Source: Gracilaria domingensis
Lineage: Eukaryota; Rhodophyta; Florideophyceae; Gracilariales; Gracilariaceae
Direction: 5' to 3'
DNA: 64,000 nt
NCBI GenBank assembly: GCA_022539475.1
Contig: VCMS01000031.1
Location: 62,001 to 126,000 of the forward strand
Shown here: one piece after another, positions 1 to 64,000 of the stretch
How the letters are laid out: every line of letters begins with the position of its first letter
How positions within the stretch are numbered: the stretch's first letter is position 1
Notes under the pieces: generated by a model
The model's database searches: none
The model's input: only the letters and a program-made list of their open reading frames with translations
Told to the model about the DNA's origin: nothing
Translations under genes and position numbers: made by a program

Positions 1-454
1 CTTCGTTGGGGGTAGCGACATTCTCAAAGTAAAACAGAAACTTCCTTACGTCGACGGCAGAACCATCGAAGGAAATCACACCAGACTCAGGAGAACCAGG
101 CCCTCCTCGAGAGTACCATGTGGACGCCATTTTTGGGGGAAACAGCGCGGGTGGTGACAAACCCAAGGAGAGCGACACAATAAATGCTCGAGAGTACCAG
201 CCCAAAGGGCGACAAATTCACGTAGCTCAGATGCCTGCAGGAGCAGACAAGATAACCCCAAGATAGATGGAAACTCTCCGCTGACAGGAAGCGGGGAGAG
301 TAATTAAACGAGAGTGTGCTTCGGCGTTCGATGCCGAATGCCAACACAACAACAGAAAGCAGGGCCAATAGACCAAGACGCACAAGAGCGGTCGGCGGGA
401 CAATAGTGTGGTAGGACTAAAGCGATAGAGTCTGTCGTCGATGCCACCACGAAC

Positions 455-1027
455 CTAACAACCAGGCGAGGTAGCGACAGAAAGAAAACCAGCGCAATGC
501 GTAACACTGCCAACGTCCGTCTGGGAGAACGGAGACGTAGTGATGGGTGATGGTCGCAATGTGCGAACGAGCCCCATGGAGGGCAGCACAAGGCGACTGG
601 CTAGGGAACGGCGGGAGACCGGGCCGCCGGGAATAAGGAAATGTAGGGGGAAAGGCTGGTGGCAGGGAGGCGCAGACTGCGCTAAGGGAAGATGATTGCC
701 AAAGGAAGGAAGGTTGGCGACGACGGAAGGGGAGGAAGAAAGGCGAGAGAGGCAAGGATGGGGGAAGTCGTCGAGAGGGGAAGTGGTCTGCCCGAACCGA
801 GTTGCTTTTTGAGCGCTCGGGTTCGGGGGTTTATATCTACAATCGCAATGCTTTGTGTATCTTAAGTTGCATGCTGAACATCGGCTTCCACCAAATACCC
901 TAGTCTGCTCACCATATCCATAGTAGGTAGTGATGTCGACATACGGTTCTTCGTTATGTAGATCGGTGGTTGGCGGTTGGTGATCTGGTGCTTCAGTCAT
1001 GTAGGGGGGTGTCTTGGGCATTGTCAC
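455..1027 (-). CDS. Possible hypothetical protein or first exon
   Basis: An open frame of 190 codons begins just beside the GC-rich repeat at 1.06-1.44 kb. Its first 90 residues are rich in Pro, Tyr and Asp and include a cysteine-bearing stretch (CSACNLRYTKHCDC), which reads more like protein than the Ser/Pro-rich remainder. No family is recognised. The 3' part may be intron or non-coding, so at best the first third is an exon of a gene running toward position 1. Chance openness in fairly GC-rich DNA is a serious alternative. Confidence 0.2.
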   Translation of the reverse strand: MTMPKTPPYMTEAPDHQPPTTDLHNEEPYVDITTYYGYGEQTRVFGGSRCSACNLRYTKHCDCRYKPPNPSAQKATRFGQTTSPLDDFPHPCLSRLSSSPSVVANLPSFGNHLPLAQSAPPCHQPFPLHFLIPGGPVSRRSLASRLVLPSMGLVRTLRPSPITTSPFSQTDVGSVTHCAGFLSVATSPGC

Positions 1028-1057
1028 ATTGGGGTGTCAATTTGTTCGTACGTGTGG

Positions 1058-1440
1058 CGTCGCGCCGGCGCGGCGCGGCACGCGCCTCGATTCTTCTGCG
1101 GCCTCGCGCGCGCGCGGTGGCGCTTCTTCTTGCGCAGCGTCGCGGCGGCGGCGGCGCTTCTTCTCGCGGCGGCGCGGCGGCGGCGGCGCTTCTCGGTGCG
1201 GCGGCGCGGCGGCGGCGACGGTTCTTAATGCGGCGGCGCGGCGACGCTTCTTAATGCGGCGGCGCGGCGGCGGCGGCGCTTCTTCTTGCGCAGCGGCGCG
1301 GCGCCGGCGCTTCCTCTTGCGGCGGCGCGGCGGCGGCGGCGCTTCTCGGTGTGGCGGCGCGCTTCCTCTTGCGGCGGCGCTTTATGGTGCGGCGGCGGGC
1401 TTCCTAATGCGGCGGCGCGGCGGCGGGCGCAGTTCAGGGG
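1058..1440. repeat. GC-rich degenerate minisatellite
   Basis: About ten imperfect units of roughly 30-36 bp, each a GCGGCGGCG run followed by GCTTCTTCTTGCG or a variant (CTTAATGCGG, CTCGGTGCGG). Unit length and sequence drift along the array. All frames are open only because of composition. It sits between a possible minus-strand gene and the plus-strand gene at 1552. Confidence 0.75.
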
Positions 1441-1452
1441 TGGAGGGTGATT

Positions 1453-1526
1453 TTATCTCCGGAGCAATCTCCGGAGATAAGAAAATCTTTCGGCCGTGTC
1501 CAAGGGAGTGCGGGACACTCCCTTGG
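1453..1526. other. Two adjacent perfect hairpins
   Basis: Hairpin 1 (1453-1480) has 12-bp perfect arms TTATCTCCGGAG and a 4-nt loop. Hairpin 2 (1500-1526) has 11-bp perfect arms CCAAGGGAGTG and a 5-nt loop. They lie 72-26 bp before the ATG at 1552, so they would fall in the leader or promoter of that gene. Function unknown. Confidence 0.7.
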
Positions 1527-1551
1527 AACCGCCTCCACACCAATATTAGGA

Positions 1552-2481
1552 ATGCGGAAGATCGTGGCGCATCTGCTGAGGGAGGAGGTGGGCAACAGAA
1601 AAGTGACGTTTGCGAAGGATGTGGTAGAGCTGCAGCGATGGGCCGCAAAATTGGCGGTGCTTCCGCGGCGGGAGTGGGCGGCGTTTCTGGCAGGCAAGCG
1701 GGACGTGAAGACTAAGGGGTTGTCAGTGAAGGAAGTCGTTCGTGTGGTTTTGAGGGCGGGAGCACCGACGACGTTGGATGGGGGTGGGCCTTTGTTGGCT
1801 TCGGCGCCGACGGTTCCAGCTGCTCGGATTTCGAGAGGATGGAGTGGTGTGGCGGAATGGGCGCCTTTGCTCCGGGAGGAGGCTCTGTCTGGGTGGATGT
1901 CGCCGAGTGTAGAACAGGAAGTACGACAGGAGCTGGGAAAGTTTACGGTCTGGATTTGCTTTCCATTAGAGACGCAAGGGTCGAGCGGAGACGTGATGGC
2001 GATCGGGAAGCTTTGGACGCCTGTGCAGGCGGTTTCGTCTTACATGATTGTTTGGCTCTCTGTCGAGAAGAGATTTGAGGAATACCAGGAACAGGGACCC
2101 TGTACCGTGGAGGCTAGCTCACTCTACGCCAATGGTCGAGTCTTGAAGTCTCAGCTGGTTTGGCCAAGAAAGGTTGAGGAATTTCATAATACTTTTGCTG
2201 GGGTTCACTGGTCGTTGAGTTGCATGCAAAGCACGTCTTCAGAAGGAGCAAGTTCACCCGCGCAGCAAGAACCACACGCTAATAGTTCGTTGAGATGTAA
2301 GCGATTACCAGCTGTGGTGTTATTTGGCCGAATGGTGGAGGAATGGGGCAGTGATATTGGGCAGCATTTTCGCAGGGATCCTAACAGTGGCACCTTGCAC
2401 TCAGAGGAAACACAAGCATTGAAGATGGCCGAAACAGCCCCCGTTACAATGATGACTGGTGAGCAGGTGAAGTGGACCTAA
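1552..2481 (+). CDS. Hypothetical protein
   Basis: A 309-residue frame from the first ATG after two strong hairpins. The frame is open further upstream, but only from a GTG, so the ATG at 1552 was chosen. The N-terminal half is Arg/Trp/Ala-rich and helical in look (REEVGNRK, ELQRWAAKLAVLPRREW); the C-terminal third is Ser-rich. There is no signal peptide, membrane segment or known motif. Codon use is less GC-biased than in the repeat before it, and no frame break is seen. It could be a lineage-specific gene or a captured fragment of a transposon gene. Confidence 0.45.
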   Translation: MRKIVAHLLREEVGNRKVTFAKDVVELQRWAAKLAVLPRREWAAFLAGKRDVKTKGLSVKEVVRVVLRAGAPTTLDGGGPLLASAPTVPAARISRGWSGVAEWAPLLREEALSGWMSPSVEQEVRQELGKFTVWICFPLETQGSSGDVMAIGKLWTPVQAVSSYMIVWLSVEKRFEEYQEQGPCTVEASSLYANGRVLKSQLVWPRKVEEFHNTFAGVHWSLSCMQSTSSEGASSPAQQEPHANSSLRCKRLPAVVLFGRMVEEWGSDIGQHFRRDPNSGTLHSEETQALKMAETAPVTMMTGEQVKWT

Positions 2482-2600
2482 AGAAAATGAGTAGGTGTAG
2501 TGTGTTAAATATCTTTTGGCCAAAGTCTCGCTTTTCCCGAGTGCAAGTGTCCAATATTACTAACAGCTCCGTGCTAGGCAGTTTGTTTAATGTCATTTAT

Positions 2601-3735
2601 CTAGCGTCCACTTGAAGCTCTGAGTTTTGCATTCGCTTTTGCTCCATGCGCTTGCAGTGTGTCTGCCACATGTCCGTACCATTTCCAAGCAGCGTAGAGC
2701 AGCAAAGTTTCCTTATGAAACATGGAATCTACCTGAACCCCTTTCATTAGCAGCGCTTTTGCCACATGCATGTGAGCATCTGCGGTGACGAAGTGCAACG
2801 CGGTGTTTCCATGCTTTTTCTTGGCGTCCGCGTTAGTTCCATACGGCAGCGGCGCTTTTATTGAAGTCACCTATGTACATCTAGTGCCATTGTGCAACGC
2901 AGTAGCGCTGCATTCGCCGAGAAGATGGCGTAACAAAGCGTGTTACAGAAAGTCGACGACTGCAGTGGTCGTTCATGTATTAGAAGCGGAGTGCTGCGCA
3001 TTTGCCGATTCCGCATTCGCGTAAACTCTTTTGATCGTAAAAAATTGAACCCTTGCTCACCCAGGGTGTCGGTACGCAACTATGGCACATGTTTTTATTC
3101 CAAATACGAGGGTACTTTCAGAATTAAATACAAATTTTGAATCAGAAGGGCGAGGCACAGTGTCGCTGCTGGACACGATAACACAATGTGCTCGTGGCCA
3201 CGCGAAAATGAAGGCCTACGTGTGCACGCGCAACGTTTGAAGTTCAAACTTTGAAGGTGAAGCAGCTTCATAATCGCCCTATTTTTAGAACTTTTCAGAA
3301 ATTGGCTGAATCAAACGCTCACGTTTCCGGTGAAGAAAGCGAGCGCCTCACAGGTTGTGACGTGACTGTCACAACTCTGCCGGCAGTGTAACGAAAGGCC
3401 TTCGTCGAACAACCCTCTCAACAGCTTGAGGCAAGTTGAGAAGCGTCAACCGCTCGTCAAGCTGCATAGCGCCTTTAGACGGTGGCGCGTGTGCGAGCAC
3501 GATGGAGCTATGGCCGGCGAAGCAAGCTGATGGCAGAGACGCCGATGGCAATGCTGACGAACTCGGGGGGATGGCGCGTTCTCGATTGCACAGTTCGCGG
3601 CATTGCTGCTCCTTCGCTGGCGGCTTTGTGTAACGCGGTGTAAAGACAATCACTTTCATTTCGCACTACATTGCTGTACCTAGTGTGCTCGTTTTCCAGT
3701 AAAGCCATCCTCACCGGCCGACGAGTAGCCAACAA
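2601..3735 (-). pseudogene. Ankyrin-repeat protein remnant
   Basis: Pieces of ankyrin repeats appear on the minus strand in different frames. At 2870-2601 there are about two repeats (HGNTALHFVTADAHMHVAKA, then a second around YAAWKWYGHVADTLQAHGAKA). Just upstream another partial TALH motif is cut by a stop. At 3735-3508 a third piece reads LYTALHKAASEG, and a neighbouring frame has GHSSIVLA. The TALH and GH.xxV spacing fits the 33-residue ankyrin unit. Repeated stops and frame changes, and no start giving a long frame, point to a decayed host gene. Introns could explain some breaks but not the stop inside a repeat. Confidence 0.45.
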
Positions 3736-3754
3736 CGAAAGGTAATGATCTAAA

Positions 3755-5833
3755 ATGGCATCGCTGAGAGACCCATTATCCCTGCAGCAACCCCCTGAAT
3801 TGCCTTATATTGTGCCTTCGGACGTGACGGATCTGATGCAGGTCGAGGATCAGTACAAATCGTACCTAGCTGACAACCTCGAAACCTTTTTAATCGGCCA
3901 TTCGACTGACACCAAATGGCCCAATTCGCTGAAGCACGTAATCGCCGACACCATTTTACGCGGCCGTTTCAAATATCAAGATGAAAATACTCGCTCTTAT
4001 CGCGTGGTCCATCATTCAACTTTAACTACAGGAACCCGTTCTCATGCAGAGCCGACTGAACCAGCTGAAAGTGACAGCTTTCAGCGTAAGAGAATTTTCC
4101 GCGTCTACCTCGCGATACATACCGCGCTGCAGTTTCTCAGCAGCAGTCACGTTTTCAGCTCCGACAAGCAACACTGGCAGCAATGGTTGGCGCTGTCATC
4201 TAGCATGGGTCTTGAATTTCATCCTTCGGCTCCGAACTCGCTTGGAGCGGTATCTGATATTATCTATGATGTCGTTACCCAATCTTCAAGATCTGCTCTG
4301 CAGACAATCGATATTCTTATCACTTCTATTACTGGAGTGCCATGCGAATTTTTGTTAGATATTCCTGCCGGTATTGATGAGACCAACAGCCACACGGATA
4401 CCATAACCATATTCAATTATATTGTGCATACGGTCTTAATTCATTTGATAGGAGATTGCTACGTGAAGCACGTCAACCCTGGAAATCGATGGAAAGCGAT
4501 GCACATGCTTCGTCTTTCATTCTTGCAGAAAATACTACAAACACACGGTCACCACTATTTCAATCTGGACGCTTTCTACATTCTTTCCAAACTCGACATG
4601 TGCCATGTCGTCGCAGAGAGCGGCTTAGCATTACGAGTGGCTAATAGCAAAATCTGTCATACTGCCCCGTCATCTCTCACTGTGGCTCTGTCTACATCAG
4701 TTGCAGGCATCCCAATGACGGAGAATTCGTATAGACACGCCGAGTTCGACTTACGAACAGATGACAAGTCAGGAAGGATGTGGTATCTGCTTAAACCAGA
4801 CTGGGATGACATGCAAAATGAAGCCGAAAGTATTCATCAATATGGAGAATGGACTTCTTTTGGAACATTAGGTTCGAAGTTCTTACCTCATGTTCTTGCT
4901 GATTTTGTCGCGCGGGATGTGCAATTCGACAAGCGTGTCGCTACGAACTCCCACGGTGATGTGCTCTTTTTTGTTGACCATATAGGGCCATGGCATCGAC
5001 CCAAAGATCTTCCAGTTCGATACGAATCACATGAGGAGCTCTTGTATGGTACCGTGCAAGGTTACTCCTTCAGAGTTCCCGCTCGCCCCTGGTACCGGTG
5101 GAGTACGAAAAGAAAGTCATCAAAGCCCGACGTATCTGGTTCCGTTGATACCACAATTTCATCTTCTGATTATCGTCCTATTCAGAAGAAGTTTGAAGTA
5201 TGTTCGTATAAACCCAGAACACTGGAAGCTGTACTCAACAAACCAGGCCGGGTTTTAGTGAAGCGAAAAGGAATACGAGGTCTAGGTGGTCGTTTTATCG
5301 CCGCAACCATCCTTGTTCTAGGAATTATAAGTGTGGTGCTCAACATTGCAGGAAGAGACAACTGGCTCGAGGTCGCGTTTGATGGCGCTCAGGTCATGTC
5401 ACTTGTAGCGGGGTTGATTCTGGCTATCGTTTATATCATAAATGGAACGCTCACATCGACTCTGGATTGGCTCAGTGGATTCACTGAAGTGACTGACGAT
5501 ATTCAAATGACCCGGACGCTTGGTGTGAGCCTTGAGGAGATGAAAATGGCCTGCACGTACGAAAAGCGGTTTTTGTTCTGGCTCTCAGAAGTGAACTCCA
5601 GCTTTTGTCCAGCTGGGAAGTATGGCACAATCATGTTCACCGAACCATTTGATATGGAGGCGGCGGCGAGATATGTGAAGTACTGCAGTGTCATTGATAA
5701 GGAGCATGGTTTGTGGTTGTTACAGGGATGGGCGTTTCGCATAGAAAAGCGAGGTGATATCGGACATATGGTGAGGGTTCCATACGAAGATCGAGTGTAT
5801 GTCGATGAGCGGGAAGTGCTTAAGTTCGGGTGA
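3755..5833 (+). CDS. Lineage-specific two-pass membrane protein
   Basis: An intact 692-residue frame starting at an ATG in AAAATGGC context. Residues 1-500 are soluble in look with no recognised domain, and the N-terminal part has no signal peptide. Two hydrophobic helices lie at about 513-532 (FIAATILVLGIISVVLNIAG) and 542-565, leaving a C-terminal tail of about 125 residues on the same side as the N-terminal domain. No family is recognised. Moderate GC and no intron set it apart from the GC-rich housekeeping genes at 49-64 kb. It is likely a membrane-anchored protein specific to this lineage; function unknown. Confidence 0.75.
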   Translation: MASLRDPLSLQQPPELPYIVPSDVTDLMQVEDQYKSYLADNLETFLIGHSTDTKWPNSLKHVIADTILRGRFKYQDENTRSYRVVHHSTLTTGTRSHAEPTEPAESDSFQRKRIFRVYLAIHTALQFLSSSHVFSSDKQHWQQWLALSSSMGLEFHPSAPNSLGAVSDIIYDVVTQSSRSALQTIDILITSITGVPCEFLLDIPAGIDETNSHTDTITIFNYIVHTVLIHLIGDCYVKHVNPGNRWKAMHMLRLSFLQKILQTHGHHYFNLDAFYILSKLDMCHVVAESGLALRVANSKICHTAPSSLTVALSTSVAGIPMTENSYRHAEFDLRTDDKSGRMWYLLKPDWDDMQNEAESIHQYGEWTSFGTLGSKFLPHVLADFVARDVQFDKRVATNSHGDVLFFVDHIGPWHRPKDLPVRYESHEELLYGTVQGYSFRVPARPWYRWSTKRKSSKPDVSGSVDTTISSSDYRPIQKKFEVCSYKPRTLEAVLNKPGRVLVKRKGIRGLGGRFIAATILVLGIISVVLNIAGRDNWLEVAFDGAQVMSLVAGLILAIVYIINGTLTSTLDWLSGFTEVTDDIQMTRTLGVSLEEMKMACTYEKRFLFWLSEVNSSFCPAGKYGTIMFTEPFDMEAAARYVKYCSVIDKEHGLWLLQGWAFRIEKRGDIGHMVRVPYEDRVYVDEREVLKFG

Positions 5834-7730
5834 GCAGCACATGCGTGAGAGCTCCTATCATTACTGCGTGTACGGTTAGGCATTGTAGTTATATTCTCTG
5901 TGATAAACAGTCATATCCCTCCGTTGCCGATCTTCGTTTTCAGAACCTGGTAGAAGCAAAGTCTATTGGTTTGCGATTGTAATGATTTGCATCCGTGAGA
6001 TGTGCTATTTATTGCCGCGATAAATTGCAAAGAGACCATTATGGTTGGAGGAAAGAAGGTCGAGAGTCTCCCGCATCGGAGGCGAGCTAGTTATTCTTAT
6101 CATCCCAGCCCGCCTGTCCAGACTCAAAGAATCAGTTTAATCGTCTGGATTCTCTAAAGTTGTAGCGAACAGGAGGGAGCAAAACAGAGCTAGGACTCGA
6201 GCCCAGGGTCCCAGGGTCCCAGGGTCCCAGGCTCACACAAAAAGCACACGAAGGTGGTCAACGACTGAGCTATGGCAGCTCCAGTGCCTGTGGCGCGCAA
6301 GCCTGCACCGTGGAGGTGTTATCGCGACTCCTTGTGACTGCCATCTGCGGCTCACAGCACTACAAAAGTGCACCAGGGTATAGCCTCTCCTGATGCTGCA
6401 GTCCACGTTCCCGCGGCCATGCGTCAGCCTAATCACCATCTCAAAACGCCTCGAGTGACAACGGCTTCAGTCAAAGCATTAGATCTACAAAGCATTGATA
6501 TACAGCTCACTTTTGTCGTCGGACCACGCGGGCAGCGTCTTTTGCCAATCTCGCACTCGCGCGCTGATTGCTGAGCAGTGAAAAATGGGTGCTCGACACG
6601 CGTGAGCGCGCTTCACCCATCGCCCGCGGAGATATCTCTCGGTGCGGCGTTCTTCTACTGGCTTCCGTTCAGGGGCCAGAAGCTTTTGAACATGAGTTCA
6701 TGGCTTTGTTCAAAAAGTAAAAGCATCTGAGATAGAATAAATTCTCATCTCGGCATCCAAAGTCTACAAAGTTGTCATTCTGGAGTTTGGCAACGCAAAA
6801 ACTTTTCGTTCACGTAGACAGCGGTACTCTTCCAGAATGTAGGGTCATCGAGCCGCAGATCAGAGACACTATCAGTACTGATATTCCGGACGGGAGCTCC
6901 TATGACGCGACACAGAAAAATGTGAAAGGAAGGAGGTGTTCGGGGAGATACAGTGGCCAGTTTGCAAAAAATTTTGATTCAGTTGGAAAACGACTTGAGT
7001 ATTCATCACTATGCGTATTTGTTGATGATTCAGATGTTTTACACGTCCTTGACCAATATTCCCTCTTCAAGATGTGTACACAAATTGAGCATCAGGTCAA
7101 AGAGAAAAGCAAAACATGAGCACTCAATGTCGTCGAGATCAGGAAACGGCTTTAGAAAATCAAGCACACGATGATAAGTAAACGTTACTCAACGTTCTTA
7201 ACAAGCCCTTGCACGTATAATGCTTGCGTGGAACTCTTCTTCTCTCTTGGCGTTCAAGTCAGTGTTCACCTCCTCTACCGCTGGCGGTGCTCCTTCGCGT
7301 ATGTTCCAAAGAGGCATGACTTTGAAAGAGTCTAGAAATAAAGCGATAGCACGTGTGCCACGTCATCGCAGCTTGCAGACCTTGAATACGTTCCACGTTT
7401 AGCTTCTCAACTTCGTATCACGAAGTAAATAAACCAATAAAAGAAGCTTCAAAAAAGTGGAGGCTATTGTGGTGACAACTATTGAAACGCGTGGACGAAT
7501 GAAAATGAAGTACACCACACATTTGAGCAATACAATTTTCTTCCTCGCATGTGATATATGGATTAATCTTGACGGATACAACTGTACTCATATGCATAGA
7601 CACGAGGTCAGTTAGTTCAGAAATTCGACCTGCATACCTTGTAATCGAATCAATGAATCACGTAGGCACGCTTAGGCCATCTATCTTGATCAACAGAAGC
7701 GCGATTTGCTCCCCTTACCCCGATTCCTTT
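5834..7730. other. Intergenic, SINE copy, no clear gene
   Basis: Apart from the SINE at 6173-6363, nothing convincing is seen. Short open frames around 6772-7119 begin at non-ATG codons and show no domain. Confidence 0.5.
6173..6363 (-). repeat. tRNA-derived SINE, copy 1
   Basis: On the minus strand this matches the segment at 26706-26882 along its length: a head of about 100 bp beginning TGTAGTGCTGT, a pol III A-box (TAGCTCAGTCG), the shared text CCACCTTCGTGTGC, a B-box-like end (GGGCTCGAGTCC) and TTTGCTCCC. Copy 1 has an 8-bp CCCAGGGT unit expanded about 3.75 times (6202-6231), and its B-box has decayed. Homology stops sharply at both ends, as expected for a dispersed repeat. Confidence 0.7.
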
Positions 7731-7732
7731 CC

Positions 7733-7740
7733 TATAAAAG
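7733..7740 (+). promoter_or_regulatory. TATA box of the secreted peptide gene
   Basis: TATAAAAG lies 118 bp before the ATG at 7859, a spacing close to that of the TATA boxes of the VWA genes and of the gene at 39086. Confidence 0.6.
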
Positions 7741-7858
7741 CTAGCAGAATTCAAGTTCCGATGGAGAAAGAGTCAACGAACTTCCAGCCGCATACATCTT
7801 CAAGCCGTTACGAACCTCACTCAAAACATCTTCAGTTCTCGATCACACACTTTCAAAA

Positions 7859-8155
7859 ATGAGGTCTTTCGTGCTTCTCGGTCTTCTTTCTCTGAGTTGG
7901 ATTGCACTCAATATTGCTAGCCCCGTTGCCACCCTCCCATCTCCATCTAACAACGCTGACGAGCATAGGCACACTGGGGAAATGGGAATCCCGGATATCG
8001 CTACCGCTACGAGGCGTTTAGACTACCTTGACGACTATCCAATCTGTCGTTCTGGTCCCTGGATTTGTTATCACTTCCTGTATAGGTATTACTTTTCTAA
8101 GCCCCGCCGCCCTCAGTGCCATGATACTTATGAATGCTACTGCTGGTGCCAGTGA
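7859..8155 (+). CDS. Small secreted cysteine-rich protein
   Basis: A 98-residue protein. Residues 1-21 (MRSFVLLGLLSLSWIALNIA) form a textbook signal peptide. A Pro/Ser and charged spacer follows, then a compact tail with six cysteines (ICR, WIC, PQC, YEC, YC, WC), rich in Tyr and Arg and ending in CYCWCQ at the C-terminus. Six cysteines could form three disulfides, as in defensin- or knottin-like peptides, but no family pattern fits exactly. RR in TATRRLDY could be a dibasic processing site releasing the tail. The TATA box upstream and the clean start and stop support a real gene. Role (defence, adhesion or cell-wall peptide) is inference. Confidence 0.6.
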   Translation: MRSFVLLGLLSLSWIALNIASPVATLPSPSNNADEHRHTGEMGIPDIATATRRLDYLDDYPICRSGPWICYHFLYRYYFSKPRRPQCHDTYECYCWCQ

Positions 8156-10399
8156 TGGTGTTCCTAGCCCGTGAAGCTTTCTCCGGTTGGTTTGGTCTTA
8201 TTCAGGTCAGCTTCAACCATCACGAGTGAAGGAATTAGAGTATTATTTGTGCATGCATTAAAATGTGATCCCATTATTGCTTCAATACTCTTTTTTGCTG
8301 TGATATGACTTAAGATAGAAGTCGTTTTTCGCAATTCCTGATATACTTATTGTATCGCAAGTCGCGTAGATCGCATTACTGCCAATTTACGACCTATCGC
8401 ATCTCGGCTCGCAGCGGAAGCGTCGACCAACAGTCCGAGACAATTATGTCTTCTCCGAAGGTGCCTCGCTGCCTCGCTGATGTGCTATCGCGTTGGTCGA
8501 AGGATAGGTCGAGGGCGCCAACGAATCAGCGTTAATGGCATTGTCAAGAGCTGGTGTTGGCATCTGTGAGATGTCATTATCTCCGCTTCAATTGCGTAGC
8601 GATGTGCTTTTACGTGTACACGTGATATAAAAGAGGTTTATTTTAGAGAATTTGTCCTATTCAACCACGTACAGGTTTCAAATGACATAAATTTGAGTAC
8701 TTGATTTTTTCCGAAATTTTCCTACTTCATATTTAATGAACCTAGCAGCATAACGCTCCTTTGTTTTTGTTCAACAAAATTGTATAAAGGCTGTGGAAAA
8801 TGAAACGGCAGTGACAATCTGTCCTAAACAAATGAAGCATGACTCCAGCTTGAGCACAATGTGCAAAGTTCTAAATTCAGCTGCTCTTCCCCGCCGAGCA
8901 ACAGAATGAAAAATGCAAGAGTTTTTCATTAATGTCCGTTTTTCATTAATGCATTTGTAGCATTCCTGGGAGAATTTGTTGTGAAAATGTTCAAAGATTG
9001 CGTGTTCCACGTAATGCAGGACTTCTCTACGTTGTATCACAAGATTTTCGTTCATGCAATGGGTGGACAGAGGACTAGTTGGCAAGCCCTGAAGAATGAG
9101 AATGTATCGTTTCCGCGAGCGCTCAATCATGAGACTTTTGGAGTGTTGACTGGAAGAAACACGAAGAAAATGGAAGTGTTCCACCTCTTTCTGTTGTACT
9201 ATCTGAGGCTAAACGGTGTAGTTAATGGTTTCCGAATATTGAGTACCTGAGTTGCATTTAAATGTATATGTGTCCTTCTTCTCAGAGGCTTCCAGCGCAC
9301 CGCGCTCTCAACTCTTTAGGTTCCTCCTCCAACCATATTTTCCAGTACTTCCGATTCTTGAGCAATGCCCCAATACGACGTGTTTAGCCAAGATCTAACT
9401 GTCCACGCACAAATTTGTCGGGGATGGACAGTTGCTTCAAAGTGATCTTGAAGTTGGAGCACGCCCTCCATCACGTTTCACATATTTGTTGGCTTTGAGT
9501 TATGAAACTAAGAGGAGCGTACATGGCGATGAGTTCATCGATGAACTCCGAACGAAAGGAAGCTCATCCAAGGTGACTCTGTGATTGCCACGCGCCCACC
9601 ATTTTAGCGCCGAGGGCTCATTCTTTGGACAGAGGCTGTCGCGGTGCCGCTGGACGGATGGATTTGCTACATAATTATTTACGAGTTGAATTTGAATCCA
9701 CGTTGTGTCAACGGTGGACACGTCGAGTACGATTGGGCTGTAAGTGGGGGCTGTAAGTTGTGGAATCAACAAACGCTGACGACGAGAGGAATTCTACGTG
9801 TACGTGTAGCGTCGGTACTTCACAGAAACAGCAAATCATCTAGAGCGCAGAACGCGCTGCTGGCCAGCAAGGCGCGACGCAATCCTCCCACTGAAAACGT
9901 GCCGTACCAAGGGTACGCCGCGGCAAACACGGCGTGAGCCCCGCACATCCCACGCGTTTCTTCGCTGCGCTCGTTGCCGTTGCGTGCGTCGCAAACGCAG
10001 CTCGTTAGCTTGCAGCCCCCAGCGCAATGTGCGGCTCCCTGCCGCGCGCCTGGACGTGTGCGAGTCAGTTTCCCTTCTCCAGCTGCTTGCCTTCCGTCCA
10101 ACATGCCTTTGTTGAACGTTTGTCCCGGCTTGTTCGTGATGGTCTTAAATAAGTTTAAGGATCTCTCGTCTTCTCCAAGTACGAAATTAGACATGCATGC
10201 GCATGCGCGTTCACTCGATGTGCTCCGTGTTATATCGAAAGGGTAAGGACATGTATAGTAAGGGGCGCGTAGCAGGATCCGCCTTGTGCTGCATTGCACC
10301 ATCGCAAAACGGTCACTCTGCAGATGCTTAGTGTTGAGCTCCAACCACGGTGCACACTGTCCACGCGATTGCAATCTACAGCACACAACCTTATCAACA

Positions 10400-10455
10400 C
10401 GAGATGATTGCCAAGAAACACGACACATGTGTCGTGTTTGTTGGCGAACATCTCG
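10400..10455. repeat. 56-bp near-perfect palindrome
   Basis: Two 28-bp arms with no loop, centred on ACACATGTGT, with 25 of 28 positions paired. The inner 24 bp is a perfect palindrome. Confidence 0.8.
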
Positions 10456-11120
10456 GAAGGCCACCTATACCCCTGTGGCGATTGCTCTGCTCTCTTTGAC
10501 GAGATCGAAAACGTAACAACCGACAAATTCATCACCTGATCTCGAACTGCGGGTCAATAACCTTTAACTTTACGTAAAAGTTCCCGAGCCCCTGGTCCGA
10601 ATGCGTTACTTTTCAGCAATTGCAACGTTTCATTGGCGGATTTTTTTGAGCAGATCGTTTGCTGTATCTTCCAGAAAGCCAATGAAGCGTATTCAGCGAG
10701 GGGTGTGCCACACCCTCTCTACGGACCATCTTTCTCAACGTTGCGTCCTGATCCCATTGCGCAAGACCCCTGGGAGCGACGACGAGCATTGCACATATAA
10801 ATCCTCGTCATCTTACGACGAGCCTTATTATCACGTTTTGGCCAGCGGCAAAACACCGCTCGACTGACGTCATGTTCAAAGTCTTTCGTGTCACGCTAAC
10901 TGTGATTGAGTCATGTTCCACTTGTCAGTTTTCAATCCACATCTTCTCCACATGATCACTCTACTGAGACACGAGCTAACATGGCAAGCTCTCTGATCGG
11001 TCTCATTTCGTATCACAGCCGCAAACCTTGCCGTTCTATGAGCATGGATTCTGGAGAGACTACACGACTCAAGAGCGGAGCCCAGCAATTCCAGACCTGT
11101 ACATTGAGTTCTGTCTCGCC

Positions 11121-11275
11121 TGCAAACGCGATCTGATTCGAGTCCAGAGCAGACAATTGCAAGTGGCTAGCTACGAATGCTCTGACGTGAGGCAGTCAAA
11201 TTTCTACAACAAAGTGATACTGACAAGCATTCTTTGGTTCATTCTCATGCAAACGCGATCTGATTCGAGTCCAGA
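11121..11275. repeat. 28-bp perfect direct repeat pair
   Basis: Identical 28-bp segments beginning TGCAAACGCGATCTGATTCG occur at 11121-11148 and 11248-11275, offset by 127 bp. Flanks differ. Confidence 0.75.
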
Positions 11276-12019
11276 CGATGCGTGCCATGAATTTCGTGAG
11301 CATCACAATTTAAACGGTGATCTGCAAGCATACTTTGTTTTTCATCAATTCTACACATTGCAAAGACAAAGAATGCCCCTGATTTTTCGTACCTTCTCAT
11401 ACATTTAAACTGGCCTGATGTCAATGTCTCCAAATGTGGCAAAGTCCTAAGGAAACGCACGATGCATCACCCAGTTTTGTTACGTACCTCTCTTTATATG
11501 CAAATGACAGATGGCTACACGTTTACTCCTGAGTCTCATTGGTGGCATGTCCTAAGAACGACATGCAATCACGCATTTTTGATGCTAATGCTCTCTTATG
11601 CAATGACAGTTTTTCAGCTTTTTTTATTTTATGTTGGTTTTTTTTTTTGAGAACTCGTAAAGCTACTCCATCTTAAATCAGGCCACACATATGGGCAAAA
11701 GCAGATATTTTTGCCATAAGACCACTTGGAGTGGAATAAGACTCGGTGGAAATAAACGTTTAGCCGTGACCGGGATACGTGACCAGAAGACAGTTTGGAG
11801 CCCTAACCGGTCGATAAGGAAATTCGACATGGAAAGACCAACAATGAATTGTTCAATGTGAGCCTTAGCAAGATAGTTTCAAAGGTCATATCTGAGCTCA
11901 CCTCAAGATATCACGATTGCTCTCACCCATGCTAAGCGACACTACTTCAACTATCTTCTGGAGCGGCACAGAGAGCTTCGGGAACGGCCTTCACATCTGG
12001 AGCACAGGTTATCGTCAGT

Positions 12020-13531
12020 ATGATTGCTCTCGGGTTCCTCGACCCAAATGTGTTCAACGTTCTGAAGTATCTTGTTATGTCGCTCACGATAAGCTTAGCC
12101 GCCGATATCCTTCTTGACACAATTTCGGGGTATGCCACTGCCAAAACACTTATACGCAGAGGATGGGCTCATCCCGAAGATTCTTCTCTTCGATTACGCT
12201 TCCGTCGCGGCGTAAGACTCCGACGGACTAACAGCGGTGTGACAGTATTTTTGGCGGTGATTTCTATCTCGATATTCGAAATGGCCCTGGAGTTCTCAAC
12301 TGGCGCCAAATCAATGTGGATTCGAAGAACTGATATTGTTCGAATTTCGAAACAAGCTTCAAACGTAAGCTCTCTGCTTCAGAGCGATCCAAACTACATT
12401 CTGAAAATGCGATATGCTTTGGAACGAGTGGAGAACACATGTTATAACGTGGACCAAAGTTGGTACTTCCCTGTCGTCTTCAATATGACTAACTCCACCG
12501 ACTTTCACGGGCTCGGAAAGGCAGCCTTGTGTCCTTCAAACTTTTCTGACGAGAATTACGTGGAAGACGATCTTCAAAGCTCAAGTTTTCTAGCACGTGA
12601 TGTTGCCGCTTTGAAAATTTGGAACGCCTCCGAACTTAGAGTCGGCCGCGACGCCTTCCAATCCGAGGAAACATTTCCCTTCAAGGAATTAAGTGACGTT
12701 CGAATTGGCCCGACGCAGAACTTTAGCTTTGTAGCCGTGAATTTTAACAGAACGTTTATGGTTGAAGGATCAAATAGGGCCCTCAGCGGAAAAAGCAAGA
12801 AGAAGAGACCTAGAGCACTTCATGTCGCCAATTACACCGTCGAAAGTGGATGGACTTTTGAATGTCTTGTGAAGGTGAAATGGAAGAAAAAAGAAGAAAG
12901 TGGAGTAGTAAAGGTTAAACAGGCATTCCCGGAAGTTTGTTTGGTACCTATTGCTGATGGTAGAGTGGTTTTGGCGTTGTTCGATGACGTGGAGAATGCG
13001 AAACAATTTCAGCTCATCATGTCGGTTGCATTAAGAAACGTTCGATCATTTCATGATTTGAATGTTCTTCGATACCTGCCATGGATGGTTGGAACAAACA
13101 ATGGACTTCATACGTATCGTGAAATAGGAATTCTGACTATCCTTTCTGGTCGCATGGTCGAGAAGATAAGCATAGATGGGTATCAAGACGTGAGAATCGA
13201 GGTTGGCAGTGAGAACATCACCGTACCAACTTTGACTGTGTGGGGAATTGTACTGCTTGTTGTGGGAACGATACTACTCGCCGTGGCAAAGGTTATTCTT
13301 AGCAGATCCAGAAGAAAGTTGAAATTCAAAGGCAACTTGGGAACGGCGCGAGGTGTAGCTGAACAATGGCTTGAGCGACGTGAGGAATTCGAAGATACTG
13401 AAAGAGGTAAAGGGCCAGTCGTCTTCGTTTTGGACGGTCATGACGAGACTTTTCCTGCTCCGCTGAGTGTAAGGAGAGCAAATGACTTAAGGAGGACGAT
13501 AGACGATTTTGCGCAAGGCAGGCCAGCATAG
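12020..13531 (+). CDS. Lineage-specific membrane glycoprotein
   Basis: A 503-residue intact frame. Hydrophobic segments are at about 12-36, 75-92 and 404-428. Between the last two lies a domain of about 300 residues with several N-glycosylation sequons (NMTN, NFSD, NASE, NFSF, NRTF, NYTV, NITV) and scattered cysteines, so it is probably lumenal or extracellular. The 75-residue tail after the last helix is basic and charged (SRSRRKLKF). No known family. The frame is open a little upstream without another ATG, so a short 5' exon is possible. It shares its general plan (helices around a sequon-rich domain) with the protein at 40236-41945, but clear homology is not visible by eye. Confidence 0.75.
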   Translation: MIALGFLDPNVFNVLKYLVMSLTISLAADILLDTISGYATAKTLIRRGWAHPEDSSLRLRFRRGVRLRRTNSGVTVFLAVISISIFEMALEFSTGAKSMWIRRTDIVRISKQASNVSSLLQSDPNYILKMRYALERVENTCYNVDQSWYFPVVFNMTNSTDFHGLGKAALCPSNFSDENYVEDDLQSSSFLARDVAALKIWNASELRVGRDAFQSEETFPFKELSDVRIGPTQNFSFVAVNFNRTFMVEGSNRALSGKSKKKRPRALHVANYTVESGWTFECLVKVKWKKKEESGVVKVKQAFPEVCLVPIADGRVVLALFDDVENAKQFQLIMSVALRNVRSFHDLNVLRYLPWMVGTNNGLHTYREIGILTILSGRMVEKISIDGYQDVRIEVGSENITVPTLTVWGIVLLVVGTILLAVAKVILSRSRRKLKFKGNLGTARGVAEQWLERREEFEDTERGKGPVVFVLDGHDETFPAPLSVRRANDLRRTIDDFAQGRPA

Positions 13532-13652
13532 ACTCAATTGCCTGGCCCCCTACGGTTTGTAAATGTTAAATAACGAAGCTTAAAGGTCAAAGGGAAAATC
13601 ATAGAAGCTTGCTTTTCTTGAAGGAGCAACAAAGGACCGCATGCATTGAAGT

Positions 13653-14381
13653 TTGACCGTTTGCCGGACGGGTTTGCAATGCGACAGCCACGTGCACGTG
13701 CATCCTTTCCCACACCATCCAAGGAACCGTTTCACCTTTATCCGCCACGGAGGCGCATCCGGAGCAAGACGAGCTCTGTTGCCGTCTGTGAAGGCCCTGG
13801 TGTCCGTTCTCAAAGAAGTCGACGAGCATCCGGCGTTATATCTGAACCAACTTGTGCTGCGAGACGCCATCCCGCGCTACGAGCACGTATGGATTCCTCT
13901 CCTGGCACAAGTGAAGCCTGAGCAGCGTTCGCGTCTTGTTCCGCCGCTCGGCGTCGAATGGGTATGGTTCTGCCACATGCTGTGCCCTACAAAATACGCC
14001 ACTGACTCCGGCGCCATGTGGCAGGCCATGCGTCGCGACTAGTCTGATGTTATTGTTGAGCACAAGCTCCTGCCACAGAAGAAGAGACTAGCTGGGAAGT
14101 TGGAGGCTGAAAGACTGTGGCGACAGATGTTTCCACATGAGCCCTTCGACAACACAGGTTTTATCAAGAACCACCTCCCACTTCAAGTGTCCCAAACAGA
14201 GGGGACAGACTTCACGAAGATTGGTTCCCCTGAGGAGCCTTCGCGCATCTCCTACGAGATCATAGCCGCTGCGGAACGGCAGATGGTCTTTCAGTATCAG
14301 GTTGGTGTTCACCGCAGTTGTTTAGGGATTACTTTACAGCGAGAGATAACTAGAGGCTTGAAGTGCAGCGCTGCACTTTAA
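13653..14381 (+). pseudogene. GRDP-like (DUF1399) gene remnant
   Basis: One frame holds the hallmark of the glycine-rich-domain protein (GRDP/DUF1399) family: VPPLGVEWVWFCHMLCPTKY, matching the family's PPLDVEWVWHCH-type core. The same frame continues in phase past a TAG at 14041-14043 with plausible protein (EHKLLPQKKRLAGKLEAERL, then ISYEIIAAAERQMVFQYQV). It loses similarity after YQV and stops at 14381, far short of family length. The in-frame stop and missing 3' half make it a decayed copy. A sequencing error at the TAG would not restore the missing part. Confidence 0.6.
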
Positions 14382-15753
14382 GCACAAGGCATAACGTATA
14401 TATCAATGGTATACATTAAATGAAGAATTTATTATAGAGTTCATTTCTAAGTATTTTGTTTTGTGTTCATGTAAACATAGAAAAAGAAATGTATCTCAGC
14501 TAATGTTTATGTGTTCAACTATCTGTAAAATACGTTACGTAATATTCAAATAAAGAAATGATCTTTGCCTAGTCTATAAAATTTTATTACTATCTTTCAT
14601 TAGAGAGAGTTTATGCTGAATGATTTAAAGAGCAGAGGAATGTGTTTACTATCTTTAAATCATATCTATGATAAGTGTAGAAAGAAAATTACGCCAGTTC
14701 TCATCGCTGTGGGCTGTAATAAAGTTACAGATATATCGAACGTCGTAAGTTGTTCGACACAGCAGACAAAAAGTTGATTCCCATTTCTTCAGGAACCCCT
14801 TCGGTCGTAATCGACGACTACGAGCACTAGTGTTTACACGCCCGCTCTAACAGCACATCTTTCTTAGCAAAAAGGGCTACAAGCCGTCACGTGTCGTTCG
14901 AAATGATCGTACGGTTTCGGAATCAGTTTGCTGATAGTTCTTGGTGAAATTTACAGGCCTGGAAATTCATGTCGGTGGATGGATGAAACAGGTATCTACA
15001 AGTGAAACGAACGCAAGCCTTTCTTGGCCGGTACACGTGGGTTGAAACGAGCCCAGTTCTTCCTCGTTCTAGGAGCAACTCAATGGTGAAAGAATGCGGC
15101 TGAGTTCATGACCTGCGCACGAGATGGGGTTGACGGGTGGCTGGGCATGAGAACGTGTTCAAGGAGGTCTGGCAGAATGGAAGAGAGCAAACTACATATA
15201 GCGTTATTTTTATACGAAACAGAGTGGCCACGTGGACACGGTTTGTCGCAACTCGCCGGCACAACTCGGCCGCCGGCTGCGGGATGGGCGGAGGTGTATT
15301 CGTCTTCCCAACGCACTCGGTCGTCGAGGAGATCTCCGCCGTCCCGTCATCCGCGTTGATCGCTTTCTTGGCTTTCACGATGCCCACGCACAGCTCGCGG
15401 AAGGAGAGATCGTCCGCCCATTGAAGATCGATGCCCCGCCGCACAAGCGTGCCTTCTGCGGTGCGCGCAACCGACGGCGCGCACCGCATGCGGCAGTGCA
15501 CCGTCGCCTACCCCGTTGCCACGGTCGGGCTGCAGCACCACGGATCCATCGGTGAGGAGCGAGAGTGCATTGTCACCACACCGAGTTGAGAGGCGCGGCA
15601 GCACGACATGGCGTCGAAGCGACCGCTCACGGAGAACGAAGCTGGTAGCGGAACGAGAAGCGGAGGCGGAGCGAGAAGCGGAGGCGGTTGCTTTGCAACT
15701 TTACCCGTATCATTGCTAACCAGATTCACAGATGTGGTCCTCCGAGTCGGCGG
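14382..15753. other. Intergenic, AT-rich then GC-rich
   Basis: 14.4-14.9 kb is AT-rich with no feature. At 15.1-15.6 kb the minus strand shows protein-like text split between two frames (LTDGSVVLQPDRGNG and WADDLSFRELCVGIVKAKKA), perhaps a decayed gene. It was not recognised and no full frame exists. Confidence 0.35.
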
Positions 15754-17226
15754 TTACACATTGCTGAACCCCTCGCGAAGTCGTGCCCTGCTGCCAATCA
15801 TTACGTTCGCCTTCCACTCGCCGTACGTCTCCGGCACGCCACGACGCGAAAAGTCTACTTCGTTGGGCCGTACTGGCTCCTCTATAGAAAGGATTGGTAA
15901 TTCGTGCTTTCGTGATTCGTCCAGCACGTTGTCAAACACGGCGCCGCCCTCACTATCAAGTGCCAACAGACGCATCCATTTTTTCGGCTTGGGCGTGACG
16001 AGCATCTCGCGTCCATCCAGCGCAAACGTGCTGGTGTAACCCGCTTCCAGCAGCTCGGACACTCTGAAGCGCCCGGGATAATCTGCTGAGCCTTTGTACT
16101 CCAAGCCCGTGAATGTGAGCCACTTGTCGTTGTAATGCGCCAAAGCGGCGGGCGTTGTTGCCGCTTCCAACCGTTCGCTCGGCGTCCCGTTCCCGTATTT
16201 CTTAACAAGCTCCTCGGCGTCGCCATTAATCCTGCGCTCGTCGGCGATCGAAACCGAAGGCGGAATGACGCGACTGCCCGGCGGGTTGGAGTACAAGGGC
16301 GGCATATGCTGCGCCGTTTGCAGCGGCAAGAGCGCGCGACTGTTGACGACGGCGCTGGCGACGGCGTAGCGCGCGCGGCCGTCCTGGTAGCCGGAATGGC
16401 GCACGCGCAGCAGGTAGTACAAGTTGCCGGCCGGCAGCACGCGCGGCGCCTGCGTGAGCGGCGGCTGGCAAAACGGAAGCACGGCGTGGTTGGCGTCGCG
16501 GATGATCTGCAGGCGGTCGAGGTCGTTGCTTGCCTCTGGCGGCACCAGGTTGAGCGCGGCCCACAGCGTGACCTCCGCGGCGGTGGCTTGGCGGCGCGTG
16601 AAGTCGCGCTGGTTCGGCCAGCCCTTGATGAGGTCCGTGAGCGGCGGCATGCGGACGTTGGGCTCGGGGGCGTGGCGCGTGACGACCTCGACGGTGTACA
16701 GCACAAAGCGCTGCTCGTTCTCCCGCACGACGTCGCGGCGCACGACGTGCAGGTAGCACGGACGGCGATGGTGCGTGAGCAGAAACATCTGCGCGGGGTC
16801 CTGGCGCAGCAGGTCGTTGACCACGGACAGGTCGGCCGGCGTGATGTTGGAGCCCTGCAAGCTTCGGTCGCCTTTTTGCCACACAAAGCCCTCGGGGTCG
16901 TTCCACGGCAGCGCGCTGCGGCTGGTGTAGTCCTGCGTGACGGTGAAGAGGCGCAGCATGACGCCGTGTCCCGGGTACGCGGCGGCGACGGCCGGCGGCG
17001 CGTCCGCGACGACGTGCGTGAAGGCGACGGTGGCGTCGCGCTCGCTGAAGTGCAGGCGCTCCGACACGCTGAGCGGCGCGGCGCGCTCGGCCAGCGCGAG
17101 GAGGAAGTCGGACACCTCGCGCGCGCTGGGCACACGCTCGATCACGGCGGGGCCGTGGCGGAGCCGCGCGGCCGACAGCCGCTGCAGCACGTGCGGCGCC
17201 ACGAGCGAGTGCAGTGGCTGCGCCAT
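15754..17226 (-). CDS. Unrecognised 490-residue protein
   Basis: An intact frame from an ATG at 17226. The protein is soluble in look, without signal peptide or membrane helix. Notable stretches are FTHVVADAPPAVAAAYPGHG, LLRLRV-like YYLLRVRHSGYQDGRARYAV, and a basic KPKKWMRLLAL near the C-terminus. No domain is recognised. The 5' two-thirds is strongly GC-rich at third positions and the 3' third much less so, a shift that could mark a fusion or a younger 3' end. The complementary strand is also open over much of this span, but only from composition; the minus frame has the better start, codon use and protein character. Confidence 0.7.
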   Translation of the reverse strand: MAQPLHSLVAPHVLQRLSAARLRHGPAVIERVPSAREVSDFLLALAERAAPLSVSERLHFSERDATVAFTHVVADAPPAVAAAYPGHGVMLRLFTVTQDYTSRSALPWNDPEGFVWQKGDRSLQGSNITPADLSVVNDLLRQDPAQMFLLTHHRRPCYLHVVRRDVVRENEQRFVLYTVEVVTRHAPEPNVRMPPLTDLIKGWPNQRDFTRRQATAAEVTLWAALNLVPPEASNDLDRLQIIRDANHAVLPFCQPPLTQAPRVLPAGNLYYLLRVRHSGYQDGRARYAVASAVVNSRALLPLQTAQHMPPLYSNPPGSRVIPPSVSIADERRINGDAEELVKKYGNGTPSERLEAATTPAALAHYNDKWLTFTGLEYKGSADYPGRFRVSELLEAGYTSTFALDGREMLVTPKPKKWMRLLALDSEGGAVFDNVLDESRKHELPILSIEEPVRPNEVDFSRRGVPETYGEWKANVMIGSRARLREGFSNV

Positions 17227-17229
17227 CGT

Positions 17230-17660
17230 AGGAAACGAGCTCGTGGTCTGTGTTAAAGGTTTTCGTAGTCTCTAAGGAGTGCAGTACCAAGCGGTGCCGC
17301 GCCTCGCGCTCGTTTCTGACGATGGCCGACCGCGCCGGCCGCCGGCGACGGCGCGCGCCGCATTTATATGGCAACTGCGACCTCGCGTGGACGTGATCGT
17401 ATCAGTCGCGCATGAACGCTTGTCGATGAGCTAGGGGCGATGAGCGGTGTAGCAAAGTGCGCAATAACGTAGAGCGGTCGCGAAAACCGAACGCGCGTGC
17501 GGCGAAAGCGAAGCAGGGGGCACGAAAGTCCCTCCCAAGCGGTTGCCGCCACGACGATTCCCGTCGGAGGACCGGTTGGAATCTTGATTAGATAGAAGCG
17601 CAGCAGCGCAGCGCGATATATATACATGTATATATATACGCGAGTTCAGTAGCGGTGGAA
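17230..17660. other. Upstream region of the minus-strand gene
   Basis: No gene seen. It holds an AT palindrome of about 22 bp (ATATATATACATGTATATAT, near 17615-17638), which could be a TATA-type element for transcription in either direction. Confidence 0.4.
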
Positions 17661-18072
17661 TTATCAGCCTCCAGCAGGGGAGGCTGATTATTCGAACCGA
17701 CACTCTGCCACGCAACGCTTTCGCCAGCTCCGTGGCGAAAGCGGGCGTGGCCGAAGTGCAGCCTCTCCTCGCAAGAGCGCGTTCTGTTTCTCTGTAGAAG
17801 CCAGAGAGAGCAGAGGAGTTCCTTATCTACTTCCTACTGTTGAGATCGATCGCTAGATCCGCACTGGTCCCGGAGTGGGACTAGGCAGAAACAGCACAGT
17901 CCGGTGTCGCGGCCCGCGGATGGGCTGTTCGGACGGACGTAGCTGAGACGCACAGTGGCGGCCCGCCGGTGGGCTGCATGTGCAACGCAACTTACGGCTC
18001 CTGCGGGGAGCTGCGTCGCGTTTGCGGACTTACGGCCCTGCGTAGGGCTGCGTCGCGCTCGGTCAAGGACCG
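17660..18072. ncRNA. Array of consecutive stem-loops, possible structured RNA
   Basis: At least eight local stem-loops follow one another: 17660-17691 (13-bp arms, one mismatch), 17716-17743 (11-bp perfect arms CGCTTTCGCCA), 17790-17806, 17867-17881 (GTCCC/GGGAC), 17911-17926 (GGCCC/GGGCT), 17960-17975, 17997-18011 (GCTCC/GGAGC), 18035-18048 (GCCCT/AGGGC) and 18060-18072 (CGGTC/GACCG). Stems 3 and 4 from the end share their flanks (ACTTACGG...TGCGTCGCG) but differ in the stem while keeping pairing. It may be a structured RNA, or the 5' region of a LINE whose 3' tail follows. No protein frame is evident. Confidence 0.35.
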
Positions 18073-18309
18073 TCGTAAAGCTGTCGTTTACTGAGTAGAT
18101 AGATTGAATACGATAGGATAGTTACCACTGGACTAAACAGGACTTCTACCGATTCAGATCTAAGTACTACTGCGCCGGCGGCGGCGGCGGCTAGCGCGAC
18201 CGTCGACAACGGCGCATCCAGCGCTTTAGCCGCCGTCGTCGAACACGGCGCAGGATGTCTGGAGTCCCCTCCATCCTTGACCCTCGACACCTACTCAACC
18301 TACTTGCCT

Positions 18310-18620
18310 AGGCGCTACATCTTCATCCGCTTCCTACCTTATTGGACGGACTGAACGGTGTATATGTGGCGCAAACGTCAAACGAGACGGGGAACATGTA
18401 ATTCTGCGCTGTCCGCTCACAAACGCCGCACGACGAGAAACGCTACCGTCAATGTCTGAAAGGCAAAAACTAAGCCTCCAGGAACTGATTAGGCAATACC
18501 CGCATAGCATGCTGGCCTTCTTGGAGAGACAAAAGTTTCTGTACGTGTAGAGAGTTTTGCGGTAATCTAGGCATTAGCGGTTGTTGTCCACATAAAGGAA
18601 GAAGAAGAAGATTTAAAAGG
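18310..18620 (+). mobile_element. 5'-truncated LINE 3' end
   Basis: One frame reads as the C-terminal end of a non-LTR retrotransposon polyprotein: ASYLIGRTERCICGANV, then GEHVILRCPL and LIRQYPHSMLAFLERQKF before a TAG at 18548-18550. The C-x-C...H-x4-C cluster and the following Pro...LAFL block match the end of the larger LINE at 19450-21939 (CSC...HYLLRC, WPEKVLAFL). A short 3' untranslated part ends in a (GAA)n run near 18598-18614. Only the last 80 or so codons remain. Confidence 0.55.
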
Positions 18621-19437
18621 CGTAGATTGCGAACCATTCACGTGCTGCTAACAGTTATCATAGAGAACAGTGTGTATATGGCTCCCAAGGGAATTGCATT
18701 TGCTGGCTGTCCTTAATGAACCGGGGCGAAAGGGTGGAAATGAAGTGGAAGTAGTAAAGGGGATGGTTGCGACTGTTTGTCCGTCAGAGACGAATGGCAA
18801 CACCGGTCGATTCTCCGTCTTTATATTAAGCACAGCACTTTAGATCGTCCCAGAGGACACAGTTGAAGCGAAAGGAAACCTTTGTATCAGGGGAGCTCAA
18901 CCGCAACTCTATACCTCAAATCCTCTAAGATAAAGCGCACATGTCGCTCTTAGTCTCTTACTTTTAAGCACCACAGATCTGAAGAGCAAGATCCTCGGCC
19001 ACGCGTTCGAGCGCAAGAACATCCAGGAAGTTATCAACCTCGAACACCAAGTTGGGGTCACCACCAGCAATGCGCAACAACTCCGCGTCGTCCGCGAAAC
19101 CAGCACCCACCACGCAGACACTTCCTCCAATTCTGCGGAACAGATCCGCCCTTTCAGCTGCAACAGAACCGATATTGCTCCTGCCGTCTCCTAGAAGAAC
19201 AATCTTTCCGGGCTCGGTGGGCCTGCGAGCAAGCTGAGAGAAGCATGCGTTGATTCCTCCCACGACGAAAGAGGCTCCACCGAGCTGTTGCTCAAAGTTG
19301 ACACGGAGATTGAAAGTTGCGGAATCCGGTGTGAGAGGGGTAATGGTACGGACGGAAGTGGAGTACTGCACGGCACCCAATTCAACAGTGTTATCCACTA
19401 CAACAGAGCTCACATCCAATACGAAATCCCTCTCGTT

Positions 19438-19449
19438 AACAAACTCTTC
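19438..19449. repeat. LINE target-site duplication, left
   Basis: AACAAACTCTTC, identical to 21940-21951, and present once at the matching site of the intact paralogue in only slightly different form. Confidence 0.85.
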
Positions 19450-21939
19450 GACCAATATCATTGACCTCAGTGGTAGCCCGGCTGGCGGAAAGAATGGTTA
19501 ACCGTGCATTCATGTGTTGGTTGGAACCAAAACTTCCCTCCTGCCAAGCTGGATTTCGTATGAATCGAACGACGGAAGAGCACATTGGAGCAATGAGCGA
19601 ACAGATCACACATGGATGGCAAAAACGTAGAGACACTCTAGCCATCTTATGTGATTTCTCAAAAGCATATGACTGTGTTGAACACCACAGATTGATGGTC
19701 AAACTAGCTCTCATGGATTGTCCCGTTCAATTATGGAGATGGTTACGATCTTTTGTCATGGATAGAAGGTGGACTTGCAGATGGAATACTGCGGATACGA
19801 GCCCATTTGTCGTACCTCAAGGACTACCTCAAGGGGGAACACTCTCCCCAGGACTATGGATAGCATACATCGCCGACCTGCCGCAACAGGTACTGGGTGA
19901 CGAAAAGCGAGTAAAGATTACGCTCTTTGCAGATGACGTTGCTATGTCGGCAACTCAGAGCAGATTGGAGATAAGCTGTGGATATCTGCAGGAAGCGATT
20001 CAACGTCTTGAGACCTATTGCGGGGAGAACAATATAGTTTTCAACCCAAGGAAAACCTGTGTTGTTCCCTTTACATATAAACGATGGAAGAAAGACAAGG
20101 AGAAGTACTCGATAATGGTGGCCGGGACATGGATACAGCTGCAGGACAGCGCTAGATTCCTAGGGGTGCAGATGGACTGTAGACTCAACTTTCATATTCA
20201 TCTCAATAAGGTAGCGGCAAAGTATCGATCGCGATGCAGAGTCCTGCGACACCTTACTGCGACAAGCTGGGGTGCTGATTGGGTTACAATGAACATTCTG
20301 AGAGTATCATTAGCCGAACCACTTGCACGATATGGTGCAGGTGTCATTATTCCAAATGCTCTTACATGTGCAGTCGAGGAAGTTGAGAGAGCCCGCAACG
20401 AAGCATCTCGGATTCAGACAGGATGTCCCCGATCATCACCTATTGTCAATCTTAGAGAACTGGTAGACCAGCCCAGTTTATATAGAGTTGCAGTCTTCCA
20501 AGCAGCTCAATTATACGAGAAGGCAATGAGATCTCCACTGACAGCACCAACCCCGATTGCAGATGCTCTGCGGAATGAAGCTGTTCCACGAATCAGAACC
20601 ACTCGGGCTACAGTTAAAGCAGCCGCAGAGTCTCGATTGGCAGACATAGGTTTAATGCAGTTGCCGAGAGCGCCCCTGCCTACTGAACCTGGACTGCATA
20701 ATGCAGATATGGTATTCTTTCATAAGACTAGCTGTACCAAGGAGGACCCCACATATGTTCAACGTAACCAGGCTTTGAAAGCAATGCAGGACCTTCCTAC
20801 AGCTAATTGCGAAGTTTGGACCGATGGATCTGTTGGTGTACCGAAATGGATTACAACATATAAACCGAGAAGAGTTGCTGTTCAATGGAATGAAGGTTAC
20901 TACACAGGCTCAATCCGGTATAATGAGGAGCTTGAGAACTATCAATCAGAGGTAGACGCATTTCTTCAACAGCAGGAGTCCCTTCCAGATATAGTAATTC
21001 ACTACGATGATGACTTTGTTATGGCATATAGCTACACAGCGAAGGATGGAATTGTCAAAGACAGTGATGGACATTTGCTACAAATGAAACCGCTTCAAGT
21101 GAAAGAAGTAGGGGCAAGCGCAGTGGCAATATGGTGGAATAATCAAGTAGACCCTCAGACAGAAGTTGCCCCAGCGGGAATTGGAGTATGTTCGTTTATT
21201 GCTGAGACAATAGCGCTGCGAATAGGCCTCCAGAACGTAAGCCATAGAGTTGACAATGGCTGGAGAGGTAGAATCCGTATCTTGCTTGACTCGCTGAGCC
21301 TCTTGGAAAGTTTGCAATCGCTGTTGCGAAGACAGTCATACTCGGTGCAAGAAGTTTCACGTCTGCTGTTTCACGTTGGTGCGGTTTGCGCGGTTGACAT
21401 GCTTTGGATACCAAGTCACTGTGGGTTGGAGAAGAATAAATTTGTCGATGGATTAGCAGGTGAAGCTCTGAACTTGCCTGTTGAGGCTCAAATTTCTATT
21501 CCAATTGACTATTCTGATGTTTCCAGAAGGATAAGAGATCATAATGAGAGACGACCTTTATTGCAGGCAGTACCAGAAGTGTTTGGAGATATTGTGTCCT
21601 TACGAGAAGCGGAAGCTACTTTGGCACAGCTTTATGTTGGACATTCACCGTACTTGCATCCTTTGGGTACTTATCTGCAAGGAAAGAGGTTGGTTTGCAG
21701 CTGTAGACCTGGAGTACTGAATTCAGTTGAGCATTATCTTTTGAGATGCCCAAAGAGGACTTTGTCCCGACGTTTGTGTTTACCTGCTCTGAGTGATCGA
21801 CAGGGTCTAGCTGTTAAGACGATAATTAGAAAATGGCCTGAAAAGGTTTTGGCCTTCCTAGTGAGAGAACGTTTCTTTCAACAGAAACGTTCTGTAGCAC
21901 GCCGGAATTAGGCTGTTACACCCATAAACAGAGAGAGAG
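19450..21939 (+). mobile_element. Non-LTR retrotransposon (LINE), 5'-truncated, young
   Basis: A 2490-bp insertion inside a VWA gene, bounded by a perfect 12-bp target-site duplication and ending in a (GA)n run (CCATAAACAGAGAGAGAG) rather than poly(A). It lacks the 5' end and any endonuclease domain, as usual for abortive reverse transcription. The remaining frame, 19461-21911, is unbroken. With the perfect duplication, this suggests a recent insertion. Confidence 0.9.
19461..21911 (+). CDS. LINE reverse transcriptase-RNase H polyprotein (5'-truncated)
   Basis: 816 codons, open from the truncation point, so the first residue is not a true start. The reverse transcriptase shows the finger region (CQAGFRMNRTTEEHIG), motif A (LCDFSKAYDCVEH), motif B (GLPQGGTLSPG) and the catalytic FADD near residues 156-159. 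A ribonuclease H domain follows, with WTDGS, AETIAL, LLDSLSLLES and WIPSHCGLEKNKFVDGLA supplying the acidic residues. The C-terminus carries a CSC...HYLLRC zinc-binding cluster. RT plus downstream RNase H without LTRs fits the I/Ingi-like group or algal and plant L1-type elements that acquired RNase H. The endonuclease expected upstream is absent. Confidence 0.9.
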   Translation: MTSVVARLAERMVNRAFMCWLEPKLPSCQAGFRMNRTTEEHIGAMSEQITHGWQKRRDTLAILCDFSKAYDCVEHHRLMVKLALMDCPVQLWRWLRSFVMDRRWTCRWNTADTSPFVVPQGLPQGGTLSPGLWIAYIADLPQQVLGDEKRVKITLFADDVAMSATQSRLEISCGYLQEAIQRLETYCGENNIVFNPRKTCVVPFTYKRWKKDKEKYSIMVAGTWIQLQDSARFLGVQMDCRLNFHIHLNKVAAKYRSRCRVLRHLTATSWGADWVTMNILRVSLAEPLARYGAGVIIPNALTCAVEEVERARNEASRIQTGCPRSSPIVNLRELVDQPSLYRVAVFQAAQLYEKAMRSPLTAPTPIADALRNEAVPRIRTTRATVKAAAESRLADIGLMQLPRAPLPTEPGLHNADMVFFHKTSCTKEDPTYVQRNQALKAMQDLPTANCEVWTDGSVGVPKWITTYKPRRVAVQWNEGYYTGSIRYNEELENYQSEVDAFLQQQESLPDIVIHYDDDFVMAYSYTAKDGIVKDSDGHLLQMKPLQVKEVGASAVAIWWNNQVDPQTEVAPAGIGVCSFIAETIALRIGLQNVSHRVDNGWRGRIRILLDSLSLLESLQSLLRRQSYSVQEVSRLLFHVGAVCAVDMLWIPSHCGLEKNKFVDGLAGEALNLPVEAQISIPIDYSDVSRRIRDHNERRPLLQAVPEVFGDIVSLREAEATLAQLYVGHSPYLHPLGTYLQGKRLVCSCRPGVLNSVEHYLLRCPKRTLSRRLCLPALSDRQGLAVKTIIRKWPEKVLAFLVRERFFQQKRSVARRN

Positions 21940-21951
21940 AACAAACTCTTC
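21940..21951. repeat. LINE target-site duplication, right
   Basis: AACAAACTCTTC, identical to 19438-19449, directly after the (GA)n tail of the LINE. Confidence 0.85.
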
Positions 21952-22266
21952 ATCGGTAATCGAGCCACTGCCATCGATGGCAAAGCAGATGTTGAGGTTA
22001 CAGCCTCCTGCTGCTTCAATCCTGCGTCTCAGATCTGCTCGAGCTGCAGCTGTGAGACGACCAGTGACGGGGAGCTCTCTACGACGGTTGCATGAGCGGA
22101 GATGCAGAGCGCAGCGGCGATGGCAGAGATGAGAAACTTCATCATTTTTGGTTAGTGTGATGTGGTCGACCTTGGAGACTACGAGCGATTGTTGAGTAGC
22201 AGAAGTTGAGGAGATGCACGGGTGGGTAGAATTGTGAGTTTGGAAGTTTGGGGGAAGAATGATGCG

Positions 22267-22274
22267 CTTATATA
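22267..22274 (-). promoter_or_regulatory. TATA box of the split VWA gene
   Basis: TATATAAG on the minus strand, 121 bp before the ATG at 22145, in the same position and context (CCATGGTATATAAGC) as in the intact inverted paralogue. Confidence 0.6.
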
Positions 22275-22479
22275 CCATGGCAGAGTTGATTCTAAAGCAT
22301 TGAGATGCCGCACACGACGGAGAAGCCGCCACTGGAGCAAGCAGAGAGAGAACACTTTTGGAAATCCATGCTGGCACTCTGCTGCTGTCGTCAGGTGGCA
22401 GTAGTGTGTTTTTCGAATGAACAACAGCAGACAACTGCGCTGTTACCAGCGCGAGAGCCAAGCCTTGGTATCTCAGAAT

Positions 22480-23700
22480 GTCATCGTCACTTGCACATAT
22501 AGCTTAATACAGTCTACTTTGCAGGGCTCACCTTTCTGGCCCTTCGTCTAGTGTGGAGATTGTGTATTATGTTCTGGACTTTGGTCACAAGCGAGTTTTT
22601 GTTTCTACCTGATGTGGGCATTTGCGCTCAAACAGGATAAGAAGTCACTAGCGTTCCAAGAAGGCTTTTCACTGATGGCATCAGGGTTGAAACAGCTGCG
22701 GTACAGCTTATTGTGCACTCTGCGTGGCGGCATGATGCGTGAGCAGGTTTTTGGTGCGGTGAAGACCAACCCTAGAGATACAGCGATGCAGTCGCGTCAC
22801 CGCGCACGCACACGTGAGCCCCTACAAACGTGTAACACAACGATATCATACATCAGCAACGTTTGTACCACAAACTTTGTAGCTACTCGAACATCAATGC
22901 TTTTGCATCGTTTGTCACACCCCACCATTCCCAGAATAACACCTGACTGAAGCAAAGGTCAAAGACAAGAGGTCAAAGACAAGAGGTCAAGGGAATGTGC
23001 CTCGAGCATATGTGTGAAGGTTCGCGGTACCACATGGGTTGCGCACCAGCGGGCAAAGCTGACACGACGGACAAAGAAGATGAAGCAAGCATCTGCTCCC
23101 CGCAGAAGCAGCAAGGCGGTGGAAAGACTGCTGCTTCGTTCGCGCATCGTAATTCTGCCCACATGAAACAAGTCGCGGTCGGACCTGGTGAGGGTTTCAG
23201 TTGATGTTGACGATGCAATAAGCAGACGCTTAGCGGACGGAGAGAATGCGGATATCAGCTTGGTCCGACGTAGCACGTGACACAGGAGTTGGCGCGACGA
23301 AAATACGCTGTATAAATAAAAATGAGCATCAGAAAATTCCCTGCTACCCCTGGTAACTAACCTTATTTTGTTTGGCCGCGCACGCGGACAGAAGTTACGT
23401 TTCTGGCGGCACGGCGCCCATCTAACACGTGAGCACAACAAGGACAAACAGCGACGCGACTGCCACTGTTTGGAAATCTGGACGGCTAGTCTTCCCTGCA
23501 TCATGATGACGCAGAAGCTAGGGGGTAGTAGCGCGAGGAAAACGCCAATCTCTGTGTTTAGATCTCAGGATGCGACCATAAATCGGAGCACGAGAAGCGC
23601 CTAAGCTCTATTTGTCCCACCTAATCACTTTTGCCTAACGGTTGTTTCCTTGTCAACCTTAGTTTCCAATATTGCTCTTCCTTACCTTCTCCTTCCTCCT
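22480..23700. other. Spacer between VWA genes
   Basis: No gene is supported. A 14-bp unit GGTCAAAGACAAGA is repeated twice plus a partial at 22957-22991. Longer open frames on the minus strand around 22959-23504 show no domain. Confidence 0.5.
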
Positions 23701-23717
23701 GTCTTGCTTTTCACAAC

Positions 23718-24350
23718 ATGGCAACCATTGTTATATTTTTCCTCGTGTATGCATTTTTTGTGGCTCTAACCTGTGCGGACAACGGACAAAAGACCATCGA
23801 TGTAGATGAAGCCATCGACATCAACCTATGCTTCGCCCTCGACGGCAGCTCATCGATTTCCTCTGCAGCATTCCAAACCCAAAAAAGTGTGGTGCAGAAT
23901 GTCGTCAAAGCGATTCCTACCGATGATGAAGGAGTAAGGCTGTCGGCTGTGCAATATGGAGCCTCTGTGACCTCTATCAGTCCGAGTACGATGGATCGTA
24001 CGGCATTTGTCTCTGATCTGCGCTCCTCACAACAACTGAAATCAAAAGGAACGTTTGTTACAGCGGGCCTGAACTATTGTATCAGCGAGATCTTTCGAAC
24101 TCCTGGAAGCAAAAACGTAATTGTTCTGTTTGGTGACGGCGACAATAATATTGGTAGCGATCCGGGGGGGCGAGCTTCATTATTCTTGAAATTTGGAGGT
24201 GTGGTTCTCTCAGTTGGCGTCGGACGTTCTCAGAACATGAAATCTCTTACGGAGATAGCAGGAAACGACCCGGGAAGCGTTTTCAGCATTAATCGCAGGT
24301 CTTCTGCGCGTGACGTCTCTGCTGATCTCATCGATATACTTTTCTCTTGA
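23718..24350 (+). CDS. Secreted VWA-domain protein
   Basis: 210 residues from the ATG at 23718, chosen because it begins a clear signal peptide (MATIVIFFLVYAFFVALTCA); the frame is open further upstream, but only as untranslated leader. The rest is a single von Willebrand factor A domain. Strand 1 with the MIDAS triad DGSSS is in FALDGSSSIS, the MIDAS threonine probably in GTFVTAGL, and the aspartate in VIVLFGDGDNN. No membrane helix or second domain follows. Extracellular VWA domains bind protein ligands through a divalent cation, so a matrix, adhesion or recognition role is likely. It is a divergent sister of the genes at 18964-22145 and 24970-25656. Confidence 0.85.
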   Translation: MATIVIFFLVYAFFVALTCADNGQKTIDVDEAIDINLCFALDGSSSISSAAFQTQKSVVQNVVKAIPTDDEGVRLSAVQYGASVTSISPSTMDRTAFVSDLRSSQQLKSKGTFVTAGLNYCISEIFRTPGSKNVIVLFGDGDNNIGSDPGGRASLFLKFGGVVLSVGVGRSQNMKSLTEIAGNDPGSVFSINRRSSARDVSADLIDILFS

Positions 24351-24840
24351 GATGCACTCTTCTGCCAGAAATTGCCGTTGAAACATTATTTGAGTCATGG
24401 TAGAACACGCGTTTTTGAAATACAAAACATATGAGTGCGAAATGAGTATCTATTGTTTATGAGGCAGAGTAGCCGAAGAATTAGAACAATCATTTCTGAT
24501 TGTTATCAAAAGGTAAACGATGTTTGCCGTAAAAAGTGTACGACAGCCATCCAGAATCTCTCATATAGATTCCTCCGGAATTGTTCTCAGTGTCTTTATG
24601 TGGAAAGGCCCCTACGAGCAGAGATTAAGTTTTGTACAATCTAGGATTTTCTCGAGCTTGAAACTCTGCAGTTGTTGCATCTTGCACATTCGAAGAAAGG
24701 GCAACAGAGACTACGACCTCCTCATTACAGCAGCAGAGTGCCAGCATTGATTTCCAAACGTGTTCTCTCTCTGCTTGCTCCAGCGGCGGCTTCTCCGTCG
24801 TGTGCGACATCTCAATGCTTTAGAATCAACTCTGCCATGG

Positions 24841-24848
24841 TATATAAG
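24841..24848 (+). promoter_or_regulatory. TATA box of the intact VWA gene
   Basis: TATATAAG, 121 bp before the ATG at 24970. Confidence 0.65.
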
Positions 24849-24969
24849 CACATCGTTCCTCTCCCAAACTCCCAAACTCACAACTCTACCCACCCGTGCA
24901 TCTTCTCAACTTCTGCTACTCAACAATCGCTCGTAGTCTCCAAAGTCGACCACCTCACACTAACCAAAA

Positions 24970-25656
24970 ATGATGAAATTTCTCATCTCTGTCATCGCCG
25001 TTGCGCTCTGCATCTCCGCTCATGCAACCGTTGTAGAAGAGCTCCCCGTCACTGGTCGTATCACAGCTGCAGCTCGAGCAGATCTGAGACGCAGGATTAA
25101 AGCAGCAGGAGACTGTAACCTCAACATCTGCTTTGCAATCGATGGCAGTAGCTCGATTAGCGATACCGAGTTTGTTAACGAGAGGAACTTCGTTCTGGAT
25201 GTGAGCTCTGTCGTGGTGGATAAGACTGTTGAATTGGGTGCCGTGCAGTACTCTACTTCCGTCCGTACCATTACCCCTCTCACACCGGATTCCGCAACTT
25301 TCAATCTCCTTGTCAACTTTGAGCAACAGCTCGGTGGAGCCTCTTTCGTCGTGGGAGGAATCAACGCATGCTTCTCTCAGCTTGCTGGCAGGCCCAACGA
25401 ACCCGGAAAGATTGTTCTTCTAGGAGACGGCAGGAGCAGTATGGGTTCGGATGCAGCTGAAAGGGCGGATCTGTTCCGCAGTATTGGAGGAAGTGTCTGC
25501 GTGGTGGGTGCTGGTTTCGCGGACGACGCGGAGTTGATGCGCATTGCTGGTGGTGACCGCAGCTTGGTGTTCGAGGTTGATAATTTCCTGGATGTTCTTG
25601 CGCTCGAACGCGTGGTCGAAGATCTTGCTGTTCAGATGTGTGGTGTACGCAAGTAG
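24970..25656 (+). CDS. Secreted VWA-domain protein, intact inverted paralogue
   Basis: 228 residues. A signal peptide (MMKFLISVIAVALCISAHA) is followed by a short propeptide-like stretch (VVEELPVTGRITAAARADLR) and one VWA domain: MIDAS DGSSS in CFAIDGSSSISD, the loop GGASFVVGGI where the usual MIDAS Thr is replaced or shifted, and KIVLLGDGRSS with the late Asp. Paired cysteines (CNLNIC, NACF, SVCVV, MCG) suggest disulfides outside the cell. Similarity to the LINE-split copy extends through the promoter and past the stop, so the pair arose by inverted duplication of about 1.3 kb. With the other copy broken, this is probably the working gene. Confidence 0.88.
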   Translation: MMKFLISVIAVALCISAHATVVEELPVTGRITAAARADLRRRIKAAGDCNLNICFAIDGSSSISDTEFVNERNFVLDVSSVVVDKTVELGAVQYSTSVRTITPLTPDSATFNLLVNFEQQLGGASFVVGGINACFSQLAGRPNEPGKIVLLGDGRSSMGSDAAERADLFRSIGGSVCVVGAGFADDAELMRIAGGDRSLVFEVDNFLDVLALERVVEDLAVQMCGVRK

Positions 25657-26210
25657 GACACTACAAGCGACTTGTTCTCGCTATGTTAGAGGGTTTCACG
25701 GAAAGAGTTGTGAGTAAGCCGCTTCAACTAGAATGGCTCGTTTGCACTTTAGCTGTGTCTTCTGCTACGTGTATAAGCTAGCGCGTTTCGCGTGATGTAA
25801 AAATGGGAGCATGACCGTCGTTGCCCTTCTCCTCTGAAGGGCAAGCAGTCGCAACGATACCCTTGACTACTTGCTCTTCATTTCCACTCTTCAGCCAGGT
25901 AGAGGGCAAACTACAGATTACACACATAAGAGCAGAGCACTTCACTTTTTCTCACGTGAGAATTGTCGGGCCAGTCTTCTACGCAGAGACGATTATTCAT
26001 CGCTAAGCCATCGCTTTGCGGGGTAAGATCTTTAATGTCTTGGTCATTGGGGTTGTGAGGACGGCCATGTCCAAACACAATGCAAGTACCCTTGTAAGCA
26101 CAACTTCTTGCACGCAGTCCACTCGACAAGAGATGTACTGTTCCCGGGTTGGGTGGGAGGGTGTTTCAAACCCCGGGCGTGGCGCCAGATACTCTACTAA
26201 TCGAGAGCAA

Positions 26211-26255
26211 ATGATCAGATCTATCTTCTCTCGAGAGAAAATAGATCATGATCAT
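26211..26255. repeat. 45-bp near-palindrome
   Basis: Centred on TCTCTCGAGAGA, with outer arms ATGATC...GATCAT and inner ATCTAT/ATAGAT. Pairing is broken only by a small internal bulge. Confidence 0.6.
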
Positions 26256-26705
26256 TCCGGTGAAGAGCATCTTGCGCCGCGCCGCTGTAGAATTTGCTCT
26301 GATAAATCAAATTTTGCGTGTCCTCGAAAAAATTTAACCTTGCTAATCGTCCCCAAACAAACAGCGCTCTTCCCGCTTCTCCCAGGGCATTCGATATTCA
26401 CGGCCTTTTTTTGTGCGAAGGCTGCCAGAGTTCCTTCTCTCGATGCGAGGAGTCAACCCATGTCGTGGGCACATGTCATTCATTTCTGCATGCGAGTATT
26501 TAAGGAGAGACTACGTAAGACAGCCTAGCAGTACTCCAGCGATCCACTCTCCTATAAAGATAGACCTCGAGAGCTCACTTGCCGGCAATCGTAAGTTCTG
26601 CTTGTCACATGTTCTCCAAAGTAAAGAATCTCAACCCAATCTGGAACTAACTTGACAGCAGTCACAAACTCTGGCATCTCCAAAAGCAATGTCGAAGATC
26701 CCGCC

Positions 26706-26882
26706 TGTAGTGCTGTCAGCTGCAGATGGCAGTCACAGACGGTCACGATAACACCTCCGCAGTGCAAGCTTGAGGACCACACGAACTGGAGCGGCCATAG
26801 CTCAGTCGGTAACCACCTTCGTGTGCTTTTTGTGTGAGCTCGGGGTCCTGGGTTCGAACCCCGGCTCTGCTTTGCTCCCCTC
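26706..26882 (+). repeat. tRNA-derived SINE, copy 2
   Basis: A head of about 85 bp (TGTAGTGCTGTCAGC onward) precedes a tRNA-like part at about 26792-26872. The A-box is TAGCTCAGTCGGT and the B-box GGTTCGAACCC, with a good T-arm (CTGGG TTCGAAC CCCGG). The acceptor halves do not pair, so it is not a functional tRNA. The same unit occurs on the minus strand at 6173-6363. The better preserved B-box suggests this copy is younger. Confidence 0.7.
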
Positions 26883-28148
26883 TCGGTACACCACACCGCC
26901 TCAGCTCCTCTCCTTTTCCCACCAGCATACGCACAAACTCGCTTCCGCTCTGTCTCAATGTAACTTTCCCACAGTTCCGCCTTCAATTTCGTGTCAGATA
27001 TCTCTTCAACTTGTGCAGAAATCCTGAACTGCACGCGAACTGGTGCGGAGTACCAGCATAATTCCGCATAGGAAAAAGGTCCAACAGCTTCTTACAATAG
27101 AAAGCGTAGAGTTAGGTCTAATTAGAAACTATAGAGCTAGGGAAACGCTCCGTGGTTTAATTAGAACTGGCTTGGCCTGAGCGGCAGCCTGAGACTATCA
27201 TAAATGCACCTGATCGCGGAGATTCGCGATCAGGAGGAGGTCAGAGAGGAGGCAGAGAGCCCGCTGACACTCTCTTCTTTGGTGCCGTATGGGTGTTCTA
27301 GGGCTTGATTTGCCACACAGCTACATCATTCATTTTCAAACTTTTTAAACGTGTTGTAAAGTAGAGACCGCTCTCCTCAAGCTTGCGAATAACGACAGTG
27401 CGGCAAGCAAGGCGACCTTCCAGACTTTCACTTTTCGGGCCGAATATAGTTGCCAGTTGAGCACGGTTGTGCTCGCCGAGACCGCTACATGAGGAGATGG
27501 CAGACGTTCAAAGTTTCCATCCATGAGGTCGCCATATGAGTGTCCAATACGAACTAGACGGTTAATGTTTCCTAGTATTTACCGCAGTTTACAGACTCTG
27601 CAATGTGCTGTTTAACAAATAGACGTTGTCTCAGGACCTGAGAAGAAATGTTTATCGTCGGTACGCGTGGCGTAACGCTTTGACAACTGATTTAGCTTAC
27701 CAATGTACCATGAGACCACTTATCTCCAAGATCAGCGGTCCAAGTAAATCTGAGTGATACCTCGTTGAAAAACGTTAACGGTTAAAGTTAATCAGGTGCA
27801 CGATAGTAAAAGGTTTGAGTGTGATAGGCTTCTCCACCGAAGAATCTTCATCGGATAGAATCAATAAGGATCATTTGGCGCCGATTGATGGTGCAACCAG
27901 AAAGCTCCACTGCGATGCAGGCACTGCATTGCTGAATCAATACGCTGATAGAATACTCCAGTTATGCTCTTTGCCGGTGCTGAGATTTCTCATAAAGTTT
28001 GATCTTTTCCCTGGTGGTACACGAGAACAGAGTCGCCGCAGTCCGGATTCTAGACCCGTGGCAAAACATGTGTGAAACAGCTCTGCCGAGCACATCGGTA
28101 GGACCTGAACTGGTAGGTAGCGAACTTACGGGGCGGGGGTTCGTACGG

Positions 28149-28199
28149 TGACTGGGTCGCTTGCTGCGCAGCATTGCTGCGCAGCAAGCGAAGCAGTCA
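28149..28199. other. Strong hairpin, 24-bp arms
   Basis: Inner arms of 16 bp are perfect (TCGCTTGCTGCGCAGC) around a 3-nt loop. Two mismatches then lead to six further pairs (TGACTG/CAGTCA). Confidence 0.8.
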
Positions 28200-29023
28200 T
28201 CGTAAAGCACTCTTTTGATGTTACTCAGTTACTTTCTTGAAAATTATTGTCTCGCAAAGATCACAAGACATCTGTGTCTTGTTTAGGGGCGATCTGCGAA
28301 GTGCAGCCACGGTGGACTCCCCTGTTCGGAGCGCATTGATTTGGCGCCAGGTTGCCAGGACGCATATGCTGTTCTTGGGTGGCTGTGCTGCTGCCGTCGT
28401 ATTCAAATCATGGGTGGCTCCCCACTCGACTACAAAAGCGAACGGTTTCTGCTGCGATTCTCTTCTCCGCTCTCAGGTCCACGTTTCTCCGCTAACTTGG
28501 TCTGCGTTCTTGGGCTTTGCTCTTGTTTTGTTTCTCCCTCCCACCGCTTCTCATCATTTTACTGTTGCAACAGAATGTTTCTAACGCGTTCGGAACATGA
28601 CGAGCAACTGTCATGTGCGCATGGCGACTTGCGTAGGGCGTCCTTCTCGCCAAAAAGAGCATACAATGCGATAAGGACGCCCGCATAGAACGAAAGAACT
28701 GTCCACTCGAATGCGGACTTTGCCCCAAACTGGAACTTAATAAAGTTCTGTGAGAAGCACGACGCTTCTCTTGTTCTGGCTGTGCGTAGGTAGTGGAATA
28801 AATTATATTCTTCGTTCCTCGAAATGCTTGGAATCTTCCTGGTGAATGGCAGTAAGACGGACAAGAAGCAATCATATGAAAGCCATACTCCTGGCAATGT
28901 CATCGGCGCATCCAGGCTTCAACCACCGTCGTGGTATACATTGCATAAACCAGTTAACGTTCCAATGCTTCCTTCCTAGACAGTTTTATCATCCATGATT
29001 GGTGCGAATCGTGTTAACTTTGT

Positions 29024-30104
29024 CTACAATGCAGAGAGTCGCTTCGCACTTTGGCTCGGTCTGCGGGGACGAGCTTCGTTTTCATTTGGATACTTAGGAT
29101 CCGTACAAAACCAAAGTTCATGGTGGTCTCTTTCAATAGTTGAAAGAAGAGAAGAACGATTCATCTGTGAGACTGAGATTGCCGCATCAAAGATGATAAA
29201 GAACGGCTCCTGAGTGTTTTGCGAGTCAGCAAATACGGCACAACACTCTGCGCCCTCTATATCTGCAACATATGCGACGTAGATTCCATCCTTCTCTGGA
29301 TCCGCCATGTCGATAGACCATCTTCGCCTGAATAGCAGAGCTGGTGGTTTGTTTCTTCTCTGGAGCTTCCATACTGAACGTTGTTCAATATTAGCGTATT
29401 CTGACTGCAAGAAGGTACTGGCACCTGTGTGTGTATCGCAGAAATATAGTCTATGTATAAACTTGCTTCCACCCAGTTTGTGAATTTCTTGAATGGTGTC
29501 CCGAATCTCCTCTGCAGTTGACAAGGGTTTCCACTCAGTCACTGTGCTTCTCACCATCCGTAATGTGTCGCGTAGATCCCATCGTTTCGAGCCAAGTAGC
29601 ACCTTGCACCATTGACATAGACTGCATATTTTTATAGCATTTATATGAAGGCCACATTTCGGCTTTCTGCAACGCTGACCAGTTGAGCTTGGGCATCAAA
29701 TACCTAACCGGGTTCTCGGAATCGAAGCTCGTTAGAAGCAGAACTTTCGAGTACCTGCTCAGACTGTTCATTACATTGAGACAAATTTTCGTTACTCCAA
29801 GTGATGCAATGTTCATGCGTCTCTTGTGAGGAGAAACGCGTAAGGCTTCGAAGAACACTGTGACCGTAGTATCGTCTTTATTTCGCAATATGCGAAACAT
29901 AGAAAAGCCGACAATCTCATTTTCCACCACAAGTACAAAGCAACGACGAAACGAACAAACCAGAAAAGCATGAATACATTGACATATACGGTCATCGTCA
30001 CCCAAAGCAGCTCTACTCAGAGCCGCCACTGCCGGGATATCAGCTTGCTGGCAGCGGCGTACTTCGATGTTGTCGTGATTTGATGTGAGATTTTCGGCGG
30101 GCAT
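29024..30104 (-). CDS. GNAT acetyltransferase, NAT16-like (one frame break)
   Basis: The start at 30104 gives MPAENLTSNHDNIEVRRCQQ, followed by a GNAT fold: helix IPAVAALSRAAL, strand FVLVVENEIVGFSMFRI, then TVFFEALRVSP and the acetyl-CoA loop HKRRMNIASLG. The layout and the EALRVSP-type strand resemble histidine N-acetyltransferase (NAT16)-like proteins. The loop lacks the usual glycines (R-x-x-G-x-G/A), so activity is uncertain. Near 29600 the reading frame shifts by one base (after MSMVQ); the next frame continues with plausible C-terminal sequence (TEWKPLSTAEEIRDTIQEIH) to 29024. This is either a sequencing indel or the onset of decay; the join is too tight for an intron. Confidence 0.55.
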
Positions 30105-30755
30105 TGTGCCAAGGAAGAAAGTATTGAGATGATCTTGACTGGCCTCGAGACGATAGCATTAACTTGATACTGCGAGTTAAGTCTGAATCTTAAAGAGTCT
30201 CTCTCTGAAGCTGAAGGACAAAGATAGTTCTACGTTCTCGCAGAAAGTGACACCTCAACACCTTAAATGGGGAGAGTAAGAAGCTCTATTTATCGAAATT
30301 GCGTTAAAGCGGTGTAGGTAAGTTTGCAACGACTGGCTGGCTTTCTTCCCTATCATGAAGTTTATGCTTTAATTCTCCCTGGCTTTGGTACGGTAAGTCA
30401 TACCTGTAATGTGGCTGATTGCAAGATGTTTGGTCCCCGCGGGAGTCCTTGTTGCGTTTTCCTTTCGCTCCAATCCATGGGTGGCTCGTACAAAATACGG
30501 ACGAAACATTAATCAGGTTTATAGTCATCTTTCATGACGAGGACATTGAGTGCGCACAACGGTATGAAACTCACTGTGAGTCCACAAGTACCCCTGTATC
30601 TTAGGCATCGAATACGAAATATGACAAGCTTTTGAGCGTGCGTAAATTTTAGGCTTTGTGCCGTTACGAAGGCATACAACCCCTTTCAGTAACATCTCTA
30701 CGGAGAGCGGTTGGGGCTACGATATGGTTACTATGAGCGCCTCCGAGGCTGAAAT
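30105..30755. other. Intergenic, nothing recognised
   Basis: No gene, repeat or RNA is supported between the GNAT start and the hairpin at the end of SUMT. Confidence 0.5.
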
Positions 30756-30759
30756 TCAA

Positions 30760-30811
30760 GGCCAAAGGCTACAGCGCCAGACGCACTTTTCTGGCGCTGT
30801 AGCCTTTGGCC
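30760..30811. other. Perfect 22-bp-arm hairpin at the 3' end of SUMT
   Basis: Arms 30760-30781 and 30790-30811 are perfectly complementary over 22 bp around an 8-nt loop. The minus-strand SUMT frame ends inside it, so in the mRNA it would lie at the stop codon and could act in 3'-end formation. It may also be a short foldback insertion that truncated the gene. Confidence 0.8.
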
Positions 30812-31901
30812 AGTATCCAGCGCTGCAGAACTGGCGCATCTGGAAAATATCTCGCACACCCATGCACGCGTGAAGGCAGCGGCGACGCCGTAAGGTTGGG
30901 AGCCACCAGCGCGCGCAGCCGCGCCACGTCCACGTGCTGCAGCAGCCGGCCGTGCACCAGCGCCACGCTCCACACCTTCGACAGCCGCACCACGTCGCCC
31001 ACAAACACCAGCGCCGGGCTGCGCATCGCGTGGCGCTGCGTCTCGCGCCACAGCTCGCTCAACGGCGCCGTCAGGATGCGCTACGCGCGCGTGGTGCCAC
31101 CGCCACACTGGGCGTGGTCGCGCACAGCCCGCCGCTCATCATCTGCTCCGCGATGCTCGGCAGCTGCGACAGCCCCATGTACACCACGTACGTGGTGTGC
31201 GCGTCCACGTTTGTGAGCTGCACCTCGCGCCCCTCGCGCGCGTGCCCCGTCACGAACTGTACAGAGTGCGCCACGCCGCGCTTCGTGAGCGGCATGCCCA
31301 GCTCCGTCGCGATGCCCGCCGCGGCGGTGATGCCCGCCGACACGGACACGCACACGCCGCGCTGCTCCAGATAGTCCAGCTCCTCGCCCCCGCGCCCGAA
31401 GATGAACGGATCGCCGCCCTTGAGACGCACCACCTTGTGCTTGCGCGCCGCGAAGAAGTTGAGCAGCAGATGGACGTCGTGTTGCTTGCGCGTGTGGAAG
31501 CCCGCCTGTTTGCCCACGTAGATGAGCTGTGCGTCGCGGTTGCACAGCTGCAGAATGTCGTGCGACACCAGACGATCGTACAGAATCACGTCTGCCGTCT
31601 GCATGTGGTGTAATGAGCGCAGCGTGAGCATTGACGGGTCGCCCGGTCCTGTGCCCACCAGGTGCATTTTTGCGGGCGCGCTGCCTTGGGAGTGCGCCTG
31701 CCGTGTGTGCTCTTGGTCGCGCAGCGTCGGCAGCAGCGCGTCAATGCACGTTGGGAAAGACGGCTGCGCGGAGGACGCGGCGTTGGCGTTGGATGGCAGT
31801 AGGGCGCGAACGGAGTGCGGCCGTCGGGGCGCACAAACGCGCGCTGTGCTGCGCGCGGCGCGCGACGACGACGGCAGCGATAGCGGCGTCACGAAGGCCA
31901 T
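30769..31901 (-). CDS. SUMT: Uroporphyrinogen-III C-methyltransferase (SUMT), one frame break
   Basis: Transfers methyl groups from SAM to C2 and C7 of uroporphyrinogen III, giving precorrin-2 for siroheme, the cofactor of plastid nitrite and sulfite reductases. The ATG at 31901 was chosen because it opens an MAFVTPLSLPSSSRAARSTA leader, like a plastid transit peptide with the N-terminal Phe typical of red algae. Family motifs follow in order: VGTGPGDPSMLTLRSL, ILYDRLVS, VRLKGGDPFIFGRGGEE, SAGITAAAGIATELGMPLT, VQFVTGHA and VVYMGLSQLP. Near 31070 one base shift separates this from the last conserved part (LTAPLSELW, RSPALVFVGDVVRL), which lies in the next frame. Either an assembly indel or recent damage. 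The tail beyond VVRL is unusually long. Confidence 0.75.
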
Positions 31902-33540
31902 GTTTGAGGAAGGAGACGACGGCAGACGACGGCGGCGGCGGCGGCGATAACGGCGCGGAAGCAAGCTTGCGCAACGGCGCGGCGCATGTATACGCGGCAG
32001 AGCCATTTCACAACAGCGCTGACGTGGAAGTTGGGAGTGGTGACCGTCAGCATGCCAGGCACGGTGCTGCCGCGCACCGCTTCCAGCGCCAGCAAAACCA
32101 TCTGCCTGCCGTCCCGTCACCGTGCCGAGCACGGCGAGCCCGTGTACCGCCTCCAGCGCAACTACCACCATCTGCCCGCCGTCCCATCACCGCGCCGAAC
32201 ACGGCGAGCCCGTGCACCGCCTCCAGTGCAACCAGCACCATCTGCCCGCCGTCCCGTCGTTGCGCCGAGCACGGCGCGCCCGTTCACCGCCTCCAGCGCA
32301 AGCAGCACAATCTGCCCGCGGTCCAGTGCTATCAGCAGCAGCGTGTTTATCAGCGCCACAGTCGTGCCCATCAGCGCCGAAAACGTTGGCGAAGCCGGCG
32401 CATTGTCGCATGCTAGCAACGCGACCATCTACAGTACACACCGGCCCAGCAGCTGCGCGCACATCTTCACCATGCTTTCCGGACAAGAAGGCTACGCGCA
32501 TGCCCCGCCACCGACGCTGCATCCGTCGCTGCTTCTGCAGCTGCTACAGAAGCCGAGCACGCCACGAGCCCTCGACAGCAGCCCGAAGGCCGTCTCCCAG
32601 TCGAACCGCGCAAACTCCACGCTGGGCGCGCCCGAACGGCAGCCGAGCAACGCGTTCGTGCCGCCTATAAGCGCATAGCGCGGGTTTAGCTACACGCCCA
32701 GAATTGCGACGCGGTCTGCTGCGCAGGGAAGCGTGCGGGGGCGCAGCGCGATTGGCTGCACGTCGCACTGCACGATGAACACCATCTCGTGCCCGCGCAA
32801 CGCGCGGATGTACTCGACGACTCGTACGTGCTCGATGCCCACGTTTGGACGGGCGCGACGTCTCCTGACTCAATTAAATCGCCCCTGCGCATCACGTCGC
32901 GCGCTCCTCCGCCGTGCCCGTCAATAACGTGCGGCACAGCCAGGCTCCACATCGCTGCGTGCTTGAACCTTCTCAGCGTCAGCTTTGACCCGAACAACGC
33001 GGATCACGCAAGCTCGAGGTGGGCGGGCAAGCTCGCGCCTATCAGAACCGTGCGCTGCGCCGGAACCGGTTCTGCAACAGGGTCTGCTTCTCTTCTGCAT
33101 TGTGGTTGTTGACATCGTCAACCCGCATGTTCGGGGAGGAGGAGACAAAGCTGAGGAGCAGCAGCAGCTGCAGGGCGAACTTTAGGATCGAAAAACGCAA
33201 CTTGAGAGAGAGCAGCTCGAGTTCCAAGCCGATGGAGAAGCTAGGCACGCGGATGACCTGCCCACGCGCCCCCACAAAGCGATCTGACTTTGTTCAGGGT
33301 GTGGGATAATACTGTCAGACCCATGACAAACAGCTGCACCTGACGCCACCGCACACGCGTGTAACGCAGCATCGCACGCGCTTTTGCCGAGCCCATCAAT
33401 GGAAGCTCGCCTCATCCGTCACTCGCGCTACGCAGTGCCCGCGCCGGAAGGTTGGATATTGCGATCACAAACGGTCTGATCCGGAGTGGCGCATCATTGC
33501 GAGCTCAAGCTCGACACTCTTCGCTTTAAACAAGAGACTG
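31902..33540. other. GC-rich intergenic with minisatellite and a coding remnant
   Basis: Contains the 70-bp tandem array at 32047-32325. On the minus strand at about 33150-32690, protein-like text appears in pieces of different frames (RRFKHAAMWSLAVPHVIDGH, then GIEHVRVVEYIRALRGHEMV ending near 32690), suggesting a broken gene of unknown family. Confidence 0.35.
32047..32325. repeat. 70-bp minisatellite
   Basis: Three full 70-bp units start at 32099, 32169 and 32239 (each CATCTGCC-GCCGTCCC...), with a diverged partial unit before and a partial after. Because 70 is not a multiple of three, it cannot encode a peptide repeat in one frame. Confidence 0.85.
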
Positions 33541-33545
33541 CTGCG

Positions 33546-34787
33546 ATGAATACGGAATGCTCAGACTCTTCAGAGTCCACTTTTTACGCCGAAAGAGATC
33601 GAAACATGGCCCAACTCTTCATGATCACCATGTATGCCTTCCTCATTGTCGTCCGCCACCTGGAAAAGAAAAAGAAAGCACGCACGGAGACACGCTTCCC
33701 TAAAAACAAAGAGAGGTTCGATGAGTTAACATCCGTGTACTCCGATCCAGACTTTCACGCCGCGTTTCGTATGAACCAGAAAACATTTAACCGCCTTTGT
33801 CACAAACTGCTGAAAAGCTCTTTCATCCGAGGGCGAGCTCCAACGAACACGCGAACTATTCCTGCGAGGACAAGAATCGCAATTGGTGTCCGAGTCATGG
33901 CCGGTGCAAGTGTTCACGACCTCATGCTCGCCTATAAGATGAGCAAGTCAAGCGTTTACAAATGCTTTAAAGCATTTATTTCAGGCGTCGTAGAAACAAT
34001 GGATCTCTCTGGAATCCCCGACACAGATGAAAAACTTGAAGAAGCAAATCTCAAATTTAAGATGTCGAGAAGGTTTCCGAATCCATTGACTGGCTGTATT
34101 GGTGCCCTTGACGGTATTTGCGTACGAATTAAGAAGCCTAGATCGTACGAAAACCCCAGTAGCTTCTTTTGTCCGAAGGGCTTTTTCTCTATTCCTGTCC
34201 AGGCTCTTGTAGACTCGTCATACAGGTTTATCGACTTTTCGGCGCTAGCAGTCGGTTCTACGAATGATGCGTTGGCTTTTGTTCTTTCGCCGCTTGCAAC
34301 GTTTTTGGACGCCGGGAAGCTATTGCCTGGGTACTTTGTGGTTGGTGATAATGCGTACACACTTTCCAACTGGCTTGTTCCTCCCTTTCCTGGGAAGAAT
34401 TTGGAAGCGTACGAGGACTCGACGAATTTCTTTTTATCGTCCATGCGCATTCATGTGGAACAAGCTTTTGGGATTTTGAAGCGAAGATGGCGAGTATTCT
34501 ACAATGGCGAGTTAAACTATGATATAAATGACTGCGTGCCTATCATCGCAGCAGGGATGCTACTGCATAATTTCTGTATCGACAACCAAGGAGTTAATGA
34601 ATATGAGTACAGCAGCGAGGAGGTGGACGCTCTAAAGCAGGAGTCTGCCGAATGGCATGCACTCGTTAAGCACAAGCTCAGCGAACATGGGGGAGATGCG
34701 TCTTCGTTGGATCGGGGTTCGATACGCGATTTATTAAGAGATGTTGTGAGGGAGAAGGGACTGCTTCGCCCCACTGTAGTGTGGTGA
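33546..34787 (+). CDS. PIF/Harbinger (HARBI1-like) transposase
   Basis: 413 residues from the first ATG (33546), intact. The N-terminal part has a helix-turn-helix (SVHDLMLAYKMSKSSVYKCF) as in HARBI1. The DDE nuclease (DDE_4 type) shows D189 in GALDGICVRI, D268 in VVGDNAYTL and E305 in RIHVEQAFGILKRRWRVF, so all catalytic residues are present. The C-terminus has the family's MLLHNFCID. It is convergent with the SAP-domain gene at 35328-36908; together they may form one transposon, since Harbinger elements carry a second DNA-binding protein. No terminal inverted repeats were found by eye. Alternatively it is a domesticated host gene. Confidence 0.9.
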   Translation: MNTECSDSSESTFYAERDRNMAQLFMITMYAFLIVVRHLEKKKKARTETRFPKNKERFDELTSVYSDPDFHAAFRMNQKTFNRLCHKLLKSSFIRGRAPTNTRTIPARTRIAIGVRVMAGASVHDLMLAYKMSKSSVYKCFKAFISGVVETMDLSGIPDTDEKLEEANLKFKMSRRFPNPLTGCIGALDGICVRIKKPRSYENPSSFFCPKGFFSIPVQALVDSSYRFIDFSALAVGSTNDALAFVLSPLATFLDAGKLLPGYFVVGDNAYTLSNWLVPPFPGKNLEAYEDSTNFFLSSMRIHVEQAFGILKRRWRVFYNGELNYDINDCVPIIAAGMLLHNFCIDNQGVNEYEYSSEEVDALKQESAEWHALVKHKLSEHGGDASSLDRGSIRDLLRDVVREKGLLRPTVVW

Positions 34788-34799
34788 TGAAGTTGGGTT

Positions 34800-35296
34800 T
34801 AGGATCTGCAGATACCCAGCGGTGAAATGAGCGCTCCGCCTTTGAAATGACCTCAGTAGAGTGTTCATCTGCGAGGAGTTCGGCGATACGCCGTTTCTCC
34901 GAAAGAGCTGGAGATACTACGTCCACCGCAACATATTTGACAACAATCCCATTCAGTAAACATAGCATCGAAAGCTGCCGTTTCCGTGTTTCCTCCTCGC
35001 TCCTCAGCTGTGTCTGCGAATACGAATCGCAAACGAGGCGCTCGCGCATTGGGCGAGAGAACAATCTCCGGTGTGATGGGTTGCAGAAATGATAGCGGTT
35101 CTTGTGAAGTTATGGTAGGACAATCGTCGCAATCTGATAATCGTTGCGGGTCGGTGATGAGCACGGCGTTGCGGCGTGACGCATCGGCATCAACGACAAA
35201 CACAGCGGGCGCATCCCGCGACGACTGCCCGAATCGAGACAGCACACTCTCGGCCACTGCGTAGTGCATGGACACAAACGGCAAAGGTGCATACAA
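34800..35296 (-). CDS. Possible hypothetical protein, two overlapping frames
   Basis: Protein-like sequence starts at 35296 (inner Met MHYAVAESVLSRFGQ) and runs through APAVFVVDADASRRNAVLI to about 35000. It then seems to pass to a neighbouring frame with NGIVVKYVAVDVVSPALSEK and ELLADEHSTEVISKAERSFH. The two frames overlap, so a frame break is likely, or only one is real. No family recognised. It begins 31 bp after the SAP-gene stop on the same strand. Confidence 0.25.
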
Positions 35297-35327
35297 TTAA
35301 TCTATCTGTAACAATACTCTAGTTCTA

Positions 35328-36908
35328 TCACTCATTACCTTCCCTTCTGTCCCCCTCGTTCTCTCCAAGCATTGCTTCGAAAAGCTTGTTTATGGAGTTA
35401 TACGCCTTTTTCAAGCGAGATATGTGCTCATCGTCCGCACCTCTCTTCTGGGCCTCTTGATACTTGATGTTGGCCTCTTCTAACATCCTCGTCACTTCCA
35501 TTAGAGAGGTCGTTTGCTGTATTTGAGCCTGTAAAGAACTACAGGCTGCCTGAGAGGTGGTCGATTCTTTCGCTTCCTTGCGATCCCTGTGCTTCTCCTT
35601 CTGTATATCCACGCTCTGCCTGAAGCTCCCCGCCACCAGGTCCATATGCGAACTTAAATTTGAAACCATATCATGAATAGCATTGTCACTGCTATCTCGT
35701 TGAGAGTTGGGACGCTTGGATCCTTGAGATACATCACCTCCGCGAGAATGCCTACGCGTTTTACCGAGAATCACATCAATGTTCCTTGTAACACCCACAG
35801 ATCCACCCGCGTCGTTTGCTAGCTTCTTCGTCATAAACTGGCCGACTTGGCGATCGTAGTCAACATAGTCCAGCCCATACACACAATACGTTATGTACAC
35901 GCGACGACCTAACGCAGACAGCTGGTTCTTTCGCTGGATTCGGTGGCAAAAGTCAATAAACGGCAACTTGCCATTGTTACCGGAAACTTCGTAATTTGCA
36001 ACGGTACTCGTCCAGTTACTGGTGTTTTCTCGCCAAACAGTCGACAATTTCTGGCCCGTGCGCTGTGTCAACGGCACCAAACCCGAACAGAGGTCCTGGA
36101 CAGGCTCTGGAAAAGATTCATTTGGGCAAAATGCGGGATTATTGAACCTCGATGCAATCCGGTCCCACAAGTGTGACTTCTTGATGCCTATATCTTGTTT
36201 GTCTCGCGGGAGTGTGATGCAGAGGTTGGAAATGTATCGCTTTGTCTGCTCGTCGTCTGTCATTAGGAGCAACAGACGAGCAAATTCATCGTCACAGAAC
36301 TCTGGGGTTTGTTTCTTGCCTCCTTCTTCGGTTTCCTTATTTGGTGGTTCTCTCATTGCGGACAACGAAACACCGCCGACGGGGGAAGATGTAGAATTCA
36401 GTAAATTGGGGGGGAGAATTCGCTCGAATGCCTTTCTCTCCTTGTCGTTGCCAAGCATAGCAAAGAGAACCACACTGGCAGGCATCCGTGCACACGTTGC
36501 GTGCTTTTTCAGTTCAATATGCTGTGAAACAGCCTCTTTCGCTAAGGACTCAAGCAAGAAGACTAGCATAATGGCCCATTTGACCTCGCTAAGGACTTGA
36601 AGAGCCAATCGTGCGCGCAACACGTCGCGCTTACCAGAGTTTGAGCGGCGAACGCGGTAGTCCTGTAGCAATTTTTTTAGTTGGGAAATACTTCTGGTAA
36701 GGATAAAGTCGTATGAAAAGTCGAGCTCTTCATTTACGGTGGTAAAGTGCATCTTTTGGTACTTGCTCGTGGATGGTGAAGCTGTTGAGAAATTGGACGG
36801 TAAATGCGGTCTTGTTTGTTGTTGTGGCGTCGTCTTTGGGTCTTCATCGGAAGTTAAAAGGGCTTCTTCGGCGAGTTCCGCTTCTTCAATTTCTTCGTCC
36901 GAATTCAT
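35328..36908 (-). CDS. SAP-domain protein, possible Harbinger partner
   Basis: 526 residues from the ATG at 36908, chosen over an upstream non-conserved extension because MNSDEEIEEAELAEEALLTS starts a typical acidic leader. Residues about 75-105 (SISQLKKLLQDYRVRRSNSG) form a SAP-type helix-extended-helix DNA-binding motif. A central region (LWDRIASRFNNPAFCPNESF, then KLPFIDFCHRIQRKNQL) resembles the helical DNA-binding region of transposon partner proteins, but is not clearly Myb/SANT. The C-terminus (from about residue 430) is a charged coiled coil ending in RREGNE. Its convergence with the transposase at 33546 suggests an accessory transposition protein. That assignment is inference; it could also be a host gene. 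Confidence 0.65.
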   Translation of the reverse strand: MNSDEEIEEAELAEEALLTSDEDPKTTPQQQTRPHLPSNFSTASPSTSKYQKMHFTTVNEELDFSYDFILTRSISQLKKLLQDYRVRRSNSGKRDVLRARLALQVLSEVKWAIMLVFLLESLAKEAVSQHIELKKHATCARMPASVVLFAMLGNDKERKAFERILPPNLLNSTSSPVGGVSLSAMREPPNKETEEGGKKQTPEFCDDEFARLLLLMTDDEQTKRYISNLCITLPRDKQDIGIKKSHLWDRIASRFNNPAFCPNESFPEPVQDLCSGLVPLTQRTGQKLSTVWRENTSNWTSTVANYEVSGNNGKLPFIDFCHRIQRKNQLSALGRRVYITYCVYGLDYVDYDRQVGQFMTKKLANDAGGSVGVTRNIDVILGKTRRHSRGGDVSQGSKRPNSQRDSSDNAIHDMVSNLSSHMDLVAGSFRQSVDIQKEKHRDRKEAKESTTSQAACSSLQAQIQQTTSLMEVTRMLEEANIKYQEAQKRGADDEHISRLKKAYNSINKLFEAMLGENEGDRREGNE

Positions 36909-37883
36909 GTGGGCGACGTAGAGTAATATCACCCCAACGGGGTGACGAACGGAGTGCGCGTGGTAGGGGATCGTCGGGATTTCGATAGGGGTGCGCAACT
37001 TTTGGAAGCACCCCTCTGGTAGGGTCGCTATAATCTGCTGGCTGCTCCTGCTTTGCAGTAACTGCGCAGCAAGGTTTGGGCTAAGTTGGTCTTGTTCGAT
37101 GCTGGTATGGGTGGGGGGTCAGACGAAGTGGAGGAATCTCAAGAGTGGCTCACAGATCTATTAAATACCCCAAACTGGCTCGCGGCTACCGTGAAGCAAT
37201 CTACGTGGTAGCAGCGAGCCAGTTCGACGTAATACTAACCGCAAGGTTATTTGTAACGTCCAAAAGTACGTTTTGTTTGCGCCGCAGCTTTGCCGTAGTT
37301 TTGGTACCCAACCCCTAAGGGGTTTACTCAGATGCGGCCACAAGCATTCCACTTGTGAAGTGTTGGGATGGAAATTGCGTTGTTTCCATCTTGATCGCGC
37401 CCATTTATTTGAACAGAGACCACAGCTGTGCTTGACGGCCGATACCTATCTCGACATCTCTGGTTCGTGCTGAACTTTGACGGATACCATCGTACGTTAT
37501 ACAAAGTACGAGGACATGAAGGACAAAGAACGTTCCGTTTTTGATCAAATTGCTAAGCTCTCATTGGAAAGACCTGTGACGCAAATGGGCCCTTCCGATA
37601 CGTGATCATGATGTCCACATCCGAGATCTCTGTCTTCTCTCCTGATGCCATGAGGATAACAAGTTATCACTCTGTCTTCCTCCTCTGTATATAATTCCTC
37701 TCTTGTACGAGATCATCGTGATCGAGATTATCCTCTTTCGAATCTTTGCTCAACCTTCATTCTTGTGTGCACCGAATGCTCCCAAGTGGACACACACACC
37801 TCACAGCAATATCACCGTGACTTGGAAGCTTGAAGATATATCTTACTGGAAGATATATCTTACTGGAGAGGTCTGCACTTAAT
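36909..37883. other. Intergenic, hairpin and possible micro-ORF
   Basis: An 8-bp-arm inverted repeat (AGGGGTGC/GCACCCCT) lies at 36987-37015, close to where a Harbinger terminus might be. A 34-codon frame from 37107 (MGGGSDEVEESQEWLTDLL...) looks protein-like but is isolated. A 52-bp hairpin spans 37173-37224. A 17-bp unit GAAGATATATCTTACTG is tandemly doubled at 37832-37865, just before the methyltransferase ATG. Confidence 0.45.
37173..37224. other. Hairpin, 18-bp arms
   Basis: Arms 37173-37190 and 37207-37224 pair at 17 of 18 positions (AACTGGCTCGC... with ...GCGAGCCAGTT) around a 16-nt loop. Confidence 0.75.
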
Positions 37884-38750
37884 ATGACCCCTGCCAGCGA
37901 GGTGCAAACGCAACAGCCGCACAGTGAAAGTGAGCAGCAAACTCTCGCCACTCTAGCTCACGCATCTCGTGTCAGCGCAGCCATTCGCGCGGCGGAACAA
38001 CGCCATCCGCATCCACTCTTCCTCGACCCACACGCTGCAACTCTCGCCGGGCCCCTCGCGCTCGCAGAGACGTCACCGCAACGCATACACCAACACATCC
38101 TCGTCCGCGTTCGCTACATTGACGACCGCCTCCGCGCCTTGCTTTCATCCAAACCAGACGTGCAGTTTGTCCAGATCGGGTGCGGGCTTGAGACACGCGC
38201 GCTGCGACTGTCGGTATACCTACGCCACGCCTGCGTGTTCGAACTGGATACCAAACATGTGCATGAGCTGAAACGAGAGTTACTTGAACGAATCAAGGCA
38301 CATGGATCCATACAGCACATTTCAGCAAAACAGGTTGCTGTGCTGTTTTCAGCAGACAACCATGACTGGAAGCATGCGCTGCAACAAGCCGGATTCGACC
38401 GCGATCGCCCAACGGTGTGGCTCACGGACGGGTTTCTAAGTTTCATGGAGCGCAGTTTGGTAGAGTTGATTCTTTCTGGTATCGGAGAACTGAGCGCTCC
38501 TGGAAGTGTATTGCTCACCGACATCCTGAACCTGCAAAACATGCGCGAAGACGAAGTTAGCGACGATCATGAGACGCTGTACTTGAGCTACCTGCGATGC
38601 AGTATTGAGCAGCCCGTGCCATTCTTCAGTCGGTTCGGCTTCACGACCGAGAGGGTGGTGAGGATGGGGGGTGCGGATGCTTCGTTCGGGAGATGGAAAG
38701 GCAGACCGTCGCGCTCCCATTTCATCGTGGAATGCCGGAAGACTCTTTGA
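37884..38750 (+). CDS. LCM-family SAM-dependent methyltransferase
   Basis: 288 residues from the ATG at 37884. Class I methyltransferase fold of the leucine carboxyl methyltransferase / TIGR00027 family: SAM-binding glycine loop VQIGCGLETRALRL, acidic ribose-binding strand FELDTKHVHELKREL, and the family's post-fold motif TVWLTDGFLSFMERSLVELI in place of the usual WLTEGLLMYL. The end (SHFIVECRKTL) closes the sheet. Length matches TIGR00027 O-methyltransferases better than PP2A methyltransferase LCMT1 (over 300 residues). The substrate is not evident. No transit peptide is clear. Confidence 0.8.
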   Translation: MTPASEVQTQQPHSESEQQTLATLAHASRVSAAIRAAEQRHPHPLFLDPHAATLAGPLALAETSPQRIHQHILVRVRYIDDRLRALLSSKPDVQFVQIGCGLETRALRLSVYLRHACVFELDTKHVHELKRELLERIKAHGSIQHISAKQVAVLFSADNHDWKHALQQAGFDRDRPTVWLTDGFLSFMERSLVELILSGIGELSAPGSVLLTDILNLQNMREDEVSDDHETLYLSYLRCSIEQPVPFFSRFGFTTERVVRMGGADASFGRWKGRPSRSHFIVECRKTL

Positions 38751-38961
38751 CTTCTGTGCTCTCTCCGAGGAAGAGAGCACAACAGTCATGTTTGGCTTCT
38801 CTGTAATGAACGGTTTCTTGATCAAATGACAGTTGCATCGCTGGACTGCGTACCTCGCTGGGACAAGGCCCTGATTTGCATCGCGTGGCAGACGGTGGCG
38901 GAATAGCGTCCTTGTGCATGCGTGGCAAAATGCACACCTTCCCGCAGCGCGTCCAGCGACG

Positions 38962-38969
38962 TATAAGTA
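38962..38969 (+). promoter_or_regulatory. TATA box of the gene at 39086
   Basis: TATAAGTA, 116 bp before the ATG, in a pyrimidine-rich downstream leader. Confidence 0.5.
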
Positions 38970-39085
38970 GCCCGGCGCGTCTCCGAGTCACTTCCCTCGC
39001 CAAGCACATCGCCTCCTCACCACCGCTCAACCCAACCCTCCCACGCCCACCGCTAACCCCACGCCCCGCACCCATCGTCCAAAGC

Positions 39086-39436
39086 ATGAGTCTATTCGAC
39101 AAGAAAGCTGCCAAGAGCATTCTTCTCAAGCAGGTTGAGAAGCAAAAAGCAAAACTCAACAGCCAATCTGCCACGCACGCCTCTTCTGCCTACCCGTCGC
39201 ACCACGCGCCATACCCAACCTCGAACCATGCATCTCACCCCAAGCCGCCACCAGGGTATCCGTCATCGTCCTCGTCGCACTCGGCGCACGCGAAGAACAA
39301 CTGGCAGGGTAAGGTTTCGCAGAAGCTCAATGACCCAAAGGTGAAGGCAAAGGTTGAGAGCGCTGCTAAGAAGAAAGCCACCAAGTCGATCATCAAGGGC
39401 GTTGGTGGCCTTTTGTTTACGGCTTTTGAGGAGTAG
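39086..39436 (+). CDS. Small basic protein, hypothetical
   Basis: 116 residues from ATG 39086 (MSLFDKKAAKSILLKQVEKQ). Three parts: a basic helical N-terminus, a His/Pro/Ser-rich flexible middle (about residues 30-75), and a lysine-rich helix (KAKVESAAKKKATKSIIKGV) ending in GGLLFTAFEE. No known domain. The many lysines and two amphipathic helices suggest binding to membranes or nucleic acid, but this is only composition. A TATA box and clean leader support expression. Confidence 0.55.
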   Translation: MSLFDKKAAKSILLKQVEKQKAKLNSQSATHASSAYPSHHAPYPTSNHASHPKPPPGYPSSSSSHSAHAKNNWQGKVSQKLNDPKVKAKVESAAKKKATKSIIKGVGGLLFTAFEE

Positions 39437-40235
39437 GCGCTTGATTCCAGTCGTTTCCCATTCGATTCCGACCTCTTTGTGGAGCATCGAGTAGACGCAT
39501 AGCGTTCTATGGGTTCCACCTCGCTGCTCATGCTCTTATTTTTTTGTATCGTGAAGGAGAGAAGAACAGAAGAGTGGATGTGATCGATGGGTTTGATTCA
39601 GAGACGCCTTTTTTTATTTCAGTCCCGCGACATTTGATGTGGCGTTACGACAAACTCCTTTGTAAGTTTGGATGTGTATATGGGTTCTCATGTGATTTTT
39701 TTTGCTGCTAATGAAAGCCAAAGTGGAAATAATCTCACTGGATAGCAAAGCTGGAGCCTGGCATGTAGACCTATACACAACTGAAGGGTGTCGACTCTAG
39801 GCCCCAGTCTCCAGTGCAAATTCAACGGAAGTGAAGAGCTTCGAACCATAATATTGGTCTTTCTTTAGAACATTTTTGGGGTCCCCCCGCATGAACAGAA
39901 CGCCGACATTACGCGTAGCCGTAAGTCAGGCGTAAATGATGTAAATGTAGTAAATGAAGTCTTGAGCTTTAATATTTTTGCCTACTTTTTCGTGCTTGTC
40001 GTGTGCGAAGGAGTTATTGTAACCACGCCAACTAATTTGAGATTCAGTGTTCTACGTGTCTCTGGTAGAGTAATTGGCCGCCATGCGAAAAGCAAACCAT
40101 TCTCGGTCCTCCCCAAAAAGCGCAAATGCACGCACATACACTTCAAGGTATCTTGGTCGGGGTAGAGGGTTTACAGAGCGGAAACAACGCGTCCACTGTT
40201 GGGGCCTAGTAGGCCAGCGTTACCCTAATCGATCT
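39437..40235. other. Intergenic, nothing recognised
   Basis: No domain-bearing frame, repeat or RNA gene was seen between the two convergent genes. Confidence 0.5.
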
Positions 40236-41945
40236 TCACGCTTCCGCCAAGGCTGCTGCGGCTTTCTTCGCCTTTCTCTTATCAGTTTTGAATAGTTTAT
40301 CCATAAAGCGGTCAAGCCGGCTTGAAGATTCATAATTCCCGCTATCCCTCATTCTGCGAACTCTGCGAATGCGATGGACAGTCAAATAGGTAATGATCGC
40401 TGACAGAAATAAAAAGGCAAGCGTAGAAGTCACCAGTTCCCACAGTCTTGTCTTCCTCAGATATACTCGTCCCAATGTAGCAGTAACAACAAACACACTA
40501 TATTCGGCCTTGATGTCTTCCAAGTTTGGCGAATTGTAGTCATTTGCAAGAGCAATGGAGGCATCGGCAGAAGCAAAGAACGTGCTCCATCTTCGTTTGC
40601 GCGTTTCCAAGAATATTTGTACAAAAAGAACAGCCATCTCCGATAGGGCAGCTACAACTAGCAATAACGTAACACCAATTGTTGCATGCCTGTCTGCGTA
40701 TGCCAACGCCCATGGACTCTTTAAATTCTCTAATAGAAACCACACGGCAAGCACCGCAGAAGAAATGAACAATATCAGTTCAGAGCGACGCAGAAAACCC
40801 TTCTTGTCATCGAAAAAAATGGACTCATCTCTTCCTGTGGCCACGATGTCTTGTTGAGTCGCTCGATTGATTGCAGCGGCCTTTGCATAACGGTATGTCT
40901 CGAAGCATTGTCTGCTCCTGGACTCATTTGAGTCACGCACATACTCTATTCCTGAATTTCTTGGAGGGGAGCAAGTGCTCCTCTCATTTCGACTTTCTAC
41001 AACCTCTCGAGAGTGGTTTGAGTTATCCGCAATAAGTTCTGTGTTGCTCCAAATATTAGACATGTTGGCGAGGACATAGGATGGTCTGGATTCCTTGCAA
41101 TGTATGTTCCATTGACGTCGGCCAGTCGCGGTCCAATTATAATTTTCAGCGTCGACGTTGTACTCCCACGCTTCATTTTCCCTGCCGGATACTATCGTAT
41201 TATTCACCTTCTTGGATACTCGAAGCAAATCATACCCGCAGTCAGAGAACTTGCCATTAACTCTTTCAAAAAGACAATAGCCCTTTGTAGCGTCCTTATC
41301 CTCGGCAATGGGACGCATTAGTATGGATTCTGTGCAACGGGAATTGGCGCAGACACAAGAAACCATCACCTGGTTTGAAGTACCTTCTATATTTGCCTCA
41401 TCTTCAGTATTTGAGAAATTATAAGCAACTCTTCCAACTGTTCCGAAGCCATTGGGGGCAATTTCGCACTCATCGTCAGAACAGATATATCCAGGCTTAT
41501 TCTTATAGAATGGATCTGAGTTTCGTCGTGTAGCATTGATGACAAATGAGTTCAATGCGCTCAAAAGGGTCGCCGACAAAGGTCCCGATTTTGGCGCATG
41601 ACGAACAGAGTGCTTTTGTAACTTTCCATCTCCCCATATCTCCAAGGACGTAGACAACGCATCTCTCCATCTGCCTTGCAATCGGATTTGCCCTTCAGGT
41701 CCAATTCTATCTAATTCTCTTGCTTGGATACGATTCACAACATTCAGATGTGTTGAAGAAGAGGAGCGAAATGGAAAGGTACAAACTAGGCCCAATACGA
41801 GGATTACAGCCCATGCTTTCCAAAAGCGCAAGATGTATCCCTCGTACATTTTGGACGGGAGCTGCGCCGTGCAGAAGCGGGGGAGATAATGGGGGTGATT
41901 CTGTGAACTATTAAGTACTGCTGAATACAGTTCTTTCATTTGCAT
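40236..41945 (-). CDS. Lineage-specific membrane glycoprotein
   Basis: 569 residues from ATG 41945; an inner Met at 41849 (MYEGYILRFWKAWAVILVLG) is an equally good start, placing the first helix at the N-terminus. A signal anchor is followed by about 320 residues with many sequons (NATR, NFSN, NNTI, NWTA, NMSN, NHSR, NESR) and paired cysteines (CVCANSRC), likely outside the cell or lumenal. Three more helices follow (LILFISSAVLAVWFLLENL, VTLLLVVAALSEMAVLFVQI, TSTLAFLFLSAIITYLTV), then a basic tail (RRVRRMRD, KRKAKKAAAALAEA). No known family. Plan resembles the gene at 12020-13531. Confidence 0.75.
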   Translation of the reverse strand: MQMKELYSAVLNSSQNHPHYLPRFCTAQLPSKMYEGYILRFWKAWAVILVLGLVCTFPFRSSSSTHLNVVNRIQARELDRIGPEGQIRLQGRWRDALSTSLEIWGDGKLQKHSVRHAPKSGPLSATLLSALNSFVINATRRNSDPFYKNKPGYICSDDECEIAPNGFGTVGRVAYNFSNTEDEANIEGTSNQVMVSCVCANSRCTESILMRPIAEDKDATKGYCLFERVNGKFSDCGYDLLRVSKKVNNTIVSGRENEAWEYNVDAENYNWTATGRRQWNIHCKESRPSYVLANMSNIWSNTELIADNSNHSREVVESRNERSTCSPPRNSGIEYVRDSNESRSRQCFETYRYAKAAAINRATQQDIVATGRDESIFFDDKKGFLRRSELILFISSAVLAVWFLLENLKSPWALAYADRHATIGVTLLLVVAALSEMAVLFVQIFLETRKRRWSTFFASADASIALANDYNSPNLEDIKAEYSVFVVTATLGRVYLRKTRLWELVTSTLAFLFLSAIITYLTVHRIRRVRRMRDSGNYESSSRLDRFMDKLFKTDKRKAKKAAAALAEA

Positions 41946-43345
41946 GCCCGTTCTTTCTTTCAACTGTAGGATACGTTAGCTTGCGAGAGAATGATGTTGG
42001 TTTTTTTGTGCTGGGCTCTGAGAAAACCATGATTATCTCGTAACAGGTTGCCTTTTTAAAACTCTTCGGGCCAGAGAGTTTATGAAAGTTTTGCGACAAC
42101 TGAGGAAATGTTGGACATTGTACCAACCTTCTTGCATCATTACGCACCGCACGAGAACTTCTAAAGCTGTTTCTGGGCCAGCTATTAGCGGGATGCGTAT
42201 CATTATGAGGGATTTTCCTCGAGGACCAGTTGACGGCAACAGCAGGCGATCTCTATCAGTCATCGTGTACAACAGCTCTAGTACAAGAACATGGCCCATG
42301 ATCTTCAATTGAGGAGTTGCCCACCCCGCAGATGTTCACGTTAATATCAGCAATGGAAACTAGTATTAGGAACTTGGTTTGAGTGAACTGCTGAAGTTGA
42401 AAATGTATGAAGCTGCTCCCTGATAATTTTGCATCGTCTCCCCAGACCATGATAGAGAAGCAAAGCAGAACAGGTTTGGTTCCAGGTCACAGCGGTTATA
42501 GGGTGATGCAAATGCAGGAGTACTACTTGTTGCATCATGACGCACGGAAGAAGAACTTTTAAAGCTATTGAGAAGCCAGCTGTTAACGGAGTGCATATGG
42601 TTGTGATGCTCGAGGACAAGCTGACGACAACAGCATGGGCTCACTACGAGTCATCGTGTACAACAGCGTGGCCCTAGATGTTCAATTGAGGAAACGCCCG
42701 ACGACAACAGCATGGGGTCACTACGAGTCATCGTGTACAACAGCTTGGCCCTAGATGTTCAATTGAGGAAACGCCCGACGACGACCCTGCCAACGCAAAA
42801 CTAGCTGAGATGATTGAAATGACCGCTTAGAGATTAATCTGCTGGGTTGAACTTGACAATGCTTGTGACGGAAAGAAGAAGAGGAGAACAACAGTTTTTC
42901 TTTGTCTTCGTTACCTCCTCTTTCGTCTTTCGCCCCGTAACGGATGCGAAGCGCAGGCTGTAACTATTATCTATAAGCCTTGTTATCGTTGCGCAGCGCC
43001 ACGAGAGAAGCGAATCAGAACAGGTTTTTGGCTTCACGGCACAGAGGCCACGGCATGATTCGAATGCAAATGCACTTTAAGTTTCAACTTTTGAACTTCA
43101 AATTTTATTTCTTGAAAAAGTGAAAAGTGCAAATTGTACACGCGTCCACCGTGTTGGCTCCAGCGTTGTGGTGTCGCAGTTGATGTGGCGAGCAATGCCA
43201 ATCGCGCGGTCGCGAGTTTGGCACGCAGCCGCCGCAGCGCAGACGCCGTTACCTTCGCAGCTGATATCTACCGCCGCCATCGCCGCTGCCCCCCGTCGCC
43301 GAGCTCCATCCCCGTCGCGGATCCGCCAGAGCTACCCTCTTCCCC
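41946..43345. other. Intergenic with tandem duplications
   Basis: Holds a degenerate duplication with a period of about 395 bp (roughly 42100-42320 against 42500-42690) and a near-perfect 77-bp tandem pair. No gene is supported before RPN1. Confidence 0.55.
42623..42785. repeat. 77-bp tandem repeat
   Basis: Two units, 42623-42699 and 42700-42776, nearly identical (GACGACAACAGCATGGG...), followed by the start of a third. A diverged relative lies at about 42230-42315. Confidence 0.85.
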
Positions 43346-46300
43346 ATGGCAGGTGCCGAGCAAAAATCCGACAAGCCGGCGCCTCCCGCGCCGGACGACG
43401 CCCCCAAGAAGCCCGCCGTCGAGCAGCCGCAAGATGAGCTCTCTGAGGAGGATCAAGCGCTCAAGGATAAGCTGGACATGCTCGTCGTTCGCGCGCGCGA
43501 TTCCGATACCGGCGTGCAGAAGCTCGCGTTGCAGACCATTCGCACGGAGATCCGATCGGCCACTTCGTCCATGACATCCGTTCCGAAGCCGCTCAAGTTC
43601 TTGCGCCCGCACTTCACCCCACTCAAGGTTTACTACGCGACGGAAATGCCGGAGGGCGACAATCGCATTTTCCTTGCCGATGTGCTGTCGGTGCTGGCCA
43701 TGACCATGGGAGATGCTTCCAAGTGCGAGAGTCTGCGCTTCAAGTTGCAGGGAACCGAAGAAGCACCTCATCTGTGGGGTCATGAGTATGTTCGTCACCT
43801 GGCGGGTGAAATCGCGTCCGAGTATCAGAGTCTCGTCGAGATGGACGCGGAGATGCGCGATGATACTCCTGAACAACCGAACGGCGACGTTGTCAAGTTG
43901 CCGCAGGCAACAATTCCGCAGATCACCAAGCTCGTTGACGACATCGTCCCATTTCTTATGAAGTCCAACGCGGAACCGGAGGCCGTTGACTTGCTCATGG
44001 AGGTCGATTCACTCCCCAAGCTGAAGGATCTCGCGGACGAACATAACTACTCTCGCGTATGTCTGTACTTGAAGGCATGTGCTGATTACGTCTTGCTGCA
44101 GGAGGACATTGATAAACTGCTCAAGATTGCGTCGGATATCTACTTTAAGGTTGGGAAACTGCCCGATGCTATGCAAGTGGCCATTCGTCGTGGCGACATG
44201 GACAGCATCACCGCCATCTATGAGAGCAGTGACAACCCATCACCTGTTCGCTTGCAACTGGCGCTGGACCTTGGTCGCGCCGGCATTTTGCTGGATGAAA
44301 TCGAGACTGATGACGATATGCTGATGGCTATGAGAAATCAGAGATTAACCGATCAGTTCAAGGCTCTCGCCAAGGATCTCGACGTGCTGGAACCGAAGAC
44401 GCCTGATGATATCTACAAAACGCACTTGCTGGACGCCCGTGCTCCGAGCGCCTCCTCCTCCGACTCGGCGCGAGCCAATCTTGCCAAGACGTTCGTGAAT
44501 GCGTTTGTGAACATGGGATTCGGCACTGATAAGCTTATGTCCGACAATGACAACAAATGGATCTATCGCAACAGGGAGCACGGAATGATGTCTGCAGCTG
44601 CTTCAGTTGGCATGATCTTGTTGTGGGACGTCGAAACCGGTCTCAGTGACATCGACAAGTACATGCACGTCGAGCAGGACTTTGTGCGAGCAGGGGCCCT
44701 ACTGGGAGTTGGATTGGTGTCGGCAAACGTTCGACATGAAGTTGATCCAGCGCTCGCAATCATCCAGGATCATCTGAACTCCAATAAGGCGTCGATAAGG
44801 AACGGAGCAATTGCTGGTCTAGGTTTGGCATATGCCGGAACCCAGAATGCGACTGTGAAGGATCTTCTACTTCCTATCCTGACTGATAAGAATACGTCCG
44901 CAGACACAGTTGCCCTGACTGCGCTCAGTCTGGGTCTGTGCTTCGTCGGTACGCTGGATGGTGACGTCTCGATCCCATTGCTGGAGGTGTTGTCGGAAAG
45001 GCAGAACACTGGTGATGTCACCAGGGAGGCGTTGTTGCCAATTTTGCTGCCGTTAGCTTTGGGCCTCTTGTATCTTGGAAGCCAAGAGGCTGCGGAGGTT
45101 ATGAACGAGACTATCGCTGCAATGGTAGGAACGGATAGTCTTCTTGGCCGGATTACATCCATCACGTTTGAAGTTTGCGCGTATTGCGGGTCTGGCGACG
45201 TTCGGAAGGTGCAGAAGTTTTTGTCGATTTGTGGGGAACATGCATCCACGGAGGAGAATGACGATGCCACAGATTCCAATCAAGGAAGCAATGCAAGAAG
45301 TCAGGCTGCTGCACAAGCTGGGTCAACTGCGACGAACGGGGCCGAGAATGAGTCGAACGCGAACGCAAACGGAACGCAAGAAGCAAGCTCCGACGCGAAG
45401 ACATTGAGCGATGCTGAAAAAGCTCGTATTGCTTCCGCGGAGCAAGCTGTGGCTGTGTTGGGTTTGGCAATGGTAGCGATGGGAGAGGAACTCGGTGCGG
45501 AGATGTCGATTAGGGCCTTTGGTCATTTGCTGCAGTACGGAGACCCTGTGATTCGCAAAGTCGTTCCGCTCGCAATAGGTTTGTTGAGCATCAGTGACCC
45601 CAAGTTAACTCTAACCGATATGTTGTCAAAGTTCACTCATGATTCTGACATGGAAGTTGCACAGTCAGCGATTATCGGGCTGGGTTTAATTGGAGCTGGA
45701 ACTAATAACTCAAGAATTGCGGGCATTCTTCGACAACTTTCCCAATACTACGCGAAGGAAGGTTCGTCACTGTTCCTCGTACGAATTGCGCAAGGAATTC
45801 TTCACTCTGCGAAGGGTCTGGTGACGATGAATCCATTCTACGGGGATAACAATTTCCTTCAGAGCAAAACTGCGTTAAGTGGCATTCTTACTGTGTTGTT
45901 CTCATGTTTGGACATGAAGGGAACCGTCCTTGGCAAGAATCACTACCTCTTGTACTATTTGGCACTCGCTGCGCGACCAAGAATGGTCTTTACGGTTGAT
46001 GAGAAGATGGAGTTCAAGGCCACTACCGTGCGCGTCGGGCAGGCAGTTGACACGGTCGGCCAAGCTGGGCGTCCCAAGTCTATCACCGGCTTCCAAACAC
46101 ATACCACACCTGTGCTGCTTGCTGCTGGAGAGAGATCTGAAATGGCAACAGATGAGTTCCTCTCAGTCGCTGCATCCATGGAAGGACTTGTGGTGTTGGA
46201 AAAGAACCCCGACTGGGTGGATGAATCTGGACTGACTGAAGCTGCAGCTGCGATGGAAAAGATTGAGGAAGAGGCTGCGAAACACCCACAACCTGCATCG

Positions 46301-46351
46301 CAGAATCCCACAGCTTCAGAGGCGGGACCTAGTAGTATGGCCACATCATGA
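43346..46351 (+). CDS. RPN1: 26S proteasome regulatory subunit RPN1 (PSMD2)
   Basis: 1001 residues, intact, close to yeast Rpn1 (993). RPN1 is the scaffold of the proteasome base that binds ubiquitin receptors and shuttle factors. The conserved N-terminal region (ELSEEDQALKDKLDMLVVRA, LKFLRPHFTPLKVYY) is followed by the toroid of proteasome/cyclosome repeats (AGALLGVGLVSANVRHE, RNGAIAGLGLAYAGTQ, AIGLLSISDPKLTLTDMLSK, AIIGLGLIGAGTNNSRIAGI). A low-complexity acidic insert (about residues 630-690, Asn/Glu/Ala-rich) precedes the final conserved part (LAARPRMVFTVDE, GFQTHTTPVLLAAGERSEMA). The start ATGGCAGG lies in good context after a pyrimidine-rich leader. Confidence 0.97.
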   Translation: MAGAEQKSDKPAPPAPDDAPKKPAVEQPQDELSEEDQALKDKLDMLVVRARDSDTGVQKLALQTIRTEIRSATSSMTSVPKPLKFLRPHFTPLKVYYATEMPEGDNRIFLADVLSVLAMTMGDASKCESLRFKLQGTEEAPHLWGHEYVRHLAGEIASEYQSLVEMDAEMRDDTPEQPNGDVVKLPQATIPQITKLVDDIVPFLMKSNAEPEAVDLLMEVDSLPKLKDLADEHNYSRVCLYLKACADYVLLQEDIDKLLKIASDIYFKVGKLPDAMQVAIRRGDMDSITAIYESSDNPSPVRLQLALDLGRAGILLDEIETDDDMLMAMRNQRLTDQFKALAKDLDVLEPKTPDDIYKTHLLDARAPSASSSDSARANLAKTFVNAFVNMGFGTDKLMSDNDNKWIYRNREHGMMSAAASVGMILLWDVETGLSDIDKYMHVEQDFVRAGALLGVGLVSANVRHEVDPALAIIQDHLNSNKASIRNGAIAGLGLAYAGTQNATVKDLLLPILTDKNTSADTVALTALSLGLCFVGTLDGDVSIPLLEVLSERQNTGDVTREALLPILLPLALGLLYLGSQEAAEVMNETIAAMVGTDSLLGRITSITFEVCAYCGSGDVRKVQKFLSICGEHASTEENDDATDSNQGSNARSQAAAQAGSTATNGAENESNANANGTQEASSDAKTLSDAEKARIASAEQAVAVLGLAMVAMGEELGAEMSIRAFGHLLQYGDPVIRKVVPLAIGLLSISDPKLTLTDMLSKFTHDSDMEVAQSAIIGLGLIGAGTNNSRIAGILRQLSQYYAKEGSSLFLVRIAQGILHSAKGLVTMNPFYGDNNFLQSKTALSGILTVLFSCLDMKGTVLGKNHYLLYYLALAARPRMVFTVDEKMEFKATTVRVGQAVDTVGQAGRPKSITGFQTHTTPVLLAAGERSEMATDEFLSVAASMEGLVVLEKNPDWVDESGLTEAAAAMEKIEEEAAKHPQPASQNPTASEAGPSSMATS

Positions 46352-47341
46352 GATTTTGACGCGCGAAGTATGTATTACTTGAAGGGTGGCTACTTACTAT
46401 GAATGTAAATGGGAGTGCGGACTATCGTTCCATTCTTGATGAAGAGCTTGAAGAGTGTTGCGTACGATCAGGAGTATCTTACACGCTGATAAGCAACTTC
46501 GGGGTCTTTCTGTGGGCTTCGAACTAGAGATCATGTCGACCACTTGAAGATAGTAAGAGCACGAACAACGGGAACGTGTGTGTCAGCGCAAACGTTCTTT
46601 GCGACTTGGACAGGACCTCCGCTGCTGAGCGTAGACTGTTTTTGAACAAGCTGCGGAACCGTTGGGTATAATCCCTTCGCGGTCGTCGATTCGATACGCA
46701 GGGAGAGAGGCTGTGCGTATCCTGGCATTTTCCTAATAATGTTCAACGACTTTATGAACTCGTTCGAGATTTAAAAGCAGATTCGGCACCTCAAATGGTG
46801 TTCTCCACTTCGAATTTGCCACGAAGTAGTTTATCATCTCGGGCAATAGCCATGTTGTAAGTCTTGCACGTAAGTCGCCGCGCTAAGGAAATCACGAAAG
46901 TTATCTTGACTCGTTCTTCCACTGAACAGTTGTTTGAAATAAGATAGATGTGAATATGTTCGCGCTTCTGAATTCAAAGCGAATTCTACATCCATCTGAA
47001 TCGAGGTCTAGAACGGCTTTGTATTTGAATCTTGCACGTGACTACCGCTTAGAAATCAGGTTGGAAGAAAACGAATCTACCTGCTGGACTTTCCTTCGTT
47101 GTACTCAGAGCAGGGGAGTAAAACGCAACGAGTTGGCGTACGTGCTCCGGAGCTTTGAACACTGACGAAACTACAAGGTGTCTTCAAGCCTGCACGTCTG
47201 CAGTTGTACTTATCCTTGGCTTTACTCTACATCACGTCACGGAAGCTTGCATTGATCACTTGAGAGCTGTAAGAGCACATATCACTTCACCAACAACTAA
47301 CCTGAAGACGAGCAACTTCTCAGAGTAGGTGAGTGGCTGAC
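46352..47341. other. Intergenic, nothing recognised
   Basis: No frame with domain features was seen between RPN1 and the copine-like gene. Confidence 0.5.
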
Positions 47342-48496
47342 ATGGCCGAAACTTCGAGCTCGGACTCTGACGGCGAGGGAAAAGGAAGTGCTGAAGTTGT
47401 CCAAACTCCCAGCGCGGAGTTCCTTGGAGACCCAGCCGTGGATTCCGATGACGGAGACTTTGACGAAGCAGAGAAAGCGCCTCCACGGCTGCCTTCCTCC
47501 TACAGGGCTAAGCCGTCAGTTATCGAGTTTTCTCCTGTCTCTAATCAGGGTGGGAGCCCATTTCATGAAGACAAGGAGCCGATTTTTGACCCATGCGGCC
47601 TTTCTCCGAGGGGAGTACTGAGCAAAGGAGTACCCGGTATAATTGAATCGCTAAAGTTTGACGCTGTAGAGCTCCACGTTGAAGGGTTCGATACCACTCG
47701 ACTTGAGATATTTGGCCCAGCTGAATGTTTCGCTGCGCTGCTTAGCGAAGGGTCCGAACCAGGGACGTGGGAGGTGACTGAGAAGAGTGAGAACGTGAGA
47801 TGCTCAGAGCACATTAGGCTTCTAAAGAAGTTTAGACTTCGAGCGGCAACTGAGGTGGACCGGTCAGAGAAGGTTATGATCGCGTTCTTTGATTCGAACA
47901 CACCACCGCATTTGCTTCAACCGAGTCATGCTCTTGGGTACGAGATATTCTCTGTGGGGGAGCTCATAGAGTCGAAAGAGCTAGCACTGGAAAGATCGCT
48001 GCGAAGTGATGGAGGTAGTTTCTGGGGCGATGCATATGTGTTGTTGTCCCTTGATTTTGTCAAGCATGTGTCGAAGCAGGAGACGATTTCCATTGACTTT
48101 GGTGTAGATGATGACGCTCCACGTATGAATCGAATGTTCTTTGTCATTTCAAGGAGTTTACCACACGGCACATGGTCTCCAGTTTACAAGTCCGAAGTGA
48201 GGACCAGAAGTGAGGCCGACAAGTTTGACCCCGTTTCTGTACCATGCCAAGATTTTCATGCCGGGGATGAGTCCAAGAACTTCAGGCTTGAGCTGCATCG
48301 GTGGTACAAGAATGGGAGAACGAGGCCGTTGGGCTTCATGCAGACCTCTGTGCACAAACTGAAAAGTGTAGAGTCGAACAGTAGCATGTATTGGTGGCCT
48401 GCGGAAGACGGGATCAGTTCTGCGAAGATCACCGTCCTGCAGGCTTTGACGTCGCCTTGCGAAGCTCGTTTTCATCTATTGCTGTCCTCATCGTGA
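47342..48496 (+). CDS. Copine-like protein with two C2 domains, no VWA
   Basis: 384 residues from the ATG at 47342. After an acidic Ser-rich leader, two C2 folds resemble those of copines, Ca-dependent phospholipid-binding proteins. The first (about 115-230) has GTWEVTEKSENVRCSEHIRL and LGYEIFSVGELI. The second (about 235-375) has GTWSPVYKSEVRTRSEADKF, followed by RLELHRWYKNGRTRPLGFMQ. The calcium-binding aspartates are mostly not in place (for example FFDSN in C2A), so Ca dependence is doubtful. Copines normally end in a VWA-type A domain of about 200 residues. Here the protein stops after C2B, and no A domain is visible downstream. Confidence 0.7.
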   Translation: MAETSSSDSDGEGKGSAEVVQTPSAEFLGDPAVDSDDGDFDEAEKAPPRLPSSYRAKPSVIEFSPVSNQGGSPFHEDKEPIFDPCGLSPRGVLSKGVPGIIESLKFDAVELHVEGFDTTRLEIFGPAECFAALLSEGSEPGTWEVTEKSENVRCSEHIRLLKKFRLRAATEVDRSEKVMIAFFDSNTPPHLLQPSHALGYEIFSVGELIESKELALERSLRSDGGSFWGDAYVLLSLDFVKHVSKQETISIDFGVDDDAPRMNRMFFVISRSLPHGTWSPVYKSEVRTRSEADKFDPVSVPCQDFHAGDESKNFRLELHRWYKNGRTRPLGFMQTSVHKLKSVESNSSMYWWPAEDGISSAKITVLQALTSPCEARFHLLLSSS

Positions 48497-48959
48497 ACGA
48501 ACAGTTGCCCTTTTCTGACAATTGGACGTCAAGAGTATCGGTTCTTGTCGTCCAGACGGAATTCGTAAAGAAGCGGAGGGGCCATCCAGGAGCGTGGCAT
48601 GGGGATGGATGATTCGGCCAAGAGGGCGTCACAATTCCCTGGGACATTGGGGAATATGCAGGACGCGTGTGAAATGTCTGGAAGGCGATATGGTTATATC
48701 ACCATTAGAATGTCAAACAGCTTTGATGATGATCAAGAGCACTATGAAGGTGCTGCAATGTTTATACGTTTGATTCATTGTTGTGCCGCATGCCGACAAG
48801 CAGAGTTCATGACGCTTGTATTCTATTTACCTTCGGTACATGTTTAACGAATCTACTCGCTTGTTGCTGGACTCTTTTAAAACATGCAGAGAAGTTATAT
48901 TAGTTAATATTAGTGTGGCACGAATCGAAAAGGCCTCGATTCGCATTTCGGAGTACATG
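48497..48959. other. Short intergenic, nothing recognised
   Basis: Separates the ends of the convergent copine-like and CSC1-like genes. No further feature seen. Confidence 0.5.
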
Positions 48960-51495
48960 TTACTTGGCTTCATAAGTTATGCCCGCGAGCTCGTCGTCTT
49001 GCAAGTTCTTGAGCGATCTCAACCCCGGGTGCAAGTAAAGCTCGGCAAAGTGTTCGGGAATCTCATCCTGGAGGCCTTCTTCATCGTCCATATCTGCCTG
49101 ATCTATTAGGCTGCCATGTTTTGCTCGAAAAAGAAACATTTTGCGACAGTAATTGTGAAACCAGATGGAGCAGATGAGCGAGAGGCCGGAAAGAATAGCC
49201 TGAGGGGTTGCAAGTTTCAAACCGAAAATACCAATCATCGAAAGTTGGTGCAGATACAAGCCGACAAGCAAGGCGGTCCAGGCATCGCGAAACAGAAAGC
49301 CGCCGCCTTCAAACTGGGGCTTGTGCGAGTACAGGAGCTGCTGCTTGTGACACAGGTACGCGATGGAGTAGTACAGAGTGGCGACGACGCAGATGACGGG
49401 CGCGATGGTGCTGTATACAAACGAAATGAGGGACACCATGCAGCACAACGCGTACATCTTTGCAAACGGGAACTGCGAAAAGATCTCGTCGGAATTGCGC
49501 CTCTCGCGCGGAGTCTTCGCCTTGAGCCGCAGGAACGGTCGGACGATCAGTCGCCCAATGTTGAGCAGGTTGAGTGTACTTCCGAGGAACGCATTGGTCA
49601 ACACGTACTTCATGAGAAAGGTGGACTGCGCTGGAACGGAAACGGACAGGATGGAGACGAGCTGCGACGGGTTTTCCAGAAGGTCCTTGAGCTTTTGAAA
49701 CACGGAACCAATGAGCACGACGTAGAAGAAGTTAGACATGGTGTAAAAGAAGAAGATAAAGTTGCGAATCTTCGCCTCGAGCAGGATGCGGCTGTGAATT
49801 CGCTCCAAGTTGACCACGAGCCGAATGATGAGCGGCACAATGAGCAACAAAATGTACAGGATCAATGGCGGCAGAATGCCCTGCAGAAAGCGCGCAAAGC
49901 CAGGGTTGTTGGCGATAAAGCCGGTGAGAAACGAGTCGGGCCACTTCTCTGCCAGCTCCTGCAGGTTGTTGAGCGCCTGGATGGACGTTGCCGGCACGGT
50001 CCAGAAGATGGCCATGGCGGTCAGCACAAAGAACGAAGTGTACTGGCGAATCCTGCGCGTATACGGCGTAATGCTGAGGCGGTTCCAGTTGACGCCGCGC
50101 GGCTCGGCCGCCCTGGACACGCGACACTCGGTGGCATTGATCCAAACCGGCGCGGTGGCGGCCAGCGTGGCGACGCGCTTGGAGCGGAACAGGACGATGG
50201 CGCAGCCGGTGAGCGGGGCGGTTTGGTCGAGCGCGCGCTCCGCGTGGCGGATCTGGTCGGCCAGCATGAGCTGTCGCTCCTTCCAGTAGTTGACGTCCGA
50301 GCCCGGGAAAAGCGTGGTGAGCGTGGTGCGACGCGACAGGCGCGGCGCCGCCGAATGCTGGCTGCTTGTTCTGGTGCACGTGGGCGGCGGCGCGCGCGGC
50401 GAGGACGACGACGACGAGGAGAGCGCGGGCTGCATCGGGCGAATGTCCGAGGCGGCGTCGGACGCGGCGCGTGACGGCGGCGGCGGCGGCGGCGGCGGCG
50501 GCTCGCTGTCGGGCGGCTGCTTCTGCTGTGGGGACGGCGCGGGTAAGGGCTGCAGCGGGGTCGCTGAGGGCGGCGACGATGGCGGCGAGGGCGGGGGCTT
50601 GCTGGCGCTGTGGGCGTCGCGCGGCGCGGAGCACTCTGAAAGCGGCGCCAGCGGCAGCGCGGCTGTGGAGGAGTGCGCCTGCGCGGAGAAGAAGCGGTAG
50701 CGATCGACGGCGGCGACAAACTTTCTCTTGAGCGCGAGCAGCGCCTGCGCGTCGCGCACCATGTGCACGCGCACAACGTGGGACGGAAAGACCTTGTCAA
50801 AGATGGCAAACACGTCGGAGGGCGAGCGCAGGAAGGGCGGGATGTCCTGCACGATGACGGCGTAGTTGGCGGGGTTGTCGAAGCGCGCGCGGTACAGGCG
50901 GCGGTACTTGACGTACTTGAGCACGTCGCGGTAGAGGAAGAGCAGGATGGTGGCGACGACAAACACCTCGGAGAAGAGCGTGACCCAGAGGCGGCGCGAC
51001 TGCTTGCGCACGTTGGAGAGCGTGGCGACCTCCATGCCGAACACGTGGTTGGGGTCGTCCGGCGGCAGCAGGCGGTTGTCGGCGGTGACGTAGGTCGGGT
51101 AGAGCACGATGGCGGTGAAGAGCGCCAGGAAGGCAAACAGCTTGGTCTGCGTGGCCAGGAAGCGGATGAAGAGCGCGGCGTCGAGCCCGTGCGTGCGCAC
51201 GACGTCCAGCTCGGGAGTAGAGCAGCGTGCGGCGCACCCAGGCGAGCGGCCACGCGCGCGGCTTGGGCAGCAGCGTGAGCGGGCTGCGGTCGTAGTGGCG
51301 CGCGGCGGGCAGGTGGGCGAAGATGTCGCGCGGGAAGGCGTGCGTGGGGCTGACGTAGCGCAGCAGGTCGTACGCGCACAGCGCGACGGCGAAGACGGCG
51401 ACGCCCAGCGCGAGGTTGAGCAGCACGCTGGTGGTGGCCGGGCTGCGCGCGTTGAAGAGCGCGTCGACGGCGGGCGCGTCGGTGGCGTTGGACAT
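48960..51495 (-). CDS. CSC1/OSCA/TMEM63-type mechanosensitive cation channel (one frame break)
   Basis: The start at 51495 (MSNATDAPAVDALFNARSPA) opens the N-terminal helix (LLNLALGVAVFAVALCAYDL) of the family. Then come the post-helix block ending AWVRRTLLYS and, in the next frame, ELDVVRTHGLDAALFIRFLA and the rest of the channel. Present are the cytosolic domain (VIVQDIPPF, then a Pro/Ser-rich insert of about 110 residues), WNRLSITPYTRRIRQYTSFF, PPLILYILLLIVPLIIRLVV and the later helices to YCRKMFLFRAKHGSLIDQAD. Near 51216 a run of C is one base too long (or two short), breaking the frame between two conserved blocks. An indel error is likely. Members gate cations on osmotic or membrane tension. 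Confidence 0.85.
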
Positions 51496-51725
51496 TGCGC
51501 GGGGGGGGGGATTGGGGGAGATGTGAGGATGCGGATGCGGCGGGAGGGGGGGCGGGCGCGGCAGATGCATACACGGGCTAGATACGGGGGGGGCGCGCGC
51601 GCCACGTGGGGGGCCAGCTGACGGCATTTCCGCGATCGCTCGGCGGGGGTGCGTGTGTGTAAGTCGGCGCGGCGCGGGCGCGGCGACACGACGAGGCGCT
51701 CGTTGGGCGGACGACGACGGCGACG
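51496..51725. promoter_or_regulatory. Shared divergent promoter region
   Basis: 230 bp separate the start codons of the CSC1-like and DRAM-like genes. GC-rich with a G8 run; no TATA box seen. Confidence 0.4.
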
Positions 51726-52194
51726 ATGGGGGCGCAGCTGCGCGCGGCGGTGCTGCCGCTGCTGCAGGCGGCGCTGACGGCGGTGACGACGGCGGGGTGC
51801 ACGCTGCTGGTGGTGTGGACGCGGCCGCAGCGCGCGCGCGCGCTGCCGTTCTTCTCGGACGCGTCGCACCACGAGCCGGAGCGCTCGCTGCTGGCGCTGG
51901 GCGAGAACGGCGCGCTGCTGTGCGCGCTGCTGAGCGCGCTGTGCGAGCACGCGTGGGTGCGGCGCGCGACGGCGGCGGCGGCGGCGCGCCGCACGGCGGC
52001 GGGCGCGCGCGCGCGGCGGCTGGTGGGCGTGCACACGGCGGCGCTGCGCGGCGCGCTGGGCTGCTGGCTGGTGACGGCGAACACGCCGACGCGGCGGCCG
52101 TTTATTGGCGCGCATCAGCTGGCCGCGTCCGCGCTCATGGTGTGCATGGCGGCGCAGGCCGCCGCCAAGGCGGCGCTGTGGCGCGAGCTGCGCG

Positions 52195-52225
<31 letters not shown>

Positions 52226-52561
52226 GGGGGGGGGGGGGTGGGGGGCGCGGCGAAGCGGCGGCGGCGGCTGGAGGCGGCGTGGCTGCGGTGGCAGCGCGGC
52301 GCGCGCGCGGGCGTGGCGGCGGCGCTGATCGCGGGCGTGCTGGGCACGTGGGCGTGCTTCGCGGCGCGGCGCGGCGCGCACCTGGCGCCGGCGGCGGCGG
52401 CGCGCGCGCTGCGCGCGCTGGGCGGCGCCATGGCGGCGGTGGTGCACGCCACCACCGCCGCGGCCGTGCTGCACATGCTGCTCACGGCGGTGGACCTGCG
52501 CGGCCAGCGCGTGCGGCTGCTGTGCGAGCCGGCGGAGGAGGAGGAGGAGGAGGAGGCCTAG
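51726..52561 (+). CDS. Frag1/DRAM/Sfk1-like multi-pass membrane protein (frame break in poly-G)
   Basis: The start MGAQLRAAVLPLLQAALTAV leads into helix 1. The family hallmark follows: PFFSDASHHEPERSLLALGE, matching the P-[FY]-I-S-D...P-E pattern after the first helix, then LLCALLSALCEHAWVRRA, HTAALRGALGCWLV and GAHQLAASALMVCMAAQAA. A (GGC)n/G15 tract (52198-52238) shifts the frame. Beyond it another frame gives the last helices (AGVAAALIAGVLGTWACFAA, MAAVVHATTAAAVLHMLLTA) and a Glu-rich tail to TAG 52559-52561. Homopolymer length error is the simplest explanation. The family acts in lysosomal or plasma-membrane lipid processes. Confidence 0.7.
52224..52245. repeat. Poly-G tract
   Basis: Fifteen consecutive G (52224-52238), one T, then six more G, following a (GGC)n run. 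A likely site of length error and of quadruplex structure. Confidence 0.9.
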
Positions 52562-52959
52562 CGCGCGCGCAGCAGCCAGCGCGCGGCGAGCAGCGCGCCC
52601 AGCAGCGCGGCGACGAGCGCGGCGAAGGCGCGCGGCGCGCGGCCGGCGCGCGCGGGCAGCGCGGCGCGCAGCCGGCGCAGCGCGTCGGCGGCGGCGGCGC
52701 GCGAGCCGTCGACGCGCCGCTCCAGCGCGTCGAGCAGCGCGTTGTGCTGCGCGGCGCTGCGCTCCACGCTGAGCGCCACGTGCCGCATGGACGACGCCGA
52801 GCCGCGCAGCGCCTCCACGCCCGCCTGGTTGGCGCTCTCCAGCTGCTCGGTGCTGCGCGCCGGCGCGCTGCGCGCCGCGCGCGCGTCGCCGAACAGCAGC
52901 GTGCGCGGCGGCGGCGGCGCCGCGGCGGCGGCGGGGGGGGGCGCGGGCGACGACGGCAT
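52558..52959 (-). CDS. Bet1-like Qc-SNARE
   Basis: 133 residues from the ATG at 52959. A Pro/Ala-rich N-terminus is followed by a single SNARE helix (about residues 38-98) beginning STEQLESANQAGVEALRGSA, with hydrophobic heptads and the central Q in ERSAAQHNALLDALERRVDG. A C-terminal membrane anchor (FAALVAALLGALLAARWLL) leaves RAR outside. Length and order match Bet1/Sft1 proteins (about 100-120 residues), which act in ER-Golgi and intra-Golgi fusion. Composition is extreme (Ala/Arg from GC codons). Its TAG overlaps the stop of the facing DRAM-like gene in a shared CTAG; its start lies 185 bp from the divergent phosphatase start. Confidence 0.75.
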   Translation of the reverse strand: MPSSPAPPPAAAAAPPPPRTLLFGDARAARSAPARSTEQLESANQAGVEALRGSASSMRHVALSVERSAAQHNALLDALERRVDGSRAAAADALRRLRAALPARAGRAPRAFAALVAALLGALLAARWLLRAR

Positions 52960-53143
52960 TGGCGGCGGCGGCAGCCGGCGGCGGCGGCGGCGCACGCTGC
53001 GGCGCGCGCTCCTTTTTGCTGCACAATTCGCTCGCGCGCAGCGCCACACACGGCGTGGCGCTGCGCGCCAAAGCACAGATACATAAGACCTCGCGCACAG
53101 GCGAGGTGTCGCCGCCGCCGCACGCGCGACGCCGCCGCGCTCC

Positions 53144-53765
53144 ATGAGGTCGCCGCTGTTCCTGCCCGCGCCGCCGCTGCGCGCGCCGCCGCCGCCGCCG
53201 CCGCCGCCGCGCCGCCGCGCGCCGCGCGCGGTGGCGGCGCGGCGCCCCGCGCCCCCGCCGCCGCTGACGGGGCGCAACGGGCTGCCCAACGCGCGCGACC
53301 TGAGCTCGGCCGCGCCCGCGCTGCTGGCGCGCGGGCGCGTGTTCCGCGGCGCCGCGCCCGCGGCGCTGGCCGGGCCGCCGCACGCGCGCGCGGCCGCGCT
53401 GCTGCGCGGCGCGGCGCTGCTGCTGGACCTGCGCTCGCGCGACGAGCGCGCGTACGACGACGCGGCGCTGGTGGCCGCCGCGTGCGGCGCCGACGCGCCG
53501 CGCCGCGTGCGCCGCGTCGCGCTGCTCAACAAGCGCCGCGCGCTGCTGGGGCTGGGCCGCGCGCTGCCGCCGCCGCAGCTGCTGCGGCTGGCGGGGCGCG
53601 CCGCGCGCAACCCCGCGCGCGCGCGCGCCGCGGTGGTGGCGGAGGTGGACGCGGGCGGGCTCATCCTGCTCAACCAGATGCTGGTGGAGGCGGGCGGCGC
53701 GCAGATGGCGCGCGCGCTGCGCGCGCTGCGCGCCGCGCTGGCGGGCGGCGACGACGACGGCGGCG

Positions 53766-53799
<34 letters not shown>

Positions 53800-54142
53800 G
53801 CGGCGCGCGTACGTGTTCTGCAGCGCGGGCAAGGACCGCACGGGGCTGCTGGCGGCGCTGCTGCTGCGGCTGCTGGGCGTGGGCGAGCGCGAGGTGCTGC
53901 TGGACTACGCGCGCAGCGACGCCATGTGGGCGGACGCCGCCGCCGCGCAGCTGCGCGTGGACTACGAGGCGCGGCTGCGCCTGCACGGGCTGTCGCCGCC
54001 GCAGTGGCTGCGCGCGCCGCCCGAGGTGATGCACGCCACGCTGCGCTACATCGACCGCCGCTTCGGCAGCGTGGAGGACTACCTCATCGCCTGCGGCTTC
54101 GAGGAGCGCGAGTGGCGCGCGCTGCGCCGCGCGCTGCTGTGA
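53144..54142 (+). CDS. Tyrosine phosphatase (Y_phosphatase3-like)
   Basis: 332 residues. A Pro/Arg-rich leader (about 45 residues, perhaps targeting) precedes NGLPNARDLSSAAPALLARG, equivalent to the family's N-x-R-D-hG...G-x-hyR block. LLLDLRSRDERAYDDAAL corresponds to the DLRS..E motif. The active-site loop FCSAGKDRTGLLAALLL has Cys at residue 226, with the K-D-R-T-G form typical of bacterial-type, DSP and Siw14-like phosphatases. A Gly-rich insert of about 14 residues sits just before it. The C-terminus has RYIDRRFGSVEDYLIACGF, conserved in this family. Substrate (phosphotyrosine or inositol phosphates) unknown. Nearly every third base is G or C. Confidence 0.85.
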
Positions 54143-54716
54143 CTTGGCGAGCTCTCCCTGTCGCTCTCTCTCTCTGTCCCTCCTCCCTCTCTCTCCCCCC
54201 CTCCGCCTCCCGCCGCCTCGCTCTCTCGCGCGCGCGCGCGCGCGCGCGCGCTCGCGCGAGCGCCGCCGCGCCGCCGCGCGCCGTGCGCGCGCGCGCGCCG
54301 CGCAGTGGCCGTTGGCGGCGCGCCGCCGTCGGCTCGTCGCCACGCAACCGCGCGCGCGCCCAACCTTTTTCCGCCCCCCCCCCCCCCCCCCCCCCGCCGC
54401 CGCTGGCGCGCTTGCTCCGACCGCTCGCGCTTCCGCCGCGTCGTTTGCGCTCGCCCGCTGTGGCCGCCGCCGCTCTCGCGCAAGCGCGCTGAAACGCGTT
54501 GCGTGTGCGCGCCGCCGCCGCCGCCGCCGCGTGCCCACTTTTGCTTGCGTCGCGCGCGTTGCCGCTTGTTGGCTCACTTTGCGTGAGCGTGAATAAAGCG
54601 CCTACCAAAACACACACACACACGCAGAGGCAGGTCATAACAGCCGCCGCGCTTGCTTGTTGCTCTTTCTTCACCGACGCAACATCGTAGCACGCTGCCC
54701 GCCGGTGCGTTGTGTC
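54143..54716. repeat. Pyrimidine, (CG)n and poly-C low-complexity spacer
   Basis: A CT-rich tract (about 54155-54225), a (CG)12 run (54227-54250, Z-DNA prone), a C22 homopolymer (54374-54395) and a CGCC-rich stretch. A (CA)n near 54610-54622 precedes the BTB gene. All frames here are open only by composition. It must hold the phosphatase terminator and the BTB promoter. Confidence 0.8.
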
Positions 54717-56144
54717 ATGGACAGCCACCCCGCGCCCTCCACCATCGTCACGCTTCCCTTGGCACGCCGCCCGTGCTCGCCGCGCCTCCAGCACCCCATC
54801 AAGCGCCGCCGCGACGCCAACAGCGCCCACATCTCCATGGCCGGCGAGTGCACCATCGGCGGCCATCTGGACGCGCCCGCCCACCTGCGCTGCGTGCTCG
54901 CCAACATGCTGCAGGACCCGCAGCTGCACTCGCTCTGCGACGTCGTGCTCATCGTGCAGGACGAGCGCTTCCCCGCGCACCGCGCCGTGCTGGCCGCCGT
55001 GTCCACCGTCTTCAAGGCCATGTTCACCAACTCCATGAAGGAGCACCGCGCGCCCGAGATCGAGCTGCGCGCGCTGGACAAGCGCGCGTGGCGCATGGCC
55101 ATGCACTACATCTACCACGCGCAGCTGGACATCCACGACGAGCCCACCGCGCTGCTGCTGCTGGCCACCGCGCGCATGTACCAGCTGGAGCGCCTCGAGT
55201 GCTTTGTGCACAACTTCCTCGTGTCGCGCGTGTGCACGCAAAACTGCTTCTCGCTGCTGCACCACGCGCAGCAGTACGACCTCGCCGCGCTGGAGGCCGC
55301 GTGCTACCGCGCCATGGAGCACAACTTTGAGGCGCTGTCGCTGTCGCCCGCCTTCCTGCAGTGCCCGTACCAGCTGCTCACGCGCGTCGTGTCCAGCGGC
55401 GCGCTCATGGTCAAGAGCGAGATGTTTGTGTTCGACGCCATCTTGCGCTGGATCCAGGCGGACCAAAAGCAGCGCAGTGCGCACCTGGAACAGCTTCTGC
55501 AGCAGCTGCGGCTGCACAAGCTTTCCGACGCGCAGCTCGCCCAAATTGGGCGCTCCGCCATTGTGTTCAAGTCCGATTCGTTCCGCAAAATGGTGTTTGA
55601 CAGGCTCACCAGGCAACGCGGCGACGAGCAGGTGCAGCGCGCGCTTCAAAGCGCGTGCCACCTCAAGTCGCACCGTCGCGACGCCCAGGTGTTCTCCTTC
55701 TCGCACGTGCAGCGTGCCATCACCAGAATGCCCGCCGCCGACGAGGAGGAGATTGTGCGAACGCCGTGGGCGCTCGACGAGCACAGTGGAATCCTGTGGC
55801 GTCTAAAGATCTACCCGAGGGGGTATGGAAAGGCAAAGGAACTGTTCCTGTCCATGTACGTGCAGGCCAGAAGCGCCACGCCGCGTCGTCTGGATGTGAC
55901 GGCCAAATTCGACATCTTCTTGATCAATCGAAAAGATACTACGCAAACCATTTCGTTCTCGTCCTCGCACCACTTCACAGAGCTGAGTGATCATTGGGGC
56001 TTTCACCGCTTCTTGCAACTGTCGCAGATGAGGAACACGGCGCTGGGTTTCCTTGACGAGCACAGTGACTCCTTGTTGCTTGGAGCCACGCTTTACATGC
56101 CTTGTGCGGCAAAGGACAAATCCTGTTGTGCTGCCACATCATGA
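54717..56144 (+). CDS. BTB-BACK-MATH domain protein, likely CUL3 adaptor
   Basis: 475 residues from the ATG at 54717. BTB/POZ at about residues 65-165 (LCDVVLIVQDERFPAHRAVL, AAVSTVFKAMFTNSMKE), BACK at about 170-285 (CFSLLHHAQQYDLAALEAAC, VKSEMFVFDAILRWIQADQK), and a C-terminal MATH/TRAF-like fold (LWRLKIYPRGYGKAKELFLS, GFHRFLQLSQMR, LGATLYM). BTB-BACK proteins usually bring substrates to cullin-3 ubiquitin ligases; MATH binds the substrate. In animal SPOP and plant BPM proteins MATH precedes BTB; here it follows. Next to RPN1's proteasome function this is only thematic, as the genes are 8 kb apart. Confidence 0.9.
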   Translation: MDSHPAPSTIVTLPLARRPCSPRLQHPIKRRRDANSAHISMAGECTIGGHLDAPAHLRCVLANMLQDPQLHSLCDVVLIVQDERFPAHRAVLAAVSTVFKAMFTNSMKEHRAPEIELRALDKRAWRMAMHYIYHAQLDIHDEPTALLLLATARMYQLERLECFVHNFLVSRVCTQNCFSLLHHAQQYDLAALEAACYRAMEHNFEALSLSPAFLQCPYQLLTRVVSSGALMVKSEMFVFDAILRWIQADQKQRSAHLEQLLQQLRLHKLSDAQLAQIGRSAIVFKSDSFRKMVFDRLTRQRGDEQVQRALQSACHLKSHRRDAQVFSFSHVQRAITRMPAADEEEIVRTPWALDEHSGILWRLKIYPRGYGKAKELFLSMYVQARSATPRRLDVTAKFDIFLINRKDTTQTISFSSSHHFTELSDHWGFHRFLQLSQMRNTALGFLDEHSDSLLLGATLYMPCAAKDKSCCAATS

Positions 56145-56548
56145 TGATATCCACGTGTGGTTGCGGCTTTGGTTTTTTTTTTTTTCACTTGTGCAACTAT
56201 TTTGCTTGCTTTCTTCTTTCATTTGTGTCAACTATGTAACTATGTATTGGAGTACAACTAACGCTAATGTGTGCCACTGAGCACCTCCACTAAAAAGACC
56301 AAGTATCTATCTTCCAAAACAGAAAACGCTTCTGTCTACATGTACAAAGACGAGGATGAATAATTGCATTATTGGTGTCTTGACAGATTTTTTTTGCGAG
56401 CGAATCAACGTATTCTATCTGTCCTGTTTCTGCCGACAATCCACCGTCCAACAGCCTGTCCCTCGCAGTTGAGCTCCAGTTTAGGCCCTCGTGAAGACCT
56501 CGCTTGCTCGATCCGTCGCAGTTGTCTGTCGCAGCCGCCTGCTCCCCC
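56145..56548. other. Intergenic and leader region
   Basis: Poly-T tracts (T13 near 56174) and no gene. Alternative frames just before 56549 give other Ser/Pro/Arg-rich leaders, so a different N-terminus for the next gene cannot be ruled out. Confidence 0.45.
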
Positions 56549-58564
56549 ATGCCGCTTCTGCTCTTCCTCCCAGCCGCCCCGCTACTTCGTCAGCGGCCCC
56601 GTCCGTCCCTCACGGCCCCATGCCGCGCTCCACCTCGTCCTCGTCGCGTGCCCCATGCCTGCATTCCGCAGCCCCCCGACAGCGAGCCCGGTGATCCCGA
56701 ATGGATGCAGCTCGCGCGTGAGCTGGCGCCTGATTCTGAGGCAGTGCAAAAGCCCGCGAGCAAACCTCCGAAACGGCACAAGTGGAACTATCCGCAGGGT
56801 AAACTGGATGAGTTTGACGGCGATGGCGAAAACCCGTGGGCTGTCTGGAATGACGCCCAGAGTAGGTCCGGCGAACCGTTTGCTCAGCGCGACCCCAAGG
56901 CGGAGACTGACTTTTGGCGCGGTGCCGCACGTGATATTGCGGAAGAAGCGCCGATTGCGGATGAGCAACTGTCACAGCCCACGACTTCGTCTGACGTGTG
57001 GAGGATGGCGAGGGAGGTCACCGGCGAGATGGTCGACTTGCAGAGCAAGCTACGTGACGAGCTAGAAGATTATGATTCCGTGCAGAATGTGGATGGCTAT
57101 CGAGATATTGCGCGCGACCTGGTTGGACCGCCCCCAGAAGTGGGCGATGATGCGCGCCCGATTCGAGAAAGTGCCGACTTGGACAAGGGCGCAGAAGCGG
57201 GACAGGGGTGGAACCCTGACGTGGATTGGATGAGATTCGACGACGTGCAACGAGAATTGCGCAAGAAGAATGATAAGAACATGCGCCAAGAAGCAGAAAA
57301 GGCGGCGAGAGAAAGTTGGAGACAGCAGCGATCGTTTAATGAGCAGCCGAGCGAAGAACGGGTGTGGGAGACAGGCACCTACACTGATCAGTCGACGGCG
57401 CCGCACTTCTTGGAATCTAATTCTATGCCGCGCTTCATGCGCAATCGCTACATGCAGAGCGGGACGTACGGCGCGGGTTGGAATGGTGCCAAGAGTGAGA
57501 TGGAGCAGTTGACAAAAGAGGGTGTTCCCCTGAGAGATCCTAAAGCAGATGCTGATCAGTGGCGTTCCGTGGCGCGTGAACTTGACCTGGATGTGGAAGA
57601 CGACATTATCGCTGCCAATGAGCAGAGAGGCGCCGAGGACACCACCTCTGATATCAATGTGACTGTAGAGCGTACCGATAGTGATCCCGAGATCAGAAGC
57701 GTGGCTGCCACGGACGGACAAGGTGGCGGCGAGACCGCCTCTTGGGAGAGCTGGCGGAGCGGAACTGCATCTTGGGAAAGTGCAAATGAGAAGATACAAG
57801 AGAGAGACCCGAAAAAGGAGGTAGACATGTGGCGTTCAAGCGCACGTGAACTTACCACTGGTGCCACCTCGGGCGTGGATCAGAGCGGGGAGACTGCTTC
57901 GTGGGAGAGCTGGAGGAGCGGAAACTCCACCTGGGAATCCGCGAATCAGGAGCCGCAAGAACGAGATCCAAAGAAAGAAGTAGATATGTGGCGCTCCAAT
58001 GCCCAACAACTCTCCCCTTCAAGTCCGTCAAGCACGGCGGGATATGACAGCTCAAGTAGGGATTTGTCGAGTTCTGGTGACGCGGAATCGCAGCCTAGTG
58101 TTTGGGACTCGTGGCGCAACGCGAATGATCGTTGGATGCAGTCTCTGAATGATGAGGATGAGTGGAGTCAAGGACCGAATGACTTGTCATCCCTGTCGGA
58201 AACGCCGTCGGACTGGGGAGCACGGATGGGGAAGAAGACATCGTCTGAGCGTTCTGCTTGGCAGGCTTGGGAGAGTGCGTCCAGGAGAGAGGATACCACT
58301 ACATGGCAGGAATGGTGGAAGCTCCGAACAGATGCAGCACATCAGTCTGGTCCAAAGAAGAGTAGTGCTTCCTTGAATGATATCGATCAGTGGCGGGATG
58401 TGGCGCAGCAGGTTGCCTCTGGCGGAGGCAGACAACCGGATGCGCCGTCGGAGAGTATCAAGGGGTCAAAGAAAGCTCGCTTGGCTGATGATTCGGCCAT
58501 AAACTCCTGGAAATCTGTCGCGAGAGATCTTGCGATTGAGACTTCAAGCGAAGAGGAAGAGTGA
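56549..58564 (+). CDS. W-R repeat protein, possibly plastid-targeted, candidate linker
   Basis: 671 residues from the first ATG. The N-terminus (MPLLLFLPAAPLLRQRPRPS) is hydrophobic then Arg/Pro-rich, as in a plastid or signal leader. The rest looks disordered, charged and acidic, with a repeated helix D-x-W-[RK]-x-x-A-[RQ]-[ED]-[LIV]. Its Trp is at residues 52 (DPEWMQLAREL), 123 (DFWRGAARDI), 151, 338, 428 (DMWRSSAREL), 481, 615 and 654, with Tyr at 184. Several copies are led by RDPK-x-E/D-x-D. A 53-residue unit is tandemly doubled (ETASWESWRSG... around 395-485). No family is recognised. Spaced Trp-Arg helices in a disordered chain recall Rubisco-binding repeats of pyrenoid linkers (EPYC1), but acidity is unlike EPYC1. 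Confidence 0.7.
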   Translation: MPLLLFLPAAPLLRQRPRPSLTAPCRAPPRPRRVPHACIPQPPDSEPGDPEWMQLARELAPDSEAVQKPASKPPKRHKWNYPQGKLDEFDGDGENPWAVWNDAQSRSGEPFAQRDPKAETDFWRGAARDIAEEAPIADEQLSQPTTSSDVWRMAREVTGEMVDLQSKLRDELEDYDSVQNVDGYRDIARDLVGPPPEVGDDARPIRESADLDKGAEAGQGWNPDVDWMRFDDVQRELRKKNDKNMRQEAEKAARESWRQQRSFNEQPSEERVWETGTYTDQSTAPHFLESNSMPRFMRNRYMQSGTYGAGWNGAKSEMEQLTKEGVPLRDPKADADQWRSVARELDLDVEDDIIAANEQRGAEDTTSDINVTVERTDSDPEIRSVAATDGQGGGETASWESWRSGTASWESANEKIQERDPKKEVDMWRSSARELTTGATSGVDQSGETASWESWRSGNSTWESANQEPQERDPKKEVDMWRSNAQQLSPSSPSSTAGYDSSSRDLSSSGDAESQPSVWDSWRNANDRWMQSLNDEDEWSQGPNDLSSLSETPSDWGARMGKKTSSERSAWQAWESASRREDTTTWQEWWKLRTDAAHQSGPKKSSASLNDIDQWRDVAQQVASGGGRQPDAPSESIKGSKKARLADDSAINSWKSVARDLAIETSSEEEE

Positions 58565-60155
58565 GGGTTAATGTTATCGTAGGGGTTTACTGTTTTGTCT
58601 CAAGTTGATTTTGGCCAAACCTTCGCACACGTCTCAGAGATGTTGTACGTCTTGGGGCAGAAAGAATACGCGATGCGAAAGTATGAACTGCAAAACGAGG
58701 TTTGCAGTTCTTTGGCGTAGCCAGAGTGTTCTCAGTGGGTCGACTGAGCATGAAGGCGAGCTCTGCTTGGTGCAGTTCCAGGGAGTGCAACATATTCTTC
58801 CATTTTCGAACCGTCCTCGAGATGATTGAGGGACGCAATGAGGGAGGAAAGGAAGAGCAGTAGAAGGTTCACCTTGGCATGCGCGATTTGAATTCTTCAG
58901 TTTGATCTCGTCAATTGCTGTAACGTAAAGGTGAGTCTATCCGTCGTTTGGGGAGCAAAGGGATGTAGAGAACAATGCAAGGCTATAGATACTGCCCAAG
59001 GTACGAAACAGCGCCATATGTATCACCTTCGATGTTCTGGGTTGCTGGGTGCTGGAAAGTGCCCAATCAGATGCAGACTGTATCAAGATTCTTATGCTTT
59101 CCGCCGGAGCAAAGTAGCAGAAGATTCACGCAGCCAAGTCCTTCGCCGTTACCGTAATATCTGCCTTTCTCTACAAACATCTGCATCGGTTTGATTTGCG
59201 TTGGCCCGCAGTCATTGTCTAGATCAAGGATACCTAGAAATATCCAAGCGAAGTCAAGTATCCAAGGTGGACGTGGTGTCGGTTGCATCACTTCACGGTC
59301 ACCCTCAGCGGTTAGGAATTGCCGGAGAAAGCGTCACCCTCACTTTTTCGAATACCCGAGTGAGCCATGACGTGTGCCGCGGCAGAGCTAACAGAGGAAC
59401 AGACGCATCTACTTCTCACGGAATGGACGTGGCTCTCGGTTAACGTGACACGCCTGGAGTTCAATTTTGAATGAAACTGGTTATGTTGCTACGGCGCATG
59501 ATCTTCCCCGTCGACTCGATGGAATTGGGGGCTTTCCTCGGCGTTGCGGAGTGTCAGTTTGCAAGAAAAAAAAGATCGTGAGTAGCCATCACGCTGATAC
59601 TTGGAAGCGGAAATGAAGAGATTCGAAGTGCTCAGGAGCAGCCAAGGGACGCCGAGGACGCAGACAGAGACGTTGGCAACAGACGCCGTGGTGAGAATCT
59701 ACGGCACAAATAGCTCGAGGTATCTTTGTGAGATATTATGCAGCTCGGCAGTCTCTTCTGTCGGTAACGTTTGCTTCACGATCTGAGCCTCCCTGAAACG
59801 GTGCATCGTACTCATTCACGTGCGTCTAACGTCGAGCCGGTTGTTTTTTGCTGTTGATATGTAGATGGACGTGTTCTCACTGTTAGTGTGGCTGCCCGTG
59901 GGCATACTCTTTCTACTCTGTTGGCAAACAATCAGCAGCAAACAATCAGCAGCAGCCCTTTCGCTGCTGAGTACCGCTTTGTTCTCGGCAATATATATCG
60001 GCCATCGCAGTCTGAGGACGGAGACTGAATTTTGTGCGTGGTGGCCTGCCGTCTCTTAAGAAGCAGCTAAGAAACTGCTCCTGTCCCTTCGCTCCTCACA
60101 TGAACTGATCTGATTCCAAGTATTCCGCCAAGGAGAACAAGTACGTTTCGGAATC
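58565..60155. other. Intergenic, one possible small ORF
   Basis: Apart from the small frame at 59865-60059, nothing is supported. A 14-bp unit AACAATCAGCAGCA is doubled at about 59929-59955 within it. Confidence 0.45.
59865..60059 (+). CDS. Possible small membrane protein
   Basis: 64 residues from an ATG, with two hydrophobic stretches (LLVWLPVGILFLLCW and AALSLLSTALFSAIYIG) separated by a short polar turn. No family recognised. It ends 96 bp before the zinc-finger gene start, so it could equally be leader sequence of that gene. The only evidence is its hydrophobic pattern and ATG start. Confidence 0.3.
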   Translation: MDVFSLLVWLPVGILFLLCWQTISSKQSAAALSLLSTALFSAIYIGHRSLRTETEFCAWWPAVS

Positions 60156-61080
60156 ATGAATAGAATGCATCATCTTCAGCAGCACCCTGAGCTCCAAGCA
60201 GCTCTCCAGTCTTCAAGTTCTCGCCCAACTGCCGGGAACGTATGTCCGGTCTGTCATAAGGTACGTGTTTAAACTGAGTTCATCATCACATCCTCGCCTA
60301 GAAAAACGTTTACTGACCAAGTCAATTGTCGTACTTTTGCTCGGTCTGTTAACAACAAAGGCGTTTGACCGTATGTATAACCTGAAGGTTCACTTTCGAA
60401 AACATACTGGAGAGACGCCGTACACATGTCCTGTTCACAACTGCTCAAAACAGTTTCGATGGAGAAGTTCTATGGCGCATCACGTGAGGGCGCACCATGA
60501 TGCGAGTGAGACAGCGGGGGTGAGCCTTCGGACGTCGAACGATGGGCATGGGAACAAGGGAAGTGCCAGAGCTCAGAACGCTGCGGTCGTACAACAGCCA
60601 GTGCGCCCCACGGCTTCCATTTCACGCGCACTAGGCATTCAGAAACCGCAGCGCAAAAGAGCTCCAAGAGCCTCAAAAGTCGCAAAGAAACGAGACGCTT
60701 TGAAATCCACTGTGGAGTTGAACGACTCTGTTGTTGAATCGTACGCCGAACCGGACTCCACCCCCCTGCTCACAATCTCCGCTGATCCGCTCAAACTCGG
60801 CGACGAGTGTGACTCGAATGAGGCCGAACTTCTCTGTGTTCTCCCCGATGTCTTGTCCGGGGATACTGATGTCTTGGATGATGTGGATGAGATGTGCTCC
60901 TCTGTTCCCTCTACGTTTGCAGAAGACCCGCTGGAAGATTCTGCAGATGTGACGCTTTTCCTGGTGTCCGGACCGGATGATGCTGCGAACGCGGAACTCG
61001 ACGCCCTCGATCGAGATGCATTTCTGAAAGCGGCTGTGGAAGCGACAAACCTCCCACTGAACGAATATGCCTTGATGTGA
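60156..61080 (+). CDS. C2H2 zinc-finger protein, one intron
   Basis: Two exons, 60156-60260 and 60361-61080, encode 274 residues. Splicing joins CPVCHK to AFDRMYNL and so completes the first C2H2 finger (C-x2-C-x12-H-x3-H). The second finger follows after the linker TGETPY (CPVHNCSKQFRWRSSMAHH, C-x4-C-x12-H-x3-H). The linker is the classic TGE-x-P type, indicating DNA binding. The middle is basic (QKPQRKRAPRASKVAKK, nuclear signal) and the C-terminal 110 residues are strongly acidic with bulky residues (LPDVLSGDTDVLDDVDEM), like an activation domain. Likely a transcription factor. Without the splice the first finger lacks its cysteines. Confidence 0.8.
60261..60360 (+). other. Spliceosomal intron, 100 bp
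   Basis: Begins GTACGTGTTT and ends AACAAAG, phase 0, with branch-point-like TACTGAC and GTTAAC. Removing it rebuilds a perfect zinc finger across the join. Confidence 0.8.
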
Positions 61081-61761
61081 CGAAGTCCAGAAAGGCCAAG
61101 AATACGCTTCTGCTCCACGACATGTACCGCTCTTCTGGCCGGGAATGCTAACTTACCCGCTAACACATATGCTGCGGTTCTCAACCAACTGCAACACTCC
61201 ATCGGTGGACGATTCCTGCTTTTGCGCAAAACGGTTGGATTTGTCATATATGGTAGAGGTTGTCCGAACTTGGGTTCTCGGAATGAACATGTCGTGGAGC
61301 TTCGTTTGTCAATCCTGCCTTGTGTCGGAGCTTGGAACGTCAACTTTTATGATTTCACCTTCACGATGGTCTGTGTCCAAGGTCTTTCTAACTTTTGCTT
61401 CAAGGAAAGCGTGCACAGTATCTTTTTTTCTCTAACTTGACAAAAACCTTCATAGACTACTGTACGGAAGCACAGATTTGCGTGAGCATCAGTAGCCGGG
61501 TGCTACTTTTCGATATACCTCTTATCGCTTGTAAATCTGTTTATCACTAAAAGTGTGCTGTTACAACAATTCAACGTCAGCCAATTCAGTGCACGGAGAA
61601 CCCCACGGGGAGCGTCTCTTTGACGATAGATGCTCACAGAGGGCCGGGAGTAAGTTTGCGCGTGACACGAAGGCGTGCCAGAAAAAAGAGTGGGGGGGTG
61701 GGGAGTGCAGGGTCGATGAGAGGGGGTATTACATATGTTGGTTTAAATAGAGAAGACAGTG
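61081..61761. other. Intergenic, nothing recognised
   Basis: Separates the ends of the convergent zinc-finger and DBP5 genes. No domain-bearing frame. Confidence 0.5.
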
Positions 61762-63117
61762 TCACAGATTTTGGATTCTTTCGGAAAGTTGTTCAACATC
61801 TGTAACCTTTTCAATCGTCTTGGAGTAGTAAGTTTCCAGCTCCTTGAGAATGGCTTTTGTGCGGTCATCGAACACAAAGTTGATGGCAACTCCTTTGCGC
61901 CCAAAGCGTCCCGTGCGGCCGATTCGATGCAAGTACGTCTCGGGGTCTGCCTGCGTGCCATACCTGTCGGTGGGCAGATCGTAGTTGATGACGGCATTGA
62001 CTGCCAGCACATCGACGCCGCGACTGAGCACGTTGGTGGTGATGAGTACGCGCGTGGTTCCAGCGCGAAATTCGTCAATGACGCGGTCCCTCTCCTCGGG
62101 CGTCATGTCGCCACCGTACAGCACCGACACGGTATGTCCGTCGTTCCTCAGCCGTTGCGTGAGCGAGTGGGCCTCATGTCTGGTGCGCACAAAGATGATG
62201 CTCTGCCCCAGCGCAAGCAACGCGTAAATGTCGGACAGAATGGTGAAGCGCTCCTCCTTGTTGCCCGTGTCAATGTAGTACTGTTTGACCTTGTCAAGCG
62301 ACAAGGTCTCTCGTTTAATCGTAATCTGGTTGGCGTTGGGGGCGAGTTTGGTGGCCAGCCTCCGCACGGCGTCCTTGTACGTGGCGGAAAACAGCAGCAC
62401 CTGCACGTCCCTCGGCAGGTTGCGCTTGATCCGGATGGTCTGATCGCCCATGCCCTGCAGATCGACCATCTCGTCGGCCTCGTCCAGCACGAGAATCCTG
62501 ACGGAGGAGGTGGTGAACTTGCGCTTCTTGATAAACTCCATGACCTTTCCGGGCGTGCCGACCAGAATGTGCTCGCGAATGACGCCCGAGCTGGCGGCGG
62601 CGCAGTTTTGGCGGCGCTCCTCCTCGGTGGCCTTGATGGCGAGCGCGGCGGTGGCGCGCGTGAACTTGCCCAGCGAGATGATGACGTCGCGAATCTGGCG
62701 CGCCAGCTCCCTGGTGGGCACGAGGCACAGCGCCTGCGTGGTGTGGGCGTCGGTGTCGACGCGCGACAGCATGCCCAGCACGAAGGAGGCGGTTTTGCCC
62801 GAGCCGTTGTGCGCCTGCGCGATGAGGTTCTTGTACTCGCCGTTGGCGGGCAGAATCATGGGCAGGCTGGTGGCCTGGATCTTGGAGGGCTTGGAGAACT
62901 TCATGTGGTAGATGCCCTTCATGAGCTGCTCGGACAGGCCGAGCTGCTCGAAGGTGTTTGCCGAGTAGTAGGGCGTGGACGGGTCGGCCTGCAGCACCTG
63001 GATGCGCGACGTCTCGTCGCCCGGGTCGATGCCGGACAGCAGCTCGGGGGCGACGGAGAGCGAGAGCTCGTCGGCGCCGCCCTCGTCGGCCCAGTCCTCC
63101 TCCTCGCGCGGCGGGCG

Positions 63118-63158
<41 letters not shown>

Positions 63159-63258
63159 TGGAGGCCTTCTCGCCGGAGGGGTCGTCCGTGAGGTGGTGCG
63201 CCGGATCGGAGGGCGGGGGGGACGCCGCGTCGGCGGCGTGGCTGGGCTCGGTAGCCAT
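61762..63258 (-). CDS. DBP5: DEAD-box RNA helicase DBP5 (DDX19/LOS4)
   Basis: 498 residues, intact. Dbp5 remodels mRNPs at the cytoplasmic face of the nuclear pore during mRNA export. After an acidic, Ala-Pro-repeat N-terminus (about 100 residues), the helicase motifs come in order: Q-motif region (KPSKIQATSLPMIL), motif I AHNGSGKTASFVLGML, Ia PTRELARQI, Ib GTPGKVMEF, II VLDEADEMVD, III FSATYKDAV, then domain 2 with IIFVRTRHEAHSLTQRL, TTNVLSRGVDV and HRIGRTGRFGRKGVAINFV. The AHNGSGKT form and FVLGMLSRVD match plant LOS4 rather than animal or fungal Dbp5. The start lies 190 bp from the divergent TRM112 start. The opposite strand is also open over most of this gene by composition only. Confidence 0.97.
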
Positions 63259-63447
63259 GGGGCGGGGGGCGGAAGGCGGGGGGAAGGCGGGGGAGGCGGG
63301 GGAGGGGGGCTATGTCGAGGGCGCTATAGGGTGGGGGGAGGGAGCGCGGCTGGAGGGGGCGGGTGCGGCGGCAGCGAGAGAGCGATTAAAAAAAAGCAGC
63401 GGCGGCGGCGGCGGTGGCGGGCGCGGCGGCGAGGCGCACGACGGACG
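63259..63447. promoter_or_regulatory. Shared divergent promoter DBP5/TRM112
   Basis: 189 bp between start codons, G- and C-run rich, no TATA box. Confidence 0.4.
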
Positions 63448-63969
63448 ATGCGGCTGCTGACGCACAACATGCTGCAATGCCCGCGCACGCGCGCGCACCC
63501 GCTGACGCTGCGCGCCGAGACGGTGGACGACGTGACGGTGCCGTTCTCGCTGCCGTTCATCCGGCGCATGCTGCCGCGGCTGCACTGGGCGGCGTTCGTG
63601 GCGGCGGCGGCGCAGCTGCCGGACGCGGCCGCGCTGGCGGCGCTGCCGGCGGCCGCGCCGGACGCGGCCGCGCTGGACGACGCGACGGCGCGCGCCATCC
63701 ACCGGCTGCTGCTGGAGTGGCACGTGGTGGACGGCTCGCTGCACGCGGCCGGCGGCGTGCGCTACGCCGTGCGCAACGGCGTGCCCAACCTGGTGCTCAC
63801 CGAGGTGGCGCGCGGCGGCGGCGGCGGCGGCGCCGACGATGAGCGCGGCGGCGACGGCGACGGCGACGGCGACGACGAGCGCGGCGGCGGCGACGGCGCC
63901 GGCGCCGACGGCGCCGGCGCCGACGGCGCCGGCGCCGACGCGCACATGCGAGAGAGAGACGCAATATAA
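63448..63969 (+). CDS. TRM112: TRM112, methyltransferase activator
   Basis: 173 residues from ATG 63448. TRM112 is a small zinc-type partner that stabilises and activates methyltransferases acting on tRNA (Trm9, Trm11), rRNA (Bud23) and release factor (Mtq2). The family N-terminus MRLLTHNMLQCP is perfect, followed by PFIRRMLPRLHWAAFVAAAA, the helical LLEWHVVDGSLHA and the C-terminal VRYAVRNGVPNLVLTEV. Usual length is about 120-135; here a Gly/Asp-rich tail of about 40 residues is added, with a GAGAD unit repeated three times (15-bp DNA repeat). The second zinc-ligand cysteine pair is not obvious, as in several eukaryotic members. A TATAAATAAAG sequence follows at the stop, with a possible AATAAA poly(A) signal. 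Confidence 0.93.
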   Translation: MRLLTHNMLQCPRTRAHPLTLRAETVDDVTVPFSLPFIRRMLPRLHWAAFVAAAAQLPDAAALAALPAAAPDAAALDDATARAIHRLLLEWHVVDGSLHAAGGVRYAVRNGVPNLVLTEVARGGGGGGADDERGGDGDGDGDDERGGGDGAGADGAGADGAGADAHMRERDAI

Positions 63970-64000
63970 ATAAAGCAACGCCACCGCCACCATCTTCGAT

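Follow-up and report, generated by a model that had tools for sequence, protein, structure and literature searches.

Introduction

Rubisco linkers such as EPYC1 of Chlamydomonas and PYCO1 of the diatom Phaeodactylum, whose Rubisco is of form ID, bind Rubisco and tie it into a network, and the motif of EPYC1, W-[RK]-x-x-[LIVA], follows directly on an Asp or Asn. Passages of PMC10288592 and PMC10473226 describe EPYC1 as a positively charged chain with evenly spaced motifs, directed at green-type small subunits and with variants of its motif in other pyrenoid proteins. For PYCO1, passages of PMC10288592 give a pI of 10.03, likewise describe a positive charge, and report two large-subunit helices, AAEWGSMNQ and ASEWASMNT, together with seven named pocket residues. 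The linker search set out in parts of PMC11570498 asks for disorder, repeated structured elements and a spacing of 20-120 residues; a figure legend also mentions pI. According to passages of PMC13159521 and PMC10473226, linkers arose convergently and share little or no homology across lineages; these passages name no red-algal linker. We found none in the open-licence literature by title or the start of the abstract, which is not proof of absence.

Here we describe a gene for a tryptophan-rich protein, the W-repeat protein, in a stretch of 64,000 nucleotides (the window) from the nuclear genome of a red alga. Like EPYC1, the protein has a probably disordered chain with several predicted Trp helices and a W-[RK]-x-x-hydrophobic core; unlike EPYC1, it is acidic and irregularly spaced, its host has a red-type Rubisco, and the strict motif is intact in its own gene only. 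With PYCO1 it shares a red-type Rubisco host, whose RbcL has all seven pocket residues, and two aromatic candidate sticker classes with uneven spacing, and its W-x-S-x-N element resembles the large-subunit helix of PYCO1, whereas PYCO1, compared by description, has a basic pI, KWSP small-subunit stickers and prion-like segments. CsLinker of Chlorella, found by the FLIPPer search and described in parts of PMC11570498, is likewise disordered with repeated helical elements at a linker-like spacing, but its host, again compared by description, has a green-type Rubisco.

Results

An intact tryptophan-rich gene

The frame that the sequence-only reading had placed at 56549-58564 is exact. It opens with ATG, runs for 671 codons to a stop codon at 58562-58564 without the need for an intron, and is preceded by an in-frame stop at 56492 (Table 1). 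On one flank, also on the + strand, are two frames, one for a BTB-BACK-MATH protein (54717-56144) and one for a member of the tyrosine phosphatase family (53144-54142); on the other is a + strand frame at 60373-61080 with a zinc-finger match below the cut-off. A profile search of the flanking frames showed no link to carbon fixation among these neighbours. Elsewhere the window holds a reverse transcriptase/RNase H-like frame (19494-21911) and a HARBI1-like transposase frame (33546-34787), both named by eye from their translations.

Table 1 Features of the W-repeat gene, in window coordinates
Feature	Position	Strand	Basis or remark
W-repeat protein (probably disordered), ORF of 671 aa + stop	56549..58564	+	single exon; open, under purifying selection as judged by silent and replacement counts
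Leader, aa 1-44, candidate targeting peptide	56549..56680	+	sequence; first 40 residues without acidic residue, Pro/Leu/Arg-rich
Motif A1, PEWMQLAREL (W52), relaxed	56696..56725	+	predicted helix 50-57
Motif B-like, WAVWNDA (W97/W100)	56837..56857	+	sequence
Motif A2, DFWRGAARDI (W123)	56909..56938	+	predicted helix 116-133
Motif A3, DVWRMAREV (W151), relaxed, one residue short	56993..57019	+	predicted helix 147-175
Motif A4, DGYRDIARDL (Y184)	57092..57121	+	predicted helix 183-191
Longest predicted helix, aa 230-264	57236..57340	+	block pLDDT 75-82 over 231-260, the model's highest blocks
Motif A5, DQWRSVAREL (W338)	57554..57583	+	predicted helix 331-344
Tandem unit 1, aa 394-437 (motif B WESWRSG..WESAN, then motif A6)	57728..57859	+	vs unit 2: pS 0.91, pN 0.14
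Motif A6, DMWRSSAREL (W428)	57824..57853	+	predicted helix 421-436
Tandem unit 2, aa 447-490 (motif B WESWRSG..WESANQ, then motif A7)	57887..58018	+	repeat comparison
Motif A7, DMWRSNAQQL (W481)	57983..58012	+	predicted helix stops at 480; Trp just outside
Motif B, WDSWRNANDRWMQSLN (W519/522/529)	58103..58150	+	predicted helix 518-533
Motif B, WQAWESAS...WQEWWK (W571/574/586/589/590)	58259..58342	+	predicted helices 565-580, 583-598
Motif A8, DQWRDVAQQV (W615)	58385..58414	+	predicted helix 610-623
Motif A9, NSWKSVARDL (W654), relaxed, Asn for Asp	58502..58531	+	predicted helix 643-662

Motif A recurs beyond chance

The sequence-only reading had counted about nine D-x-W-[RK]-x-x-A helices along the chain. 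Six sites fit D-x-[WFY]-[RK]-x-x-A strictly, one of them with Tyr (W123, Y184, W338, W428, W481 and W615), but nine are reached only with three relaxed sites: W52, with Met after the Trp and no Asp at −2; W151, with the Ala one residue early; and W654, with Asn at −2. None of 5,000 composition-preserving shuffles contained six strict sites (mean 0.05, maximum 2), and the same holds for a longer-tail variant, [WFY][RKM]xxA[RQ][ED][LIV], which also has six sites (W52, W123, Y184, W338, W428 and W654; 0 of 5,000 shuffles, mean 0.002). The longer-tail variant had no match in the window's other six-frame stop-to-stop stretches of at least 60 residues (62,522 residues). The tail of motif A is regular, mostly A-[RQ]-[EDQ]-[LIV].

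Spacing and motif core both bear on the proposal that the protein is a Rubisco linker. The nine anchors (residues 52, 123, 151, 184, 338, 428, 481, 615 and 654) are separated by irregular gaps of 71, 28, 33, 154, 90, 53, 134 and 39 residues; six of the eight fall within 20-120 residues, with 154 and 134 outside, and together with a probably disordered chain and repeated predicted helices this favours a linker. Motif A also fits the core of EPYC1, W-[RK]-x-x-[LIVA], although, since the copies are homologous repeats, we infer that this likeness comes close to a single evolutionary draw. All six sites that fit the core carry Asp or Asn at −2 and none at −1, in agreement with the earlier remark that the Asp sits one residue further from the Trp than in EPYC1. 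Against a linker, the strict pattern is intact in the W-repeat gene only: in the genome assembly (77.9 Mb, 680 contigs) the motif A DNA pattern, searched in its strict form, had four matches, three in the gene and one in a decayed copy of it, compared with one match in a reversed control and a background of two for the pattern with its spacing one base off. A protein query made from the compound unit described below gave 10 matches up to an E value of 10, all in the W-repeat gene and its copies.

Around the 32 Trp, Asp is enriched 2.8-fold at −2, Arg 4.0-fold at +1 and Leu 5.5-fold at +7, with Ser enriched 2.1-fold at −1 and 3.1-fold at +2. Gly at −1 is at background (1.0-fold), and at +1 it falls outside the five most frequent residues. 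These contexts bear on the possibility that the protein is of the Argonaute-hook type, in which Trp along a disordered chain occupy Argonaute's tandem Trp pockets. Argonaute hooks have Trp flanked by Gly or Ser and are not known to be helical. As in such GW/WG proteins, the chain is Trp-rich (5.1% of residues 41-671), probably disordered and Ser/Gly-bearing, many Trp lie 7-30 residues apart, and the genome encodes Argonautes, with four Piwi-domain genes. Its Trp, however, are flanked by Asp, Arg and Ser in helix-like motifs and not by Gly, and both the background level of Gly at −1 and the excess of Arg at +1 speak against the hook; the enrichment of Ser does not count against it. We consider this reading very unlikely. 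The Argonaute/Piwi genes themselves lie on contigs C25, C207, C61 and C140, with open frames of 886-1098 amino acids.

An acidic chain with predicted helices on the tryptophan motifs

The earlier description of the chain as charged holds, as does its contrast with the positively charged EPYC1, and the chain is hydrophilic: residues 41-671 have a pI of 4.52, a GRAVY of −1.24 and a net charge of −49 (78 Lys and Arg versus 127 Asp and Glu), and the protein lies beyond the Uversky charge-hydropathy line on the disorder side (H 0.362, boundary 0.441). This acidity counts against a Rubisco linker, as does that of RbcL and RbcS of the host (the RbcS value is for the whole open frame, including residues before the likely start).

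An AlphaFold model built on the single sequence had a mean pLDDT of 47.8, with 418 of the 671 residues below 50, 31 at 70-90 and none higher; because only one sequence was used, low pLDDT is no proof of disorder. The model contains 21 helices that take up 42% of all residues. Eight of the nine motif A anchors fall inside predicted helices; of 670 circular shifts, 7 reached as many. Among the Trp as a whole, 20 of 32 are in helices. From the model, the chain is probably mostly disordered, with short helices on the Trp motifs. Foldseek returned no match at E ≤ 10 with this low-confidence model, as expected for such a model.

An acidic, probably disordered chain with aromatic helices and an acidic C terminus would also suit a nuclear regulator, in which acidic aromatic amphipathic helices serve as activation or co-regulator docking segments, and two basic clusters picked out by eye, PPKRHK and KGSKKAR, could be nuclear signals. 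However, activation helices do not usually have Arg at +1 or Ala at +4, and Pfam and NCBIfam profiles revealed no DNA-binding or other domain. A nuclear regulator is, in our estimate, quite unlikely.

A second motif class and an old tandem duplication

Two features go beyond the sequence-only reading. One is a second class of Trp motif, motif B (W-x-x-W / W-E-S-A-N), which pairs Trp at i and i+3 and in three of six places adds a third at i+10 (WESWRSGTASWESAN). Motif B followed by motif A makes up a compound unit roughly 50 residues long, and the other feature is a tandem repeat of this kind with a period of 53 residues. Silent sites are near saturation between the two tandem units (pS 0.91) at a pN of 0.14, which indicates that the duplication is old and that the repeats have been held by selection. 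Between the units, GETASWESWRSG differs by five silent and no replacement changes and the short SWESAN/TWESAN stretch by three of each; the motif A part shows 12.5 silent versus 3.5 replacement differences, by a counting of silent sites that is crude, with pS above 1 in this part. The divergence of the units is not what recent slippage or gene conversion would leave behind.

The W-E-S-A-N(-Q) form of motif B resembles the PYCO1 helices AAEWGSMNQ and ASEWASMNT, which favours a Rubisco linker. At both W409 and W462, however, Ala stands where the W-[GA]-S-M-N of PYCO1 has Met, and shuffled sequences contain [AS]-x-W-x-S-x-N in 3.4% and W-x-S-x-N in 13.5% of cases; as the two WESAN copies are moreover one event, the resemblance is weak evidence. 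The contexts of the 32 Trp include no KWSP, a further point against the linker.

The window copy is constrained, its best-covered relatives decay

Parts of the segment at about 54600-62000 of the window are copied on four further contigs (C9, C57, C181 and C214), in all of which the gene has decayed; in the genome, an intact member was found in the window alone. The C57 copy lies in two halves about 34 kb apart, the C9 and C214 matches extend into the BTB gene, and in C214 the downstream flank is matched as well, as far as 62000, with 95% identity. At compared codons, C9 and C57 have nine in-frame stops each. No stop interrupts the 229 codons of C181 and the 108 of C214 that can be compared, and both copies carry large internal deletions, with a change of frame between pieces according to the match coordinates.

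We then counted changes private to each sequence, leaving out sites with fewer than two copies, gaps and sites at which more than one sequence deviates, and setting aside one window-private site with a stop in the copies (W522). The window copy has 18 silent and 16 replacement changes, compared with 35 silent, 91 replacement and 9 stop changes in C9 and 48, 127 and 10 in C57. The silent share is about 26% in both decayed copies, where neutrality predicts 22-29%. The window copy differs from the decayed copies by Fisher's test with P = 0.0014 when stops are counted as replacements and P = 0.0029 without them, and window-private sites covered by three copies gave a similar picture (9 silent, 7 replacement; P = 0.018). 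C9 and C57 share the stop at W522 and may thus share a pseudogene ancestor, in which case the window-private class includes their common branch, a bias that works against a conclusion of purifying selection. As far as such counts can be read, they show that the window copy is under purifying selection and that C9 and C57, the best-covered decayed copies, drift about neutrally. Together with the constraint on the tandem repeat, this selection makes the motifs old and selected.

These counts bear directly on the possibility that the frame is a chance or non-functional one in a duplicated, decaying segment, a reading that draws on the four decayed copies. The silent and replacement counts, both for the window copy and between its internal repeats, in the main refute it, and we regard it as barely credible.

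The other two copies had fewer private changes (18 silent and 17 replacement in C181, 2 and 4 in C214). C181 looks non-neutral, as if it had long been constrained and had broken late; C181:100802-101847 may have been a second functional paralogue until not long ago; its middle is now deleted. Differences at third codon positions are more numerous also in C9 and in the 5' half of C57. Of the 18 premature stops at compared codons of C9 and C57, 12 fall on Trp codons; G-to-A is the commonest private change in both copies, and a Trp-rich gene is prone to such stops.

Searches for relatives

Pfam and NCBIfam profiles gave no match to the W-repeat protein at E ≤ 1. PDB sequence matches at E values of 0.36 and 1.4 were taken as chance. 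A profile of the nine motif A sites gave five matches among PDB chains; the top one, 7pvp, owes its whole-chain E value of 1.2e-6 to the sum over one fragment of the chain that is present six times, at 4.7 bits per copy, and no copy passes singly. The matches to 4i0x (E = 0.1) and to 8wql, chain LPP2 (E = 0.31), were treated as chance. The viral and prokaryote collections yielded two and seven stretches that fit the pattern, none of which was confirmed by tblastn. Nor do the residue positions fit LIR, UIM, Pex5 or adaptin motifs.

The leader is atypical of plastid import

The first 40 residues contain 2 Ser and Thr, 11 Pro and a first Phe at position 6, whereas four plastid-type leaders used for comparison have 5-10 Ser and Thr, 3-5 Pro and Phe at 3-4. 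The comparison set consists of three light-harvesting leaders, from five stretches of which the other two have no leader, and one methyltransferase-like leader set at an internal Met of the frame at 31071-32171, which was named by eye. The hydrophobic start (2.06 over nine residues) is the highest of six leaders and would also allow a secretory signal. The leader, MPLLLFLPAAPLLRQRP, resembles the N terminus, MRSPLFLPAPPLRAPP, of the neighbouring tyrosine-phosphatase-family frame; this likeness may reflect only the local GC-rich composition. On sequence grounds a plastid leader is possible but atypical, and its unlikeness to the four plastid-type leaders weighs against a Rubisco linker.

The host has a red-type Rubisco with the PYCO1 pocket residues

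Contig C680 (179,836 bp) is the plastid genome, with rbcL, rbcS (recognized by eye), phycoerythrin and phycocyanin genes and a frame read as CbbX, whose Walker A motif was matched by a looser pattern. An Rfam search of 10 of its 19 stretches gave one group II intron signal. RbcL has its nearest PDB match in 8bdb, which we take to be Rubisco of the red alga Griffithsia, and from its PDB neighbours the host enzyme is presumably form ID. The phycoerythrin and phycocyanin beta chains are no more clearly close to 1eyx and 2bv8, which we take to be Gracilaria chilensis proteins, than to further PDB chains; 2bv8 came second, 0.4 bits behind. The seven residues of the PYCO1 pocket are all present in RbcL (Y89, D92, F102, F104, L361, F366 and F482), with numbering taken via 7yk5, which we take to be Phaeodactylum Rubisco. 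A phycoerythrin-bearing red alga with a red-type Rubisco makes a Rubisco linker possible; the plastid genes for both subunits, the frame read as CbbX and the conserved pocket all favour it.

The ChlL P-loop was not found in six frames of C680, also by a looser pattern, in a search that covered all but nine bases between stretches and the final 0.8 kb. According to parts of PMC4337275, chlL is absent from Chondrus, two Gracilaria and Grateloupia, and also from Porphyridium, Cyanidioschyzon and Cyanidium; Porphyra, two Pyropia and, among florideophytes, Calliarthron have the gene. This negative result for chlL, the plastid size and phycoerythrin lean towards a florideophyte seaweed as host. Most florideophyte seaweeds are not known to have pyrenoids, and a 180-kb plastid in which no chlL was found, as in some florideophytes, counts against a linker. 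Stylonematophyceae, in a passage of PMC8523428, include species with and without pyrenoids.

Discussion

We consider it somewhat likely that the W-repeat protein is a nuclear-encoded, intrinsically disordered multivalent scaffold with two classes of Trp sticker. Its repeats, the selection on them, its composition and the decay of its copies are the observations on which this reading builds. Motif counts above those of all 5,000 shuffles, selection on the window copy and between the tandem units, and the placing of motif A anchors in predicted helices speak for it. A folded orphan protein, or an ordinary multi-motif binder without a bridging role, would look alike, and the low mean pLDDT of a one-sequence model and the share of Trp placed in its helices also tell against the scaffold.

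Such a scaffold would carry stickers A (D-x-W-R-x-x-A-R-[ED]-L) and B (W-x-x-W / W-x-S-x-N) on an acidic spacer chain rich in Ser, Asp and Glu. On meeting the partner, each sticker may become helical and insert its Trp into a groove there, accompanied by Arg/Asp salt bridges; through many weak contacts, one chain could link several partner molecules or keep them in a condensate.

Rubisco is the best single partner that we can name for this scaffold, and a tentative one that is probably wrong. That the protein is imported into the plastid, where segments of class A, class B or both would bind and network form ID Rubisco as in PYCO1 and EPYC1, is by analogy with these linkers an unlikely reading. 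The earlier proposal of a candidate linker is supported by the hydrophilic, probably disordered chain, the selected Trp motifs with their predicted helices, the roughly linker-like spacing and the red-type Rubisco of the host; the protein's acidity, the atypical leader and a strict motif intact nowhere else go against it. A more specific version, in which an acidic, lineage-specific linker organizes red-type Rubisco through two classes of Trp segment, one of them in the large-subunit pocket used by PYCO1, possibly without a visible pyrenoid, is distinctly improbable.

Binding to Rubisco, if borne out, would make the W-repeat protein a linker from the lineage in which the diatom Rubisco originated, and would show that a linker can do without a basic chain. 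Otherwise it would still be a multivalent orphan protein that is under selection and has two defined classes of sticker.
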